A DNA stretch of 64,000 nt from Gallionellales bacterium GWA2_54_124 (GTDB lineage: Bacteria > Pseudomonadota > Gammaproteobacteria > Burkholderiales > Gallionellaceae). This document shows positions 1 through 64,000 of this stretch, piece by piece (within the stretch, counting starts at the first letter, position 1; each line of letters starts with the position of its first letter). The notes below the pieces were generated by a model. That model was not told the DNA's origin, searched no databases, and was given only the letters and a program-made list of their open reading frames with translations. The position numbers and the translations under genes are program-made. The stretch covers positions 1 to 64,000 of the forward strand of contig MGWO01000001.1 in the NCBI GenBank assembly GCA_001801025.1, in the 5' to 3' direction.

Positions 1-1170
1 GATTGCCTCTTTCAGTCGGGCAAGATCACCGCGTCCTTCCGCTCTCACACGGCCAGTCAGATCGCCTTGCGATACGCCGTTCATCACGCCGCCCACATCA
101 CCCAGCATCGCCTGCATCGCCTGCATCGCCGAATTAACGTTCGACACTAATTCGGCATTCGCGCCATCCGGCATACGCGTTGCAAAATCACCGCTTTGAA
201 TCGCGCTCATAACGGAAGCCAATGCCAGCGTCTGAGAGCTCAGTTCATTGAATGCATCCTCTGTAGCTAGCAGCACCGTCCGCGCCTGACCGCGCATGCC
301 TCCCGCCAGCGGAATCCGATAGGTAACCCCAGCCTTCATTGCACCGGCAGAAGCCTGCAACTCGCGGAATACGGCCTCAACAGAATCAAGCACTTCATTG
401 AATGAAACAGAAATATCACGCAGCTCAGGAGATAACCCGACATGAACATCAAGCCTTCTGCCAAATCCTCCCGTTTCTGAAACAATTCGCATTTCTTGCT
501 GCAAACTCATCAGCGGACGCAGATTCCTCGCCAGAAGCCAGCGCAAAATAAAGAACAGCAGCACTTGCAAGGCAATAAACACGCCGGACACGATCATCAT
601 AAAACGGCTGCTGTTGGCCAGTTTACTTGTTATATCCAGGCGCAGATCAAGCGCGCCATTCACCACCCCCTCTTGAACCTGATGACAGCTCAAGCAGTTT
701 GTTCCGCGAAATTCTTTTTTGGCAATAAACGGGAATACGACCCGCAAGATCGTCTTATCGCCTTCGACATAACGCGTCGTGCTTTTCATCCCCGAGGTCA
801 ATACCTGACGATCGAGTTCATCACGCGGCTGCTCCTGCTCAAGACCGGGCCCAAATTGATCCTGCACCGGCTTGCCGCGCATTACCCGCAGATCAACGAT
901 GCCCTCTGAATCCTTCATTTTATTGACAAACAGTGCTCGCATAGCCGGGTCGGAAATAGTGCCACCGACCATCATCAAATTCAGGCCGTTAAGAACGCCA
1001 TCCGAAGCCTCCTGCGTGGATTGCCCGAGAAAATCTTCCAGCACCTCATCTTCATGAACACTTAACACGAAGAGAATTCCAGTCAGCACGATAAACAGTA
1101 TTATTTGCAGTGCAATTTGCAAACGCAATTGCACACTAAAGCCTGACCATACAGTAACAATCGATTTCAT
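1..1170 (-). CDS. Methyl-accepting chemotaxis protein with periplasmic CxxCH heme motif (partial, runs off window start)
   Basis: Reverse-strand reading from ATG at 1170 gives MKSIVTVWSGFSVQLRLQIALQIILFIV..., then ...FRGTNCLSCHQVQEGVVNGALDL... and a HAMP-like region; paralogous to the 2128-3762 protein. Open at window edge, so absent from the ORF track. Confidence 0.8.
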   Translation of the reverse strand, partial: MKSIVTVWSGFSVQLRLQIALQIILFIVLTGILFVLSVHEDEVLEDFLGQSTQEASDGVLNGLNLMMVGGTISDPAMRALFVNKMKDSEGIVDLRVMRGKPVQDQFGPGLEQEQPRDELDRQVLTSGMKSTTRYVEGDKTILRVVFPFIAKKEFRGTNCLSCHQVQEGVVNGALDLRLDITSKLANSSRFMMIVSGVFIALQVLLFFILRWLLARNLRPLMSLQQEMRIVSETGGFGRRLDVHVGLSPELRDISVSFNEVLDSVEAVFRELQASAGAMKAGVTYRIPLAGGMRGQARTVLLATEDAFNELSSQTLALASVMSAIQSGDFATRMPDGANAELVSNVNSAMQAMQAMLGDVGGVMNGVSQGDLTGRVRAEGRGDLARLKEAI

Positions 1171-1220
1171 AAACCACCTCATTCGTTAACGGACACACTC
1201 AGCTCGATCAGCTTGACAGG

Positions 1221-1766
1221 TTATCTTGTACGATCTAACTTGATGATACTAAATATGAATTCCTCATAACTCTTAAAACCCTGACTGCCGATTGCATCAA
1301 CTAAAATCCTGGTCGATGCATCCATCGCATCGCGCGTACCGGCATTCCGCTCTGCCTCCAACAGGGTGCGATACAACGCGGATACGGCAGATACGGCAAC
1401 CGGACTCGGGCGGCGCCTGACAGAGTAATATCCTGACACACGGCCACTCTCATCAAAATCGCAGGTAACGTTTGCCAAAACCCAGTAAAAGCTACCGTCT
1501 TTCGACATATTCTTCACATAAGCGTTAACTTCGCGGCCTTGCGCTAAGGTGTCCCACAGCAACTTAAAAACGGCACGCGGCATATCAGGATGACGCACAC
1601 AATTATGCTGCACCCCCATCAGCTCTTCTCGCGCAAACCCGGAAAATTTGATAAAGGCATTATTACCATATGTGATAATGCCTTTCAAATCAGTACGGGA
1701 AACAATCAAGTCGTTATCTTGCAGAACTCGCTCCACGCTTGTTGGCACCACTTTATTTTTCATCAA
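1221..1766 (-). CDS. Stand-alone PAS-domain protein (Aer-like PAS, no signalling domain)
   Basis: 181 aa; DNDLIVSRTDLKGIITYGNNAFIKFSGFAREELMGVQHNCVRHPDMP is an Aer-type PAS signature; immediately upstream of the MCP on the same strand. Confidence 0.8.
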   Translation of the reverse strand: MMKNKVVPTSVERVLQDNDLIVSRTDLKGIITYGNNAFIKFSGFAREELMGVQHNCVRHPDMPRAVFKLLWDTLAQGREVNAYVKNMSKDGSFYWVLANVTCDFDESGRVSGYYSVRRRPSPVAVSAVSALYRTLLEAERNAGTRDAMDASTRILVDAIGSQGFKSYEEFIFSIIKLDRTR

Positions 1767-2127
1767 GATCCCCGTTAAGTAATAACCGCCACAACGATGT
1801 CATTCCCCCCCTTACATCCCAGCGGCAACAAACAAATCTGAAACAAAACACGTCCAAAAGCGAACCTAGTCGAGATCGCGCCACGGCTCCGGCATCTATT
1901 CCCAAGCCGCGTTACTTGCAGCCGCTTGCATGACCTAACCTGCACAGCCTCATTTAAATCACCCTACACCGCCGGGCGTTGAAAACACCGCCACAACGCT
2001 CACTAAGCAACGCTCAGCACTTACGACTTGATTATTCTACTGGCATTTTGATAAAATTGATACAGGACTGATAAAATCAATTCGCATCTGATATTTATGA
2101 TACCATTTACGAAATCTCGGGGGTGTT

Positions 2128-3762
2128 ATGAAAAAGTGGTGGAACAACCTTTCTCTTAAAAACAAATTGCAAATCCCATTGCAATTGATCTTAATGTCGG
2201 TACTGCTTTTCGGACAACACCTCACCGTAAAATGGTTTGAAGAGAGAATGCTCGATGAAGTCACGCAAAAAACGGCCTTGTCAGCAGAGCTGTCATTCAC
2301 CCAAATCAATACACTGATGCTGAACGGCTCAATTTCAGATCCAGCCAGACGCAAACAGACCATTGAAGATGCGAGACAGGACAAGAGTCTGAATATTGCG
2401 GAGCTAAGGGTGATACGCGGCAAACCCGTTGAAGAACAATTTGGCGCCGGACAGCCTTTTGAACAACCTCAAGACACGATGGATTTCAGAGCACTAGGCG
2501 GGTTCGGCATTCAAACTGGAAAATTTAATCCTCAGGGCGAACGCACAACCTTTCGCATGGTCGTTCCCTTTTCAGCCCGCAAAAATTACGGCGGGATCAA
2601 TTGCCTGCAATGCCACAAGGTTCGCGAGGGAGACGTTACCGGTGCCGTCAGCATCGTTGCCGATGTCTCCAAGGAATATGCGCTCATTAAACAACTCAAT
2701 ATTGCGCTGTGGAGCACACAACTCATTATTCAGCTGATGCTGTTCTTTGTCGTGGGCAGCGTGATCAAATACCTAACCCAGCCAGCGCGTGATCTGCGAA
2801 ATATCATGCTTAAAATACAAGCCACAGGGGACCTGACGTTACGCGCCCCCGTCAGCAGCAACGATGAAATCGGACAAACCTCCAAGGCATTCGATTCGCT
2901 GATTGATAGCCTGTCAGACACACTGAGGCAGGTTCAAACTGGCGCACAAGACGTATGCAGAACCGCAGCACAACTGACAGCCACCTCAGGACATATCTGC
3001 AGTGACTCCTTAATGCAGAGCGAAGCTGCAAGCGCAACCGTCATTGCCATTAAGCACATGTCGTCAAGAATCGACTCCGTTGCACACCGCACTGATGAGG
3101 TACGCATGATGTCAGAAGAAAGCCTGACATACACCCGCGCAGGAAATGAAAATGCAATTAATATGATAAGGGAAGTACAGGTCGTCGAAAAAACAGTCCG
3201 GCAAATTGCCGTGTCGGTAGATGAGTTCGTGCAGAGCACCCGCACCATTGCCGACATGGCACAACAAGTCAAAGACATCGCGGAACAAACGAATTTATTG
3301 GCACTCAATGCGGCCATTGAGGCCGCACGAGCAGGAGAGCAAGGACGCGGGTTCGCCGTAGTCGCCAATGAAGTGCGCAAACTGGCAGAAAAATCCGCTG
3401 GCTCGGCACAGAAAATTGACAGCGTAATCGCTGCATTAGGCGAAAAATCGGCACGTGCGGAAGGATCCATCAAATCCAGCCTCGCCTCGCTGCATACCAC
3501 CTTGCAACATATTGATCAGGTAACCGGCGTACTTGACAATGCAGGAACATCGGTGAATGCGACAAGCAGTGGCGTCGATGAAATCGCCTCATCCATACAT
3601 GAGCAGAATCAAACCAGCTTAGAAATCACACGACATATTGAACACATAGCGCTGCTGGCAGAACAAAATCATAGCCACATCGTGCAGAGCACGGAGGGAA
3701 TTTTGCATATTGAGCAGTTAGCGCGCCGATTTGAATCCGCTGCGAGCCGTTTCAGGCTGTAA
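2128..3762 (+). CDS. Methyl-accepting chemotaxis protein with periplasmic c-heme motif (CLQCHK)
   Basis: 544 aa; N-terminal TM, CLQCH motif, HAMP, and MCP hairpin [40 protein letters not shown]. Confidence 0.93.
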
Positions 3763-3838
3763 CGACAAGCTCGGTAACCGCATAAGCCAAAAATGAGCGC
3801 CCCCCGATGAAATACCCCAGCCAATTGGAGCATAAATC

Positions 3839-4123
3839 ATGAGCCAAAACACCTTTGAGCTAGCTGTAAATCTGACCAAGTTAGCGATGGAGTTGGATTA
3901 CGTCAAGAATAGTTTCCCTCCACAGGCCAAACAGCTGTCAGTTTGTACCGTCGAAAAATTACACTCCCTGGCATCAATACTAGCCGGGGACAGAGCTGAA
4001 ATAATATACGATACAACGGAAGATACACCAGGCGATTATCTCTATACAGCAAATTTTAACGATCATATAGACGACTCCATTGGTGAGCTGCAGTGCATCA
4101 TGAAATCGACCAGTCATAATTAA
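3839..4123 (+). CDS. Hypothetical protein (94 aa)
   Basis: ORF between MCP and HD-GYP genes, same strand, tight spacing; no recognised family. Confidence 0.5.
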   Translation: MSQNTFELAVNLTKLAMELDYVKNSFPPQAKQLSVCTVEKLHSLASILAGDRAEIIYDTTEDTPGDYLYTANFNDHIDDSIGELQCIMKSTSHN

Positions 4124-4144
4124 ATGTACACACAGAGATTTGCC

Positions 4145-4360
4145 ATGAACAAAAATGAAGTACGCAGCACCTTCAAAGATCAGGCTTCGCTGATCAGAGA
4201 GATTCAGCTAGCAGACGGAGCATCACCTTGTTATGGCACAGCCAAGTCAAAGTTTTGCGATAGTCCGTGCTGCTGGCGTCATGACTGTTTTGACGACAAC
4301 AGCCCACACTCGGGAGATTTGTCCTCTGATAGCATAGTCAACACGAATATCGGGCACTAG
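4145..4360 (+). CDS. Small Cys-rich protein with C-x7-C-x4-CCWRxxC-like motif
   Basis: IQLADGASPCYGTAKSKFCDSPCCWRHDC; lies in the gap before the HD-GYP gene. Confidence 0.5.
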   Translation: MNKNEVRSTFKDQASLIREIQLADGASPCYGTAKSKFCDSPCCWRHDCFDDNSPHSGDLSSDSIVNTNIGH

Positions 4361-4367
4361 GATAAAA

Positions 4368-5609
4368 ATGCTGAAAAAAATTAGCGTAGATGATGTGAAG
4401 CTAGGTATGCATATTGAAGAAATGTGCGGAGGCTGGATGGACCATCCATTTTGGAAAAGCTCGTTCGAGGTAAAAGACTCGAAAATACTGCACATGTTGC
4501 ACAGAAGCGCCGTCCGTGAAGTATGGATTAACACCCGAAAGGGTATTGATGTTGCACCTGAAGTAAATACTGCCAGCGAAGACATTGAAAATCTTAAGGT
4601 AGAAGAAACCTTGCTCCTCGCAAGTAAAACTCAGAGCCATACCGAAAATCACCAGATAAGTCTTCACGATGAAATTGATCGCGCACGAATCATACACGCT
4701 AAAGCAAAAAAAGAAGTCATTTCCATGTTTCAAAACGCGCGTATGGGACGGATGCTCAATCTGGAAAATGTAGAGTCATTAGTCGATGAAATAAACCAGT
4801 CAATGCTGCGCAATGACTCTGCGCTGCTAAGCCTGTTACGCATAAAAAATAAGGATGACTATACCTATCTTCATTCAATTTCCGTCTGCGCCCTAATGCT
4901 TTCATTAGGACGAAAACTGGGCTTGGAAGGGGCCAGCTTAAACGAAGCGGGAATGGCTGGGTTATTGCATGATATTGGCAAATCATTAATCCCGGAAAAT
5001 ATACTGAACAAGCCATCACATCTGAGTGATTGTGAATTTGAAGTTATGAAAGAACACCCGCAATTGGGTTGGAATATTCTGTCACAATCTTCGGAAATTA
5101 GCGAAATTACACTGGATGTATGCTTGCATCACCATGAGCGACTGGATGGCAGTGGCTACCCAAAGCAGTTGTCAGGTGATACTATTTCACTGTTTTCTCG
5201 TATGGCGGCAATTTGTGATGTGTACGATGCCATTACTGCTGATCGCTGTTACAAAAAGGCTTGGGAACCGGCCATTGCCATTCGAAAAATGGCTGAATGG
5301 AAAGACGGAAACTATGATGTACTCATTTTCCATGCCTTTATCAAAACGATCGGTATCTATCCCGTAGGGTCATTAGTAACACTAAATTCCGGTCGACTCG
5401 GCATCGTCATTGAACAGACCCCTAAAAGTCTACTAACGCCACGTATCACGGTATTTTATTCGACTCGAAGCAGTGAATATATTCATCCAGAAATTGTCGA
5501 CTTATCAAAATCACAGGATGGTATCTTCAATATCGAATCTACCTCTGACTGGCCATTCTCAACTGATTTTTTGCAACGGATGCTTGAAATAAACCCGCAT
5601 CCTGATTAA
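4368..5609 (+). CDS. HD-GYP domain c-di-GMP phosphodiesterase-like protein
   Basis: 413 aa; LLHDIGKSLIP ... HHERLDGSGYP motifs. Confidence 0.92.
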   Translation: MLKKISVDDVKLGMHIEEMCGGWMDHPFWKSSFEVKDSKILHMLHRSAVREVWINTRKGIDVAPEVNTASEDIENLKVEETLLLASKTQSHTENHQISLHDEIDRARIIHAKAKKEVISMFQNARMGRMLNLENVESLVDEINQSMLRNDSALLSLLRIKNKDDYTYLHSISVCALMLSLGRKLGLEGASLNEAGMAGLLHDIGKSLIPENILNKPSHLSDCEFEVMKEHPQLGWNILSQSSEISEITLDVCLHHHERLDGSGYPKQLSGDTISLFSRMAAICDVYDAITADRCYKKAWEPAIAIRKMAEWKDGNYDVLIFHAFIKTIGIYPVGSLVTLNSGRLGIVIEQTPKSLLTPRITVFYSTRSSEYIHPEIVDLSKSQDGIFNIESTSDWPFSTDFLQRMLEINPHPD

Positions 5610-5784
5610 TGATCTGTAAAACAAGCAACGCCAGAATACAGAAAAATATTATTACCGATTAACCGCGGTCAGCGATACTTAATATGAGTAACTATTCCCA
5701 TGCAATATTTCCCTCTCAAAATATTGCACTTTTTTTGTGAGCGCGCCGTATTATATATAGAGATTTCCATTTAAAAATATCATC

Positions 5785-6633
5785 ATGCTGAAACGCCGCC
5801 TTGAAAAAATTGATACCCTGCCGGCCATGCCGACAATTGCGCAAAAACTGCTTAGTTTAAAGATTGAAACATTCGATGGAGAATCCGCTTTACTCAAACT
5901 AATTGAGCAAGATCCCCAGCTATCCGCAAAAATTATTGGGTTGGCCAACTCACCATTATTAAGTTCGTCAAGAAAGACCTCCTCTATCAATGGTGCTGCA
6001 ATGTTACTCGGCATGAGCAGAGTAAAATCCATTGCCATTGGAATTGCAGCTATCTCGGCGCTGACTCAGATGCCGCAGAGTAAATTAAATGTGACAGAAC
6101 TGTGGCTGCACAGCCTGACCGTGGCGCTATCTATGCGCGCCATCGCACAGTTTATGCCTGAGCAATCGAGACCTGACGATGATCAAATTTTTTTAGCGGG
6201 TCTTTTGCATGATATTGGTTATTTGGTATTGTCTTATCTGGACACTAAACTCAGCGACCAATTACATGAACAAATTTGCCAGGAACACAGCACTATTTCT
6301 ACGCTTGAAATTGAGCAAAATTTACTGGGGATAACCCACTGCGAACTCAGTGCACAATTGGCACTCAACTGGGGACTTGAAAATAATATTGTCTCGGCAT
6401 TACGCAACCACCATTTATCAGATTTTTTTCACAATAAAGACAGCATCGATAATACCCTAGCAGTCCTCATAACATTGGCTGAAAAATTACTTCCGTCATT
6501 TGGTGCAACTAATCTGGAAAAAAGGATTGGCCAGCAAGAGTGGGAATTATTAGGCATTGACCCTGGCAAATCTGAAGATATTTACACAAGTGTAAATAAT
6601 CAAATTGAACATGCAAAGCAACTGACCATATAG
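5785..6633 (+). CDS. HDOD domain protein
   Basis: 282 aa; MLKRRLEKIDTLPAMPTIAQKLLSL...QDPQLSAKIIGLANSP... typical HDOD. Confidence 0.9.
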   Translation: MLKRRLEKIDTLPAMPTIAQKLLSLKIETFDGESALLKLIEQDPQLSAKIIGLANSPLLSSSRKTSSINGAAMLLGMSRVKSIAIGIAAISALTQMPQSKLNVTELWLHSLTVALSMRAIAQFMPEQSRPDDDQIFLAGLLHDIGYLVLSYLDTKLSDQLHEQICQEHSTISTLEIEQNLLGITHCELSAQLALNWGLENNIVSALRNHHLSDFFHNKDSIDNTLAVLITLAEKLLPSFGATNLEKRIGQQEWELLGIDPGKSEDIYTSVNNQIEHAKQLTI

Positions 6634-6928
6634 CGCCACGCTTAAATTTTTCTGTTCCATAATTTATCCTGCATTTTGTTATTATCGCTTCATGCTGTTT
6701 TGTTCCGGACCTCTGAGCAAAAATTAGACCTGCTCTGCAGGGTTTAAAACCTTTAGCTTATTCTAGCAGCCGGGATGGATCCTTTAGCATTGCAAAAATC
6801 TGGATGCAAGCCAATCTTGGCAACCCAAAAAAATAACTAAATAACAACGAAAAATGTAGTATCATTATTTCGCCTTTGCTCAGCGATGAAAGGCCTTTTT
6901 TTACGTTACTTACAACAAGGTGATTATT

Positions 6929-7120
6929 ATGCAAATCAGCTCCGTACACTCAGCGACAAACTTCAGCGTACAACCGCAAAGTGCCATCACACATGCTAAA
7001 GAAATTGAGAATGACGGCGACAAAGATGATGCCGCGCAAAATGCCGTCACCGCACAATCAGCCCCCACCGTTAACACCAGCGGCCAATCAATCGGCAATA
7101 TTATCAATATACAAGCATAA
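6929..7120 (+). CDS. Small hypothetical protein (64 aa)
   Basis: MQISSVHSATNFSVQPQSAITHAKEIENDG...; purine-rich RBS upstream; no recognised family. Confidence 0.4.
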   Translation: MQISSVHSATNFSVQPQSAITHAKEIENDGDKDDAAQNAVTAQSAPTVNTSGQSIGNIINIQA

Positions 7121-7372
7121 AATTTAAAGTTTCGCAGCACCATCAAAATCGTTGGGGCAGCCCCGCAGCCACCCCTTCACGCTTGATCATGCTGGCACCC
7201 GAGAATGGGTGCTTTAAAGGCAATCCGGCACCTCAGCCAGCTCGTCTGCCTAAACAAGTTTGGGCAGACGGCAAGGGTGCAACATCTGGCATTGCTGCGT
7301 CACCGGCAGCCCATGATTGCAGCCGTAGTCATGCTGAAGTTTTGGCAATCTGCCTGAGCCTGTACGCGACTG

Positions 7373-8248
7373 TTATGAAAAAAGCATACTGGCATGGTGC
7401 GCGCGCGCCGTGATTCTGCCGAACAAGGATATAAAATCCGGACGTGCTTCGCAGCCCCAGATTAGCCCCAGTTTTTCGCATGCACCCGTTGAAATAAACG
7501 TCACACGACTTCCCTGAGCGCCACCCAAATCCAGCGCATTGGTCATCACTTCGCCTACGTGCAATAAGGCCACCAGCGGGTCGCTGCAATGAAGCCCCGG
7601 TGCATGGTGATGTTTGATGGCATGGCTAATGCTATCGGGCAGGCCCCAGTATTGAGTGATCCAGGCACCGATAACGGCGTGATCGACGCCGAACGCGGCT
7701 TGCTCGGCATCCTCTATGCCCACCTGACGTCGGCGAGCCTCTAACCAGACCTCCTGATAAGCTTCGGGTCGGAAGCTGTACAGCCAAAGCTTGCCGATAT
7801 CGTGCAGCAGTCCTGCGACCAGCGCTGCTTCCGAGGTGATTCGGCTCATATCAATCTGGCGGGCCAGTTCTTGCGTGCAGACTGAAACGGCTACGCAATG
7901 TCGCCAAAACCTTTCTGGAATCTGGACGCTCAGACTATCGGCAGCAAAACCGGTGATACTGCTGACTAGTGTCATTTCACGGATGTTTCCCACACCAATT
8001 AATGAAATGGCTGTATACAGATCCATAATCTCAGACAGATTGCGCGTTCGGCTGCCCGCTCTGTTGGCAAGTGATAGCACGCGGGCTGCGATGACCGGAT
8101 CCTGCTCGATGTAACTGACCAGTTCATTTAAATTGGCGTCCGTATCATTGACGGCGGACAGAATTTTGCTAATGATTAAAGGGAAGCTTGGCAGCTGCTG
8201 GCACAGTCTGATGACTTCATCTTGGCAGATAGAATGGGCGAGGTTCAT
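7373..8248 (-). CDS. HDOD domain protein
   Basis: 291 aa; QLPSFPLIISKILSAVNDTDANLNELVSYIEQDPVIAARVLSLANRAG; LLHDIGKLW. Confidence 0.88.
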   Translation of the reverse strand: MNLAHSICQDEVIRLCQQLPSFPLIISKILSAVNDTDANLNELVSYIEQDPVIAARVLSLANRAGSRTRNLSEIMDLYTAISLIGVGNIREMTLVSSITGFAADSLSVQIPERFWRHCVAVSVCTQELARQIDMSRITSEAALVAGLLHDIGKLWLYSFRPEAYQEVWLEARRRQVGIEDAEQAAFGVDHAVIGAWITQYWGLPDSISHAIKHHHAPGLHCSDPLVALLHVGEVMTNALDLGGAQGSRVTFISTGACEKLGLIWGCEARPDFISLFGRITARAHHASMLFS

Positions 8249-8574
8249 TTGCTGTGAAAAATAAGAATTTGGTTGAAAAGGGTCGCCATGGCAGGATCCG
8301 ATAAATCAGCACCGGCGAAAATTTCCATGACGCGATGAGCCGTCTCGGCCGCTTCAATGGCAATCTGTTCACTTGCACGGTCTTCCGGTTCCACGATAAA
8401 CATGAATTCCGCCTTGTGAGCGTAAAGTTGTTGCAGACTGTTGTGCGTCAGAATATGGCCTGCCGGCAACGTCAGATTGAGAATGCCATGGCTGATGGTG
8501 CTCAACGGGGCTGCCAGTTCCATGCCGGCTTCCGCTTCGATCAGTGTGATATAGCGCGGACGTTTGTTCATCAC
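8245..8574 (-). CDS. Hypothetical protein (109 aa), reminiscent of HD-GYP N-terminal domains
   Basis: Overlaps both neighbours by 4 bp (8571-8574 and 8245-8248), indicating a coupled operon. Confidence 0.7.
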   Translation of the reverse strand: MMNKRPRYITLIEAEAGMELAAPLSTISHGILNLTLPAGHILTHNSLQQLYAHKAEFMFIVEPEDRASEQIAIEAAETAHRVMEIFAGADLSDPAMATLFNQILIFHSK

Positions 8575-8951
8575 TGTTCCTCCGGCTTGAGCAGCGCTTC
8601 CTTCATGTACGTTGCGAGCGCCACCGGGCTAAAGGGTTTGACAAAGTAGGCATCCGCACCGAGTGCGCGGCCAAATTCCTGATCAGCAATCTGGCCGCAG
8701 GCGGTGACCAGCACAACGTGGATGCCGGACAGCTCAGGCGACTGCTTGATGCGTTCACATAACTGAAAACCATTGAGTTGGCCCGGCATCATGACATCGA
8801 GCACAATGCCATCCGGCTTGTCCTTCAGTATCAACTGATAGGCGCTATCCCCATCGCAGGCTTCGGTCAGAACAAAACGTTTATCTTGCAGTGCGATCAG
8901 GATCATTTTTCGGATGATCGGTTGATCATCGACGATCATAATTTTTTTCAT
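8571..8951 (-). CDS. Stand-alone response regulator receiver (CheY-like)
   Basis: 126 aa; MIVDDQPIIRKMI ... VLDVMMPG ... VTACG ... FVKPFSP. Confidence 0.92.
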   Translation of the reverse strand: MKKIMIVDDQPIIRKMILIALQDKRFVLTEACDGDSAYQLILKDKPDGIVLDVMMPGQLNGFQLCERIKQSPELSGIHVVLVTACGQIADQEFGRALGADAYFVKPFSPVALATYMKEALLKPEEQ

Positions 8952-9166
8952 GTGATGTGTCCTAAAGGTTCGCTGAGTACATCCTCATTGAAGTTGTCTT
9001 TAAAGTGCCCGGACATCCCCCAAACAGGGATGCCGGGTGCTGCGCAACACACTGAAGAACACCGAAGCGCCGCGCGAGACTGAAAATTTTTTGATCATGT
9101 TTTTGATCTTTCGGAAGCGGGAAAGAATTGTTGGCGCTTTTGCGGGGTTCGTGTGCTCATCGGGAT

Positions 9167-9532
9167 TTACCGGCTGAGTTGTTTTTTGATGGCAGCAACC
9201 AGGGCGAGCGGGCTGAACGGTTTGATGAAGTAGGCGTCCGCGCCGCGTTGCATACCATCTTCATAGTCGCTCACCTGACCGCGCGCGGTGACCATGATGA
9301 CATGGGTATGCTGCAGTTGAGGCGTGCTCTTGATTGCGTCCAGCACCTGAAGTCCATCCAGAGCGCCAGCCATCATGACATCGAGCACAATCAGATCGGG
9401 GATGATTTTTAAGGCGAGCTGCAGCGCCGTTGCGCCATCTTCAGCTTCAAAAATATCAAAATTTTGTCCCAGTGTAATGCGGACAAGGCGACGGATGTCG
9501 GCGTGATCGTCGACGAGTAAGACTTTTTTCAT
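9167..9532 (-). CDS. Stand-alone response regulator receiver
   Basis: 121 aa; LLVDDHADIRRLV ... VLDVMMAG ... FIKPFSP. Confidence 0.92.
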   Translation of the reverse strand: MKKVLLVDDHADIRRLVRITLGQNFDIFEAEDGATALQLALKIIPDLIVLDVMMAGALDGLQVLDAIKSTPQLQHTHVIMVTARGQVSDYEDGMQRGADAYFIKPFSPLALVAAIKKQLSR

Positions 9533-10149
9533 GCTGCCTCCCGCGCTTTGAGTAATTTTATTTGGGCTGTTTTTTCAGCGATCGCGAGTAAATGGCTAAA
9601 CGGGACGGGTTTAGACAACAGCGATATGCCATGCGGTATTCCGCCGTGTGCGCTGATCGCAGCGTGATCGAGTCCACTGACGGCAATAATCTGCATGTCG
9701 GCGAGTTCGGCGATATTGCAAAGCCTGTTTAGCATGCGAAATCCGTCCATCCCTGGCATCTGCAAGTCGGTAATGAGCAGGTCTGGTTTGTCGTTCCCTA
9801 TGCGGATCAGCGCCTCATATCCGTCATTAGCCGAAGTGAACAGGATGGGTATCGGCCAGCGCTGTATATTGATTTCATAGAGGCGACGCAAGACCGGATC
9901 GTCTTCTACCACGAGTATTTTTAACGCTTCAGGCGTTTTGTTTGTGTTGTCGAGTTGTCTGACGCTCGGTTTGGCCAGCAACCTTTCGATTGACAGCCGA
10001 GAAATGCGCCGGTGACCGCCATCCGTTTTCCATGCTTCGAGCAGGCCGCTCTCGCTCCAGAGTTGTGCTGTGCGCAGCGAGACGGAAAGGAGTTCTGCCG
10101 CCTCGCGTGTCGTGCAAAATGTCTTTGGAGTCTGCCTGTTATGAGCCAT
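9529..10149 (-). CDS. MerR/excisionase-type HTH fused to C-terminal receiver domain
   Basis: TTREAAELLSVSLRTAQLWSESGLLEAWKTDGGHRRI (HTH) followed by ILVVEDDPVLRRLY...LLITDLQMPGMDG (REC). Confidence 0.85.
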   Translation of the reverse strand: MAHNRQTPKTFCTTREAAELLSVSLRTAQLWSESGLLEAWKTDGGHRRISRLSIERLLAKPSVRQLDNTNKTPEALKILVVEDDPVLRRLYEINIQRWPIPILFTSANDGYEALIRIGNDKPDLLITDLQMPGMDGFRMLNRLCNIAELADMQIIAVSGLDHAAISAHGGIPHGISLLSKPVPFSHLLAIAEKTAQIKLLKAREAA

Positions 10150-10432
10150 GATCAGCCTTTTTGCAGTTGGTAATGAAGGGAGTGTAATGATTTTTCATGG
10201 GGATAATGCAACACTACCTTTCACATTTTATCAAAAATATATACATAATATCACTTATGCAGATGACGATTTGCTTGTTAGCATCCGCGCGAGAAGTTCA
10301 AGCGTTCTGAAACGCGTTATAGACAATGAATACGGAGATAAGATCTCAACTGCACCAGCTGACGGCATTAATGCAATAAGTCAGCGCCGGTGGTAGTGTG
10401 AATACCTCGCGCCTAATTAAAAGTGACTGGAT

Positions 10433-13189
10433 ATGCAATTTACGGTTTTAGTTGTCGATGACAATGCGATCAATCTGTCGCTGGTTGTTCAGCTGTTGTT
10501 AAAGATAGATGGGGTATGTCCTGTGGGATTCACGGATGCGATGCAAGCCCTTATCTGGTGCGAATCCAATGCCCCCGATTTGTTGCTGGTCGATTACATG
10601 ATGCCTGTGCTTGACGGGCTGGAGTTCATCAAACGGTTTCGCGCACTCCCTCAACATCTTCTTGTACCGGTCATCATGGTGTCAGCCGCCATTGAGCGTG
10701 AAGTCAAGTTGCGGGCACTCGAGTTACACGCTAACGATTTTATCAATAAGCCGCTCGATGCCATTGAATTCACCGCACGCGTGCGCAATATGCTGGCGCT
10801 GCGTAAGATGCAGCTTCAATTCAATGAGCTTAATTTCGAGCAGATCCGCCAGCACGAGTTGCAGTATCGCGCCGTGATCGAAACTTCCAAGGATGGTTTT
10901 CTGGTCGTGGACATGCAAGGACGCATACTGGAAACGAATGATGCCTATGCCTGTCTGTCAGGCTACAGCGCAGATGAACTGGTAACGATGAATATCTGCG
11001 ATCTGGAAGCGAAGATGACAGCGGCTGATGTCGCCCATGTGCTAAAAGGGCTAGCTGAGCAGGGGCACGCCCGTTTTGAGACGCAGCATAAAACCTGGAG
11101 TGGTCACATCTGGCCGGTTGAGATCAATGTTACTTATATTGAAGCGGAAGGAGGGCGCTGCTTTTCATTTTTACACGATATCAGTCAGCGTAAACAGGAT
11201 GAAGCGCAGTTGCGTAAACTCTCTCAGGCCGTAGAGCAAAGTCCAAACAGCAACGTGATTTGCGATACATCCGGCGTGATTGAGTATGTCAATGCTGCGT
11301 TTACTGCGATCACAGGCTATAGCGCAAGCGAGGCCATCGGCCGCAAGACTGGATTTTTCAAGTCCGGTCTCACCCGGCCTGAAGTTTATGCAGACTTGTG
11401 GAAGACGTTGCAACGAGGGGAAGTCTGGCAGGGGGAGTTTATCAACCGGCGTAAAAACGGTGAGGACTACACCGATTTTGCGATCGTATCGGCGATCCGG
11501 CAGCCTGACGGGGAAATCACCCATTATGTTGCCATCCAGAAGGACATCACCCAGAAAAAACTGATGGATGAAGAGCTGGAAGTCTACCGCCGCGACCTGG
11601 AAGCGCTGGTGTCAAAGCGCACCAGTGAAATGTTCGAGGCTAAGACGCAGGCTGAAGCGGCGAATAAAGCCAAGAGTGACTTTCTGGCCAATATGAGCCA
11701 TGAAATTCGTACGCCGATGAATGCGATTATCGGCTTTAACGGGCTTTGTTTGCGCACCGACTTGGACGAAAAGCAGAAAGATTATTTGACTAAGGCCGGT
11801 AGTGCTGCGCAGTCCCTGCTTCATATTATTAATGAAGTGCTCGATCTGTCGAAGATTGAGGCAGGGCAGCTTAGACTTGAATCTATTCCAGTCAGGATTA
11901 GCCGGCTCGTGAAAAATGTCACTGATCAGGTTGGCGTTCTGGCCGCAGATAAGGGCTTGACGATCAATGTTGATCTTGAAGAGGGGATCGATCAGTATCC
12001 GCTGCGGGGCGACCCGATGCGATTACAGCAGATATTGCTCAATCTGTGCAGTAATGCGATCAAGTTTTCAACTCAGGGCAGCATCCACATCCGTTGTCAG
12101 TCGGGTGCGTCATCCGGTCCAGCCGTTGAACTGCAATTTGCCGTGCAGGACAGCGGCATCGGGATTTCACCGGCGCAAATTGCGTTGTTATTCAGGCCTT
12201 TCTCGCAGGCCGATTCTTCGACAACGCGCCGTTTTGGCGGAACCGGTTTGGGTTTGTCGATCTGTCGCGGTCTGGTTGAACAGATGGGCGGGCGGATCTG
12301 GGTGGAAAGTGAGCCCGGGCTTGGCAGTACCTTTTATTTTACGGCGCAGTTTGCACTCGATTCCCGGCATTCCGGTGAACCGGTGGGACAGGCTCACTCG
12401 CGTGAACAACTCGAACGGAAAATGGCGAGTCTGCGTGGTTCTCGCGTCTTGCTGGTCGAAGATAATGCCTTTAATCAGCAGGTGATGAGCGAGATGCTGA
12501 CGGAGGTCGGCTTGCAGGTTGATCTGGCTGTAAACGGTCAGGATGCACTGGATCAGCTGGCACGATCACATTATGATGTCGTGTTGATGGATCTGCAAAT
12601 GCCGGTGATGGATGGTCTGACTGCGTGTAAGTTGCTGCGCGGTAATCCGGCGTACAAAGATATGCCGGTCATTGCGCTGACTGCCAATGTCGATCAAATT
12701 GATAAGGATCGTTGCAGGCAGGCGGGGATGAACGATCATCTGTCTAAGCCCGTTGTGCCTGAGCAATTGTATTCGGCGCTGTTGCGCTCGATTGTGCCGG
12801 TAAAGCCGATTGTGTCTGTACCGCTTTTAGTCTCGCCAGTCGTCGCTGATGAAAGTGAACTTCCGGATTTTCCCGGTGTTAATGTGGCGCCTGTGATAAA
12901 GCGTATGCGTGGCAATGTTGCGGCCTATCGGCGCTTGCATGGTCTGTTTTGTCAGCAGGCAGCCGGTGTTCCCCGCGCGTTGCGTGAGGCGCTGGCGGTG
13001 GAGGATTTTGATGCGGCGCGTCGATTGGTGCACACGATCAAAGGATCTGCAGGTACGATAGGCGCCGATGAATTGAGTGTTGCGGCGGACGTACTCGAAC
13101 AGGTGTATCGCGAATCAGTGCCGGCGGGTGAGGCGCAACTCTCTGAATTTGAAGCCGCACTGGCCATTGTGATTGCGGCTCGGCTTTAA
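10433..13189 (+). CDS. Hybrid sensor histidine kinase: REC-PAS-PAS-HisKA-HATPase-REC-Hpt
   Basis: 918 aa; N-terminal REC (VVDDNAINLSL), two PAS/PAC, FLANMSHEIRTPMNAIIGF H-box, GGTGLGLSICRGLVEQMGG, C-terminal REC (LVEDNAFNQQVM) and Hpt-like VHTIKGSAGTIGA. Confidence 0.93.
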   Translation: MQFTVLVVDDNAINLSLVVQLLLKIDGVCPVGFTDAMQALIWCESNAPDLLLVDYMMPVLDGLEFIKRFRALPQHLLVPVIMVSAAIEREVKLRALELHANDFINKPLDAIEFTARVRNMLALRKMQLQFNELNFEQIRQHELQYRAVIETSKDGFLVVDMQGRILETNDAYACLSGYSADELVTMNICDLEAKMTAADVAHVLKGLAEQGHARFETQHKTWSGHIWPVEINVTYIEAEGGRCFSFLHDISQRKQDEAQLRKLSQAVEQSPNSNVICDTSGVIEYVNAAFTAITGYSASEAIGRKTGFFKSGLTRPEVYADLWKTLQRGEVWQGEFINRRKNGEDYTDFAIVSAIRQPDGEITHYVAIQKDITQKKLMDEELEVYRRDLEALVSKRTSEMFEAKTQAEAANKAKSDFLANMSHEIRTPMNAIIGFNGLCLRTDLDEKQKDYLTKAGSAAQSLLHIINEVLDLSKIEAGQLRLESIPVRISRLVKNVTDQVGVLAADKGLTINVDLEEGIDQYPLRGDPMRLQQILLNLCSNAIKFSTQGSIHIRCQSGASSGPAVELQFAVQDSGIGISPAQIALLFRPFSQADSSTTRRFGGTGLGLSICRGLVEQMGGRIWVESEPGLGSTFYFTAQFALDSRHSGEPVGQAHSREQLERKMASLRGSRVLLVEDNAFNQQVMSEMLTEVGLQVDLAVNGQDALDQLARSHYDVVLMDLQMPVMDGLTACKLLRGNPAYKDMPVIALTANVDQIDKDRCRQAGMNDHLSKPVVPEQLYSALLRSIVPVKPIVSVPLLVSPVVADESELPDFPGVNVAPVIKRMRGNVAAYRRLHGLFCQQAAGVPRALREALAVEDFDAARRLVHTIKGSAGTIGADELSVAADVLEQVYRESVPAGEAQLSEFEAALAIVIAARL

Positions 13190-13213
13190 TAACTTAATTT
13201 TAAAGGATAGTGC

Positions 13214-14371
13214 ATGAGTAATTCCAATCGACAGTCAGCCAGGCATCGTGTGTTGATCGTGGATGATGACCTGGTCAGTCGCGAGATGTTGCGTTTTGCG
13301 CTGGAAGATGAATTTGAGGTCGAAGAGGCGGATAGCGGTGAATCTGCCTTGCTGAGTGTTGCACATATTCCGCCGCAACTGGTTTTGCTGGATATCGAAA
13401 TGCCGGGTATAGGCGGCTATGAAACCTGTCGACGGCTGCGCGAATCAGAAAGTTTTCCTATTATTTTTGTTTCGTCACACGATACGCTTGAGGAACGGGT
13501 TGAAGCCTTTGATTGCGGCGCGAATGATTTTATCGTCAAGCCCTTTGACGCGGAAATACTGGCGCGTAAAGTAAGTCTTGCCATTGACGCTTGTATCGAG
13601 CGTGAACGTCTCGCGGGCGAGACGCAGATGTTACAAAAAACAGCGATTGGCTTCCTGTCGAACATGAATGACAGCGGCGTGTTGATGGAATTCATGCGCA
13701 GCAGTATCAGCTGTTCGGATCAGCATCAGCTGGCGAAAAATCTGCTCGAAGCCACCATTCAATATGGCATTAACTGTCATGTGCAAATTCGTCATCCGGG
13801 CGGCGTGATCACGCTGACACCGCAGGGCGCTGCTACGCCGCTTGAGGAATCCGTGCTGGAAAAGAGCAAGGAGATGGGGCGGGTTTTTCAGTTTCGTCGC
13901 CGCATGGTAATCAATTACAGTCTGGTGTCGGTGATCGTTATCGATACGCCGGAGGACGCGGATACGGCAGGACGAATTCGGGATAACCTGTGTATTCTGG
14001 CTGAAACGGCCGAGGCGATTACCGAGACCATCAGTATGCGCAAGGATTCTGCTGAAAAAGCCGAGCAGTTGCAGTCAGCCAGCTTGAACGCGACGATGTC
14101 GATTGAAGAGGTGCGAGAGCTTTATCGTGCACAGCTCAATCAGAGTCGCGAGTTGCTGGGCAAACTGATCGATGAGGTAGAGGCGTCATTTATCTTTCTG
14201 GCGTTAACCGACCGGCAGGAAAAAATGGTCACTGAAATCATGCAAAGAAATGTTGCACCGGTCTTGAAACTGTTTGAGGATACCGTTGAGATGGAGCAGA
14301 AATTTGGCGAAATCATCGATTCCTTGCAGAGTCAGAAGCAAGATGGTGCAGCAGATGTGTGGCTGTTCTGA
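13214..14371 (+). CDS. Response regulator: N-terminal REC plus uncharacterised C-terminal domain with coiled coil
   Basis: 385 aa; VLIVDDDLVSREML...VLLDIEMPGIGG...FIVKPFDAE, then about 250 aa with no family I recognise. Confidence 0.88.
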   Translation: MSNSNRQSARHRVLIVDDDLVSREMLRFALEDEFEVEEADSGESALLSVAHIPPQLVLLDIEMPGIGGYETCRRLRESESFPIIFVSSHDTLEERVEAFDCGANDFIVKPFDAEILARKVSLAIDACIERERLAGETQMLQKTAIGFLSNMNDSGVLMEFMRSSISCSDQHQLAKNLLEATIQYGINCHVQIRHPGGVITLTPQGAATPLEESVLEKSKEMGRVFQFRRRMVINYSLVSVIVIDTPEDADTAGRIRDNLCILAETAEAITETISMRKDSAEKAEQLQSASLNATMSIEEVRELYRAQLNQSRELLGKLIDEVEASFIFLALTDRQEKMVTEIMQRNVAPVLKLFEDTVEMEQKFGEIIDSLQSQKQDGAADVWLF

Positions 14372-14461
14372 TTTTGGCGTGATATGAGTTTAAATTTTCC
14401 CCTGCAGCATTTTCCGCTAAAAATATTGCAGGCAATTTTTGCGCTAATGATTCAATAGAGT

Positions 14462-15595
14462 TTATTTTTCATAGAGGGCAGTCAGTGTCATCGTCTGATT
14501 GTGGAGTTGACACTGTTCAGGTCTATCGTTAAAGGGCGCAATTTCACCGTAGGAATAAAAACCCACCAGTTGAACATTTGTGCCAAGGATTTCTTCAACC
14601 GCTTCCAGCTCTTCCTCGATGATGTGTTTCATGACCACACGGCGTCCGACACAGCTAACCACGAGTCCCAGCGCCTGATGACTATTAGCCTGATTAATTT
14701 CTTTCGCCGCATCCCCTGCGCCGTAAATGAGCTGGTGAAGTTCGGGTTTCATCAGGTGTGCAATATAGCCGCAGGGAATATCGCCGGCAAAAGTAATGCT
14801 TTTAGCCTGTTCATCAATTTGCAGCAGTGTGCGAATAACGCCTTCCGAATCATTGGGTGCGCGGATATGCAGCGGAAATCTCATGCCACTCAGCGGCAAA
14901 TCTTTGGCAAATTCACCCAGCTGTTTTTTATACACATCAAGCGCGGGTTCATTATCCAATTCAAACAGGGTATTTTCGAATGATCGTGTAATTTGGCGAT
15001 CAGCACCGAAAGAACTCCAGCCTCCATGAGATCCTGTACTTATTACCAGATCAGCACCGTAAAATCCTACAGCAACAATGCGGTTTTGCCGCGCAGGCGC
15101 ATCAGCAATTACCCATGTATGCAGGAATCTATCCCCATCTCCTGCCATACCACCGGTGACTGTGACACCATAAGTGACTTTGTTTATTCCCTTTACCAGC
15201 TCAGAACCATTGAGATTCAGACCGTCAGCAAGTACAAAAACATGCCTGAGCCCATCTGCGGGTAGTTGCCTGAGCAAATCGGCTGAGATGGCTTCAAGGT
15301 CACTTTCAGCCGAAAAATCCACGGTGCTCAGTTCGACGGCCCCTTTTTCAAGGTAGACCGCTGTCGCTACAACGGCAGCATTGGCAATCGTTGAGCCAAG
15401 AATACTGCCGGCGCTCGAAGCACCAACAATTTTTGCGTTAGGGTATAAAATCCGAAGACCTTGAAAAACCTGTTCGGCCTGAATAAAATCGGACTCGCCA
15501 AACACAAAAACGATTTGGCAGAGTGATTTATTTTCAATAAATTGGCTGGAAAAATGCCAGTTATCATTAATTAAATCCAGGGTGTCAATCTTCAT
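14462..15595 (-). CDS. FIST-domain sensory protein (NosP-like family)
   Basis: 377 aa; FGESDFIQAEQVFQGLRILYPNAKIVGASSAGSI ... GGMAGDGDRF ... VGFYSYGEIAPF characteristic of FIST_N/FIST_C. Confidence 0.85.
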   Translation of the reverse strand: MKIDTLDLINDNWHFSSQFIENKSLCQIVFVFGESDFIQAEQVFQGLRILYPNAKIVGASSAGSILGSTIANAAVVATAVYLEKGAVELSTVDFSAESDLEAISADLLRQLPADGLRHVFVLADGLNLNGSELVKGINKVTYGVTVTGGMAGDGDRFLHTWVIADAPARQNRIVAVGFYGADLVISTGSHGGWSSFGADRQITRSFENTLFELDNEPALDVYKKQLGEFAKDLPLSGMRFPLHIRAPNDSEGVIRTLLQIDEQAKSITFAGDIPCGYIAHLMKPELHQLIYGAGDAAKEINQANSHQALGLVVSCVGRRVVMKHIIEEELEAVEEILGTNVQLVGFYSYGEIAPFNDRPEQCQLHNQTMTLTALYEK

Positions 15596-15639
15596 AACAC
15601 TTGCTCCAATGTGTGTTTATTGCAATGCTTTAATCTAGA

Positions 15640-17097
15640 TCAATCTGTTGACTTGTCATGGAACCGGATTGAGTTTCGCCCCGCCTCTTTGGCCTCATAC
15701 ATCGCTGCATCTGCCTGTTTTAGGATGTCGTCTTGATTGATCCCCTGATTGAGGAACACTGTAACGCCGATACTCGCCGTGCAGTGATGCTCGACACTAG
15801 AATAATATTCACCCTGACTGACTTTCAGTACATAGGGTTCGGATAATGCGGTGAGAATTTTTTCAGCGACCAGTTTCGCCTGTTCAGTAGCGCAGGATTC
15901 ATCTGTATCGAGTTCACTCAGCAATACCACAAACTCATCGCCGCCAAACCGTGACACCGTGTCCATTTCGCGCACACAACGCTTCAATCGTTTAGCTGCA
16001 TCAATCAACAATAAATCACCTGTGCTATGACCATACCTATCATTGATCGGTTTGAAATTATCAAGATCGAGAAATATCAGCGCGCAATAACACTGACTCC
16101 GCTTGCTGACCGACATCGCCTGACTCAGGCGCTCTTTGAGCAGTCGACGATTGGGTAGATTGGTTAACGTGTCATAGAACGCGAGTTGGCGCACTTTTTC
16201 TTCGAGCAGCTTGCGTTCAATCGCGATGCTTGCCAGATGTGCAGATTGTTCGATAACGTAAATATCTGCTTCTGAGGGGTAGTTTTTGTCTTTGTGATAA
16301 ATCGCAAACGTCCCCAATACCTGATTAAAAGAAGAGCGTATTGGTTCTGACCAGCAGGCGCCTAAGTCCGCTTTTGCAGCGAGTGCTTTGTAAGGCGCCC
16401 AGTAAGGGTGGGTTGCGATGTCTTCTACGATCACGCGCTCACCTGTATAGGCGGCCGTTCCACACGAACCCACACCCACGCCAATGGCGATTCCGTCTAT
16501 GGCTGCATTATAAAAGGCGGGCAAGCTGGGTGCGATGCCATGACCGAGATGCTGACCTTCCTCATCGAGCAACAGGATGCTGCAAAACATCGCTGAATTG
16601 AGTTGCTCTACGCCCCTTACAATAAATTCCAGAATCACAGCGAGCGGTTTGTCTCCTGCCAGCAACTCTAAGGTCGAACTGCGAAATTTTTCATACATCT
16701 CGCTTCTTTTGCGTTGTGTAATGTCACGACTGATTCCCAGCACCCCTATCAGTTGACCTTCCGTATCAAATAACGGCGTTTTTGTGGCCTCCAGCAATTC
16801 TTGATGCCCGTCATCTGCAAAGGTGACCCACTCCTCGTTTTTGCTGGGGCCGCCTTTCATCATCGCGATGCGGTCATTTTCCCGGAATGAATCGGCAAGC
16901 TCCTTGCTGACAAAATCATAGTCAGTATGTCCAATGATGTCCTTTTCGAGGGCGCCGAAGAACTGTTCAAAGCGGTGGTTGCAGGTAAGATAAACCCCGT
17001 TCATATCCTTTAGCCAAATTAAATCAGGAATCGCTTGGAGGATAGTTCGCAAGCGTTCGTCATTGACTTGAGATAATGTGCTGATTAATTTAGTCAT
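15640..17097 (-). CDS. PAS-GAF-GGDEF diguanylate cyclase
   Basis: 485 aa; PAS (AIPDLIWLKDMNGVYLTCNHRF), GAF (VGVGSCGTAAYTGERVIVEDIATHPYW), RFGGDEFVVLL. Confidence 0.92.
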   Translation of the reverse strand: MTKLISTLSQVNDERLRTILQAIPDLIWLKDMNGVYLTCNHRFEQFFGALEKDIIGHTDYDFVSKELADSFRENDRIAMMKGGPSKNEEWVTFADDGHQELLEATKTPLFDTEGQLIGVLGISRDITQRKRSEMYEKFRSSTLELLAGDKPLAVILEFIVRGVEQLNSAMFCSILLLDEEGQHLGHGIAPSLPAFYNAAIDGIAIGVGVGSCGTAAYTGERVIVEDIATHPYWAPYKALAAKADLGACWSEPIRSSFNQVLGTFAIYHKDKNYPSEADIYVIEQSAHLASIAIERKLLEEKVRQLAFYDTLTNLPNRRLLKERLSQAMSVSKRSQCYCALIFLDLDNFKPINDRYGHSTGDLLLIDAAKRLKRCVREMDTVSRFGGDEFVVLLSELDTDESCATEQAKLVAEKILTALSEPYVLKVSQGEYYSSVEHHCTASIGVTVFLNQGINQDDILKQADAAMYEAKEAGRNSIRFHDKSTD

Positions 17098-17403
17098 TAA
17101 ATATGGGAATTAATGCGCTCGTGCGTAACATGGAATATATTTTCGCCGTGTCGTTTACCGGTGATATTTTCGGAAATATAAAGCAGGTTGAATTGACGCA
17201 AGTAAATTTTCGAACTGCTTCTGGGCGCCGCTCTGAATTTAAAATATTGGTTGGCGATGGCTGTTCATTAAGCCACCTGAGCAGAGCTTTCGTAATTATT
17301 ATTCGCGACATGGCATCAGTCAATCAGTTTGTCCTGTGCAAACGGCAGAAACTCATTTATCAGCGTATTGAGATGGTCACATCAGGCGACGTGCAGGCAC
17401 ATC

Positions 17404-17853
17404 TTATGATGGCGTTGATACTCCTTTTTTTAACTTCAAATTCAGTTTCGTGTCAGGCAGAAGATCCGCCAGTGTGTTGCTGTCAAGCGTATCAAGGAAA
17501 GCGTTACGTGCGTTGAAGAGTATCGTCCTTAAGTGGCAGTTTGGCATCAGAGGGCAGCAATCTTCCATTGCGTCTGCTTTCATGCAGTAAAGGAGTGCAA
17601 GGTTGTTTTCCATTAAGCGTACGACATCGCCGACCACGATCTTTGATGCATCCCTGGCTAGTCGGATACCGCCGTTTCTGCCGCGCTCACTGACAACCAG
17701 TCCCGCAGCGACTAATTGCATGACAACTTTCATCAAGTGGGTCTTGACGATATCGAAGGCATCAGAGACCTCGGCGATGGTGGCCGATTCCCTTTTTTGT
17801 CCCAGGTAGATAAGGGTGCGCAGTGCGATATCGGTGGAAAGATTCAGTTGCAT
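17404..17853 (-). CDS. nsrR: Rrf2-family transcriptional regulator, NsrR-like
   Basis: 149 aa; MQLNLSTDIALRTLIYLGQ...VKTHLMKVVMQL; Cys residues in CMKADAMEDCCPLMPNC; divergent from norCB. Confidence 0.88.
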   Translation of the reverse strand: MQLNLSTDIALRTLIYLGQKRESATIAEVSDAFDIVKTHLMKVVMQLVAAGLVVSERGRNGGIRLARDASKIVVGDVVRLMENNLALLYCMKADAMEDCCPLMPNCHLRTILFNARNAFLDTLDSNTLADLLPDTKLNLKLKKGVSTPS

Positions 17854-17924
17854 AAGGGGTTACCTGTCTATTAAAGGCATCAATGTTGCGTTCGACATTC
17901 TGCCGTATTTTCGGTTGGATTCAT

Positions 17925-17949
17925 AATACATTCAAATTAATTGCATCTT
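17925..17949. promoter_or_regulatory. Candidate NsrR-type operator between nsrR and the nor operon
   Basis: AATACATTCAAATTAATTGCATCTT: right arm TGCATCTT is the reverse complement of AAGATGCA (NsrR half-site consensus as I recall it); left arm degenerate and spacing not ideal. Confidence 0.35.
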
Positions 17950-17996
17950 TATGAAAAATAGAATACATTTCTTTCTAATGAATCATTAAATGAGCA

Positions 17997-18344
17997 ATGC
18001 CAGTCTATATGATCGAACCTGCCAGTCTCGGGAATTTTTTCACCATCTTCTTCACTTCCGCGATGGTGATCATGTTGGGGGCATTGTATGCATTGTTATT
18101 CGCTTTTTCACGCCTCAGGGGGGATAAGCGCCTGATGCCTTTGGCCTATCTTTCCTATGCAGGACTGCTCATCGCCGCACTATTTTTGGCGGATGCCGCT
18201 AATCTGCTGAAACATCCTTTTTGGGCAACTATCGTGGCATTTATGTTGGGTGGTTATTTGCTCGCACCGCATGCGATCTGGCATTTGTGCGTAGGCACAC
18301 ATGGCGCGGAGCAGGTGGAGCCTGCGCCGCTTAAAGATTTTTAA
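17997..18344 (+). CDS. Small membrane protein preceding norCB
   Basis: 115 aa, about 3 hydrophobic TM segments; directly upstream of norC on the same strand. Confidence 0.7.
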   Translation: MPVYMIEPASLGNFFTIFFTSAMVIMLGALYALLFAFSRLRGDKRLMPLAYLSYAGLLIAALFLADAANLLKHPFWATIVAFMLGGYLLAPHAIWHLCVGTHGAEQVEPAPLKDF

Positions 18345-18364
18345 CGTTGAGTAAGGAGAGAACC

Positions 18365-18958
18365 ATGGCGACAAGTCAGTGGTGGGCATCTGAATCATTT
18401 TGGCGCAAGACGGCCATCTGGGTCACCGGAGGATCGTTCGTCGCGTTGATATTATTAACGCTGGATACGATTCCGCAAATATCGACGGGTTCAAAACGGG
18501 TTCCGGCGTATTCGGTCATCAACTATCGAATCGAATATAAATTCGACGAGTCGCGTCATGTGCAAGTGCCGGTGATCGGTGCGAAAGAGCCTTTGTTCGG
18601 TAAAGAGCTGAACGAAGAGGAGGCAGAAGCGCTGGTCAAACTGGGAAAGTTGACGACACAGGCGAAGAACTGTATGAATTGCCACACCTTGCTGGGTAAT
18701 GGTGCTTACTACGCGCCTGATCTTACCAAAGCATGGCTGGATCAATACTGGGGTAGCAAAGAAGTGCGCGAAGTGCAAATGGTCGATTTCATCAAGGATC
18801 CGTCCGATAAATTACACAACAGTTTAGGCCGGCGTATGCCCAAGCTCGATATCACAGATGAAGAGGCGCGCGGCGTGGTGGCCTTCCTGAAATGGATGTC
18901 CAGCATCGACACCAACGGCTTCCCCTATAACTTTAAATCCATCGAGCAGGAGAATTGA
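18365..18958 (+). CDS. norC: Nitric oxide reductase subunit C (cytochrome c)
   Basis: CMNCHTLLGNGAYYAPDLTKAW heme motif; followed by norB. ATG at 18365 with AGGAGAG RBS. Confidence 0.95.
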   Translation: MATSQWWASESFWRKTAIWVTGGSFVALILLTLDTIPQISTGSKRVPAYSVINYRIEYKFDESRHVQVPVIGAKEPLFGKELNEEEAEALVKLGKLTTQAKNCMNCHTLLGNGAYYAPDLTKAWLDQYWGSKEVREVQMVDFIKDPSDKLHNSLGRRMPKLDITDEEARGVVAFLKWMSSIDTNGFPYNFKSIEQEN

Positions 18959-18960
18959 TC

Positions 18961-20406
18961 ATGGCGACGCTAGGACAGTTAGAAAGTGCCAACCTGAACG
19001 GCGGGCAGAAGCTGGCGGTGAAATATTTCACCGTAGCGATCGTGTTGTTCGGTGCGCAAGTGTTGTTCGGCCTGCTCTCGGGCTTGCAATATTTGTATCC
19101 GGATTTCTTGTATGGCGTGCTGGATTTCAGCGTCAATCGCATGGTACATATCAACGCGCTGGTGGTGTGGCTGCTTTATGGATTCTTAGGCTCGGTGTAT
19201 TGGCTGCTGGAAGAAGAATCGCAACATGAGGTGGTCGGACTCAAGCTGGGCAATCTTATCTACTGGGTGCTCACCGCGGCGGTGACCGTCGTGGTGCTGG
19301 TGTATCTGTTTGTGCAGATCGGTCCGGGCAAAGAATCCACTATCTGGCTCATCAACGAAGGCCGCGAATATATTGAAGCACCGCGTTGGGCCGATATTGG
19401 CATCGTGGTCAGTGTGCTGGTGGTGTTCTATAACGTAGCTGCCACCTTCTCCAAAGGGCGCTACACCGGCATCGCGGGTGTGTTGGTGCTGGATATGTTG
19501 GCTTTGTTCGGTATCTATCTGGCCGGCATGTTCTACACCACCAACATCTCTATCGACCAATACTGGTGGTGGTGGGTGATCCACCTGTGGGTAGAAGCGA
19601 CATGGGAAGTGATGGTCGCCTGTATCATGGCTTACGGTCTGATGAAGGTGTTAGGTGTGAGTCGCAAAATTGTCGAGACATGGCTTTATATCGAAGTCGC
19701 CTTAATGTTCGGTTCAGGCATACTGGGTTTAGGTCACCACTACTTCTGGATTGGTACGCCCGAGTACTGGTTCAGTATCGGCGGATTCTTCTCTGCACTC
19801 GAACCGATTCCGCTGGTCGCGATGGTGGTGCATGCCGTGTTCGATGCAGGTGCGCGTCACGCCAGAAATTCAAACCATCCTGCGATGGCTTGGTTAATTG
19901 CACACGCCTTCGGTAATTTCTTCGGTGCAGGTGTGTGGGGCTTCATGCACACGTTGCCGCAGATCAACTTGTACACCCACGGTACACAGTGGTCTGCATC
20001 GCACGGTCACCTAGCCTTCTTTGGCGCTTACGCGACCATCATTATCGCCATGTTTTATCTCGGCATCCAGCGTTGGCGCGGTGGCACTTGGATGTCAGGC
20101 GATCTGGCTGGCAATGGCTGGAAGTGGAAGTGGGCATTGTTTCTGCTCAACCTGGGCATGGTTGGCATGACGGTCTCTATGTTGGTTTCAGGTTATGTGC
20201 AGTCGCAGATTGAGCGTGCTATCGAAGGCTCGACCTGGATCGGGTATTTCGCGGCACAAATACATCCTTGGTTTGTTCAAGGTATGTGGTGGCGTGAAGT
20301 GTTTGGCGTGATGTTCCTCGCCGGCTTTATCTTGTTGGTATGGGACTTGCTGACTATCGGTCGGGGTGAGAGTCGAAAGATGATCGAAGCATCCAGCGCT
20401 ACTTAG
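18961..20406 (+). CDS. norB: Nitric oxide reductase subunit B
   Basis: NorB-like multi-TM protein: WWWWVIHLWVEATWEVMVACIMAYGLM, GLGHHYFWIG, HGHLAFFGAYATIII. Confidence 0.96.
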   Translation: MATLGQLESANLNGGQKLAVKYFTVAIVLFGAQVLFGLLSGLQYLYPDFLYGVLDFSVNRMVHINALVVWLLYGFLGSVYWLLEEESQHEVVGLKLGNLIYWVLTAAVTVVVLVYLFVQIGPGKESTIWLINEGREYIEAPRWADIGIVVSVLVVFYNVAATFSKGRYTGIAGVLVLDMLALFGIYLAGMFYTTNISIDQYWWWWVIHLWVEATWEVMVACIMAYGLMKVLGVSRKIVETWLYIEVALMFGSGILGLGHHYFWIGTPEYWFSIGGFFSALEPIPLVAMVVHAVFDAGARHARNSNHPAMAWLIAHAFGNFFGAGVWGFMHTLPQINLYTHGTQWSASHGHLAFFGAYATIIIAMFYLGIQRWRGGTWMSGDLAGNGWKWKWALFLLNLGMVGMTVSMLVSGYVQSQIERAIEGSTWIGYFAAQIHPWFVQGMWWREVFGVMFLAGFILLVWDLLTIGRGESRKMIEASSAT

Positions 20407-20425
20407 GACTTAGCCTCTGCTAGCA

Positions 20426-20455
20426 ATCCGCTTGTATCCCTCAAGCGGATTTTTT
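20426..20455 (+). terminator. Rho-independent terminator after norB
   Basis: ATCCGCTTG-tatccct-CAAGCGGAT followed by T-run. Confidence 0.8.
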
Positions 20456-20475
20456 ATGTTCAGTACGGAATTTAT

Positions 20476-21684
20476 ATGCTTAAAACCTTCACCGCAGCCC
20501 CGCATCGCGTTATGTTCTTCGGTGGGGCTGTGCAATCCATTGCCGTCATGCTGTGGTGGACGTTCGAACTGACAACGCGATACGGCATCATTGCTCAGCC
20601 CGTCAGTTGGGCTGTCGAACCGCGTGCTGCACATGTGTTTTTGATGATTTACAGCCTGCTACCGTTCTTTATGTTCGGGTTTTTGATGACGACTTTTCCG
20701 CGTTGGATGGCAGGCAAAGAAATTCCCGCCAGGCGCTATGTCACTGCTTTTGGATTGATGATTCTGGGTGTAATTGTGTTCTATGCCGGTATGATCTTCA
20801 GCATGGCGATCTTGGTTGCGGCCGTCGTCTCTGTCCTGAGCGGATGGGGCGTTGCACTCTATGCCTTAATACGCGTGTTGCTGGATACCCGTCCGGGCGA
20901 CAAACGTCATCCCATTGTATTGGTCATCGCGCTTGCGCTGGGATGGTGCGGTCTGGCGAGTTACCTTATCTGGCTGATTACCGCTGAATATGGTTTTTTG
21001 AATTTCTCGATTCAGAGCGGGTTATGGTTTTTTCTCCTGCCGCTGTTCGCCAGTGTTGCGCACCGGATGATCCCTTTTTTTACAAGCAATGCGTTGTCGC
21101 AACCTGATGTACCGCGGCCATTTTGGTCGTGGTGGACCGTGTTGGCGGGGAGTGTCGTGCATGGCGGGTTGTCATTCGCAGGTCAGACGCAATGGTTATG
21201 GTTATGCGATGCACCGATTGCGGCCTCTGCTTTGTATCTGAGCTACTTATGGGGCTTCCGCCGCAGTTTGAGCAATCCGCTGTTGGCGGTGTTGCATGTG
21301 GGGTTCGCATGGATGGGTATCGCCATGCTATTTTTCACTGTGCAAAGTTGGTTTTTCTTTATGAGCGGAGAATTCAGGTGGGCACTGGCCCCGTTACATG
21401 CGCTCACGATCGGCTGCTACACCACCTTGATGATAGGGATGGGCACACGCGTTACTCTCGGCCATTCCGGTTTGCCGTTCACGATTGGGACTTCGCTCAA
21501 GCTGATGTTTCTCGGCATGCAGTTAGTTGCATTATCGCGGGTGATGGCCGATGTGTTGCCGCGACAAAATGCCTACCTGTGGTACATACTTTCCGCGCTG
21601 GGGTGGTTGGCTTGCTTTTCACCGTGGGTATGGCGCTACTTGCCTGCATTTTTGAGGCCACGTGCTGATGGACAGCCCGGTTGA
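20476..21684 (+). CDS. nnrS: NnrS family protein
   Basis: 402 aa polytopic; HRVMFFGGAVQSIAVMLWW, MIPFFTSNAL, LHALTIGCYTTLMIGMGTRVTLGHSG typical of NnrS. Confidence 0.88.
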   Translation: MLKTFTAAPHRVMFFGGAVQSIAVMLWWTFELTTRYGIIAQPVSWAVEPRAAHVFLMIYSLLPFFMFGFLMTTFPRWMAGKEIPARRYVTAFGLMILGVIVFYAGMIFSMAILVAAVVSVLSGWGVALYALIRVLLDTRPGDKRHPIVLVIALALGWCGLASYLIWLITAEYGFLNFSIQSGLWFFLLPLFASVAHRMIPFFTSNALSQPDVPRPFWSWWTVLAGSVVHGGLSFAGQTQWLWLCDAPIAASALYLSYLWGFRRSLSNPLLAVLHVGFAWMGIAMLFFTVQSWFFFMSGEFRWALAPLHALTIGCYTTLMIGMGTRVTLGHSGLPFTIGTSLKLMFLGMQLVALSRVMADVLPRQNAYLWYILSALGWLACFSPWVWRYLPAFLRPRADGQPG

Positions 21685-21889
21685 GATGAGTGCAGTGGAT
21701 CAAGCTGATGATTTTGAGTATTCAATCAGAGAGCTCGTTTTAAGTACACTGTTTTGATTGCTTTATTTCTGCTTAAGATTCGCTTTGATGTGCCGAAAAT
21801 ACATAGATTAAGCCTGAATTTTTTCAATAAGTTCAATTCGAGTGCTCAGTTCGCGCGGTGTACAGTAAAAATAAATAAGGAGGGATGCA

Positions 21890-23872
21890 ATGAAACTAGC
21901 TTCAATAAGCCAAAGACTGGTGTTACTCGTAATAGTCCCGCTTGTCGCACTCATTTTTTTAGCGGGTTTGCTGTTTATCCAAGCCTATACATCCTATCAA
22001 AATAGCGTTCAGACGCACCAACTCATGAGCTTGTCAGTGAGTGCGGGAAATTTGATCCACACGCTTCAGATTGAACGGGGTGCGACAGCGGGTTTTCTGC
22101 AATCAAAAGGACAAAAATTTTCGGATGTATTGCCGGAGATGCGCAAGAAGACGAGTGAGCGCTTGGCAGAGCTGAGCAAAGAAGTTGCTACGATCGATTC
22201 AGGTCAAATGCCGAAGCTTGTTGAGGCGGTATCCCAAGCACAAAATAGTCTCAATAAGCTTGCCGATATGCGTCACCGGGCCAGTGATTTTTCGTTAACG
22301 GTTCCGGAGGAAGTGGCGTATTACACAGGAACGATTTCACAGTTAATCGATGCAATGGGTGTCGGCGTTGGATCGAATAGCGATGCTTCTGTTTCTCAGC
22401 AGATGATCGCTTATCTTAGCTTCCTTCGCGCGAAGGAAAATGCCGGACAGGAGCGGGCGTTAGTCACGGCAGCGTTCGCCGCCAACAAGATAGTACCAGC
22501 GCAATACCGAACCATCTTGAGCAAGATTAACCATCAGGAAGCTTATCTGAATGATTTTCGCAGCATCGCTAGTTCGGAGTTGAAGGCTTCACTTGCAACT
22601 GTATTGGCGGGTGCGGCTGAAAAAGAGGTGGCAGTCTACCGGGAGACACTCATCGGCAAATCATCTGAAGGGGATTTTGGCGTTGAACCCACGCAATGGT
22701 TTAAAACGATCACGATGAAGATCGATGGGCTGCATGCAACCGAAGAGCTTATTACGAACCAAATTAATACGGATGCGGCAGCACTTCAGCGTACCAGCCG
22801 GACTCAACTTATTGCCGTCTTGCTTGGAGGGATGGTGGCGATTTTATTGACCATCGCAGTATCCTATTGGGTCGCAAAGAGTATCGGAACACCGCTCAAT
22901 GACATGGTGGTTTTTACTGAGAAGGCAATTGCTAATAACGATTTTTCGGGCAAGGTGCCTGAGCGGGGTGCCTCTGAAGTCATTCGTACCGGTAAGGCGC
23001 TGAACCAGCTCATCGATAAATTCCGCAAAATCATCTTGGAGACAAAACAATCGAGTGAGCAGATTACCGCTGCTGCACATGGGTTGGCGGTTTCAAGTAA
23101 TGAGGTAAGAGAAAATTCTATCGTTCAATCTAGTGCAGCAGAATCGGTGGCCGCTGCAGTTGAAGAATCTTCAGTCAGCATCAGCGAAACAGCTAGCAAT
23201 GCACAAGCGGCCGCCGAGTTGGTGATTCAAGCTCGCCAGGATAGCGAGAGTGCAGGGAAGATCATGCAGGAGACGGTCATCAAAATGGATGATGTCGCAA
23301 AACTGATTCGAGACTCAGGAGAGAGCGTACAGCATCTTGATGAGAGCTCACAGAAAATCGGTAATATCGTTCAAGTGATCAAGGAGATCGCCGACCAGAC
23401 CAATTTGCTTGCTTTGAATGCGGCGATTGAAGCGGCGCGTGCCGGAGAGCAAGGTCGCGGGTTTGCTGTGGTTGCAGACGAGGTCCGGAAGCTGGCCGAA
23501 CGTACTGGTTTGGCGACAGGGGAGATTGCTGCTTTGATCAAAGCTATTCAAGAGGATATCGGCGGCGCTGTGGTTTCAATGCAACAGGCCAATATGAATG
23601 CGGCCTCTAGCTTGGCGCTAGTCAACCAATCTGCGAATGCACTTCAACAGATTGATCAGGATGATGTCGAGGTCTCCAGCGATGTAATGAGCATCTCTAA
23701 TGCGTTAGCTGAACAGGATGCCGCGATTCGCCAGATTGCTGTCAATATTGAACAGATCGCTCAAATGACAGAGAGCAACAATAATGCGTCTGTTGCCAAC
23801 AGTACTACGGCGGCAGAATTAGATGTACTTGCATTGCAACTGAAAAATTCCGTCGCTGTGTATAGGGTGTGA
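21890..23872 (+). CDS. Methyl-accepting chemotaxis protein with NIT (nitrate/nitrite-sensing-type) periplasmic domain
   Basis: 660 aa; [23 protein letters not shown] (NIT-like), HAMP, and MCP hairpin [40 protein letters not shown]. Confidence 0.9.
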
Positions 23873-23879
23873 AGCACCG

Positions 23880-24960
23880 GCACTTTTTAGCATGAGGAGC
23901 CTGAACGCGTGCAATGCTGTGTGATGTGCTCTGTACGGCTTGTTCAATGACCTGTTTGCCATTGTCGGCCAGTCGCTTTGAACTCACGGAGATATTCATG
24001 ACTTCTTGGGCATTGCTGGCTATTTGGTCCATGCTGACACTCATCTGCGCTACAGCGGCTACCATGCTGCTCGACGCATCAGACTGTGTTAGTGATGCAT
24101 CGGTCAGCTTTTCGACCGCTATATTCAGATGAGTGGAGCGCTCATTTACTTGAGCGGCCGCTGCGGTGATCTGGTCAATCACCGAACCCACCAAGACTTT
24201 GGTTGATTGCACCGAGCAAAGGATATTGCCCATTTCGTCCTGCCTGCTGATGATGGTGTGGTTAGACATATCGCTATTCCCATTAACCAGATTTTCTAGG
24301 TGGCTGTTAATAGATCGTACCGGCATGGAAACATATCGGCTGACAGCCCAGCGGATGAAAAAGAAGAGGAATAGCTGTGCGAATACTTGTCCTGCAAATA
24401 ATTTCGCCATGAACAGGTAGAACGCCTGATATTCTTCACTGAGATCTATGCTTAGATCGGCGGCACCAAGTACACTACCTTCTGGTGCCTGATGGCAGCT
24501 CAAACAGTCGGTGTCACTGTGTTCGTGACTGCCAATGTAAGGAATGACGGCATGTAGGGCAGCCCCCCGCCAGACCGGTCAATTGCATAGTAGGGCTGCC
24601 CGTGTAACAGCGTTTGACGCTAGATATCGTTCTGTATCTGCTCTTCAGGAAGTCCGGCACCATACTGTTGGTTTACATGGCTGGAACGTATCAAGTGCAA
24701 GGACAGCAGATTATTCGATGCTGATATTTTCTGTCGCATCAGTTTGCGCGTTTTTGGATCGCTGATTTGTCCGGTGACCATCATCAAGTTAGCGCTGTCC
24801 AGCATTTCATTCGCGATGCTCTCTGCCGCATGGCGGGCGTTGTGGTGAAGCTGGTCGTCCATGTTCACCGCGGTGGTCAGTGCGGAGAGGATGAGAAACA
24901 CGAATAGCATAGGCTGAATCAACAGCTGCAGTTTTGCCTGCAAGGGAAGGTTTCACCGTT
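23880..24960 (-). pseudogene. Decayed c-heme MCP (in-frame stop, frameshift, missing signalling domain)
   Basis: ORFs 24620-24943 and 23805-24503 are two parts of one MCP; reading through gives ...EEQIQNDI*RQTLLHGQPYYAIDRSGG then a shift at the GGGGGG run into ALHAVIPYIGSHEHSDTDCLSCHQAPEG. The 3' end stops before the MCP hairpin. Confidence 0.85.
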
Positions 24961-25366
24961 ACGCAACGTATGCTGGCGCTTTCGCAATCCCGCGTCCTTA
25001 TGTCGCGTGACTGTCAGTTTGCTGAACTCAGTCGTGTATTGAGCTATGTTTCTTGCTACTACAAAATTTAATGCTTTCCTTGGAGGGGGCTCACAATGCG
25101 TTATGAAGTTAACCTGACAATGGTGCGCTATACCAAAGCAAGACTTTAAATGATAGTATTTGCTGGCGTTGCGTCCATTGCGCCAGTAGTTGTGAAGGTC
25201 GTGCCGGCAGGTAAAAATTGAATGGGGGAGAGCGTTTACTGCAGTTGTTTTATGCGAGGCGTTCATTAGCATGACGGCATGCGGGAGTCAGAATGCAAAT
25301 TTCGTTACGGATGGCAGGGTGTCTGATCGGAATATTTGATTAATAATGCAAAGTCGAATCGATGTC

Positions 25367-28300
25367 ATGAATTTCACCCTCCGCTTTCGACTCTTAGTCG
25401 TCTTACTCATGACGCTGCTGAGTATTTCAGCGCGTGCAGTTGAAAACATACCGCAAGACCCCGTCAGGCTCGCTGTGCTGGCCTTCAAACCCAAACCTGA
25501 TGTTTTTGCTCAATGGCAGCCGATTGCAGACTATCTGGAAAGCTCATTACAGCGTCCTGTACGATTGTCGGTGCTCAATTATGATGAGCTGAATGACGCT
25601 GTAACTCACCAAAAGGTCGATGTCGTGGTGACCAACCCTGGTCATTATGTGTTGCTGAATCATCGCGACCTCGTTAAATCACCGCTTGTCACCCTGATCA
25701 ATCAGACGGGGCAATATGAATTGCATTCTTTTGGCGGGGTGATTTTTACCCGGGCAGACTCAACAATAAACGCACTTGGAGAACTGTCCGGTAAGCGAAT
25801 TGCTATCGTCGGCACAGATTCCCTGGGTGGATATCAAATGCAAGCCTATGAACTGTTCAAATTGGGCATTGAAATCGATAGAAAATCATCCTTGTTTGTC
25901 AAGACTGGCATGCCTCACAAGAATGTGGTTGAGGCTGTGATGGACGGTCAAGCTGATGCGGGATTTGTTCGTGACAGCGTACTGGAAGGCATGATTAAGG
26001 ACGGAAAGCTTAAGGCTAATCAGTTCAAAATTATTAATCAACAGCGGCCGGTGAATTTTCCGTACCTTGTTTCGACCCCTCTTTATCCTGAATGGCCGGT
26101 TACGGTAACCCCGCATCTGGATGAGCATATTACCCGGGCGATAACCGTTGCTTTGCTTTCTCTGAAATCAACTGATCCTGCGGCTGTTGCATCGCATCTG
26201 TCGGGATTTTCAACACCGGCTGTCTATGAAGGTGTTGAAGAGGTCTTAAGGGAACTTCGTATGGCCCCTTTTGATGGCGTGCCCAAATTCACACTGCATG
26301 ATTTTTGGAGTCGTCATTTTCTACTGGTTTCATCTTTGATGGCTATCCTGTTTTCGCTGGGGACGCTCTTGTTGGCAGGGCTCTATTTTCAAAACCGGAA
26401 GGAACGGCAATCGCGCAATCGTTTTTCCATGTTGTTTGAGTTATCTCCTGAGCCAATATGGTTGCTGAAAGAAGGGCGTTTTGTCGATTGCAATAATTGT
26501 GCTTTAAATCTGCTCGGATATCAGGGAAAGCAGGACATTATCGGAAAAAGCCCGTGTGAAGTCTCGCCTGAATATCAACTCAATGGGATCTCGGCTGAGG
26601 ATTTGTTTGCAACCGTTGGTCAGACCGTTCCGGGAGAGATTCGTGGATTCGACTGGATACACACCACCCCTTCGGGCGCGCAGATTATCGTTAAGGTCAA
26701 TCTTGCTCCTATTAAGTTAAACGGGGCGGATATGTTACTTGCGGTAGGGCATGATGTAACCGAGGCCGTTAAAAACAGGGAAAGCATGCAGCTTGCTTCG
26801 TCTGTTTTTCTGCATGCGAAGGAAGGGATATTGATCACCACTCCTGCGGGTGTCATTCTCGATGTCAATGCAACGCTGATCGCCACCAGCGGCTATCGTC
26901 GTGAAGAACTGATCGGTATGAACCCGAGAATATTTCAATCTGGAAAACAGTCCAGAGAGTTTTATTCACATATGTGGGAGTCGATTTTACAAAATGGCCA
27001 TTGGGCGGGAGAGATCGTCAACAAAACTAAGTGTGGTACTGAGTACCCGGGCATCTTGACCATTAGCAGCGTGAAAAACAGTAAGGACGAGCTCACCCAT
27101 TTCGTTGGACATTTCACTGACATTTCCCGCATAAAGGAACAGGAAGAAAAATTAAAATTATTAGCTCATTATGATCCGTTGACAGGACTGCCTAACCGGA
27201 CGCTTAAGGCCTTAAGGCTTAACAGCGCAATTGTACAGAGTCGAAGAACGAAACGTTCAGTCGCGGTTGCCTTTATCGATCTTGATGGTTTCAAGGAAAT
27301 CAATGACCAATATGGGCATGCTGTCGGAGATGAACTGCTCGTTGGCATTGCCGAACGGTTGAAACAAGCATTGAGGGAGGGCGATACTTTAGCAAGATTG
27401 GGCGGAGATGAATTCGTTGCTATTTTGACAGAGCTGGAACGGATCGAAGACGCGCAAATGGTTTTAAATCGCATTTTACTCGCTGCGTCAGAAGACATTG
27501 TGACCAGCATTGGAGTCGCTCAAGTTTCAGCCAGCATCGGGGTGACGATATTTCCTCAGGATGCATCCGATGCTGATCAATTGATTCGTCATGCTGACAT
27601 GGCGATGTATCAGGCCAAGCTGGCAGGCAAGAATCGCGTCCATTATTTTGATGTGGATCAGGACAATGTTGCTCAGGCCAGAATGAGCGTTATTGCGGGG
27701 GTTCAGGAAGCGCTGCTGCAAAAGCAGTTCGTTTTATATTACCAACCCAAAGTCAATATGCGTACCGGCAAGGTGATTGGTGCAGAGGCGCTGATACGCT
27801 GGATGCATCCTGAACGCGGCTTGATCCCCCCGATGGATTTCCTGCCCTATATTGATAACCATCCGGTTGAGCTCGAATTGGGGGATTGGGTCATTGAAGA
27901 AGCGATGCGGCAGTGCGGGATATGGAATAAGTTGGGCCTTGCGTTAAAAATGAGTGTAAACGTTAGCGCAAATCAATTGCAGCAAGTCGATTTTATACAG
28001 AAACTATCCAACTCCCTTGCTTTAAACAGCGATGTTTTAGCAAGTCACATTGAGTTGGAAATTTTGGAGTCCGCTGCACTCAGAAATATTCAGCAAACCT
28101 CGGAGGTCTTGCATGCGTTGTGCCAACTGGGTATTGGCATTGCGCTGGATGATTTTGGTACAGGTTATTCTTCGCTTTCTTATCTGAGGAAGCTGCCTGC
28201 AGGATTGATTAAAATTGATCAGAGTTTTGTTCGGGACATGTTGTTTGACGTGGATGATCTTGCGATTGTCGACGGTGTGATTGGACTGGCGGCCTCTTTT

Positions 28301-28894
28301 CGCAGAAATGTGATTGCAGAAGGGGTAGAGACCGTGGTGCATGGTGATGCCTTGCTGTTGTTGGGCTGTGATCTGGCGCAAGGCTATGGTATCTCGCGAC
28401 CCGTCCCGCCTCAGGATTTTGAGGTTTGGTTGACCCGTTGGGTCACTCCCGAGTCATGGAGGCAACATTCGCTGCAATTACCTAATCTTCACGGTTCTGC
28501 GATTGTTTTTGCAGACGTGGGGCATCGTGCCTGGGTGGCGCGGATTGAAGATTATTTGGCGCATAAAGTGGATGAGTCGCCTCTGATGCAGCATTCTGAG
28601 TGTCATCTTGGTCAGTGGATCAATGGCGCGGGAAAGAGCTATTTTGGACCGTTGCAGGCATTCCAGGAATTGTCAGTCATACATGAGCGGGTTCATGAAC
28701 GGGGCTGCGATTTATTGAAATCACAGGCGGGTGATCGCGAACCGGTCGTTCAGGAAAAATTAATCGAACTCAAGAAATTGCGTGATGATCTGTTAAAAAA
28801 ACTACGGATGTTATGCATGCAAACAGACCCTCCCTCCGGGAGAGGGCTTGATGCCAATGATCAGAATGTTTCGAAACCGCTGCAGGATGCATAA
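25367..28894 (+). CDS. PhnD-like periplasmic-binding domain + PAS + GGDEF + EAL + C-terminal CZB domain protein
   Basis: About 1180 aa; VRLAVLAFKPKPDVFAQWQPIADYLES (PhnD-like), PAS, RLGGDEFVAIL, GAEALIRWMHPERGLIPP, and C-terminal HSECHLGQWINGAGKSYFG...IHERVHERG (CZB). Confidence 0.9.
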   Translation: MNFTLRFRLLVVLLMTLLSISARAVENIPQDPVRLAVLAFKPKPDVFAQWQPIADYLESSLQRPVRLSVLNYDELNDAVTHQKVDVVVTNPGHYVLLNHRDLVKSPLVTLINQTGQYELHSFGGVIFTRADSTINALGELSGKRIAIVGTDSLGGYQMQAYELFKLGIEIDRKSSLFVKTGMPHKNVVEAVMDGQADAGFVRDSVLEGMIKDGKLKANQFKIINQQRPVNFPYLVSTPLYPEWPVTVTPHLDEHITRAITVALLSLKSTDPAAVASHLSGFSTPAVYEGVEEVLRELRMAPFDGVPKFTLHDFWSRHFLLVSSLMAILFSLGTLLLAGLYFQNRKERQSRNRFSMLFELSPEPIWLLKEGRFVDCNNCALNLLGYQGKQDIIGKSPCEVSPEYQLNGISAEDLFATVGQTVPGEIRGFDWIHTTPSGAQIIVKVNLAPIKLNGADMLLAVGHDVTEAVKNRESMQLASSVFLHAKEGILITTPAGVILDVNATLIATSGYRREELIGMNPRIFQSGKQSREFYSHMWESILQNGHWAGEIVNKTKCGTEYPGILTISSVKNSKDELTHFVGHFTDISRIKEQEEKLKLLAHYDPLTGLPNRTLKALRLNSAIVQSRRTKRSVAVAFIDLDGFKEINDQYGHAVGDELLVGIAERLKQALREGDTLARLGGDEFVAILTELERIEDAQMVLNRILLAASEDIVTSIGVAQVSASIGVTIFPQDASDADQLIRHADMAMYQAKLAGKNRVHYFDVDQDNVAQARMSVIAGVQEALLQKQFVLYYQPKVNMRTGKVIGAEALIRWMHPERGLIPPMDFLPYIDNHPVELELGDWVIEEAMRQCGIWNKLGLALKMSVNVSANQLQQVDFIQKLSNSLALNSDVLASHIELEILESAALRNIQQTSEVLHALCQLGIGIALDDFGTGYSSLSYLRKLPAGLIKIDQSFVRDMLFDVDDLAIVDGVIGLAASFRRNVIAEGVETVVHGDALLLLGCDLAQGYGISRPVPPQDFEVWLTRWVTPESWRQHSLQLPNLHGSAIVFADVGHRAWVARIEDYLAHKVDESPLMQHSECHLGQWINGAGKSYFGPLQAFQELSVIHERVHERGCDLLKSQAGDREPVVQEKLIELKKLRDDLLKKLRMLCMQTDPPSGRGLDANDQNVSKPLQDA

Positions 28895-29048
28895 GCAGTT
28901 TCACGTCATCAGGCCGTCTTTTGGTGTTATGGTCAGCTGTGCAGGCTGTTGCTGGTAGAAATTCTACTCAGCCCTAATGATCATCCGTTCGGTGCCGTTA
29001 ATCAATTCAGTGCTTCATAAACTTAGCGTACTGAAAGGCGGTTCATCA

Positions 29049-29213
29049 TGAGCAACGCAGAAATGCACTTCAAAAATTCCAGCGATGATACCTCCGCAGA
29101 AATTTCCCGTAATACCGTGCCTGAGATGGATGCCAGAGAACAGATGGTTGCAGCACGCACAGAGCAGCAACGTCTATGCATATTGCGCAGTCTTAATCGT
29201 ACTCGTCGTTAAT
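29049..29213 (+). CDS. Small hypothetical protein (54 aa)
   Basis: ATG ORF MSNAEMHFKNSSDDTSAEISRNTVPEMDAREQMVAARTEQQRLCILRSLNRTRR; below ORF-track size cutoff. Confidence 0.3.
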
Positions 29214-29379
29214 TTGTCAGTCCGGTTTTGATGTCTTGCCAGCGTCGGGAGGTTAGGGGGCGATGACTCAATTGCACGTCCGCCTTTTTCGCGGCAATCC
29301 ATACTATTCGTGTCGGTTACTGCATAATACTTAACACAATCCTGTGCCAAGCCCTCGTTCCTAAAGAGTATTTTTGTTT

Positions 29380-29413
29380 CATCCACAATTTCTGTGGATA
29401 ACTCTGTGGATAA
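29380..29413 (+). promoter_or_regulatory. DnaA-box cluster: two perfect TGTGGATAA boxes (29393-29401, 29405-29413) plus near-match TCATCCACA (29380-29388)
   Basis: Direct match to the reverse complement of TTATCCACA, 12 bp apart, plus an opposite-strand 8/9 match. Confidence 0.7.
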
Positions 29414-29648
29414 TGTGGCCGGTTAAGCCCGTAAAGTACCATTCCGCAAGGGATTTTAACAGGCTGCCTGTTTTTTGTAATTATAAATAGTTATTTATAA
29501 ACAATATGTTATCGTAAGTTTGAGGAGTCCGGGAGTGCGTGTGTGGCGCCAGCCTATATGGCGTATGGTTTTGTGGGTAATGTAGAAAAGTCAATATGTT
29601 TTATGCAGATATTTTTAATAAATTTTTCAAAAAATAACTCCACTTTTC

Positions 29649-29661
29649 AATCAATAAGTTA
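29649..29661 (+). promoter_or_regulatory. IHF consensus match
   Basis: AATCAATAAGTTA fits WATCAANNNNTTR exactly. Confidence 0.45.
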
Positions 29662-29815
29662 GCTGCGCCAGCAATTCTAATTTTGTGCAATGCAGAAGTG
29701 GAGGTGCCGCTGACGGTGATTTGCTTCCGTAAGTTCATTATTGTTTTCCGGGGAAGATAGCGGTTTTCGCAGGCCTAGTGTTAAGCCCCATCAGCGTGTC
29801 GGTTTGTTCCGGGCT

Positions 29816-29851
29816 CCCGCTTCTCGTTCAGAGGAATGAACGAGAAGCGGG
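29816..29851. terminator. Strong intergenic hairpin (perfect 15-bp stem)
   Basis: CCCGCTTCTCGTTCA-GAGGAA-TGAACGAGAAGCGGG; no adjacent T-run, so terminator role uncertain. Confidence 0.5.
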
Positions 29852-30084
29852 TCGTTCAGGGCGTACTGTGTGCTAACGCACAAAGCGGGTATTAATTTTG
29901 GAGAATAGTTAAGGTGATCCTTGGCTTGCCAAGGATGATGAGTATGAATTAGGCTTGAATCTCAAAAAAATGATTTTTTCCGGTGCTTTCCGGTAAGGCC
30001 GGAAAACATATTTTGATAAACGAAAAAGTCGGATTGATATAATATGGCGAGTTTATAGCGCGTAAATTACACAGAGCGAATTTT

Positions 30085-30465
30085 ATGGATGTTGAACCTA
30101 GCGAACTTCCTGTTGCGGAGGTTAAAAAATTGCGACTCTCGCACCGTTATCATTTAATGGGTAACGATTGTCTCATCGAAACGACGGGAGTAAAACCGTT
30201 CATTGCAAAAATTTTGGACGTGAGTCATGCCGGTGCGCTGATCCATTCTAAAAAAACTTTTGGTGCGGTAGGGGATGTGATTGATGTTTATTGCCGGATG
30301 AACATCAATGAAGAAAATAGTGTTTTCAATTTAAAGTCCATTATTAAAAGCGTCAGGGTAGAGGACGCTTCGGATTCGGTGATGTATGGAATTGAATTTT
30401 TCGACGTTAGTCGCGAGCTGGAGTTGTTACTGAAGAACTATATTTATAAAGCCTTGACTGAGTAA
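30085..30465 (+). CDS. PilZ domain protein
   Basis: 126 aa; ILDVSHAGALIHSKKTFGAVGDVIDVY PilZ-like DxSxxG motif. Confidence 0.75.
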   Translation: MDVEPSELPVAEVKKLRLSHRYHLMGNDCLIETTGVKPFIAKILDVSHAGALIHSKKTFGAVGDVIDVYCRMNINEENSVFNLKSIIKSVRVEDASDSVMYGIEFFDVSRELELLLKNYIYKALTE

Positions 30466-30590
30466 GCGCTCCCGTATTTTCAGAATTTCCCGTTATGCTT
30501 GCAAAATAATGGCATGTGATTGAACTGATTATCGTCATATTTTAGATTTTATAATGTGGCTGGCTGAGCCTCAGCTAGGAATGGACATCG

Positions 30591-30794
30591 ATGAATAGGC
30601 AGAGCGCAGAGGTGGCGGGCAGTGTCATGTGTCATTGCAGTGGCACGCGCCGGGGGCATATTCAAAGTCTTTTCGAGCAAGGCATGGATATGAATGCTAT
30701 TTCCAGGTGGACCGGCGCACTTTCGGGTTGTGGAGGTTGCGAATGGGATATCGCCGATTTTTTGAAGGAACTTGCCACACAACAGCACGGATAG
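30591..30794 (+). CDS. BFD-like [2Fe-2S]-binding domain protein
   Basis: 67 aa; MCHCSGTRRGHIQSLFEQG...GALSGCGGCEWDI (CxC ... CxxC). Confidence 0.75.
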   Translation: MNRQSAEVAGSVMCHCSGTRRGHIQSLFEQGMDMNAISRWTGALSGCGGCEWDIADFLKELATQQHG

Positions 30795-30874
30795 CCGGAG
30801 TACCGACCCGGAAATAAATAGGCCTTTATCTCGTTTTGGCTATCGCTATTATGTTCCCTGGCATACTGAATAGA

Positions 30875-31069
30875 ATGAAATATCAGCACTACAAGGGCGG
30901 TATCTACGAAATAGTCTGCGAGGCGCGGCTAGAGGCGAATCCGGATGTGCTTCTGGTGATCTATCGGTCCGTGCCGGAGGGTGCTGTCTGGGCTCGCCCG
31001 AAGGAGATGTTTTTTGAGCTCGTAAAGTATCAGGGGCGCGATGTGGCGAGATTTTCGCCTGTTGATTAA
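30875..31069 (+). CDS. DUF1653 family protein
   Basis: MKYQHYKGGIYEIVCEARLEANPDVLLVIYRS...VWARPKEMFFE. Confidence 0.8.
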   Translation: MKYQHYKGGIYEIVCEARLEANPDVLLVIYRSVPEGAVWARPKEMFFELVKYQGRDVARFSPVD

Positions 31070-31166
31070 ATGAGCGGGCTTACGCTCGCTCTTGATATAT
31101 GATCGGTCAGCTCATCGTTCCACTCGCCGTTGTTATTGCAAACCTACCCAACATCAAGGCCGTAAG

Positions 31167-32054
31167 ATGTACCCCTCTATAGAAAATTTTGTCGGCAACA
31201 CGCCGCTTGTGCGACTCAAACGTATTCCGGGCAATTCCGGCAATGTACTGCTGGCCAAACTCGAAGGCAATAATCCTGCCGGATCGGTGAAAGACCGGCC
31301 GGCACTCTCGATGATATTGCACGCCGAGCAGCGCGGTGAAATCAAGCCCGGCGATACGCTGATCGAGGCGACCAGCGGCAATACGGGGATTGCGCTGGCG
31401 ATGGCGGCAGCCATGCGTGGCTATAAGATGATACTTGTGATGCCAGAGAATCAGAGCGTCGAGCGTCGCCAGAGCATGCGCGCTTACGGTGCAGAACTGA
31501 TTTTGACTGACAAGGCTGGCAGTATGGAGCTTGCGCGCGATACCGCTGAAGCGATGAGGCGTGCGGGGCAGGGTATTATCCTCGATCAGTTTGCCAATCT
31601 GGATAATCCGCTCGCGCACTACGAGGGAACGGCGCCCGAGATCTGGCGCGACACGGGCGGGACGCTTACTCACTTTGTCAGCAGCATGGGAACGACAGGC
31701 ACCGTTATGGGCTGTGCGCGTTTTTTAAAGGAGCAGAATTCCGCCATTCAGATTGTCGGGGTGCAGCCGGAAGAGGGGGCGCAGATTCCCGGTATACGTA
31801 AGTGGACACCAGATTATTTGCCGAAAATATATGACGGAAAAAATATCGACCGTATTGAACTTGTGAGTCAGAAAGACGCGGAAAATATGACGCGTCGTCT
31901 GGCGGCGGAAGAGGGGATTTTCTGCGGCATTTCATCCGGAGGTGCATTGTCGGTTGCCTTGCGCATTTCGGCGCAGGTTGAAAATGCGGTCATTGTCTTT
32001 ATTGTTTGTGACCGGGGCGACAGATATCTCTCAACGGGCGTGTTTCCAGCCTGA
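31167..32054 (+). CDS. cysM: Cysteine synthase B
   Basis: FVGNTPLVRLKRIPG...KLEGNNPAGSVKDRPALSMI...EATSGNTGIALAMAAAMRGYKMILVMPEN. Confidence 0.95.
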   Translation: MYPSIENFVGNTPLVRLKRIPGNSGNVLLAKLEGNNPAGSVKDRPALSMILHAEQRGEIKPGDTLIEATSGNTGIALAMAAAMRGYKMILVMPENQSVERRQSMRAYGAELILTDKAGSMELARDTAEAMRRAGQGIILDQFANLDNPLAHYEGTAPEIWRDTGGTLTHFVSSMGTTGTVMGCARFLKEQNSAIQIVGVQPEEGAQIPGIRKWTPDYLPKIYDGKNIDRIELVSQKDAENMTRRLAAEEGIFCGISSGGALSVALRISAQVENAVIVFIVCDRGDRYLSTGVFPA

Positions 32055-32120
32055 TTTAGCCACAAGTCTCGGGAATATGGTTACAATCGGCCGTCCACAA
32101 AAACTCTGTGCGTATTGGTA

Positions 32121-33599
32121 ATGAAAATCGAGGCCGCGCGCTATATAAAACCTATTTTCCTGCTCTGTCTGCTTTGCACCGCTGTTAATACACAGGCGCT
32201 GGTAATGGGCGATTTGCAGGTGAGCAGCAGTCTGGGGCAGCCGCTTAGCGCAAAAATTGCTTTCGCTGATCTGAGCGATGTGGACGTGCAACTGGTGACA
32301 ATTCGTTTGGCCGGAGCGGACGATTACCGAAAACTCGGGATGCAATATCCTGAAAGTCATAAGTTTCGTTTTACGCTGGTCAACGAATCCAGCGCGATGC
32401 TGCCTTTCATTCGTGTTTCCACTTCGTATCCGCTGGATGATCCTTTCATTAATTTGCTGGTTGAAGTGTCATCCCCTGCCGGAAAACTGTTCAAGGCTTA
32501 CACTTTCTTGCTCGATCCGCCCGCTGAATTTTCAGATTATCAGCTGCCGATTGCGTCGCCCTCATCAGACACGTCTCGAGTCGTTCCCGTCAAGGCTGAC
32601 GTGACGCCGGTTAAAGCCCGTGCTCGTCAGGTGAAAAAGCGTAAAAATCCGGGTGTTGCCGTGCGTACCGAGCGAAATTCGCAGATGAAACTTGCCATGT
32701 CACTCTCCATCTCGAGCTATGATTCGGCTCAGGCTGACAGTCGCGATGCGTTGCAAGAGGAACTGATTGCCAAGGAAAAAGCGTTGCAGGAACTGAATCT
32801 GCAACTCGGTGAAATGCAGACGGTGATCAAATCACTGCAGGACAAACGGGCACTGGTAAGCCCATCGTCGGTCGAGGCCGTCTCTCCGCTCGTTGGTGCG
32901 TCCATCGAGATTCCGCTCGAAGCGCCGGTAGTGCAAGCTGCCAAAACGCCGCCTGAAAAAAACGAGCTCAATACGGTATTGGCCATTATTGTGTTTCTTT
33001 TGGCCGGGATAGGAGGGAGTGTCTGGCATTTTAAATTCCGGCGCATGCACTGGCAACGCGGCCCGTTCGACGAGGTACATGAAGAAACAGCACCTGTTGT
33101 GGAGGCTGAGGTTCAGGACTGTCGTCCGCCGCTAATTAAACCTGAACCGCCTGATGCAACGATGCCGTTTCCGACAGCTCATGCGCCCTTTACTTCGCAG
33201 GCCGTTGTGGCTGAGGATATGCCACCTGCCGCAGTTGAACACACAGCACCCCTTACGTTTGAAAAAATAACCGTGGGTGAGAGGACGATAGAGACAGCGG
33301 CTTATGCCGAACGCGCCGTACCCCCTGAATACGCGATCCTGATGGAGGCTAACCGCCATTTGCGCGCAGGCAATGATCAGCTGGCTGAAGCTTCGTTGAA
33401 TCAGGCAATCGAAGCCAATCCGAAAAACCTATATGGTTATCAGGCGTTGCTGGGAATCTACGAGAAACGCGCCGATCTGCCAGGTTTCGAGCGTATCGTG
33501 CAACAAATCAAAACGCTGGGCGAGGAGACGGCTTTCAAGGAGGCTGCTGTCCGTGGTCGCGCACTGGATCCTGAAAATTTGCTCTATCAAACTGCCTGA
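32121..33599 (+). CDS. FimV-like protein
   Basis: ALVMGDLQVSSSLGQPLSAKIAFADLSDVD N-terminal FimV motif; LPFIRVSTSYPLDDPFINLLVEV; C-terminal TPR/FimV domain. Confidence 0.88.
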   Translation: MKIEAARYIKPIFLLCLLCTAVNTQALVMGDLQVSSSLGQPLSAKIAFADLSDVDVQLVTIRLAGADDYRKLGMQYPESHKFRFTLVNESSAMLPFIRVSTSYPLDDPFINLLVEVSSPAGKLFKAYTFLLDPPAEFSDYQLPIASPSSDTSRVVPVKADVTPVKARARQVKKRKNPGVAVRTERNSQMKLAMSLSISSYDSAQADSRDALQEELIAKEKALQELNLQLGEMQTVIKSLQDKRALVSPSSVEAVSPLVGASIEIPLEAPVVQAAKTPPEKNELNTVLAIIVFLLAGIGGSVWHFKFRRMHWQRGPFDEVHEETAPVVEAEVQDCRPPLIKPEPPDATMPFPTAHAPFTSQAVVAEDMPPAAVEHTAPLTFEKITVGERTIETAAYAERAVPPEYAILMEANRHLRAGNDQLAEASLNQAIEANPKNLYGYQALLGIYEKRADLPGFERIVQQIKTLGEETAFKEAAVRGRALDPENLLYQTA

Positions 33600-33607
33600 T
33601 CTTCCGA

Positions 33608-34537
33608 TCAGTCTCTGAATAGCGTTAATATTTCTTCCTGTTTGTTCTTGATGGCGAGCTTTTCAGCGGTGTCGCCGTCGCGTGTTTTAAGCGACCGGTC
33701 TGCGCCTCGGTTGAGCAGCAATCGGACGATTTCAACATAGCCTGATGCTGCGGCTTTATGCAGCGCGGTATAGCCGTCATTAGCCTGGTTGTCGAGATTT
33801 GCACCGCATTCAATCAGCAAGTCGACGACTTCAGGATGATTGCGCGCAGCCGCCTGCATCAGTGCGGTCCAGCCAAAATTATTTTGGACATTAATTTTTG
33901 TGTGCTGCTCAAGCAAAACTCTGGCACAGGCGGTATGTCCGCCAAAAGCCGCCCAGTGCAACGCGCTGTTGCCGCCCAGATCGAGCGCGTTGACATCGGC
34001 GCCGTGTCCCGTCAACAGCCAGACGATCTCTTTATGACCGTTGAACGCCGCTGTCATTAAGAGTGTCCATCCGCGATTATCGAGAATTTCGGTGTTGCTG
34101 TTGGCTTCGATAAACAGCGCAATGGCGGCGCGGTTCCCCGTCTCAGCCGCGGAAAAAAATCCTTCCGGCGTACACAGAACCCCAAGCTTTGAGAGTTCAA
34201 TCTTGATTCTCTGTTCAGGGGATGTCCATTCAGTCGCCGGATTGGCCGTGAAGTGGACAAAGGAGCCAGATGCGGCCGCCCAGATGTCTTTGTGCTTGTT
34301 GGGCGCTTCCTGTGCTGCGTGAACCAGACTCAGGTGCATGATTTCTGCGGCAATTTCAGGAGGGAATCCTGCGCGATCACCGCGATCACTGACCATCAGC
34401 TGCATGAAATAATCGTCAATCCCTTCATCGTCCCAAAGCGACATAATCGCTTCCAGAATACGCGGGTATTTGCTCTCCAGTGCATAGGGATAATGCTCGG
34501 TTTTTCCACCTAGTATCCTGAGTAATCGCTGATTCAT
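33608..34537 (-). CDS. Ankyrin repeat protein
   Basis: 309 aa; repeated NRGWTLLMTAAFNGHKEIVWLLTGHGADVN-type units. Confidence 0.92.
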   Translation of the reverse strand: MNQRLLRILGGKTEHYPYALESKYPRILEAIMSLWDDEGIDDYFMQLMVSDRGDRAGFPPEIAAEIMHLSLVHAAQEAPNKHKDIWAAASGSFVHFTANPATEWTSPEQRIKIELSKLGVLCTPEGFFSAAETGNRAAIALFIEANSNTEILDNRGWTLLMTAAFNGHKEIVWLLTGHGADVNALDLGGNSALHWAAFGGHTACARVLLEQHTKINVQNNFGWTALMQAAARNHPEVVDLLIECGANLDNQANDGYTALHKAAASGYVEIVRLLLNRGADRSLKTRDGDTAEKLAIKNKQEEILTLFRD

Positions 34538-35823
34538 GGCGCTGTCATCCTTGTCAACTGTGCAATGTTGTGTCTGGATAATGCAGGGTTTTGGGCGAAG
34601 TAGCGTTTAATACCACCCAGTACTGCATTGGCTAGTTTGGTCTGATAGCTCTCATCGTTTAGTTTTGCTTCTTCGCCGGGGTTGCTGATAAATGCGGTTT
34701 CCACCAGGATCGAAGGGATATCCGGTGATTTGAGTACCGCAAATCCGGCTTGCTCCACATGGCCGCTATGTAAGTCGTTGATGTCGTTCAATTCGCCTAG
34801 TACGTGTTTGGCCAGACGTATGCTGTCACTGATTGTGGCGGTCTGTGACAAGTCTAGCAGGGTTCGGGCAAGGTAGGGATCTTTGACGGCAATGTTAATG
34901 CCGCCGATCAGGTCGGCCTCATTTTCTTTCTTGGCTAGCCAGCGTGCGGCGGTGCTGGTAGCTCCATGTTCTGAGAGCGCGAATACCGACGACCCGTGTG
35001 CATCGGGCCGGATAAAGGCGTCGGCGTGTATCGAGACGAACAGGTCGGCGCGTGCTTTGCGTGCCTTGACGACACGTACGCCCAGCGGGATGAAATAGTC
35101 GCCATCGCGGATCAGGAGGCAGCGCATGTTGAGCGTTTCATTGACCAGCGTGCACAGGCGGCGTGCAATGGCTAATGTTACATCTTTCTCATGTGAACCG
35201 CGCGCGCCGCGCGCGCCGGGATCTTCTCCACCGTGTCCGGCATCAATGGCGATAATCAGGGTGCGTGCGCGCAGTTCAGGTGCGGGTTTTTCAAGTGGTG
35301 TGGCTTCCCGTTCGATATTCCCGGGTCTTTGGGCTGTGGGGCTAGCCGGCTTGTCCTGATCTAAGAGTGCCATCATCGGGTCGGCGGGAATAGCCGGATA
35401 TACATCGAGCACCAGCCGGTAGCCGTATTCGCCTACCGGATTGAGGTCGAATAACTGCGGTTTTACCTGACTTTTCAAGTCGAGCACCAGACGCACGATA
35501 CCAGGTTTGAAGCGGGCGACGCGCACGCTTTTGATATAGGGATCGTCATGATTGAGCTTGCCAGTGAGTTGCTTGAGGGTGTCGCCTAACTCAACATCTT
35601 CTAAATCGATGACCAGACGATCGGGGTTGTCCACGGAAAAAATAGTGTGGCGGATAGCCTGTTTTGATTCTATCGTCAGTCGGGTGTAGTCCTGCGCGGG
35701 CCAGACGCGCGTGGCGGTGATTTCGATGGCCGCGAGTGCGGGAATTTGCCACAGTAGGAGCGCGGACATCAGCAGCCCGTGAAGATAAGATTGCAGTCTT
35801 GAGTTTATAGTTGCTTTAAACAT
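34534..35823 (-). CDS. amiC: N-acetylmuramoyl-L-alanine amidase with AMIN domain
   Basis: AMIN-like N-terminus; IIAIDAGHGGEDPGARGARGSHEKDVTLAIAR; LVETAFISNPGEE. Confidence 0.93.
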   Translation of the reverse strand: MFKATINSRLQSYLHGLLMSALLLWQIPALAAIEITATRVWPAQDYTRLTIESKQAIRHTIFSVDNPDRLVIDLEDVELGDTLKQLTGKLNHDDPYIKSVRVARFKPGIVRLVLDLKSQVKPQLFDLNPVGEYGYRLVLDVYPAIPADPMMALLDQDKPASPTAQRPGNIEREATPLEKPAPELRARTLIIAIDAGHGGEDPGARGARGSHEKDVTLAIARRLCTLVNETLNMRCLLIRDGDYFIPLGVRVVKARKARADLFVSIHADAFIRPDAHGSSVFALSEHGATSTAARWLAKKENEADLIGGINIAVKDPYLARTLLDLSQTATISDSIRLAKHVLGELNDINDLHSGHVEQAGFAVLKSPDIPSILVETAFISNPGEEAKLNDESYQTKLANAVLGGIKRYFAQNPALSRHNIAQLTRMTAP

Positions 35824-36278
35824 GCGTGTCCCATTGCGGTGTTGCCTGTGAGGATGGCGCAGCGTCCCAGCGGCAGAATTTCGAGTTCGATGAGCAAATC
35901 GGCTGGCGGCACCGGTGCTTTGTCCGGCCATTCGATCAGCAGAATATTATGTCCGTCAAATTCGTCACGGAAGCCTGCGGCTTCCCATTCATACTCATCT
36001 TGCAGACGATACAGATCAAAGTGGCGCAAGTCTAGTCCGGAGGCATGGTAAGGTTCCAGTAACGTGTAGGTCGGGCTTTTTACACGGCCGGTATAGCCCA
36101 ATGCATTTAAGATGCCGCGTACCAGACAGGTCTTGCCGGCGCCCAGATCTCCTTGCAGATGAATGACCATGCCCGGCTGCAATTGCGCGGCCAGACGCGC
36201 CGCCAGTTCGAGCGTTGCATTTTCATCGGCAAGGTTAATTCGGCTATCATCGGGTTTATGCAAAATAGAATTCCTCAA
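35805..36278 (-). CDS. tsaE: tRNA t6A biosynthesis ATPase TsaE
   Basis: LQGDLGAGKTCLVRGILNALGYTGRVKSPTYTLLEPY; overlaps amiC 5' end. Confidence 0.93.
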   Translation of the reverse strand: MRNSILHKPDDSRINLADENATLELAARLAAQLQPGMVIHLQGDLGAGKTCLVRGILNALGYTGRVKSPTYTLLEPYHASGLDLRHFDLYRLQDEYEWEAAGFRDEFDGHNILLIEWPDKAPVPPADLLIELEILPLGRCAILTGNTAMGHACLKQL

Positions 36279-37352
36279 TCAGGGCAGTATGATCAACTTG
36301 CCGGCAAGATACGCATCTGGGCGCATGAGCTCGGGTTTCAGGCCGCAGGCATCACAGATGTCGATTTGTCCTGTGCGGAAGCCGGGTTGGAGGCATGGCT
36401 CGCCCAAGGGTTTCACGGCGAGATGGATTATATGGCAAAACATGGCGTCAAGCGCAGCCGGCCCGCTGATCTGGTGCCGGGTACGGTGCGCGTGATCAGT
36501 TTGCGGATGAACTACTGGCCGGGGGAGGCGCGTGATGGGGTCGAGGTGCTGGGGCAGGGGGAGTGTGCCTACATTTCGCGTTATGCTCTGGGGCGTGATT
36601 ATCACAAGTTGTTGCGCAAGCGTTTAGCGTTGCTTGCTGACAGGATACGCGGTGTAGTGGCCGAATTCGACGGACGGGTGTTTACCGACAGTGCACCGGT
36701 AATGGAGGTGGCGCTAGCCGGTAAGTCAGGTTTAGGCTGGCGAGGGAAGCATACGCTGCTGCTGACGCGCAATCAGGGCTCCTGGTTTTTTCTCGGGGAA
36801 ATCTATCTTAATCTGCCTTTGCCTGTCGATGTGCCGGTCGCAGCGCATTGCGGCAGTTGTGACGCGTGCATACGGATTTGCCCGACACAGGCAATTATCG
36901 CGCCGTACCTGCTGGATGCGCGGCGCTGTATATCTTATCTGACGATTGAATTTAAAGGCAGCATTCCGCCTGAGTTTCGTCCGCTGCTGGGCAACCGGAT
37001 TTACGGCTGTGACGATTGTCAGCTGGTCTGCCCATGGAATCGGTTTGCAAAGGTGACCGTGGAAGCTGATTTTGCCATTCGGCATCAATTGGATGATGTG
37101 GGCCTCGCTGAGCTGTTTGCATGGGATGAAGCGCAGTTCCGGGAGAAGCTGGCAGGCAGCGCCATACACCGCATCGGTCATGAGCAATGGCTGCGCAACA
37201 TCGCCGTGGCACTGGGCAATGCGCCGGCCAGCGAACAGGTTAGGGCGGCGCTGCAATCGAGGGTCAACCATCCTTCAGCGCTGGTAAGAGAGCATGTAGA
37301 GTGGGCACTGGCGCAACAGTTAAATCAGCACGCTGATTTTGATGTCAAATAG
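36258..37352 (+). CDS. queG: Epoxyqueuosine reductase
   Basis: CGSCDACIRICPTQAI ... CISYLTIEFKGSIP ... YGCDDCQLVCPWN. Confidence 0.95.
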   Translation: MQNRIPQSGQYDQLAGKIRIWAHELGFQAAGITDVDLSCAEAGLEAWLAQGFHGEMDYMAKHGVKRSRPADLVPGTVRVISLRMNYWPGEARDGVEVLGQGECAYISRYALGRDYHKLLRKRLALLADRIRGVVAEFDGRVFTDSAPVMEVALAGKSGLGWRGKHTLLLTRNQGSWFFLGEIYLNLPLPVDVPVAAHCGSCDACIRICPTQAIIAPYLLDARRCISYLTIEFKGSIPPEFRPLLGNRIYGCDDCQLVCPWNRFAKVTVEADFAIRHQLDDVGLAELFAWDEAQFREKLAGSAIHRIGHEQWLRNIAVALGNAPASEQVRAALQSRVNHPSALVREHVEWALAQQLNQHADFDVK

Positions 37353-37648
37353 CTCGCCAGCCGACTCGTGACGGTATCGTTCCAGGGAGTGACTGCATCG
37401 TTCCAGTACCACGCTGTCCCGTTCTGATGAGTGAGTTCATCTGCCCATAGGGTCGCCATACCGGTCTGGGCCGTGCGCGGTTCTGCCGGGCCAGTCGCTG
37501 TATCGTGCCGGGTCGTCGCTGGATCGCCCCGACTCGTCGCTGCACAGGGGCGATCAGTCGTCTTTTCTGTCAGGTGTGTCGGTTGATAAGGCGGGTGTTG
37601 GAGTGCATCGTGCCAGGAGCCGCGCTGATCATGCGCAAGAGCAGCGCG

Positions 37649-37858
37649 AACGTGTGCCTGAGTAGAACGATCATGTGTCTGAGTAGAACGAACGTGTGCC
37701 TGAGTAGAACGAACGTGTGCCTGAGTAGAACGAACGTGTGCCTGAGTAGAACGAACGTGTGCCTGAGTAGAACGATCATGTGTCTGAGTAGAACGAACGT
37801 GTGCCTAAACAGAACGGTCATGTGCCTGAGCAGAACGAACGTGTCCCTGAGTAAAATG
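37649..37858 (+). repeat. 21-bp tandem minisatellite, about 10 units
   Basis: Unit about AACGTGTGCCTGAGTAGAACG with variants (ATCATGTGTCTGAGTAGAACG); translates as (NVCLSRT)n or, on the other strand, (HTFVLLR)n. Confidence 0.92.
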
Positions 37859-38221
37859 CAACAGCGCGTAGTCCGCCATAAGCATTCCACCGACAAAACG
37901 ATGCGGCAGAAGCCCGACTGACGGCATCGCCCTGTCAAGTCTGCACAGCAGCGAACTGAAAATTTTTGCTGAGCATTCGGGCGTTGTCGCTTTATGAAGC
38001 GACCAGCACATCCGAAGTCTGGATTGGGTAATGTTCAGGACGGGCATAAAATCTCTGAGAATAATACCTATCGCCGCTAAGATTCTCCTGATTGTTTAAT
38101 TTAATCAATTAAGTATAGACTTAGCTCGCCGTTGCTTTATCCGGTATTCACGCCTTTAAACCCTAGAGAATTTAGCAGGTCAGTACATTTCTTTTGCTTC
38201 TTAACGACAGGAGAATTCATC

Positions 38222-38923
38222 ATGACAACACGCAATCAGCCTTACTTCCCCGGCTCCGAGTCAGCCAGCATAGCCTGGCTTATTCATTTTGCAGCTAAGC
38301 TTGCTCCATGCGGCGAGCAACTCGGGCTGTCCGCCGAGGAAATCGCAGCGACGCTGGCAGACATAAAATTCTACGTCTGGTATATCACGACTTATTATCC
38401 GGGTATACAGCAGGCCGGCCTTGAGGCCACCGCCTACAAAAATATACTCGCCTATGATCCGGCCAACACACTGCGTCCACTCCCTGTCATGGCTTCATAT
38501 GAAGATGCGCCGGCCGTGAGACCTGCGGGAATTTTGTCGCGGCTGTTCAACCTGATTCAGCGCATCAAACTCAGTCCGGCTTACAGCGCTGCCATCGGTC
38601 AGGACCTGGGAATTATCGGTACTCAATCGATCGATACGCATAATTATCCCGGGTTGACGCTGGAAATACAGCGCAATGAAACTCAGGAATATGTCGTTGT
38701 AAAATTTACCAAGTATCAGCACGATGCTGTCGCTATCGAATCGCGCCGCAGCAACGGAGAGTGGGAAAATATGGGGATTTCGTTAAAAAAACCGTGGCTG
38801 GATATGCGGCCTTTGCTGGTGGCAGGCGTACCCGAAGTGCGCGAATATCGAATACGCTGGTATAACGATCCTACGACCAGCGGCGAATTCAGCCCCGTAC
38901 AGAAAATTACCGTTGGTCCGTAA
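38222..38923 (+). CDS. Hypothetical protein (233 aa)
   Basis: ATG after GACAGGAGAATTCATC RBS; no recognised family. Confidence 0.75.
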   Translation: MTTRNQPYFPGSESASIAWLIHFAAKLAPCGEQLGLSAEEIAATLADIKFYVWYITTYYPGIQQAGLEATAYKNILAYDPANTLRPLPVMASYEDAPAVRPAGILSRLFNLIQRIKLSPAYSAAIGQDLGIIGTQSIDTHNYPGLTLEIQRNETQEYVVVKFTKYQHDAVAIESRRSNGEWENMGISLKKPWLDMRPLLVAGVPEVREYRIRWYNDPTTSGEFSPVQKITVGP

Positions 38924-39129
38924 AAAACAGGTGCCTGTTGCGTTCAAAAAACTGATGGCGCAATAGGCATACTCGGCCAATATCTGCTTTTCGGTCTTTA
39001 ATTTCGTCTTGGGAATACCCGCTAACGAGACTTAACGGTCGTTCGCGACGGGCAGCTTCCTAGCAGTCAATTCAGCGGAAAATATCTTCTTACGAAACAT
39101 AAGGGATAGTCGCAATCAAACTTGATACG

Positions 39130-39750
39130 TTAACTATTCCCTTTGCGGCAATAACAATAGACAAACTGCTGATCTGTGCCAAACGGGGTGTGATGTACCT
39201 CCTTTTCGTGTGCGACCAGCAGGAACGCATCACCGAATTCAGCGTGTAAACTTTCAGGCTGGTATCTCATCACAGGCAGGCCACTGCATTTTTCCGGGCC
39301 ATCCTCTGCAAAAGTTGCAATGATGACATGACCGCCTGGACGAACTGAACGCATCACCCGCTCAACATAAGCTTGGCGGTCAGCAGGGTCAGTCAGAAAA
39401 TGGAATACCGCACGATCATGCCAGATGTCGAAACAATGTACAGGAAATTCCGCATGCGTAATATCACCTTCCATCCAGTGCACGGCATCCGCACGTTTTC
39501 CCAAACGCTGCCGAGCAACGGTAAGTGCAGCTCCAGACAAATCAAGTATGGTTAAGTGACTGAAGCCCTCTGATGCAAGATCATCAACCAGTGTAGAGGC
39601 TCCGCCACCAACGTCGATAATTGCGGCGTCTTTACTCAACCCCGTGTTGTGAATCAGCCGAAGCGATTGATCGGCATGTTCCTGAAACCAGCTAACCGAA
39701 TCAGAGGCCTTGGTTGCATAAACCTGTTCCCAATGTTGCTTGCTATCCAT
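39130..39750 (-). CDS. Class I SAM-dependent methyltransferase
   Basis: IIDVGGGASTLVDDLASEGFSHLTILDLSGAAL. Confidence 0.9.
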   Translation of the reverse strand: MDSKQHWEQVYATKASDSVSWFQEHADQSLRLIHNTGLSKDAAIIDVGGGASTLVDDLASEGFSHLTILDLSGAALTVARQRLGKRADAVHWMEGDITHAEFPVHCFDIWHDRAVFHFLTDPADRQAYVERVMRSVRPGGHVIIATFAEDGPEKCSGLPVMRYQPESLHAEFGDAFLLVAHEKEVHHTPFGTDQQFVYCYCRKGNS

Positions 39751-39761
39751 GTGTAACTTCC

Positions 39762-40082
39762 TTAAAAACTCAGCACTTTGTCCGAATCACGGATCAGCGT
39801 ATGCAAATCCTGCATTGTGGACATAGGACAAATATCAGAAGCCACTGACTGGCGTAATTTCAGGCAAGTGCCACAAGCCAGGATTGCACCACCTACCTCT
39901 ACAAAATTTCGCATCTGACCGAGGACATCAAATTTTTCAGTGGCTAGCAATTCAGCTTCTACACCTTTTCCCAATAAAAATACTGAAACTGCATCACCTT
40001 GCTTCAAAGAAAACACACCCAAGCGGAATGCGTTCCAGACAGTTTCGGGGTCATTCGAGTAGATCACAATACCGAGTTTCAT
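39762..40082 (-). CDS. DsrE/DsrF-like family protein
   Basis: 106 aa; MKLGIVIYSNDPETVWNAFRLG...GDAVSVFLLGKGVE...ILACGTCLKLR. Confidence 0.85.
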   Translation of the reverse strand: MKLGIVIYSNDPETVWNAFRLGVFSLKQGDAVSVFLLGKGVEAELLATEKFDVLGQMRNFVEVGGAILACGTCLKLRQSVASDICPMSTMQDLHTLIRDSDKVLSF

Positions 40083-40327
40083 TATCCATCTCCCTGTTAA
40101 TTAGTCTGCGGCAATGATGGCCACTGTCAGTGATTATTTGATCATCAACCAAGCTACAACAAGATTCTCGCAATTGGTAAATTGGGTGCATTATGCAACG
40201 CATGCTGGCATGTGGGTATCTGCTTGATCCGTTAGGCATGCAAATCATGAGTTGACGCAGCATGCGAAATCTCCGCCATCAACATCTATAGATAAGCCAC
40301 TCGCATAGTTGAACCATATCAATAACG

Positions 40328-40795
40328 TTATTGGCGGAATGTCGCATGACACTGCACGCAATAGTCCATCGTGGTTCGCAAAGCTTGCAGCGAATTTTTC
40401 ATATCCTTCTTTTTTAGGGTTTCACCTAGATCATCGCCGCTCTGGTGGAATGCCAAGCCGAGCTGCCTGAATTTTTCGTTATCCGACATAGTCGAGCACA
40501 TTTTTTTCATCTCATCTGTCAATCCAAGATCAGAATGTGCAACTTGTGCAGCCTGATTGAATTCATTTTTTGCCAGATGCCCAACAATAGACTGAATGGC
40601 AACCACATGCGAACGCATATTTTTCAGTTGATGCTGTTTCATTTCCGGTGATAAGCCAAGAGAAAGACGCTCATCCATTATGTGTTGGTGGTGCATGGCA
40701 TGATGATCCATAGCAACGCCTTCATCAGCGATAGACTGGCTCATGGTCAGATAGCCACAAAACAAGATTACAAACAGCGCAGAAATTTTTTTCAT
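40328..40795 (-). CDS. Cytochrome c'-like exported protein
   Basis: Signal peptide; C-terminal CVQCHATFRQ heme motif. Confidence 0.75.
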   Translation of the reverse strand: MKKISALFVILFCGYLTMSQSIADEGVAMDHHAMHHQHIMDERLSLGLSPEMKQHQLKNMRSHVVAIQSIVGHLAKNEFNQAAQVAHSDLGLTDEMKKMCSTMSDNEKFRQLGLAFHQSGDDLGETLKKKDMKNSLQALRTTMDYCVQCHATFRQ

Positions 40796-40881
40796 TTAAT
40801 TACGTCCCCAAAAGTGATGTACAGAAAACCCCGCCTTTTTGCGGCGGACTATATTATTGGGTAGCAGGTTATCCACCTGTT

Positions 40882-40895
40882 ATGATTCAGATCAT
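40882..40895. promoter_or_regulatory. Candidate FNR/DNR-type operator
   Basis: ATGATTCAGATCAT, palindromic arms matching TTGAT-N4-ATCAA at 8/10 positions; in the divergent promoter, 23 bp before the regulator ATG. Confidence 0.45.
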
Positions 40896-40918
40896 ATTAA
40901 TCTTCCCGATAACATCAC

Positions 40919-41530
40919 ATGGACTGGCCACTACTGATTGAATCCCAACCACTCTTAAAACACGTACCAAATGAGCTGCGTCATGTAACACAATGCAGAA
41001 ATATGACAAAGGGGGATACCATTTTCAGAATTGGCGACTCAGTACGTAACTTATTTTGCGTCGTAAAGGGTGAGGTGCAACTGATTCGTCACGACATACG
41101 CGGCACAAAAATCGTTTTACAACGCTCACGTAGCGGATTCTTCGCCGAGGCCAGTCTTGGCGGTACAGCGTACCATTGTGACGCTCTGGCCGCCGAAACA
41201 GGAGTGCTGCTGTTTTTCCCTATTGCGGCATTCCGTACCGCACTGGATCAAAACGCAGCTTTTCGCAATGTTTGGATTGAGCAGCTTGCACGTGAAGTAC
41301 GAAAACTGCGCGCCCAATGTGAGCGACTAAACCTAAACGGTGCTGCAGACAGGATTATTCATTACATTGAGTCCGAAGGCATCAATGATGCTGTCACTTT
41401 GAAGCAACCGCGCAAAGCGTGGGCATCTGAGCTAGGGTTAAGCCATGAATCGCTTTATCGCACCTTGAAGCGACTTAGCGATCAGGGCACACTCAGTATC
41501 GACGGCAATAAGATTTCGCTTGTCTCATGA
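40919..41530 (+). CDS. Crp/Fnr family transcriptional regulator
   Basis: cNMP-like fold region and C-terminal HTH WASELGLSHESLYRTLKRLSDQG. Confidence 0.9.
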   Translation: MDWPLLIESQPLLKHVPNELRHVTQCRNMTKGDTIFRIGDSVRNLFCVVKGEVQLIRHDIRGTKIVLQRSRSGFFAEASLGGTAYHCDALAAETGVLLFFPIAAFRTALDQNAAFRNVWIEQLAREVRKLRAQCERLNLNGAADRIIHYIESEGINDAVTLKQPRKAWASELGLSHESLYRTLKRLSDQGTLSIDGNKISLVS

Positions 41531-42095
41531 ATCAATGAAAGCACGATTTCCCCAACCGAGCATTAACACACAGCAGAATCTATGGACAAAACAGGAACTC
41601 TGGATACCCCATCTCATCAAGATCGCCAGCTCCTTGGACTATCTTCATGTTTTTTCTTCGTTTGGGACTCACATCTTTCAGCGGGCCGTCGCGCATCTTG
41701 GCAATTTGAGGCAGGAGTTTGCGAACAGCAGCTTTGTCGCTGGATATGTCACAGGTTGACTGGCAGCATTGGCATATTGCGGCTCATCGCCAATATCTGC
41801 TTTGATGCATTGCAATATTAGTTTGTGAAGTCATTATGCATTCATTGAATACAAGTGCTATAGACAGCGGGACACAATTGAGCATTAGATATTAGTTACA
41901 TAGCTAATCAGACACTGCTCAAACCGTCGCTGCGAGAAGTTTGGGAGTAGCGCAGTGCCATGGTGGGACGCAACGCGGCAACCCAGAATCGATTTTAAAT
42001 CTGCCGCCCGCCACGCACACCGCTTCGCGCTTCTAAAGGCGTCGGTTGTAGTGGGTGCTGGCGCAGCACGCCCTGTGCGGATTGGGGCGGTCGCT

Positions 42096-43613
42096 TTAGC
42101 GGTTTTTGGTTTTACTCAGGAATACCGTGATTTCTTCTCTGTCGTGATAGAGCTGCTTTGCGATCAGTTTGTAGCTGATGCCTTCCATATCCAGCTGCTT
42201 CCGGATGCCGCCCAGCGCTGCATCAGTTGCGGTGATGCGCTGCTTCATCGGAAGTTTAAGGTTGAAGATTGCGTGTTTGCACCAGCCTGAGACAAACCAT
42301 TTCCCGATCAGCTCGGCGACTTTGTCAGGCTTTTCCACCATGTCGCAAATCAGCCAGTCGACCGCTTTGCGCGGCGTGAACTTGAAGCCGTCCTGCATCA
42401 GATGTTCGACCGCCGGATTTTTCGCCAGCACGCCTTTCATCGGCCCATTGTCGACGGCGGTTACGCGCATGCCGCGTTTGACCATCTGCCATGTCCAGCC
42501 GCCGGGTGCAGCACCCAAATCTACCGCCGTCATGCCTGAACGCAGCAGTCGGGACTGTTCGCCCTTATCCATAAATACATCAATCGCTTCGGCGAGTTTT
42601 AACGTGGAGCGGCTGGGCGCTTCAGCCGGCATGGATTGGCGACTGATTCCCATCAGTGCATCCGCGCTGTTATACGGATCGCTCGTGCCGATCAGGGCGG
42701 CGGATTTGTCAGGGAAGAAAATATGCAGGCGCGGTAATTTGCGACTCTCCGCAGGATCCGTGTCAACCAGTCGTCCCAGCTCTCGCAGTGCAGTCTCCAG
42801 CAAGGGCTGAAAACGACGGGTGAAGGCGGTGAGTGTCTTGCCATCGTTGGTGTCGGGCACTTCGAGCCACAGGGTGCCAAAGGTGCCGGGCAGTGCGGCA
42901 ATCGCACTGAGGATGGGGGTTAGGCGATCCCGTTCGGGCAGCTCTTCGATGATGTGGTGCAAACAGATCAGTTGGCGCGAAAAAATCAGTTCACTGTAAG
43001 CGAGCGATTGTCCGTTGATGGCAACCAGCGCATAGCCGCTATTGGGCAGAATGCCGGGTTGTTCGCCCAGTACCGGGCGTTGTCGGCGTGCCTGTCCTAC
43101 GGCTTCTTGCGTACAGTCTTGCTCAAAGCCCGGGCGGCAATACAGCAGCCAGTGTGTCAATGCGCCATTATTTGAAGTGGCTGCATGCGGTTTTTGGGTG
43201 ACAGGCGGCGCCACATTCAAATCCAGCAGTCTGGACATCTTGGTGCCGACGCGGCGTGGCGGGGCTACGGGTGCCGGCGCAATTTTTGATTTAGCGGCGG
43301 GTTTGCCGCCGGTACGCGGTGCGGGATTGCCGCGGCCGGCCGTTTTGTCTGTTTGGCGCGGCACTGCATTGCCTCGAGCGGGTGCTTTATTTTCGGTCTG
43401 GCGCGGTGTTGCATTGCCTCGCGCAGAAGTTTTCTCCTCATGACGCGTTGCCGGCGCGCGGCGCGCTGATGGCGCGGGTTTTGAGTCAACTGCTTTCGTG
43501 CCGCCCTCGCGACGCGGCTTAGCGCTCGCTCCGTCGGGTGTTCTTTTCGCTTCAGTGCGGCGCGGCTTTGCCGTATCGGTTGAGGCTCTTTTTGGTTTTG
43601 GTGTCGTTTGCAT
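42096..43613 (-). CDS. RlmM-like 23S rRNA 2'-O-methyltransferase with long basic N-terminal extension
   Basis: LLYCRPGFEQDCTQEA; TAVDLGAAPGGWTWQMVKRGMRVTAVDNGPM; KHAIFNLKLPMKQR. Confidence 0.88.
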   Translation of the reverse strand: MQTTPKPKRASTDTAKPRRTEAKRTPDGASAKPRREGGTKAVDSKPAPSARRAPATRHEEKTSARGNATPRQTENKAPARGNAVPRQTDKTAGRGNPAPRTGGKPAAKSKIAPAPVAPPRRVGTKMSRLLDLNVAPPVTQKPHAATSNNGALTHWLLYCRPGFEQDCTQEAVGQARRQRPVLGEQPGILPNSGYALVAINGQSLAYSELIFSRQLICLHHIIEELPERDRLTPILSAIAALPGTFGTLWLEVPDTNDGKTLTAFTRRFQPLLETALRELGRLVDTDPAESRKLPRLHIFFPDKSAALIGTSDPYNSADALMGISRQSMPAEAPSRSTLKLAEAIDVFMDKGEQSRLLRSGMTAVDLGAAPGGWTWQMVKRGMRVTAVDNGPMKGVLAKNPAVEHLMQDGFKFTPRKAVDWLICDMVEKPDKVAELIGKWFVSGWCKHAIFNLKLPMKQRITATDAALGGIRKQLDMEGISYKLIAKQLYHDREEITVFLSKTKNR

Positions 43614-43695
43614 AGGGCGTATTGTGGCACAGGTTGGGGAGGGAAGCGCTAAGGTGGTAATATCTCGCGTTCTTTTTTGTACAGATATAACGTAA

Positions 43696-44352
43696 ATGAG
43701 TAAACGCTACGACTTGATCGTGTTCGACTGGGACGGGACGGTGATGGATTCCACGGCGATTATCGCAGGCTCCATTCAGTCGGCCTGTCGCGACCTGGAA
43801 CTGACGGTGCCCGATGATGACACGGCGCGCCATGTGATTGGCTTAGGCTTGATGCAGGCCTTGCGTCACGCCGTGCCCGATGCGCCTGAGGCGATGTATG
43901 AACCGCTGGTGGCGCGCTACCGGCATCACTTTTTATCGCAGGATCAGGCCATTCCTTTGTTCGATGGCGCGCGCGAGACCATCGTTGAATTGCATGAGGC
44001 AGGTTACAGCTTAGGGGTTGCGACCGGCAAGAATCGGGCGGGACTCGATCGGGTGCTCGAATCAACCGGCATGAAACGCTATTTTCACGCGACGCGCACC
44101 GCCGATATGACGGCGTCCAAGCCGCATCCTGCGATGTTGCTGGAACTGATGGCGGAATTGGCTGTCAGTGCAGAGCGCACGTTGATGGTGGGCGATACCA
44201 CGCACGACGTGCTGCTGGCGCAAAATGCCGGCGTGGATGTGGTCGCTGTCGCGTTTGGCGCACATCCTGAAGAGCAGTTGCTGGCGCTGCAACCTCTGGC
44301 ACTGATGCAGGATTTTTCGCAGTTGCGTGCCTGGTTCAGGCTTAATGCATAA
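43696..44352 (+). CDS. HAD-family hydrolase, phosphoglycolate phosphatase-like
   Basis: YDLIVFDWDGTVMDST ... GVATGKNRAGLD ... MVGDTTHDVLLAQNAGV. Confidence 0.9.
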   Translation: MSKRYDLIVFDWDGTVMDSTAIIAGSIQSACRDLELTVPDDDTARHVIGLGLMQALRHAVPDAPEAMYEPLVARYRHHFLSQDQAIPLFDGARETIVELHEAGYSLGVATGKNRAGLDRVLESTGMKRYFHATRTADMTASKPHPAMLLELMAELAVSAERTLMVGDTTHDVLLAQNAGVDVVAVAFGAHPEEQLLALQPLALMQDFSQLRAWFRLNA

Positions 44353-44370
44353 CAATTATTAAGGAACAAA

Positions 44371-45312
44371 ATGTCTGATCAGAATTGGGAACGCGGCGTA
44401 CTGGAGAAGCTGGCCATGTCGGCGATTGTTGAACAGCGTCGTGCGCGACACTGGAGTATTTTTTTCAAGGTGCTGACCTTCGGTTATCTGTTTGTGATTC
44501 TGTTTGTGTTCATGGGTTGGTTCGATAAGAGCGAAACCGCGTTGAGCACCGGCAAACACACCGCTTTAGTCGATATGCAGGGTGTCATAGCGGCAGATTC
44601 GGCGGCAAGTGCGGATAATCTGATTCCGGGGCTGCAGGAAGCTTTCAAGGATAAAGGAACTCAGGGCGTTATCCTGCGTATCAACAGTCCGGGCGGCAGT
44701 CCCGTTCAGGCCGGTCAAATCAACGATGAAATTCGCCGCCTGCGCGTCAAGTATCCGGCGATCCCGTTGTATGTGGTCGTCGAGGATATTTGCGCCTCGG
44801 GCGGTTATTACGTCGCGGCGGCTGCAGATAAAATCTTCGTGGATAAAGCCAGTCTGATCGGCTCTATCGGCGTGTTGATGGATGGTTTCGGTTTTACCGG
44901 CACCATGGAAAAACTCGGCGTTGAGCGTCGTCTGGTGACCGCAGGCAGCAACAAGGGATTCATGGACCCGTTCTCGGCAGTGCGCCCCGATCAGCAGGAA
45001 TATGCCAAGCAGATGCTGGCGCAAATTCATCAGCAGTTCATCGACGTGGTCAAGCAGGGGCGTGGCAAGCGTCTGAAGGAAACGCCTGATACATTCAGCG
45101 GTCTGGTGTGGAACGGGCAGGCCGGTATCGAGATGGGTCTGGCCGATGGCTATGGCAGTGTCGAATCGGTGGCGCGCGATGTGATCAAGGCTGAAGAAAT
45201 CGTCGATTTTACCGTGAAGGAAGGGTTTGCCGACCGTTTAGCCAAGCGTTTTGGCGCAGGGGTTGCGAGCGCAATCGGCTTTTCGACCAAGAGCGGTGTA
45301 ACGCTGCGGTAA
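44371..45312 (+). CDS. Signal peptide peptidase, S49 family (SppA-like)
   Basis: GVILRINSPGGSPVQAGQINDEI ... VVEDICASGGYYVAAAADKIFVDKASLIGSIGV. Confidence 0.92.
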   Translation: MSDQNWERGVLEKLAMSAIVEQRRARHWSIFFKVLTFGYLFVILFVFMGWFDKSETALSTGKHTALVDMQGVIAADSAASADNLIPGLQEAFKDKGTQGVILRINSPGGSPVQAGQINDEIRRLRVKYPAIPLYVVVEDICASGGYYVAAAADKIFVDKASLIGSIGVLMDGFGFTGTMEKLGVERRLVTAGSNKGFMDPFSAVRPDQQEYAKQMLAQIHQQFIDVVKQGRGKRLKETPDTFSGLVWNGQAGIEMGLADGYGSVESVARDVIKAEEIVDFTVKEGFADRLAKRFGAGVASAIGFSTKSGVTLR

Positions 45313-45327
45313 ATACAGGATTCAGGA

Positions 45328-45963
45328 TCAGCGCAACAGGGGCTTTAGGGCTTGCAGTACGTTGCGCATCACCTGGGGTTGCGAGGTGGCCGCAGGATGC
45401 AGATTGTCTGCTTGAAATTGCTCAGTTCCAACGCCGTCTAGCAGGAACGGGAGTAGGCTGACCCTGTGTTTGGCGGCGATGCGCGGGAACACGCCCTGAA
45501 ACTGGCTGATGTAGGGCTCGCCGTAATTGGGCGGGAGCTTCATGCCGATCAGCAGAGTCTTGATGTGCAGTTGGTTGAGTTGCACCATAATGTCATTCAG
45601 ATTGCTTTCGATGTCTGCCGTGCTGAATCCGCGCAGGCCGTCGTTGGCACCCAGTTCCACGATGACGATCGCGGGCTTATATTGATCCAGCAGCCGGGCC
45701 AGTCGCTGGCGGCCGCCTAGTGAGGTTTCGCCGCTGATGCTGGCATTGATGATTTTGAACCCCGAACGGCTACTATCTAACTGAAGTTGCAACAGGCTGG
45801 GCCAGCTCTCTGCGATATCCAGCCCGTAGCCGGCCGAGAGGCTGTCACCAAATATCAAAATGCCTTTTTGCGGTGCGGCCTTTGCGGTGTAGGGCAGGCT
45901 TAGTGCGACCAACAGCAGGGCAGTTCTGAAGACGAATAAAATTTGCGGGGTAAAATTTTTCAT
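45328..45963 (-). CDS. Arylesterase / lysophospholipase (TesA-like GDSL)
   Basis: ILIFGDSLSAGYGL ... IVELGANDGLRG ... DNLHPAATSQPQVM. Confidence 0.92.
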   Translation of the reverse strand: MKNFTPQILFVFRTALLLVALSLPYTAKAAPQKGILIFGDSLSAGYGLDIAESWPSLLQLQLDSSRSGFKIINASISGETSLGGRQRLARLLDQYKPAIVIVELGANDGLRGFSTADIESNLNDIMVQLNQLHIKTLLIGMKLPPNYGEPYISQFQGVFPRIAAKHRVSLLPFLLDGVGTEQFQADNLHPAATSQPQVMRNVLQALKPLLR

Positions 45964-46630
45964 GACGGCAATTGTGCAGGCGGAGAGCCTGGGTAAGCAA
46001 GTATTAAGTGGCGGGCAGCCATTGACCATCTTGCACGATATAAGTTTCACGCTATCGGCAGGTGGGAGTATGGCCATCACCGGCGCCTCCGGTTCGGGAA
46101 AATCAACCCTGCTGGGTTTGCTGGCGGGACTCGATGTGCCCGGCAGCGGTACGGTAAAGCTGGATGGCACGGATTTGTTTTTGCTCGATGAAGACGGTCG
46201 TGCCAGATTGAGGGCTAAGCTGGCAGGTTTCGTGTTTCAGTCGTTTCAATTATTGCCTACTTTGAGTGCGCTGGAAAATGTGATGTTGCCGCTGGAGTTG
46301 CAGGGGGTGCGGGATGCGCGTGCGCGTGCCACGGAATCCTTGAACGAGGTGGGGCTGGCGCTGCGCGCCCATCATCTGCCTAAACATCTCTCGGGTGGTG
46401 AGCAGCAGCGTGTGGCATTGGCGCGCGCCTTTGTCTGCGGACCGAAGATTTTGTTTGCTGATGAGCCTACCGGCAATCTCGATGCGGGCAACGGCGCGCA
46501 GATTATGGATTTGATGTTCGAATTAAATCGCCTGCAGGGTACTACGCTGATTCTGGTCACGCACGACGAGCTGCTGTCCAAGCGCTGCGGCAAGCAACTG
46601 CGCCTCGAAGCCGGGCGGATGGTCCCGTGA
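45962..46630 (+). CDS. ABC transporter ATP-binding protein (YbbA-like)
   Basis: Walker A GASGSGKST; LSGGEQQRVALARAF; ILFADEPTGNLD. Confidence 0.93.
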   Translation: MTAIVQAESLGKQVLSGGQPLTILHDISFTLSAGGSMAITGASGSGKSTLLGLLAGLDVPGSGTVKLDGTDLFLLDEDGRARLRAKLAGFVFQSFQLLPTLSALENVMLPLELQGVRDARARATESLNEVGLALRAHHLPKHLSGGEQQRVALARAFVCGPKILFADEPTGNLDAGNGAQIMDLMFELNRLQGTTLILVTHDELLSKRCGKQLRLEAGRMVP

Positions 46631-49125
46631 ACAGGGGGCGCTATTTGCTGGCGCTGAATTTTTTCCGTCGCGACTGGCGCGCAGGGGAGTGGCGCGTCTT
46701 GATGCTGGCCTTAGTGCTGGCAGTGGGCAGTTTATCCACGGTTGGCTTGTTTGCCGACCGGGTTCGTCAGGCATTGAGTCTGCAGGCGGCCAGTTTGCTG
46801 GGGGCGGATCTGCGCATTAGCTCAACTCGCCCGTTTTCGCCTGAGTATCGCAAGCTGGCAGAGAAGCTTGGCCTGCGTGTGGTGGAGAACCGCACTTTTC
46901 CCAGTATGGTGTCGCATCAGGATCAGGTGACGTTAGCCGAGATTCAATCCGTGCCGGCAGGATATCCGCTGCGCGGCAAGATCGACATCAACGACGGCAT
47001 AACACATGTTGCAACAGGGATTCCTCATGCCGGTTCGGTGTGGGTGGATGAGCGACTGATGCGCCGTTTTGATCTGCATGTCGGCGATGAACTGGGTGTG
47101 GGGCAACAACGCTTTGTCGTGGCGGCCCGCATCGTCAAAGACATCGATCAGTCGGTCGGTTTTGCCAGTTTTTCGTCGCGGGTATTGATGAATGAGGTGG
47201 ATGTGGCAGGCACCGGCTTGCTGCAGGAGGGGAGTCGCATCGCGTACCGGCTGATGATCGCAGGAGAACCTGCGCCCATCTCAGCACTGCGCATCGCGTT
47301 AAAGGGGATGCTCTCGAGTGGCGAAAAGCTCGAAGACGTCACGGATGCGCGTCCGGAAATTCGTACTGCTTTGGAGCGGGCTGAGCAGTTTCTGGGGTTG
47401 GCGGCCCTTACTACGGCGCTGCTGGCCGGCGTCGCGGTGATGCTGGCGGCGCGGCGTTACGTGTTGCGGCATCTGGACGCCTGTGCAGTGATGCGCTGCT
47501 TAGGGATAACGCAATCGGCGCTGCTGCAGCTTTTTTTATATCAATTCCTGATTGCCGGATTCATCGCGGTGCTGGGCGGTTTACTGTCAGGTTATCTGGT
47601 GCAGGCAGCGCTGGTTGAGTGGGTGATGCGCGCAACGGATTTGCCGCAGCCCGGATTTTTGCCCGCCATTAAGGCTGCACTGAGCGGTTTTGCCTTGCTG
47701 TTCGGCTTTGCCTTTTTGCCCTTGCTGCAATTGCGCCGAATTTCTCCGCTGCGCGTGATACGACGCGAACTGGGGTTGCCGGGTGTCAGTGCTTGGCTGG
47801 TGTACGGAATCGCGGCGTTGGTGCTGGCCTCGCTGTTCTTGTGGCAGGCAGGTTCCTTGAAACTAGGCTTGTTCGTGCTGGCGGGATTGCTAGTCGGGCT
47901 GCTGATGGCGTGGTGTGTGGTGTGGTTGTGGCTGCGCGTTTTGGCGTATGCTGCGGTGCGATTTTCATGGCCGCATTCTCTGCGCAAACTGGCAAACAGT
48001 AGTGTGGCTGTGCAGGTAGTTGCACTGAGTCTGGGCGGCATGGCGTTGCTGGTATTGACGCTGGTGCGCGGTGATCTGCTGCAAAGCTGGCAGGGGAAAT
48101 TACCCTTTGATGCGCCGAACCGTTTTGTGGTCGGTATTCAGTCTGAACAGCGTCAGTCTTTGCAGGAATTTTTCAGGCAACAAGCCGTATCCGTGCCGGA
48201 ATTGTTGCCTATGGTCAAAGGACGACTTGTCGCCGTCAACGGGCAGGCCATCAGCGCCGGGAGTTTTGCTGATCCTAGGGCAAAGGGGCTGGTCGAACGC
48301 GAGTTCAATCTATCCTATGCCCAAAAAATGCCAGTCTGGAATACGCTGGTGCAGGGGCGCTGGTGGAATGAATCGCACACACCGGCCTCCCCCTCGCGGG
48401 GAAATGAAGATAATAATGCCGAGTTGTCGGTTGAAGAGGGGATCGCAAAGACCTTGAATATTCATCTGGGCGATCAATTGACCTATGACGTGGCCGGCAG
48501 CCTTTTTTCAGCGCCGGTCACCAGTTTGCGCCGCGTGCAATGGGATTCGATGCGGGTAAATTTTTTCGTCATTGCCACGCCTGTGCTGTTGCAGGATTAT
48601 CCTGCCAGTTATTTGGCCAGCTTTTATCTGCCACCCGACAAGGTGCTGGCGGGGGATGCGCTCTCCCGGCAATTTCCGAATATGCTGCTGATCGATATTC
48701 GCGAGGTCATCGAACAGGTGCGCGGCATCATCGCTCAGGTATCGCAAACGGTCAGTGTGGTATTTGTGTATACCTTGTTGTCCGGACTTCTGGTGCTGTA
48801 TGCAGCCCTGCTCGCAACGCAGGATGAGCGGATACACGAGGCCGCCGTATTGCGCGTGCTGGGTGCGGACAGCGCATATTTGCGGCGTCTTTATCTGAGC
48901 GAATTTGCCGTAATCGGGCTTTTGGCCGGCTTGCTGGCATCATTGGCTGCTGTGGCGCTGGGATGGGTGCTGGCGCGCTATGTGCTGGATATACCCTATC
49001 GTTTGAATAGCATCATATGGCTGTCTGGAGTGTCGGGCGGCATTGTTATGGTAATGCTGGTCGGGTATTTCTCTACGCGCCGCGTTGCAAAAATACCGCC
49101 GTTGCGCGTTTTGCGCGGCGAATAA
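46627..49125 (+). CDS. ABC transporter permease (YbbP-like, FtsX domains)
   Basis: 832 aa polytopic, ATGA overlap with YbbA-like gene; C-terminal VAKIPPLRVLRGE. Confidence 0.9.
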   Translation: MNRGRYLLALNFFRRDWRAGEWRVLMLALVLAVGSLSTVGLFADRVRQALSLQAASLLGADLRISSTRPFSPEYRKLAEKLGLRVVENRTFPSMVSHQDQVTLAEIQSVPAGYPLRGKIDINDGITHVATGIPHAGSVWVDERLMRRFDLHVGDELGVGQQRFVVAARIVKDIDQSVGFASFSSRVLMNEVDVAGTGLLQEGSRIAYRLMIAGEPAPISALRIALKGMLSSGEKLEDVTDARPEIRTALERAEQFLGLAALTTALLAGVAVMLAARRYVLRHLDACAVMRCLGITQSALLQLFLYQFLIAGFIAVLGGLLSGYLVQAALVEWVMRATDLPQPGFLPAIKAALSGFALLFGFAFLPLLQLRRISPLRVIRRELGLPGVSAWLVYGIAALVLASLFLWQAGSLKLGLFVLAGLLVGLLMAWCVVWLWLRVLAYAAVRFSWPHSLRKLANSSVAVQVVALSLGGMALLVLTLVRGDLLQSWQGKLPFDAPNRFVVGIQSEQRQSLQEFFRQQAVSVPELLPMVKGRLVAVNGQAISAGSFADPRAKGLVEREFNLSYAQKMPVWNTLVQGRWWNESHTPASPSRGNEDNNAELSVEEGIAKTLNIHLGDQLTYDVAGSLFSAPVTSLRRVQWDSMRVNFFVIATPVLLQDYPASYLASFYLPPDKVLAGDALSRQFPNMLLIDIREVIEQVRGIIAQVSQTVSVVFVYTLLSGLLVLYAALLATQDERIHEAAVLRVLGADSAYLRRLYLSEFAVIGLLAGLLASLAAVALGWVLARYVLDIPYRLNSIIWLSGVSGGIVMVMLVGYFSTRRVAKIPPLRVLRGE

Positions 49126-49238
49126 CAGCTTTGTTTGGTCTGCTTGTTTGCGCGTTTTGCGGATGTAGTTGGGAATTTCCGGCAACTTTGGTACAATGCG
49201 TGAGCTTTTTTAACTTATAACAGGGTGGGAGTCTTAAA

Positions 49239-49472
49239 ATGTCTATTGAGCTGCGTGTAAAAAAGATCGTATCTGAACAACTGGGCGTGAACGAATCTGA
49301 AGTCAAGAACGAATCGTCTTTCGTCAACGATCTGGGTGCTGATTCCCTTGATACCGTTGAGCTGGTGATGGCGCTGGAAGAAGAATTCGAATGCGAAATC
49401 CCTGATGAAGACGCAGAAACGATTACCACTGTACAACAAGCCATCGATTACGTCCTGGCTCATCAAAAGTAA
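49239..49472 (+). CDS. acpP: Acyl carrier protein
   Basis: [33 protein letters not shown]. Confidence 0.98.
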
Positions 49473-49496
49473 TTATTCACTGTCGACGGAGCTAAT

Positions 49497-50729
49497 TTGT
49501 CTAAACGTAGAGTCGTTGTGACCGGTCTGGGGATTGTCTCCCCCGTCGGTATCGGTATCTCGGCCGCCTGGGCTAACATAGTCGCGGGCAAGTCAGGGAT
49601 CGTCAAAATCTCGCATTTCGATGCCAGTCAGCTTGCGAGTCAAATTGCGGGTGAAGTGCAAAATTTTGATGTCGCACAATATCTGCCGGTCAAAGATGCC
49701 CGTCGCATGGGAAAATTCATCCATTTCGGTTTAGTCGCCGGGATGGAAGCATTCAAGGATTCAGGTTTGGAAGTCACGGACCAGAATGCCGAACGCATCG
49801 GTGTGAATATCGGATCCGGTATCGGCGGCTTGCCGACGATCGAGGAGACGCACAACGATTATCTGGCTGGCGGCCCGCGTAAAATTTCGCCATTCTTTAT
49901 TCCCGGCACGATCATCAATATGATTTCCGGTAATCTGTCCGTGATGTACGGATTGAAAGGCCCGAATCTGGCGATGGTGTCTGCCTGTACTACCGGTACG
50001 CATTGCATTGGCGAGTCGGCACGCATGATCGAATACGGCGATGCAGATGTGATGATCGCAGGCGGTTCAGAGGCGACGATTGGTCCTTTGGCAGTGGGCG
50101 GTTTTGCCTCGGCACGTGCGTTGAGTACGCGCAACGATGATCCGGCAACGGCTTGTCGTCCGTGGGACAAGGATCGCGATGGCTTTGTTATCGGTGAAGG
50201 CGCAGGTGCACTGGTCCTCGAAGAGTACGAGCACGCGAAAGCGCGCGGCGCTAAGATTTACGCCGAAGTCACAGGCTACGGCATGAGCGGTGACGCTTAC
50301 CACATCACGTCACCTAACAGCGACGGCCCAAAACGCAGCATGCAGAACGCATTGAAAAATGCAGGTCTGAATGCCGATGCGGTGCAGTACGTCAATGCGC
50401 ACGGCACGTCGACGCCGCTGGGCGACAAGAATGAGACTGAGGCGATTAAACTTGCTTTTGGTGATCACGCAAGTCGGCTGGTTGTGAATTCGACCAAGTC
50501 CATGACAGGTCATTTGTTAGGCGGTGCAGGTGGTATCGAGTCTATTTTCTCGGTACTGGCCATCCATCACCAAATATCGCCACCGACCATCAATATCTTC
50601 GAGCAGGATCCGGAGTGCGATCTGGACTACTGTGCGAACGAAGCGCGCGACATGAAGATCAATGTGGCGATGAACAACAACTTCGGCTTTGGCGGAACCA
50701 ACGGTACGCTGGTGTTCAGCAAAGTTTAA
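49497..50729 (+). CDS. fabF: 3-oxoacyl-ACP synthase II (TTG start)
   Basis: RVVVTGLGIVSPVG ... SACTTGTHCIGE ... NAHGTSTPLGDKNE; next to acpP. Confidence 0.97.
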   Translation: MSKRRVVVTGLGIVSPVGIGISAAWANIVAGKSGIVKISHFDASQLASQIAGEVQNFDVAQYLPVKDARRMGKFIHFGLVAGMEAFKDSGLEVTDQNAERIGVNIGSGIGGLPTIEETHNDYLAGGPRKISPFFIPGTIINMISGNLSVMYGLKGPNLAMVSACTTGTHCIGESARMIEYGDADVMIAGGSEATIGPLAVGGFASARALSTRNDDPATACRPWDKDRDGFVIGEGAGALVLEEYEHAKARGAKIYAEVTGYGMSGDAYHITSPNSDGPKRSMQNALKNAGLNADAVQYVNAHGTSTPLGDKNETEAIKLAFGDHASRLVVNSTKSMTGHLLGGAGGIESIFSVLAIHHQISPPTINIFEQDPECDLDYCANEARDMKINVAMNNNFGFGGTNGTLVFSKV

Positions 50730-50744
50730 CCGCTGATTGATCAG

Positions 50745-51554
50745 ATGCTGGTCAATGGCGTGCCAGGTAACACCATCAGCATTCGGGATCGCGGCCTGCT
50801 TTACGGTGACGGGGTATTTCGTACCCTGTGCGTCTGTGAGGAAAGGCCGCAACACTGGCCGCTGCATTATCAAAAACTTAAAAACGATTGTGAAAAACTA
50901 GGCATCAATTGCCCGGATTTCGCCTCGCTGTCTGCTGAGTTGGCCGGATTGATGCCGGCACACCCCAACGCTGTTTTTAAAATTATTGTCACGCGCGGCC
51001 TGTCTGCACGCGGCTATGCGCCGGCCCCTGATGCTGAACCGACTCATCTCTGGGATATTTCCCCCGTTCCCGATTATCCTGAAAGCTTGCGCACGGGTGT
51101 GACGCTGCGTTTGTGCGGTCTGCGACTCGCCACGCAACCACGTCTGGCGGGCATCAAACATCTTAATCGACTTGAAAATGTGCTGGCCGCCGCCGAATGC
51201 GCCGATGCGGATGAGGGCTTGCTGCTCGATACGGACGGGCGGGTCGTCGAGGGGGTGCGCAGCAATATATTTTTAATCTCAGGTGAGCGTCTGATTACGC
51301 CTGATTTATCGCGCTGCGGGGTCGCCGGCGTGCAGCGTGATCGCGTGATGGCCTATGCCGGAAACATGGGCATGGCAGTCGAGGTGCGCGATGTGTGCCT
51401 CGACGAGTTATACGCGGCGGATGCCGTGTTTTTGACCAACAGCGTATTCGGATTATGGCCGGTGGCGCAGTTTGAGCAGCAGCGCTGGCTTGATTTGAGT
51501 CGTACGGCGCAATTTCAGGTTCTATTTGAACAGGATGAATCATGGCTAAATTGA
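50745..51554 (+). CDS. pabC: Aminodeoxychorismate lyase
   Basis: ISIRDRGLLYGDGVFRTL ... HLNRLENVLAAAEC; syntenic with fabF and mltG. Confidence 0.93.
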   Translation: MLVNGVPGNTISIRDRGLLYGDGVFRTLCVCEERPQHWPLHYQKLKNDCEKLGINCPDFASLSAELAGLMPAHPNAVFKIIVTRGLSARGYAPAPDAEPTHLWDISPVPDYPESLRTGVTLRLCGLRLATQPRLAGIKHLNRLENVLAAAECADADEGLLLDTDGRVVEGVRSNIFLISGERLITPDLSRCGVAGVQRDRVMAYAGNMGMAVEVRDVCLDELYAADAVFLTNSVFGLWPVAQFEQQRWLDLSRTAQFQVLFEQDESWLN

Positions 51555-52510
51555 TGGCGTTCTTGATGGCGGTGTTGTTAGGAGGGGGGATATATTACGT
51601 CTACAGTCCGATGACGCCGCCTGTGCTTCCGTATGAGTTCTCGCTCAATCAAGGGGGGAGTCTTACGACGGTCGCACGTCAATTTGAACAGGCCGGATTG
51701 CTGGATAGTCCGAAGTTGTTCGTTCTGTTTGCGAGGTTGCAGGGGCGCGCCGGAAAAATCAAGGCGGGCGTCTATCAGCTGGATCATGCCGTGTCCAAAA
51801 TGGAATTGCTGGACATGATCACGCAGGGCAATGTCAGTCTCGGACAAATCACCCTCATAGAGGGCTGGAATTTCAGGCAATTGCGCAGCGCGCTGGATGC
51901 GAATCCGCACATCAGGCATGACACGCAGGGGTTGTCAGACCGCGATATTTTGCAGCGTATCGGTGCTGCCGAGATGCATCCGGAAGGCCTGTTTTTTCCA
52001 GAAACCTATTCGGTTGCCGCCGGCAGCAGCGACATCGAATTGCTGAAAATGGCCTATAAATTGATGCAGCAGCGGCTCAATGAAGCCTGGCAGGCAAGGG
52101 CGCCGGGCTTGATGCTGGAGACGCCCTATCAGGCGCTGATTCTCGCTTCCATCGTCGAGAAGGAGACGGGGGTGGCCTCCGACCGGCCGATGATCGCCGG
52201 TGTGTTCACCAATAGACTGCGCATCCACATGATGCTGCAAACGGATCCTTCGGTGATCTACGGGCTGGGCGATGCGTTTGACGGTAATTTGAGAAAGCGA
52301 GATTTGACTAGCGATACGCCTTACAATACCTATACCCGCGCCGGTTTGCCGCCTACGCCTATCGCCTTGCCGGGTGCGGGGGCGCTCAAGGCAGCGCTGC
52401 ATCCGGCTAAGACCGATGCTTTGTATTTCGTCGCGCGCGGCGATGGCAGTTCGAAATTCTCCAGTAATCTGTCCGAACATAACCGGGCGGTGTATCAGTA
52501 TCAGAAATAG
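51542..52510 (+). CDS. mltG: Endolytic transglycosylase
   Basis: EGWNFRQLRSAL ... HPEGLFFPETYSV ... ASIVEKETGVASDRPMIAGVFTNRL ... TYTRAGLPPTPI. Confidence 0.95.
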   Translation: MAKLMAFLMAVLLGGGIYYVYSPMTPPVLPYEFSLNQGGSLTTVARQFEQAGLLDSPKLFVLFARLQGRAGKIKAGVYQLDHAVSKMELLDMITQGNVSLGQITLIEGWNFRQLRSALDANPHIRHDTQGLSDRDILQRIGAAEMHPEGLFFPETYSVAAGSSDIELLKMAYKLMQQRLNEAWQARAPGLMLETPYQALILASIVEKETGVASDRPMIAGVFTNRLRIHMMLQTDPSVIYGLGDAFDGNLRKRDLTSDTPYNTYTRAGLPPTPIALPGAGALKAALHPAKTDALYFVARGDGSSKFSSNLSEHNRAVYQYQK

Positions 52511-52571
52511 CAAGTGTCACTGGAGATTTTTCTGTTTTTGATGCGCTATCAACCACGATCAGATCGAAATT

Positions 52572-53168
52572 ATGGCTAAATTTATTACATTTGAAGGTGT
52601 GGACGGCGCCGGTAAGAGTACCCATCTGGCCTGGTTTTCTGCAACGTTACGGCAGCGTGGCTTTGATGTTGTCGTGACTCGTGAGCCGGGTGGGACGCCG
52701 CTTGGCGAGCAGTTGCGCGAGATGTTGCTCAATCAGCCGATGAGCATCGGCACGGAAGCGATGCTGATGTTTGCCGCGCGGGTAGAACACGTCGAACAGA
52801 TCATCAAGCCTGCCTTGCTTGCCGGTAAATGGGTGATTTCGGATCGTTTTTCGGATGCGAGTTTCGCCTATCAGGGCGGCGGGCGCGGCATGGACTGGGA
52901 TAAGCTCAGGCAGCTGGAGGAGTGGGTGGATTTAAAGCCTGATTTGACGCTGTTTTTCGATGTGCCTGTGGACGTTGCACGAGCGCGGCTGTCGAACAAT
53001 ATTTCACTCGATCGTTTTGAGCAGGAGCAGGGCGCATTTTTCGAGCGGGTGCGCGCAGGGTATCACCGGCGCGTGGCAGAAAATCCGCCGCGCTATGCGG
53101 TGATCGATGCTGCGCAATCGATAGCACTTGTGCAGCAGCAGTTGCATTCAATTATTGCAACGATCTGA
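52572..53168 (+). CDS. tmk: Thymidylate kinase
   Basis: [18 protein letters not shown] ... [18 protein letters not shown] ... [17 protein letters not shown]. Confidence 0.97.
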
Positions 53169-53170
53169 AT

Positions 53171-54166
53171 ATGACCGATTTATACCCCTGGCAAAAAGAC
53201 GACTGGATGCGTTTGCAGGCTTTGCGCGAACGCGCCTCGCAAGGGTTGCTGTTTCAAGGCATGAAGGGGATAGGCAAGCTCGATCTAGCGATCAGTTATG
53301 CCCGTTCTTTGCTGTGCCAGCATCCGTCTGGCAACGGTTCTTCATGCGGCGTGTGTCCTTCGTGCCACTGGTTTCTTCAGGGTTCACACCCCGATTTTCG
53401 CATGGTGCAGCCGGAATCCGAAACTGAGGAAGTGGAAGCCGGTAAGAAGCCCAGCCGGCAGATTTCAGTCGATCAGATTCGTGGGTTGTCCGATTTTATG
53501 GGTATGACCGCGCATCAGTGCGGGCGGCGCGTGGTGATTATTCATCCGGCGGAAGCGATGAATATTAACGCCGCCAATGCGTTGCTGAAAAATCTGGAAG
53601 AGCCGCCGCCGGGGTTGCTGTTTATTCTGGTGACACACAAGCCGCAAGGATTACTGCCTACGCTATTAAGTCGTTGCCTGACCTTTGGTGTAGCGGCGCC
53701 TGATGCCGCGACGGCAACGGGCTGGCTGGCAGGTCAGGGAGTGAAAAATCCTTCTGGGGTGTTGGCCTATGCAGGTTTCTCGCCTCTGCAGGCGAAGCTG
53801 GCCGCGACCGAGGGCGGCATGGATGTCCGTGAGAAACTGTTGCGCGCGTTGCGGCAGCCGGGTGCAATGGACGTGTTTGCGATGGCAGATACCTTACAGA
53901 AGACGGAGCAGGTGCTGGTGGTACAGTGGTTGCAGCAGTGGTGTTACGATTTGATTGCTCAGAAAATGGCTGGCTCATTGCGTTACCATCCGTCGGAACA
54001 GGCGGCCATTTCCGCCCTGGTGGCCAATCTGGATGTGATCAATCTGGCGCGTTTACAAAGCTATCTGCAAACGGCGAAGCGCGAATCGCAACATACCCTC
54101 AATCCGAAATTATTTTTTGAATCCATGCTGTTCACCTATTGTCAGCTTACCCGTCAATTATCCTAA
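53171..54166 (+). CDS. holB: DNA polymerase III delta' subunit
   Basis: GMKGIGKLDLAISYARSLLC...CGVCPSCHWF...NINAANALLKNLEEPPPGLLFILVTHKP. Confidence 0.94.
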   Translation: MTDLYPWQKDDWMRLQALRERASQGLLFQGMKGIGKLDLAISYARSLLCQHPSGNGSSCGVCPSCHWFLQGSHPDFRMVQPESETEEVEAGKKPSRQISVDQIRGLSDFMGMTAHQCGRRVVIIHPAEAMNINAANALLKNLEEPPPGLLFILVTHKPQGLLPTLLSRCLTFGVAAPDAATATGWLAGQGVKNPSGVLAYAGFSPLQAKLAATEGGMDVREKLLRALRQPGAMDVFAMADTLQKTEQVLVVQWLQQWCYDLIAQKMAGSLRYHPSEQAAISALVANLDVINLARLQSYLQTAKRESQHTLNPKLFFESMLFTYCQLTRQLS

Positions 54167-54173
54167 CAATCTT

Positions 54174-54938
54174 ATGTCATTCATAGACTCTCATTGCCAT
54201 ATCAATTTTCATGAGTTGGCAGAAAATATCGACGACGTGCTTGCCAAAATGCAACAAAACGAGGTTCTGGCGGCGCTGTGCGTTTCAGTCAATCTGCGCG
54301 ATTTTCCACAGGTGCTCGTGTTGGCATCGGAATATCAGCATATTTACGCATCGGTTGGCGTGCATCCGGATTACGAGGATGTCGAAGATCCGACGGTCGC
54401 GCGTCTGGTTGAGCTGGCGCAGCATCCTAAGGTCATTGCGATCGGCGAGACGGGGCTGGATTATTACCGGCTGACCGGCGATCTTGAGTGGCAGCGTGAA
54501 CGCTTTCGCAACCACATTCGCGCAGCGCAGCTTTGCAACAAGCCCTTGATTATTCATACCCGCAGTGCGGCAGAGGATACGCTGCGCCTGATGGCAGAAG
54601 AGGGAGCAGGGAGCGTCGGCGGTGTCATGCATTGCTTTACCGAAAATTGGGAGGTGGCGAAGGCTGTGCTCGATATGGGTTTTTATATCTCATTTTCCGG
54701 TATCGTGACGTTCAAAAATGCGCTGCAGATCAAGGAAGTTGCGCAGCGTGTGCCGCTCGACCGCATGTTGATTGAAACCGATTCGCCGTATCTGGCGCCG
54801 GTGCCGTTCAGGGGTAAGCTCAATCAGCCGGCCTACGTGAAACACGTGGCTGAAGAAATTGCGTTGCTGCGAGGTATCGGTGTGGCAGAGGTGGGGCGGC
54901 AAACTAGTGAAAATTTTGCACGCTTATTTAAATTGTAA
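54174..54938 (+). CDS. TatD family metal-dependent hydrolase
   Basis: FIDSHCHINF ... SVGVHPDYE ... IGETGLDYY ... IETDSPYLAPVPFRGK. Confidence 0.95.
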   Translation: MSFIDSHCHINFHELAENIDDVLAKMQQNEVLAALCVSVNLRDFPQVLVLASEYQHIYASVGVHPDYEDVEDPTVARLVELAQHPKVIAIGETGLDYYRLTGDLEWQRERFRNHIRAAQLCNKPLIIHTRSAAEDTLRLMAEEGAGSVGGVMHCFTENWEVAKAVLDMGFYISFSGIVTFKNALQIKEVAQRVPLDRMLIETDSPYLAPVPFRGKLNQPAYVKHVAEEIALLRGIGVAEVGRQTSENFARLFKL

Positions 54939-54997
54939 AAATACGCAGAATAAAGTTGACACGGTTTCAGAAAACATTATAATTCTGTCCTCGCAAT

Positions 54998-55073
54998 GCG
55001 GGAGTAGCTCAGTTGGTAGAGCGATACCTTGCCAAGGTATAGGTCGAGAGTTCGAGCCTCTTCTCCCGCTCCA
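54998..55073 (+). tRNA. tRNA-Gly(GCC)
   Basis: Complete cloverleaf; anticodon loop TTGCCAA; CCA encoded. Confidence 0.96.
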
Positions 55074-55116
55074 GTCGTTTTGGAGTTTGGTTTTTAAAGT
55101 TTTGCGATGCTTCACT

Positions 55117-55192
55117 GCGGGAATAGCTCAGTTGGTAGAGCGATACCTTGCCAAGGTATAGGTCGAGAGTTCGAGCCTCTTTTCCCGCTCCA
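55117..55192 (+). tRNA. tRNA-Gly(GCC), second copy
   Basis: Differs from first only at base pair 7:66 (G-C to A-T). Confidence 0.96.
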
Positions 55193-55197
55193 AATTC

Positions 55198-55222
55198 AAG
55201 GGAAAGCATCATGCTTTCCCTT
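55198..55222. repeat. 25-nt near-perfect palindrome between tRNA-Gly and tRNA-Cys
   Basis: AAGGGAAAGCATCATGCTTTCCCTT. Confidence 0.6.
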
Positions 55223-55251
55223 ATTTATTTCAGTTCAGGTTTTAGCTGTAG

Positions 55252-55325
55252 GGTGCGTTAGCAAATCGGTTATGCCCCGGATTGCAAATCCGGTTAGCCC
55301 AGTTCGACTCTGGGACGCACCTCCA
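55252..55325 (+). tRNA. tRNA-Cys(GCA)
   Basis: GGTGCGT/ACGCACC acceptor; anticodon loop ATTGCAAAT. Confidence 0.95.
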
Positions 55326-55332
55326 AACATCC

Positions 55333-55421
55333 GCCCGGGTGGTGAAATTGGTAGACACAACGGACTTAAAATCCGTCGCCTTGAAAAGGGCGTACCGGTT
55401 CGATTCCGGTTCTGGGCACCA
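55333..55421 (+). tRNA. tRNA-Leu(TAA)
   Basis: 89 nt with long variable arm; anticodon loop CTTAAAA; terminal CCA. Confidence 0.95.
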
Positions 55422-55827
55422 AAAATACTTATAAATACAGCAATTTACCCAGTTTTATCATTACCTGATATTACAGGGTATTACTCCAAATTTCTGCTGT
55501 GTTTTACATGTAACTGTGACAAGAGTGTGACAAATGTGACATGCAGGGCGCATTTCACCCCGCCATTCATCCGTCACAAACAACCGCCTACCAGATATTA
55601 CAAAAATAAATTTGCAATATTTTTTATTGTGTAGATAATAACTGACAGAAAGAGCAGGCAGTCAAATCTACTCCACAAAAGTATTTGTGTAGGATCGAGA
55701 GGTGGGGTCTCTCAGGTAGTATAAAGCCCATGATTTGATTAGAACGTCGGAAATGAGAAAACCCGGCAACCGAACAAGACGGTATCTTGTGACACACCAC
55801 CAGCCTAACGGCATTCTGCAAAAGTGA

Positions 55828-55854
55828 GTGTGTATCCAAAAAAAGGATACACAC
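55828..55854 (+). promoter_or_regulatory. Hairpin sequestering the RBS of the first element gene
   Basis: GTGTGTATCC-AAAAAAA-GGATACACAC, 10-bp perfect stem; the AAGGA SD lies in loop/3' arm and the ATG is 2 nt after. Confidence 0.6.
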
Positions 55855-55855
55855 C

Positions 55856-56185
55856 ATGCACTCTCAAAAAACAGTATTATCATTTTCAGAAGTATCTCAA
55901 TCTCTAGGATTTCCGACAGTCGCGGCTGCTTACGTCGCGCGCAAGCGCGGCATCTTTCCCGTCCGCGTCCGCCTGATCGGCTGCAAACTCGTTTGTTTTT
56001 TATCCGACCTTGAAGAGTATTTGATTACTGGGGAATCGCAGTCATCTTTGAGCGTTCGGGCAATCTGCAAACAAAAAACTCACGGTAAAAAAGGCCGACC
56101 GAGCAAATCTGAATCAATCGCAGCCCAAAAAATGGGCCTTACTGTCTCTCAAATGCGCGCATCGAAGCGCGTTGAGGGGGTGTGA
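55856..56185 (+). CDS. Hypothetical protein, possible DNA-binding regulator
   Basis: 109 aa, basic; LSFSEVSQSLGFPTVAAAYVARKRGIFPVRV resembles an HTH/excisionase-like start. Confidence 0.55.
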   Translation: MHSQKTVLSFSEVSQSLGFPTVAAAYVARKRGIFPVRVRLIGCKLVCFLSDLEEYLITGESQSSLSVRAICKQKTHGKKGRPSKSESIAAQKMGLTVSQMRASKRVEGV

Positions 56186-56186
56186 T

Positions 56187-56435
56187 ATGGATGATCACAT
56201 CAAAAGTTCGTGGGTGTCCGTTCTAGCACACATTAAAGCGACCGATAGCGCGCTGTCATGCGCCAGATTTGAGCGAGACCATGCGCACAAACATCTTGAT
56301 TGTCCGCGATGCAAATCTGCATGTACTCCATCTGTTTCAATTCGCAATCTAGATTCCGGAAAATATCATGTGGGCGCTTACTGTCCGTCGTGCGGTTCGT
56401 GGATTAAATGGCTGTCGAGAAGGAGTCAGTCATGA
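56187..56435 (+). CDS. Small zinc-ribbon protein
   Basis: CPRCKSAC ... YCPSCGSWIKW, two CxxC pairs; operonic. Confidence 0.6.
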   Translation: MDDHIKSSWVSVLAHIKATDSALSCARFERDHAHKHLDCPRCKSACTPSVSIRNLDSGKYHVGAYCPSCGSWIKWLSRRSQS

Positions 56436-56737
56436 AACTTAAAAAGAGGCTATTTAGAAACAAGTTTAACTGTCTTTGGCATTCCGGGCTTGGGTGTGGC
56501 GGCGAGACAGCTGATCAGCACGGGAACGACTGTGATTGTCAATTTTTGCTTGAGCGATTGTGCGCAGCAAATGTTGCGTCAGCGAATCTAGAATGCGGAT
56601 CGATAGTCCTTGAGGGGTGGTCTGAGGCCGTGGTTGGCGAATACAAGGCTCTGAGAGTTCTGGAAGGTCGTACCGCCGCAAATATATGGATAAGAGCTGA
56701 AATCGAAAGAAAGACGGGTGTGACATGGACAGCCTAG
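56432..56737 (+). CDS. Hypothetical protein, Cys-rich N-terminus
   Basis: ATGA overlap with preceding ORF; overlaps the next ORF by 13 bp. Confidence 0.55.
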   Translation: MKLKKRLFRNKFNCLWHSGLGCGGETADQHGNDCDCQFLLERLCAANVASANLECGSIVLEGWSEAVVGEYKALRVLEGRTAANIWIRAEIERKTGVTWTA

Positions 56738-58005
56738 AGTTTGAAGATGATTCGAAGAGCAGCCCGCAGCTTCGATTCGCAAAATGGCTTTCAGTTCAAG
56801 CAAACTACAAAACGAAAGACGGAGTGATATTTAAATACGTCGGTACGCACTGGCAGGCGCAAAACGTAGGCGATACTGAGCGCGTCGCGTTTAACTGGCT
56901 TGCCAAGCACGCTCCAGCCAAAGCGTCAGAAAAAACAGCGGTGAGCTGTGTTGCAAGCGCAGTTATGTATCTGTCGCCTATTCCTGCTATTGAACGTGAC
57001 CAAAAAATAGTAAAAATTCCCGTGCTGAACGGTACGTTGCACATCGAGACGGAAGGTACATCAATGCACGATTCATCTCCGGAAGACGGGTTGACTCACT
57101 GTGTGTCGTGCAGATATTTGCAAGACGCGCCGAGGGGTATGTTTATGGATTATCTTCGGTCGTCGTTGCCCGACGATGACGTTAAAAACTTTGTGCAGGA
57201 ATACGTCGGTTATACATTAATCAGCGACACGCGACACCAGTTCGCGTTGTGGCTTGTTGGCGACGGTGGTACAGGGAAAGGCACTTTTTGTGAAATGGTG
57301 GCAGCGCTGCATGGTAAATCGCGAGTTGCGAGCATGAAAATCGGGGTCGGGCAGTTGCAAGGATTCAACTTGTCTGCCTTACTGGGTGCGTCGCTAGTGT
57401 TGGTAGACGAAACTCCGCAACGAATCGACGAGCAGAGCATTAAGACTTTGATTAGTGGCGATCTGACCAGCGCAGACAGAAAGTATCGTGATGTTGTCAG
57501 TTTCAAGCCGACAGCCAAGTGGTTGATCTGTGGAAATGGAATGCCAAGCTTCTCCGATCAAACGAACGGCGTTTGGCGGAGGTTTGCGATTGTGCCATTT
57601 GATGTTAAGTCGAGAGCGGTTCCGCTGCTTGCTGAAAGCATCATTTTGAACGAGCTACCTGGGGTGCTAAATTGGGCTGTAGAGGGGCTTGAACGACTGC
57701 TCGCTCGCGGGCGTTTTGCTGAACTACCGGAGCAGATGAGAGTAAGAAAAGAACAAGCGAGAATCGAAAATGATTCGGTTGTTGCGTGGCGCGAAGATGT
57801 TTGTCCTGTTGTGGCCGAGCAGAGTGGGGGTGGAATGCCTAGATGTAAAATATACCAATCATACTCACTCTTCTGCCTGAGTAACGGGTTGAAAAGCGTG
57901 AGTAGTATAAAATTCTGGCAGCGACTGCAAACTGCGTACCCGGGATTGATCGAGTTTCGGAGGGGAACCGAGCGAACTCGTTGCGCGAATCTTCTTGTTC
58001 CATGA
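56725..58005 (+). CDS. D5/P4-type plasmid-phage DNA helicase
   Basis: FALWLVGDGGTGKGTFCEMVAALHG Walker A; LVLVDETPQ Walker B; WLICGNGMPSFSDQTNGVWRRFAIVPF. Confidence 0.88.
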   Translation: MDSLEFEDDSKSSPQLRFAKWLSVQANYKTKDGVIFKYVGTHWQAQNVGDTERVAFNWLAKHAPAKASEKTAVSCVASAVMYLSPIPAIERDQKIVKIPVLNGTLHIETEGTSMHDSSPEDGLTHCVSCRYLQDAPRGMFMDYLRSSLPDDDVKNFVQEYVGYTLISDTRHQFALWLVGDGGTGKGTFCEMVAALHGKSRVASMKIGVGQLQGFNLSALLGASLVLVDETPQRIDEQSIKTLISGDLTSADRKYRDVVSFKPTAKWLICGNGMPSFSDQTNGVWRRFAIVPFDVKSRAVPLLAESIILNELPGVLNWAVEGLERLLARGRFAELPEQMRVRKEQARIENDSVVAWREDVCPVVAEQSGGGMPRCKIYQSYSLFCLSNGLKSVSSIKFWQRLQTAYPGLIEFRRGTERTRCANLLVP

Positions 58006-58020
58006 CGAAGCTTAATTAAT

Positions 58021-58042
58021 GCCCTCGCAAGAGGGCTTTTTA
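58021..58042 (+). terminator. Rho-independent terminator after the helicase gene
   Basis: GCCCTC-GCAA-GAGGGC-TTTTTA. Confidence 0.85.
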
Positions 58043-58074
58043 ATTTATTGCGAACGCATTTGTGTACTTATAGC

Positions 58075-58285
58075 GACCGGACTTTTTTTTTGTAACTCTT
58101 TGATTATTTGTATGTGACCGGACGAACGGACTTTTTTAGCACAAACTTTATTCTATATTCTCTTCTTTTCTTTTTCTCACGCGTAATACATTTTTATTAA
58201 AAAAGTCCGGTCACTCCGGTCTAAATTATATAATTATATGTTTTATAAGCGTTTTATTTTAAAGTTTTCTGACGAAAATCCGGTC
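58075..58285. repeat. Five copies of GACCGGA/TCCGGTC heptamer in both orientations
   Basis: GACCGGA at 58075, 58116; TCCGGTC at 58206, 58215, 58279; the outer GACCGGACTTTTTT (58075-58088) and AAAAAAGTCCGGTC (58199-58212) form a 14-bp inverted repeat. Confidence 0.75.
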
Positions 58286-58351
58286 TAAAGCCGTTCTTTT
58301 GGTCACATCTTCGCACGCTACGCGTTGCTCGATAAACCACCCCATTCCGCT

Positions 58352-58435
58352 CACCCCCTGAGGGGGTGGCGTCCGACCCCTGACGGGTCGTCCCCGCAAC
58401 GGGGGAAGGCGGAGCCTCATTCGCGGCCCCGCCTT
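58352..58435. repeat. Array of four consecutive GC-rich hairpins
   Basis: CACCCCC-TGA-GGGGGTG; CGACCC-CTGAC-GGGTCG; CCCCG-CAA-CGGGG; AAGGCGG-a-GCC-N8-GGC-c-CCGCCTT, back-to-back within 84 bp. Confidence 0.75.
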
Positions 58436-58799
58436 GCCCCCATTTCCCCCATCCACCCTCCCTGTAGGCTTTTGTTCAAAACCATCGTGTAGATGTAGAT
58501 TATGTTGAATTATCGGATGGCGGCGCAGCCCCACACCCTAGACCAGGGGTTGAGGGGCGCGACAATGAGCGCACCCAAGGGTGGAGGGGATTATCTCCTC
58601 CCGCGTGCCGCGCAGGCAGACAAGCGAAGCGCGTCAGCATGGCAAGCGACAGCGCAGCCACGAGCGGCTTGCCGCTCAACAAAAAGCCGCGCAGCGACTT
58701 TTTCATTCCGTGCGATTTGATCTGGCTTCATCGCGACCGATTTTGGCCTCGATGACAAGCGGTCGTTTTTTCAGATAAACGGTAAAAAGTCGTTATTTT

Positions 58800-58857
58800 T
58801 TATGAGTTGCACAGTAACTCATAAATATTTTTTACGAAAGACACAGTAACTCATAAA
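58800..58857. promoter_or_regulatory. AACTCATAA palindrome plus 16-bp direct repeat upstream of mob genes
   Basis: TTATGAGTT-N7-AACTCATAA (58800-58824) and direct repeat CACAGTAACTCATAAA at 58810-58825 and 58842-58857. Confidence 0.6.
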
Positions 58858-59124
58858 AGTAGCCGCTTAGGTTTTACGAAACACATATACATTCGTAAAT
58901 TTATACAATGTAATCAAATAGTTGAATTTGACACTTCCATTCTAACACCTCAATATGCAATCCACCGGAAGGCAGGGAGCAAGGGCTAACCAGCGAAGCG
59001 AATCCTGCGGATTCTTCTTCTTGGTTACTCCCCCTCACGGGGTAGCTTGCTCTGCGAGGCTCCGTGCTTATGCACTGAAAATCAAAACCGCTTATCCGCT
59101 TATGCGCTTTATGGAGTTTTAGAA

Positions 59125-59514
59125 ATGAACAGGTACTCGAGTCGGGGACGAAATCAGCACAACAAAGTTGATGCGCAGAAACGCACAATCTGCGTCTCTG
59201 TACGTTTGTCGGCAGAAGAGGCCGACCTTTTGGACACCCGCCGCAAAACGATGCAGCGTGGCACATACCTGCGTTCATGCTTGTTGGACAAGTTACCGCC
59301 GATCATTCACCCGCTGAATATCAAAACAGCATCAGATTTAGGGCGCGCCATTGGCAATCTAGCTACTGTTGCCACCTCGATGCGTGCCGGGAAGTACATC
59401 GGCGACTCTGAAATTCTAACCCTCATCAAAGATTTGCGACTTCTTTTAGTGACTGGATCAGCTTCTCTGATTAGCTATTACCACTCAGATTCGAACGAAG
59501 AGGCGGAAGAATGA
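59125..59514 (+). CDS. MobC-like plasmid mobilization accessory protein
   Basis: 130 codons; TICVSVRLSAEEADLLDTRRKTMQRGTYLRSCLLDKLPP (RHH-like); overlaps relaxase start. Confidence 0.7.
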   Translation: MNRYSSRGRNQHNKVDAQKRTICVSVRLSAEEADLLDTRRKTMQRGTYLRSCLLDKLPPIIHPLNIKTASDLGRAIGNLATVATSMRAGKYIGDSEILTLIKDLRLLLVTGSASLISYYHSDSNEEAEE

Positions 59515-61499
59515 AAGGCATGCAAAAAATCAAGCGCGGAACCGGTTTCAGAGGTTTGCTTGAATACTCTGTTGACCACGATGATGGACACATCATCGGC
59601 GGCAACATGGCGGGCACAACACCCCGCGAGATTTCACGCGAATTCGGCACTGCTCGTCGCATGCGCCCGGACATTGACAAGCCAGTCTGGCATAACAGTC
59701 TCCGTTTACCAGCTGGTGAGCACCTTTCTGATGAAAAATGGAATGAAGTTGCTAAGGGCTACATGCACGGTATGGGCTTTTTAGATGCGCATCAATTTGC
59801 TCTTATTAAACACGACAGCCGCGAAGGTGAACACATTCACATTATCGCCAATCGCGTGAGTCTGAACGGGGATGTGTATTTAGGAAAAAACGAGAATCTG
59901 AAGAGTACGAAACTTATTTCTGATCTCGAACAAAAGCACGGTCTTCACGTCACCGTCGGCGCAGAACTTGACCACAAAACAGACCTGCCATCGACAAAAA
60001 CAGACAAACGCAAGCCAAAGCGCGGCGAGGTAGAAAAAGCAGTGCGCACTCTAGTGAAGCCCGCGCGCATGGCCATACAAGACGCCATTGATAACGTAAT
60101 GGAAAATGCAGATTGCCGCACGCTTGAAGACCTGACAAACCGGCTTGCCGAACAACGTATCACTGTCCGTCCATTCATATCTGATGGCGAAATCAAGGGG
60201 CTCAGTTTCACGTCAAATGACAAGGCCGGTAACGAAGTTGGCTTTTCTGGCTCGCAACTCGGCGAGCAATACAAATACAAGAACCTGATTAACAGAATGG
60301 AGAATAAAAATGAGCAAGATCGAAGATTTGAAGCTGTTGCCGACACCCGCAGAATTGCGGAAACAGATCCAGAACCAATCGGCAACGATGGACGATTGGC
60401 TGGACGCGCGACCGCAAATAATCAAAAGCTTCAAAAACCTGCAGGCGCAAATCAAAAAACTGGAAAGAGAGGTGGCGGAATTAAGGAGAACAAAAATAAC
60501 CAACCCGCTGATTTAACATCAAAAATTAACGATTTAACGCCGTTCGACATTGAGCGAAAAGTGAAGGAGTTTATTATGGAACAAGACAAAATTGAATTTG
60601 ACATGGAATTTATTCGACAGCAAGCACGAATCGCCACAAAACTGACGGGCGATTTCGATGCGTTTTGTGCTCACCTAGATAAAATGGGCATTCAGGTCGA
60701 GAAGTACAGAGAAGACCCAGACCCAAAAACTGGCAAGCTCGGTGACGTTCGCGGGATCAGCTACAGCCATAATGACCGCAAAATCGGTGGCGGCAAGCTG
60801 GGTGACGAGTTTAAGTATTCGGCCATCATTGCTGCTCTCAAATCACCGCCGCCGCAGCCAAGCAGAGTTAAAAAACTGACCAGCATTTTAACTGGGCAAC
60901 CAACAACACCAGCCTCAAAAACTATCACCCCGCAATGCATGGACGGGATCGGCACGCATCGCTATACATCGCCGAATCAACCACAACCAACCGAGTCCGG
61001 CCAGCTTTTTGCCGGACTGGAATACCAACACAAGGACGGCAAATATAACCTTTACTGGCCTCGTGCTGACAAGCCCAGTTTTGTCTACGACCCCAATGTG
61101 TGCAAAGTAAATCTTACGCATGAGCATCGCGGCGGCGGCAATGGCCGTGACCTCAAAAAGTTGTTCGATGTCGCAGTCGAAAAAGGCCTCGATAATCCGA
61201 CCCTAAAAATTTTTGGTTCAGACCAATTCCGGCACGACGCTGCGCAAGAAGCGGCACGACGCGGACTCAAGGTCGATATGAGCGATCCGACCGTCCGCGA
61301 TGCATACATCTCCCAAACACTTCAAATGAGCGAGCAATCGCTTTCAGAAGACGGACTGATGAGTATGCAGGCCGAAGACATTCAAGCAGACGAAGCCGAA
61401 GCCGAGCGCCGCCGCATCGAGCAAGAGGAAGCATTAAAAAACGAGGACGGCGATCAAGATGATGATAAGTCCGACCGTCAACAACACATGCACGCCTAA
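59511..61499 (+). CDS. MOBP-type relaxase with C-terminal LPD7-like domain
   Basis: 662 aa; HQFALIKHDSREGEHIHIIANRVSLNGDVY (relaxase His motif III); C-terminal KKLFDVAVEKGLDNPTLKIFGSDQFRHDAAQEAARRGLKVDM. Confidence 0.85.
   Translation: MKGMQKIKRGTGFRGLLEYSVDHDDGHIIGGNMAGTTPREISREFGTARRMRPDIDKPVWHNSLRLPAGEHLSDEKWNEVAKGYMHGMGFLDAHQFALIKHDSREGEHIHIIANRVSLNGDVYLGKNENLKSTKLISDLEQKHGLHVTVGAELDHKTDLPSTKTDKRKPKRGEVEKAVRTLVKPARMAIQDAIDNVMENADCRTLEDLTNRLAEQRITVRPFISDGEIKGLSFTSNDKAGNEVGFSGSQLGEQYKYKNLINRMENKNEQDRRFEAVADTRRIAETDPEPIGNDGRLAGRATANNQKLQKPAGANQKTGKRGGGIKENKNNQPADLTSKINDLTPFDIERKVKEFIMEQDKIEFDMEFIRQQARIATKLTGDFDAFCAHLDKMGIQVEKYREDPDPKTGKLGDVRGISYSHNDRKIGGGKLGDEFKYSAIIAALKSPPPQPSRVKKLTSILTGQPTTPASKTITPQCMDGIGTHRYTSPNQPQPTESGQLFAGLEYQHKDGKYNLYWPRADKPSFVYDPNVCKVNLTHEHRGGGNGRDLKKLFDVAVEKGLDNPTLKIFGSDQFRHDAAQEAARRGLKVDMSDPTVRDAYISQTLQMSEQSLSEDGLMSMQAEDIQADEAEAERRRIEQEEALKNEDGDQDDDKSDRQQHMHA
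60310..60516 (+). CDS. Nested out-of-frame ORF inside relaxase gene, possible MobB-like coiled-coil protein
   Basis: 68 aa MSKIEDLKLLPTPAELRKQIQNQSATMDDWLDARPQIIKSFKNLQAQIKKLEREVAELRRTKITNPLI; GGAG SD 7 nt before ATG. Confidence 0.55.
   Translation: MSKIEDLKLLPTPAELRKQIQNQSATMDDWLDARPQIIKSFKNLQAQIKKLEREVAELRRTKITNPLI
60576..61499 (+). CDS. Possible internally initiated C-terminal relaxase product
   Basis: In-frame ATG preceded by GTGAAGGAG with 6-nt spacing; would encode about 307 aa beginning MEQDKIEFDMEFIRQQ. Confidence 0.45.
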   Translation: MEQDKIEFDMEFIRQQARIATKLTGDFDAFCAHLDKMGIQVEKYREDPDPKTGKLGDVRGISYSHNDRKIGGGKLGDEFKYSAIIAALKSPPPQPSRVKKLTSILTGQPTTPASKTITPQCMDGIGTHRYTSPNQPQPTESGQLFAGLEYQHKDGKYNLYWPRADKPSFVYDPNVCKVNLTHEHRGGGNGRDLKKLFDVAVEKGLDNPTLKIFGSDQFRHDAAQEAARRGLKVDMSDPTVRDAYISQTLQMSEQSLSEDGLMSMQAEDIQADEAEAERRRIEQEEALKNEDGDQDDDKSDRQQHMHA

Positions 61500-61507
61500 A
61501 CAGCCGT

Positions 61508-61526
61508 GGCCGGATTCGTTCCGGCC
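61508..61526 (+). promoter_or_regulatory. GC-rich hairpin between relaxase and downstream gene
   Basis: GGCCGGA-TTCGT-TCCGGCC, 7-bp stem, followed by TTAT. Confidence 0.5.
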
Positions 61527-61541
61527 TTATAGGAGTTGAAA

Positions 61542-62210
61542 ATGTTTGAACCGCCATCAATACAAATCGCAGAATTACCCGGCCTCATGCGCAAAGCCGG
61601 CGTTCCCGAACGTCTGATTCCGCGCCTCGTACAGCTCGAAAGTGACAAGCGCGCGTTGAAAACCTGGCGCAAAGATCAGGGGCAACAGATTGATTCAAAG
61701 GAAAAAAGAGAAGCGGTTCAAGCAAAAAAAAACAAGCGCGCGGACAATTTTGCGTTTTGGTTATTTTTCCTCACGATCATCTTGGAAGATTCTAAAAAAC
61801 AACAGGATTGTAGCGTGTGGATGCGCGAAAGTATTTTTAAAATGTGCGGCAGGTCAAAGCCTTACATTAATTTCACGCCTCACACATCCATCAATCTCGA
61901 TCAAGCTGGCATCGAAAGAAACCTGTGCGGCATCGGGTTGCTCACATACCCAGCCGAACAAGTTGTTGAAGCCGCCAATAACGGTTGGCCGTTCAGCCGC
62001 CGTGAAGCAGTCGCACAGCAATTCAATTTGCCTATGCCGTCGCCGACCGGACGCTACCCAATGAGTTCCGCATCCCAAATCATTGAAGAGTACGCAGAGA
62101 AGAAAAAGAAAGCACCAGCACCGGAAACAGCACCAGCTGCGGTAGATAAAGATGAAGTAGAAGATTTTGAGTTCGATTTGCAGGGCAGTGTCGCATCACC
62201 AAGTTTTTAA
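61542..62210 (+). CDS. Hypothetical protein of the element (222 aa)
   Basis: TAGGAG RBS; Lys-rich middle and acidic C-terminus; no recognised family. Confidence 0.7.
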   Translation: MFEPPSIQIAELPGLMRKAGVPERLIPRLVQLESDKRALKTWRKDQGQQIDSKEKREAVQAKKNKRADNFAFWLFFLTIILEDSKKQQDCSVWMRESIFKMCGRSKPYINFTPHTSINLDQAGIERNLCGIGLLTYPAEQVVEAANNGWPFSRREAVAQQFNLPMPSPTGRYPMSSASQIIEEYAEKKKKAPAPETAPAAVDKDEVEDFEFDLQGSVASPSF

Positions 62211-62236
62211 TTTTGAACAAGAAAGAGAGCATAAAA

Positions 62237-62485
62237 ATGGATCAAGATAAATTCCACGAAGACAACTTTGACGCTGCAACTTGCGATGCGGAGGCACTAG
62301 CAGCGGCGATTATTTGCGCAACTAACCCGTTGCGCTTTGCGTACCTGTGTGGCGTGCAGAGCGCACGTCACAAGCATGGCATGAGTCAAGCAATGACAGA
62401 AGCGTATGAAGACGGCGAAGACTATTTCAAAATTGTTCGAACAGCTGCAACGAACAATGGCAAACGCCAGCTCATAGTAATATAG
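62237..62485 (+). CDS. Hypothetical protein (82 aa)
   Basis: MDQDKFHEDNFDAATCDAEALAAAI...; operonic. Confidence 0.6.
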   Translation: MDQDKFHEDNFDAATCDAEALAAAIICATNPLRFAYLCGVQSARHKHGMSQAMTEAYEDGEDYFKIVRTAATNNGKRQLIVI

Positions 62486-62513
62486 TTTTTTAACAGAAAA
62501 AAGGAGTATTAAA

Positions 62514-62702
62514 ATGTGTAAATTCAATAGTATAGCTGGCGCAGCAACAGCGTCGAGGTCAGTCATTCGCAGCTTGCAAAAGCCCGGACAGCCAACCCCC
62601 GGAACCCCCGGTAGCGGCGGCGGGCAGGACGGCGTCGGGCAAGGACAAACCCAAACCCCTGCCGCGCCGAGCGATAACAGCTGGGGCGGACGCAAATACT
62701 AA
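62514..62702 (+). CDS. Small Gly/Pro/Gln-rich protein (62 aa)
   Basis: MCKFNSIAGAATASRSVIRSLQKPGQPTPGTPGSGGGQDGVGQGQTQTPAAPSDNSWGGRKY; AGGAG RBS upstream. Confidence 0.55.
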   Translation: MCKFNSIAGAATASRSVIRSLQKPGQPTPGTPGSGGGQDGVGQGQTQTPAAPSDNSWGGRKY

Positions 62703-62729
62703 AGCGCGCATTTATATAAAGGAGTAATC

Positions 62730-63407
62730 ATGCTTACTTATCTTGATTCATTTTTATCAGCAATCGCTTTCATTCTGACAGTATTGCTATCAATCGCAGG
62801 AAAAATCATTGCACTTTTGATTTTCCCCACGATTATTGTTTATCTGATATATCGAGCAGTTAAACAAAAAAAGCCATCAGGACTCGAAATCATCAATCAA
62901 ATCAATGATGCGCCGATACCGGAAAACTGGAAATTTGATGGATACAGAGACCCCGACGGCGTCGCTTTTGATCCATTTTTACACCCCTCGCGCGAAATCT
63001 CGACAGCCTTTTTTCATGTCGAAAAGTGCTACATCGCGATGTGTTTAGAAAAAAAAGTCTCTTGCACGACATTTCATTTTGTAATCACGAATTTTAAACC
63101 GACAAAATCCAGCATGTCGCGCGCTACATTTAACGAGACGCACGAAGGCGGACTGAGCTGCAGCTTGCCAATACCGAACGGCGGATATTTCAGGCAGTTG
63201 CACGCTCACGAGTCAACAAGTCAAGATTTAATACAAAAAATCAAAGATCTGCACGAATCTCGGACGCCAGCGGAAATTGACGGGAACGTGATTTGGTGGG
63301 ATTTCGAAGATCCGAAACTGCGCGGACGCGGAAATTTTCACGGTTTCAATGATAAGAAAAACAGCTGTCCAGCAATTTTTCTCACAGATGTTCAAGCCGC
63401 AGCATGA
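62730..63407 (+). CDS. Membrane-anchored hypothetical protein (225 aa)
   Basis: Two N-terminal hydrophobic stretches and a soluble C-terminal domain; AAAGGAG RBS. Confidence 0.7.
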   Translation: MLTYLDSFLSAIAFILTVLLSIAGKIIALLIFPTIIVYLIYRAVKQKKPSGLEIINQINDAPIPENWKFDGYRDPDGVAFDPFLHPSREISTAFFHVEKCYIAMCLEKKVSCTTFHFVITNFKPTKSSMSRATFNETHEGGLSCSLPIPNGGYFRQLHAHESTSQDLIQKIKDLHESRTPAEIDGNVIWWDFEDPKLRGRGNFHGFNDKKNSCPAIFLTDVQAAA

Positions 63408-63423
63408 AGATGAAGGAGTAATC

Positions 63424-64000
63424 ATGAAAAACAACTACAAAAAATTGATTTGCATCGCGATTTTTGCGGCACTGCCAGGCGCGGCAAGTGCCGCTCCTGC
63501 TGAAGTGACCATGCTGTTCCCCGGCGCGCTCGGGCAGATCGTTGCTGCGGTTGCAACGCCAATAGTCAACGCCATTGGTATCTCACAGCAGGCTTTAATG
63601 TCTGCAACAATCGATTCGTCAGCAAAGATCGCAGACATCACGGAACAGCGCAACCTGGAGGCTTGGAAGAATCAAGCGAAATATGCAGCGCAACAGCATC
63701 AGCAGCCAGCGATTGACGGCTGTGGCGGACAGTCACAAGCCGCATTCTCTGGCTCGGTTGTCGATATGTCGCGGGCAATGTCGAGTGCGATGAAGGCGAG
63801 TCTCGCGACACACGCAAACAATGCGCCAGCTGAGTCAGAGCAAGCTTTTTTAGTCGCAGACACTCACCGACGTGACTATTGCGATAAAAATACAGACCCG
63901 AAACATTGCGCGGACTCCGCAAATCCGAATGGATCGGCAAACAGTACTGGTGAGCCAATGCCGGGAGCTGACGCCAAATCTGGCTCATTGTTTACGGGCG
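63424..64000 (+). CDS. Exported hypothetical protein (partial, runs off window end)
   Basis: Signal peptide MKNNYKKLICIAIFAALPGAASAAP; AAGGAG RBS; open to the window edge; Cys pair in YCDKNTDPKHCADSA. Confidence 0.75.
   Translation, partial: MKNNYKKLICIAIFAALPGAASAAPAEVTMLFPGALGQIVAAVATPIVNAIGISQQALMSATIDSSAKIADITEQRNLEAWKNQAKYAAQQHQQPAIDGCGGQSQAAFSGSVVDMSRAMSSAMKASLATHANNAPAESEQAFLVADTHRRDYCDKNTDPKHCADSANPNGSANSTGEPMPGADAKSGSLFTG

Follow-up and report, generated by a model that had tools for sequence, protein, structure and literature searches.

A short reading frame nested in a relaxase gene, probably a descendant of nested mobB that lacks the membrane helix

Does a reading frame of 68 codons, lying wholly inside a relaxase gene in another frame, encode a protein, and how does it relate to the small genes already known from such positions? 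The question arises in the genome of Gallionellales bacterium GWA2_54_124, in a 64,000-nucleotide stretch of contig MGWO01000001.1 that we call the window. The mobB gene of RSF1010 is contained, in a different frame, within mobA/repB and is essential for mobilization (PMC2200642), and mobB and repB each overlap mobA (PMC5572225). An earlier note on the window had described the 68-residue frame, with a GGAG site 7 nt from its ATG, as encoding a basic, heptad-rich protein where the relaxase has a low-complexity linker. All of these particulars are found in the DNA. The frame is +1 relative to the relaxase gene, its product has a net charge of about +4 and a heptad-like C-terminal half, and the relaxase linker that it overlaps is rich in Q, N, K and G. 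The features of the gene and of the nested frame are:

59511 to 61499, forward strand: relaxase gene, 662 aa, with a MobA/VirD2-like relaxase domain, linker, repeated domain and LPD7 (Pfam PF03432, 9.7e-26; PF18821, 3.9e-6)
60299 to 60302, forward strand: GGAG, Shine-Dalgarno-like site identified from the sequence, 7 nt to the nested ATG
60310 to 60516, forward strand: nested ORF, 68 aa, ATG at 60310 and stop ending at 60516, the proposed MobB-like protein without a transmembrane (TM) helix (conservation with the homologue L086, reached in 1 of 20,000 shuffles; orthologous start)
60421 to 60489, forward strand: predicted coiled-coil core of the nested protein, residues 38-60 (alignment of the short forms; AlphaFold2 helix 13-64)

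In the predicted RNA fold both the Shine-Dalgarno site and the nested ATG are unpaired. A single-sequence AlphaFold2 model of the nested protein has a short helix at residues 3-7, a break at LPTP and a long helix at residues 13-64, with a pLDDT of 93-98 for residues 31-60. Searches with the protein against 72,556 plasmids and against 159 genomes of the same family (tblastn) returned chance coiled-coil matches only, and scans of Pfam and NCBIfam gave only weak coiled-coil matches, all under the curated cutoffs. Coiled coils match one another easily.

An open frame of this length is not in itself remarkable. When the codons of the relaxase gene were shuffled synonymously, holding the relaxase protein fixed (n = 10,000), the nested frame stayed open across its 68 codons in 5857 shuffles (59%). 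Somewhere in the relaxase gene, 7607 (76%) had a +1 ORF of at least 68 aa beginning with ATG, and in 2326 (23%) such an ORF had a Shine-Dalgarno-like start. Since 59% of shuffles reach it, open-frame length was dropped as proof of a gene; the ORF alone shows nothing unusual against the shuffles and is no evidence of a gene, so that comparative evidence is needed.

Related relaxases were therefore gathered from plasmids, viral contigs and genomes. In their alignment, the nested start of the window falls on the same base as the starts of nested mobB-like genes in 15 relaxases (14 and L074), just past the motif S-Q-L-G...E-Q-D-R. These long nested forms are those of Pseudomonas (L001, L002, L011, L012 and L024), of other plasmids (L061, pGNB2, IncQ2; L064, an Enterobacter IncQ2 plasmid; L062, Komagataeibacter pGXY040; L063, Marinobacter; L065, Klebsiella pBSKP4) and of other genomes (L037, L040, L043, L044 and L074). 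All 15 are +1 ORFs of 113-230 aa with a hydrophobic helix in the C-terminal part, and most begin M-[STN]-K-x-E, a motif that the N-terminus of the window protein, MSKIEDLKLLPTP, also fits. That of L037 matches PF17511 (Mobilization_B) at 1.5e-11, as well as records annotated 'IncQ-type mobilization protein MobB'. As in IncQ-type MobB, the window's nested gene sits directly after the relaxase domain. In the window the relaxase and MobC genes are adjacent. The Pseudomonas plasmids NZ_CP077984 and NZ_CP118679, together with pGNB2, pGXY040, Marinobacter p36788 and Klebsiella pBSKP4, share the nested frame, the start position and the M-[STN]-K-x-E motif with the window, but their nested ORFs are two to three times longer and carry the C-terminal hydrophobic helix.

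The N-terminus of the window protein fits those of the long forms: on a profile of the N-termini of 13 of them, 53 of 5000 relaxase-preserving shuffles scored as high for the window and 42 of 5000 for L086. A hidden Markov model of the long nested forms scored the window protein weakly (6.8 bits), a value reached in 22 of 1998 composition shuffles and 57 of 1711 synonymous shuffles, and pairwise similarity along the body was weak and mostly not significant. The window protein has no C-terminal membrane helix (maximal 19-residue hydropathy of -0.29, where the 14 scored long forms range from 1.66 to 2.74) and no match to PF17511 at E up to 10, a profile whose cutoff several unquestioned long nested forms also miss. 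Because both properties were tested and neither was found, we do not class the protein as a member of MobB. By position and N-terminus it appears instead to be a divergent, shortened relative of nested mobB without the TM helix. An independent origin was ruled out, since the mobB-like genes of related relaxases begin at the very same site. Of the suggestion in the earlier note that this might be an independent or divergent instance of such nesting, it is thus the second half that stands, on the shared start and the fit of the N-terminus to the profile.

The strongest comparison is with L086 (G1288:C30), which was retrieved through relaxase similarity alone, the two relaxases being 44% identical across 277 residues. 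It carries a nested +1 ORF of 57 aa in the same position (MTKLDLIKNLPTPLEMSQVIPTLKALHQKIQILEKKVLRLEAEKKQPQPKTKRFRLF, beginning MTKLDLIKNLPTPLEMSQVIPTLKALHQKIQILEKKVLRLEAEKK), also without a membrane helix. Both nested proteins have M[ST]K and K.LPTP.E, and they agree at all a/d positions of the heptad core; the L086 protein is 11 residues shorter, with an 18-residue gap in the middle and a longer basic tail. With both relaxase proteins held fixed, the nested-frame score of the pair is 58, against a shuffle mean of 25.7, and was equalled in 1 of 20,000 shuffles; with the first 7 codons removed, 8 of 10,000 shuffles matched the observed score. Control segments elsewhere in the same gene pair showed no excess similarity by this test. 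The +2 frame at the nested site also shows an excess, though a less extreme one (11 of 5000), so that conservation of the DNA here is partly not frame-specific.

Constraint is also visible in the relaxase codons. In the same nucleotide alignment, 18 of 44 positions are identical in the nested frame and 8 of 42 in the relaxase frame. The third positions of relaxase codons differ at 15 of 44 sites in the overlap, against 168 of 246 in the relaxase domain (Fisher p 3e-5, in an alignment built on the nested frame). The overlap thus reverses the usual order, the third positions, normally the fastest, being here the slowest. Over the first 16 codons, which are free of gaps and involve no choice of alignment, they differ at 4 of 16 sites against a shuffle mean of 10.6, and 2 of 4000 shuffles were as low. 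The earlier note had proposed aligning homologous relaxases for such overlap constraint, and had named a nested frame broken by stops in close homologues, lack of RBS conservation and lack of overlap constraint as signs against a gene; in L086, the closest homologue, the ORF is intact, starts at the same place and shows overlap constraint. Our conclusion from this set of results, in which clear conservation over the full length of the ORF is seen in one homologue only, is that, as far as the aligned sequences go, the nested frame is conserved against L086 more than the relaxase demands, and that the relaxase linker is relaxed.

A third short coiled-coil ORF is nested in L075. Its coiled coil resembles that of L086 (16 of 5000 shuffles), and L44, I48, L51, V55 and L58 of the window protein, which have a/d spacing, are invariant across all three short forms. 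The L075 frame has no N-terminal motif, fails the N-terminal profile, and has a weaker start with a poor Shine-Dalgarno site. Additional scans of viral contigs yielded no further short forms.

In a tree of the relaxase domain, the three short forms make one clade (ultrafast bootstrap 90, SH-aLRT 93), which sits near long forms. Around it is a larger group where long nested genes with the TM helix are widespread, and to which enterobacterial elements and L042, a group that has no nested gene, also belong. In these more distant relaxases the nested frame is missing altogether, and the nested gene is therefore not universal in the family. L042 (G000:C7:832213-832818) is a second relaxase of the same genome as the window, 53% identical across 199 residues; it has no nested gene, and has an insertion ahead of the post-relaxase domain. 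On the simplest reading, the ancestor carried a nested mobB, which became shorter in one lineage and disappeared from another, the details of the tree being unsure because L075 and L040 sit on long branches.

From these comparisons we judge it probable that the nested ORF is a translated and selected overlapping gene, a short descendant without the TM helix of the nested mobB of IncQ-type/MOBP mobilization modules, which may be termed a 'mini-MobB'. The likeness to nested accessory genes such as RSF1010 mobB and the mobB and mobD of ColE1, to which the earlier note had pointed, gains support from the conservation in L086 and the shared mobB start site. Three other readings of the same data have to be weighed. 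The frame could be an untranslated by-product, its linker codons happening to have no +1 stops and its start being left over from relaxase codons (Y/N-E-Q-D-R) that are conserved. Its length and openness are ordinary under synonymous shuffling, ATG readily arises where GAG comes after an AAT or TAT codon, and other relaxases of the family manage without a nested ORF. Yet L086 has lost the E-Q-D-R motif of the relaxase (it has DDKTRPDQ) and still keeps the nested M-T-K-L-D-L-I-K-N-L-P-T-P-L-E, which argues that conservation of the nested N-terminus is not a by-product of the relaxase; with the rarity of the nested-frame score among shuffles also against it, we regard this explanation as rather unlikely. 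Less credible still is a decaying remnant, an ancestral long mobB that has lost its C-terminal half and membrane helix and is now non-functional. The helix present in all 15 long relatives and gone from the window form, and the place of the short forms near long ones in the tree, are what such decay would leave; however, the short form without the helix is common to divergent relaxases (window, L086 and L075, with end branches of 0.7-2.0 changes per site) that have retained the heptad core, and so appears to have persisted without accumulating stops.

The remaining reading, to which we give a small but appreciable chance, grants that the gene is functional and assigns it a role like that of MbeD/MobD, as a small coiled coil without a TM helix acting for example in exclusion or relaxosome bridging, its coiled-coil part possibly of separate origin. 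MbeB and MbeD of ColE1, encoded in mbeA, are likewise mobilization accessory proteins whose genes use other frames of a MOBP relaxase gene, and MbeD is small and has no TM helix. The weak similarity to the bodies of the long MobB forms speaks for this reading. So does the character of the window protein, a small coiled coil with no TM helix, in which we take it to be closer to MbeD than to MobB. Against it, the protein matches neither of the Pfam families MbeB and MbeD at E up to 1, and its start site and N-terminus agree with those of the long mobB-like forms.

If the nested ORF is indeed a shortened mobB, ribosomes would start at the GGAG-ATG on the mobC-relaxase mRNA, and the product would dimerize as a coiled coil through residues 38-60, with the N-terminal M-S-K-I-E...LPTP segment docking on the relaxase or relaxosome. 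It would work on the relaxosome together with MobC and the relaxase, and may support nicking or relaxosome stability, or present the relaxase to the coupling protein of a helper plasmid. The product would itself be unable to anchor to the membrane, and anchoring, if needed, would have to come from another protein. What the comparison brings to light is a clade in which the nested protein consists of the N-terminal motif and a coiled coil, the membrane helix being gone. By natural variation, a portion of MobB that may work at the relaxosome is here set apart from the membrane-anchoring portion, which leaves a small, testable protein.

The likeness to RSF1010/R1162 (IncQ) extends beyond a small other-frame gene lying wholly within the relaxase gene, in that RSF1010 has a further start in the relaxase frame downstream, which gives the C-terminal product RepB', and the window has a candidate one for its LPD7 part. 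The features concerned are:

60051 to 60308, forward strand: post-relaxase domain copy 1, relaxase residues ~181-266, ending just ahead of the nested start (self-comparison)
60564 to 60569, forward strand: AAGGAG, 6 nt to an internal ATG at 60576 in the relaxase frame, a candidate Shine-Dalgarno site for making the C-terminal part as a product of its own
60576 to 61499, forward strand: candidate C-terminal protein of 307 aa with LPD7, possibly initiated separately, in the relaxase frame (PF18821, 8.2e-7 on the C-terminal part)
60579 to 60860, forward strand: post-relaxase domain copy 2, relaxase residues ~357-450, with which the putative C-terminal product would begin (self-comparison)

The two domain copies match each other at E 5e-7 in a two-sequence blastp search. 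Initiation at 60576 may yield the LPD7-bearing C-terminal part as a protein of its own, in the way that RepB' comes from mobA/repB in RSF1010. The window differs from RSF1010/R1162 in that its nested protein has 68 aa, no C-terminal TM helix and no PF17511 match, and in that the putative C-terminal product has LPD7 rather than a primase. L086, which shares the relaxase, the nested coiled coil and an LPD7-like C-terminus with the window, has AAGGA 8 nt ahead of an in-frame ATG that itself lies 14 nt past the nested stop. The window and L086 show such an internal start near the nested stop; it is not general in the family, where the only other instance seen was a weak AAGG in L002/L011. That the locus makes three products, as mobA-mobB-repB' does, is plausible but unproven. 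More tentatively, a distinct class of soluble 'mini-MobB' proteins might have taken the place of membrane-anchored MobB in one clade of relaxases that carry LPD7 and belong to integrative mobilizable elements. One locus would give three overlapping products (relaxase, nested coiled coil and separately initiated LPD7 protein), and the 'mini-MobB' would serve the relaxosome at a helper type IV secretion system without a membrane tether; we consider this possible, though on balance doubtful. Close relatives of the relaxase C-terminus were not found in plasmids and viral contigs, nor were those of the 222-aa gene downstream.

Around the locus is an integrative element of ~11.3 kb, sited in tRNA-Leu(taa), bounded by 62-bp repeats and carrying an integrase, a D5/DUF5906 primase-helicase gene that precedes mobC, mobC itself and the relaxase gene:

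55360 to 55421, forward strand: 3' part of tRNA-Leu(taa), 62 bp, left attachment repeat, with a perfect direct copy at contig positions 66637-66698 (L067 3888-3949), outside the window
58797 to 58827, forward strand: imperfect 12-bp inverted repeat TTTTTATGAGTT(7 nt)AACTCATAAATA upstream of mobC, a candidate oriT feature (script scan)
59125 to 59514, forward strand: NikA-like MobC auxiliary gene, overlapping the relaxase start (PF21983, 4.5e-7)
contig 65485 to 66546, reverse strand: tyrosine integrase beside the right repeat copy, outside the window

No secretion system was noted among the listed ORFs, and the element is therefore presumably mobilizable rather than self-transmissible.

Nested mobB genes are known already from IncQ plasmids, and the position can now be traced through Pseudomonas, Klebsiella, Marinobacter, Komagataeibacter and genomes of the window's own order. 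Annotation often misses these genes: the long nested mobB-like gene is absent from the listed annotation of the plasmid records of L001, L002, L061, L063 and L065, and in those of L062 and L064 it is labelled a hypothetical protein.
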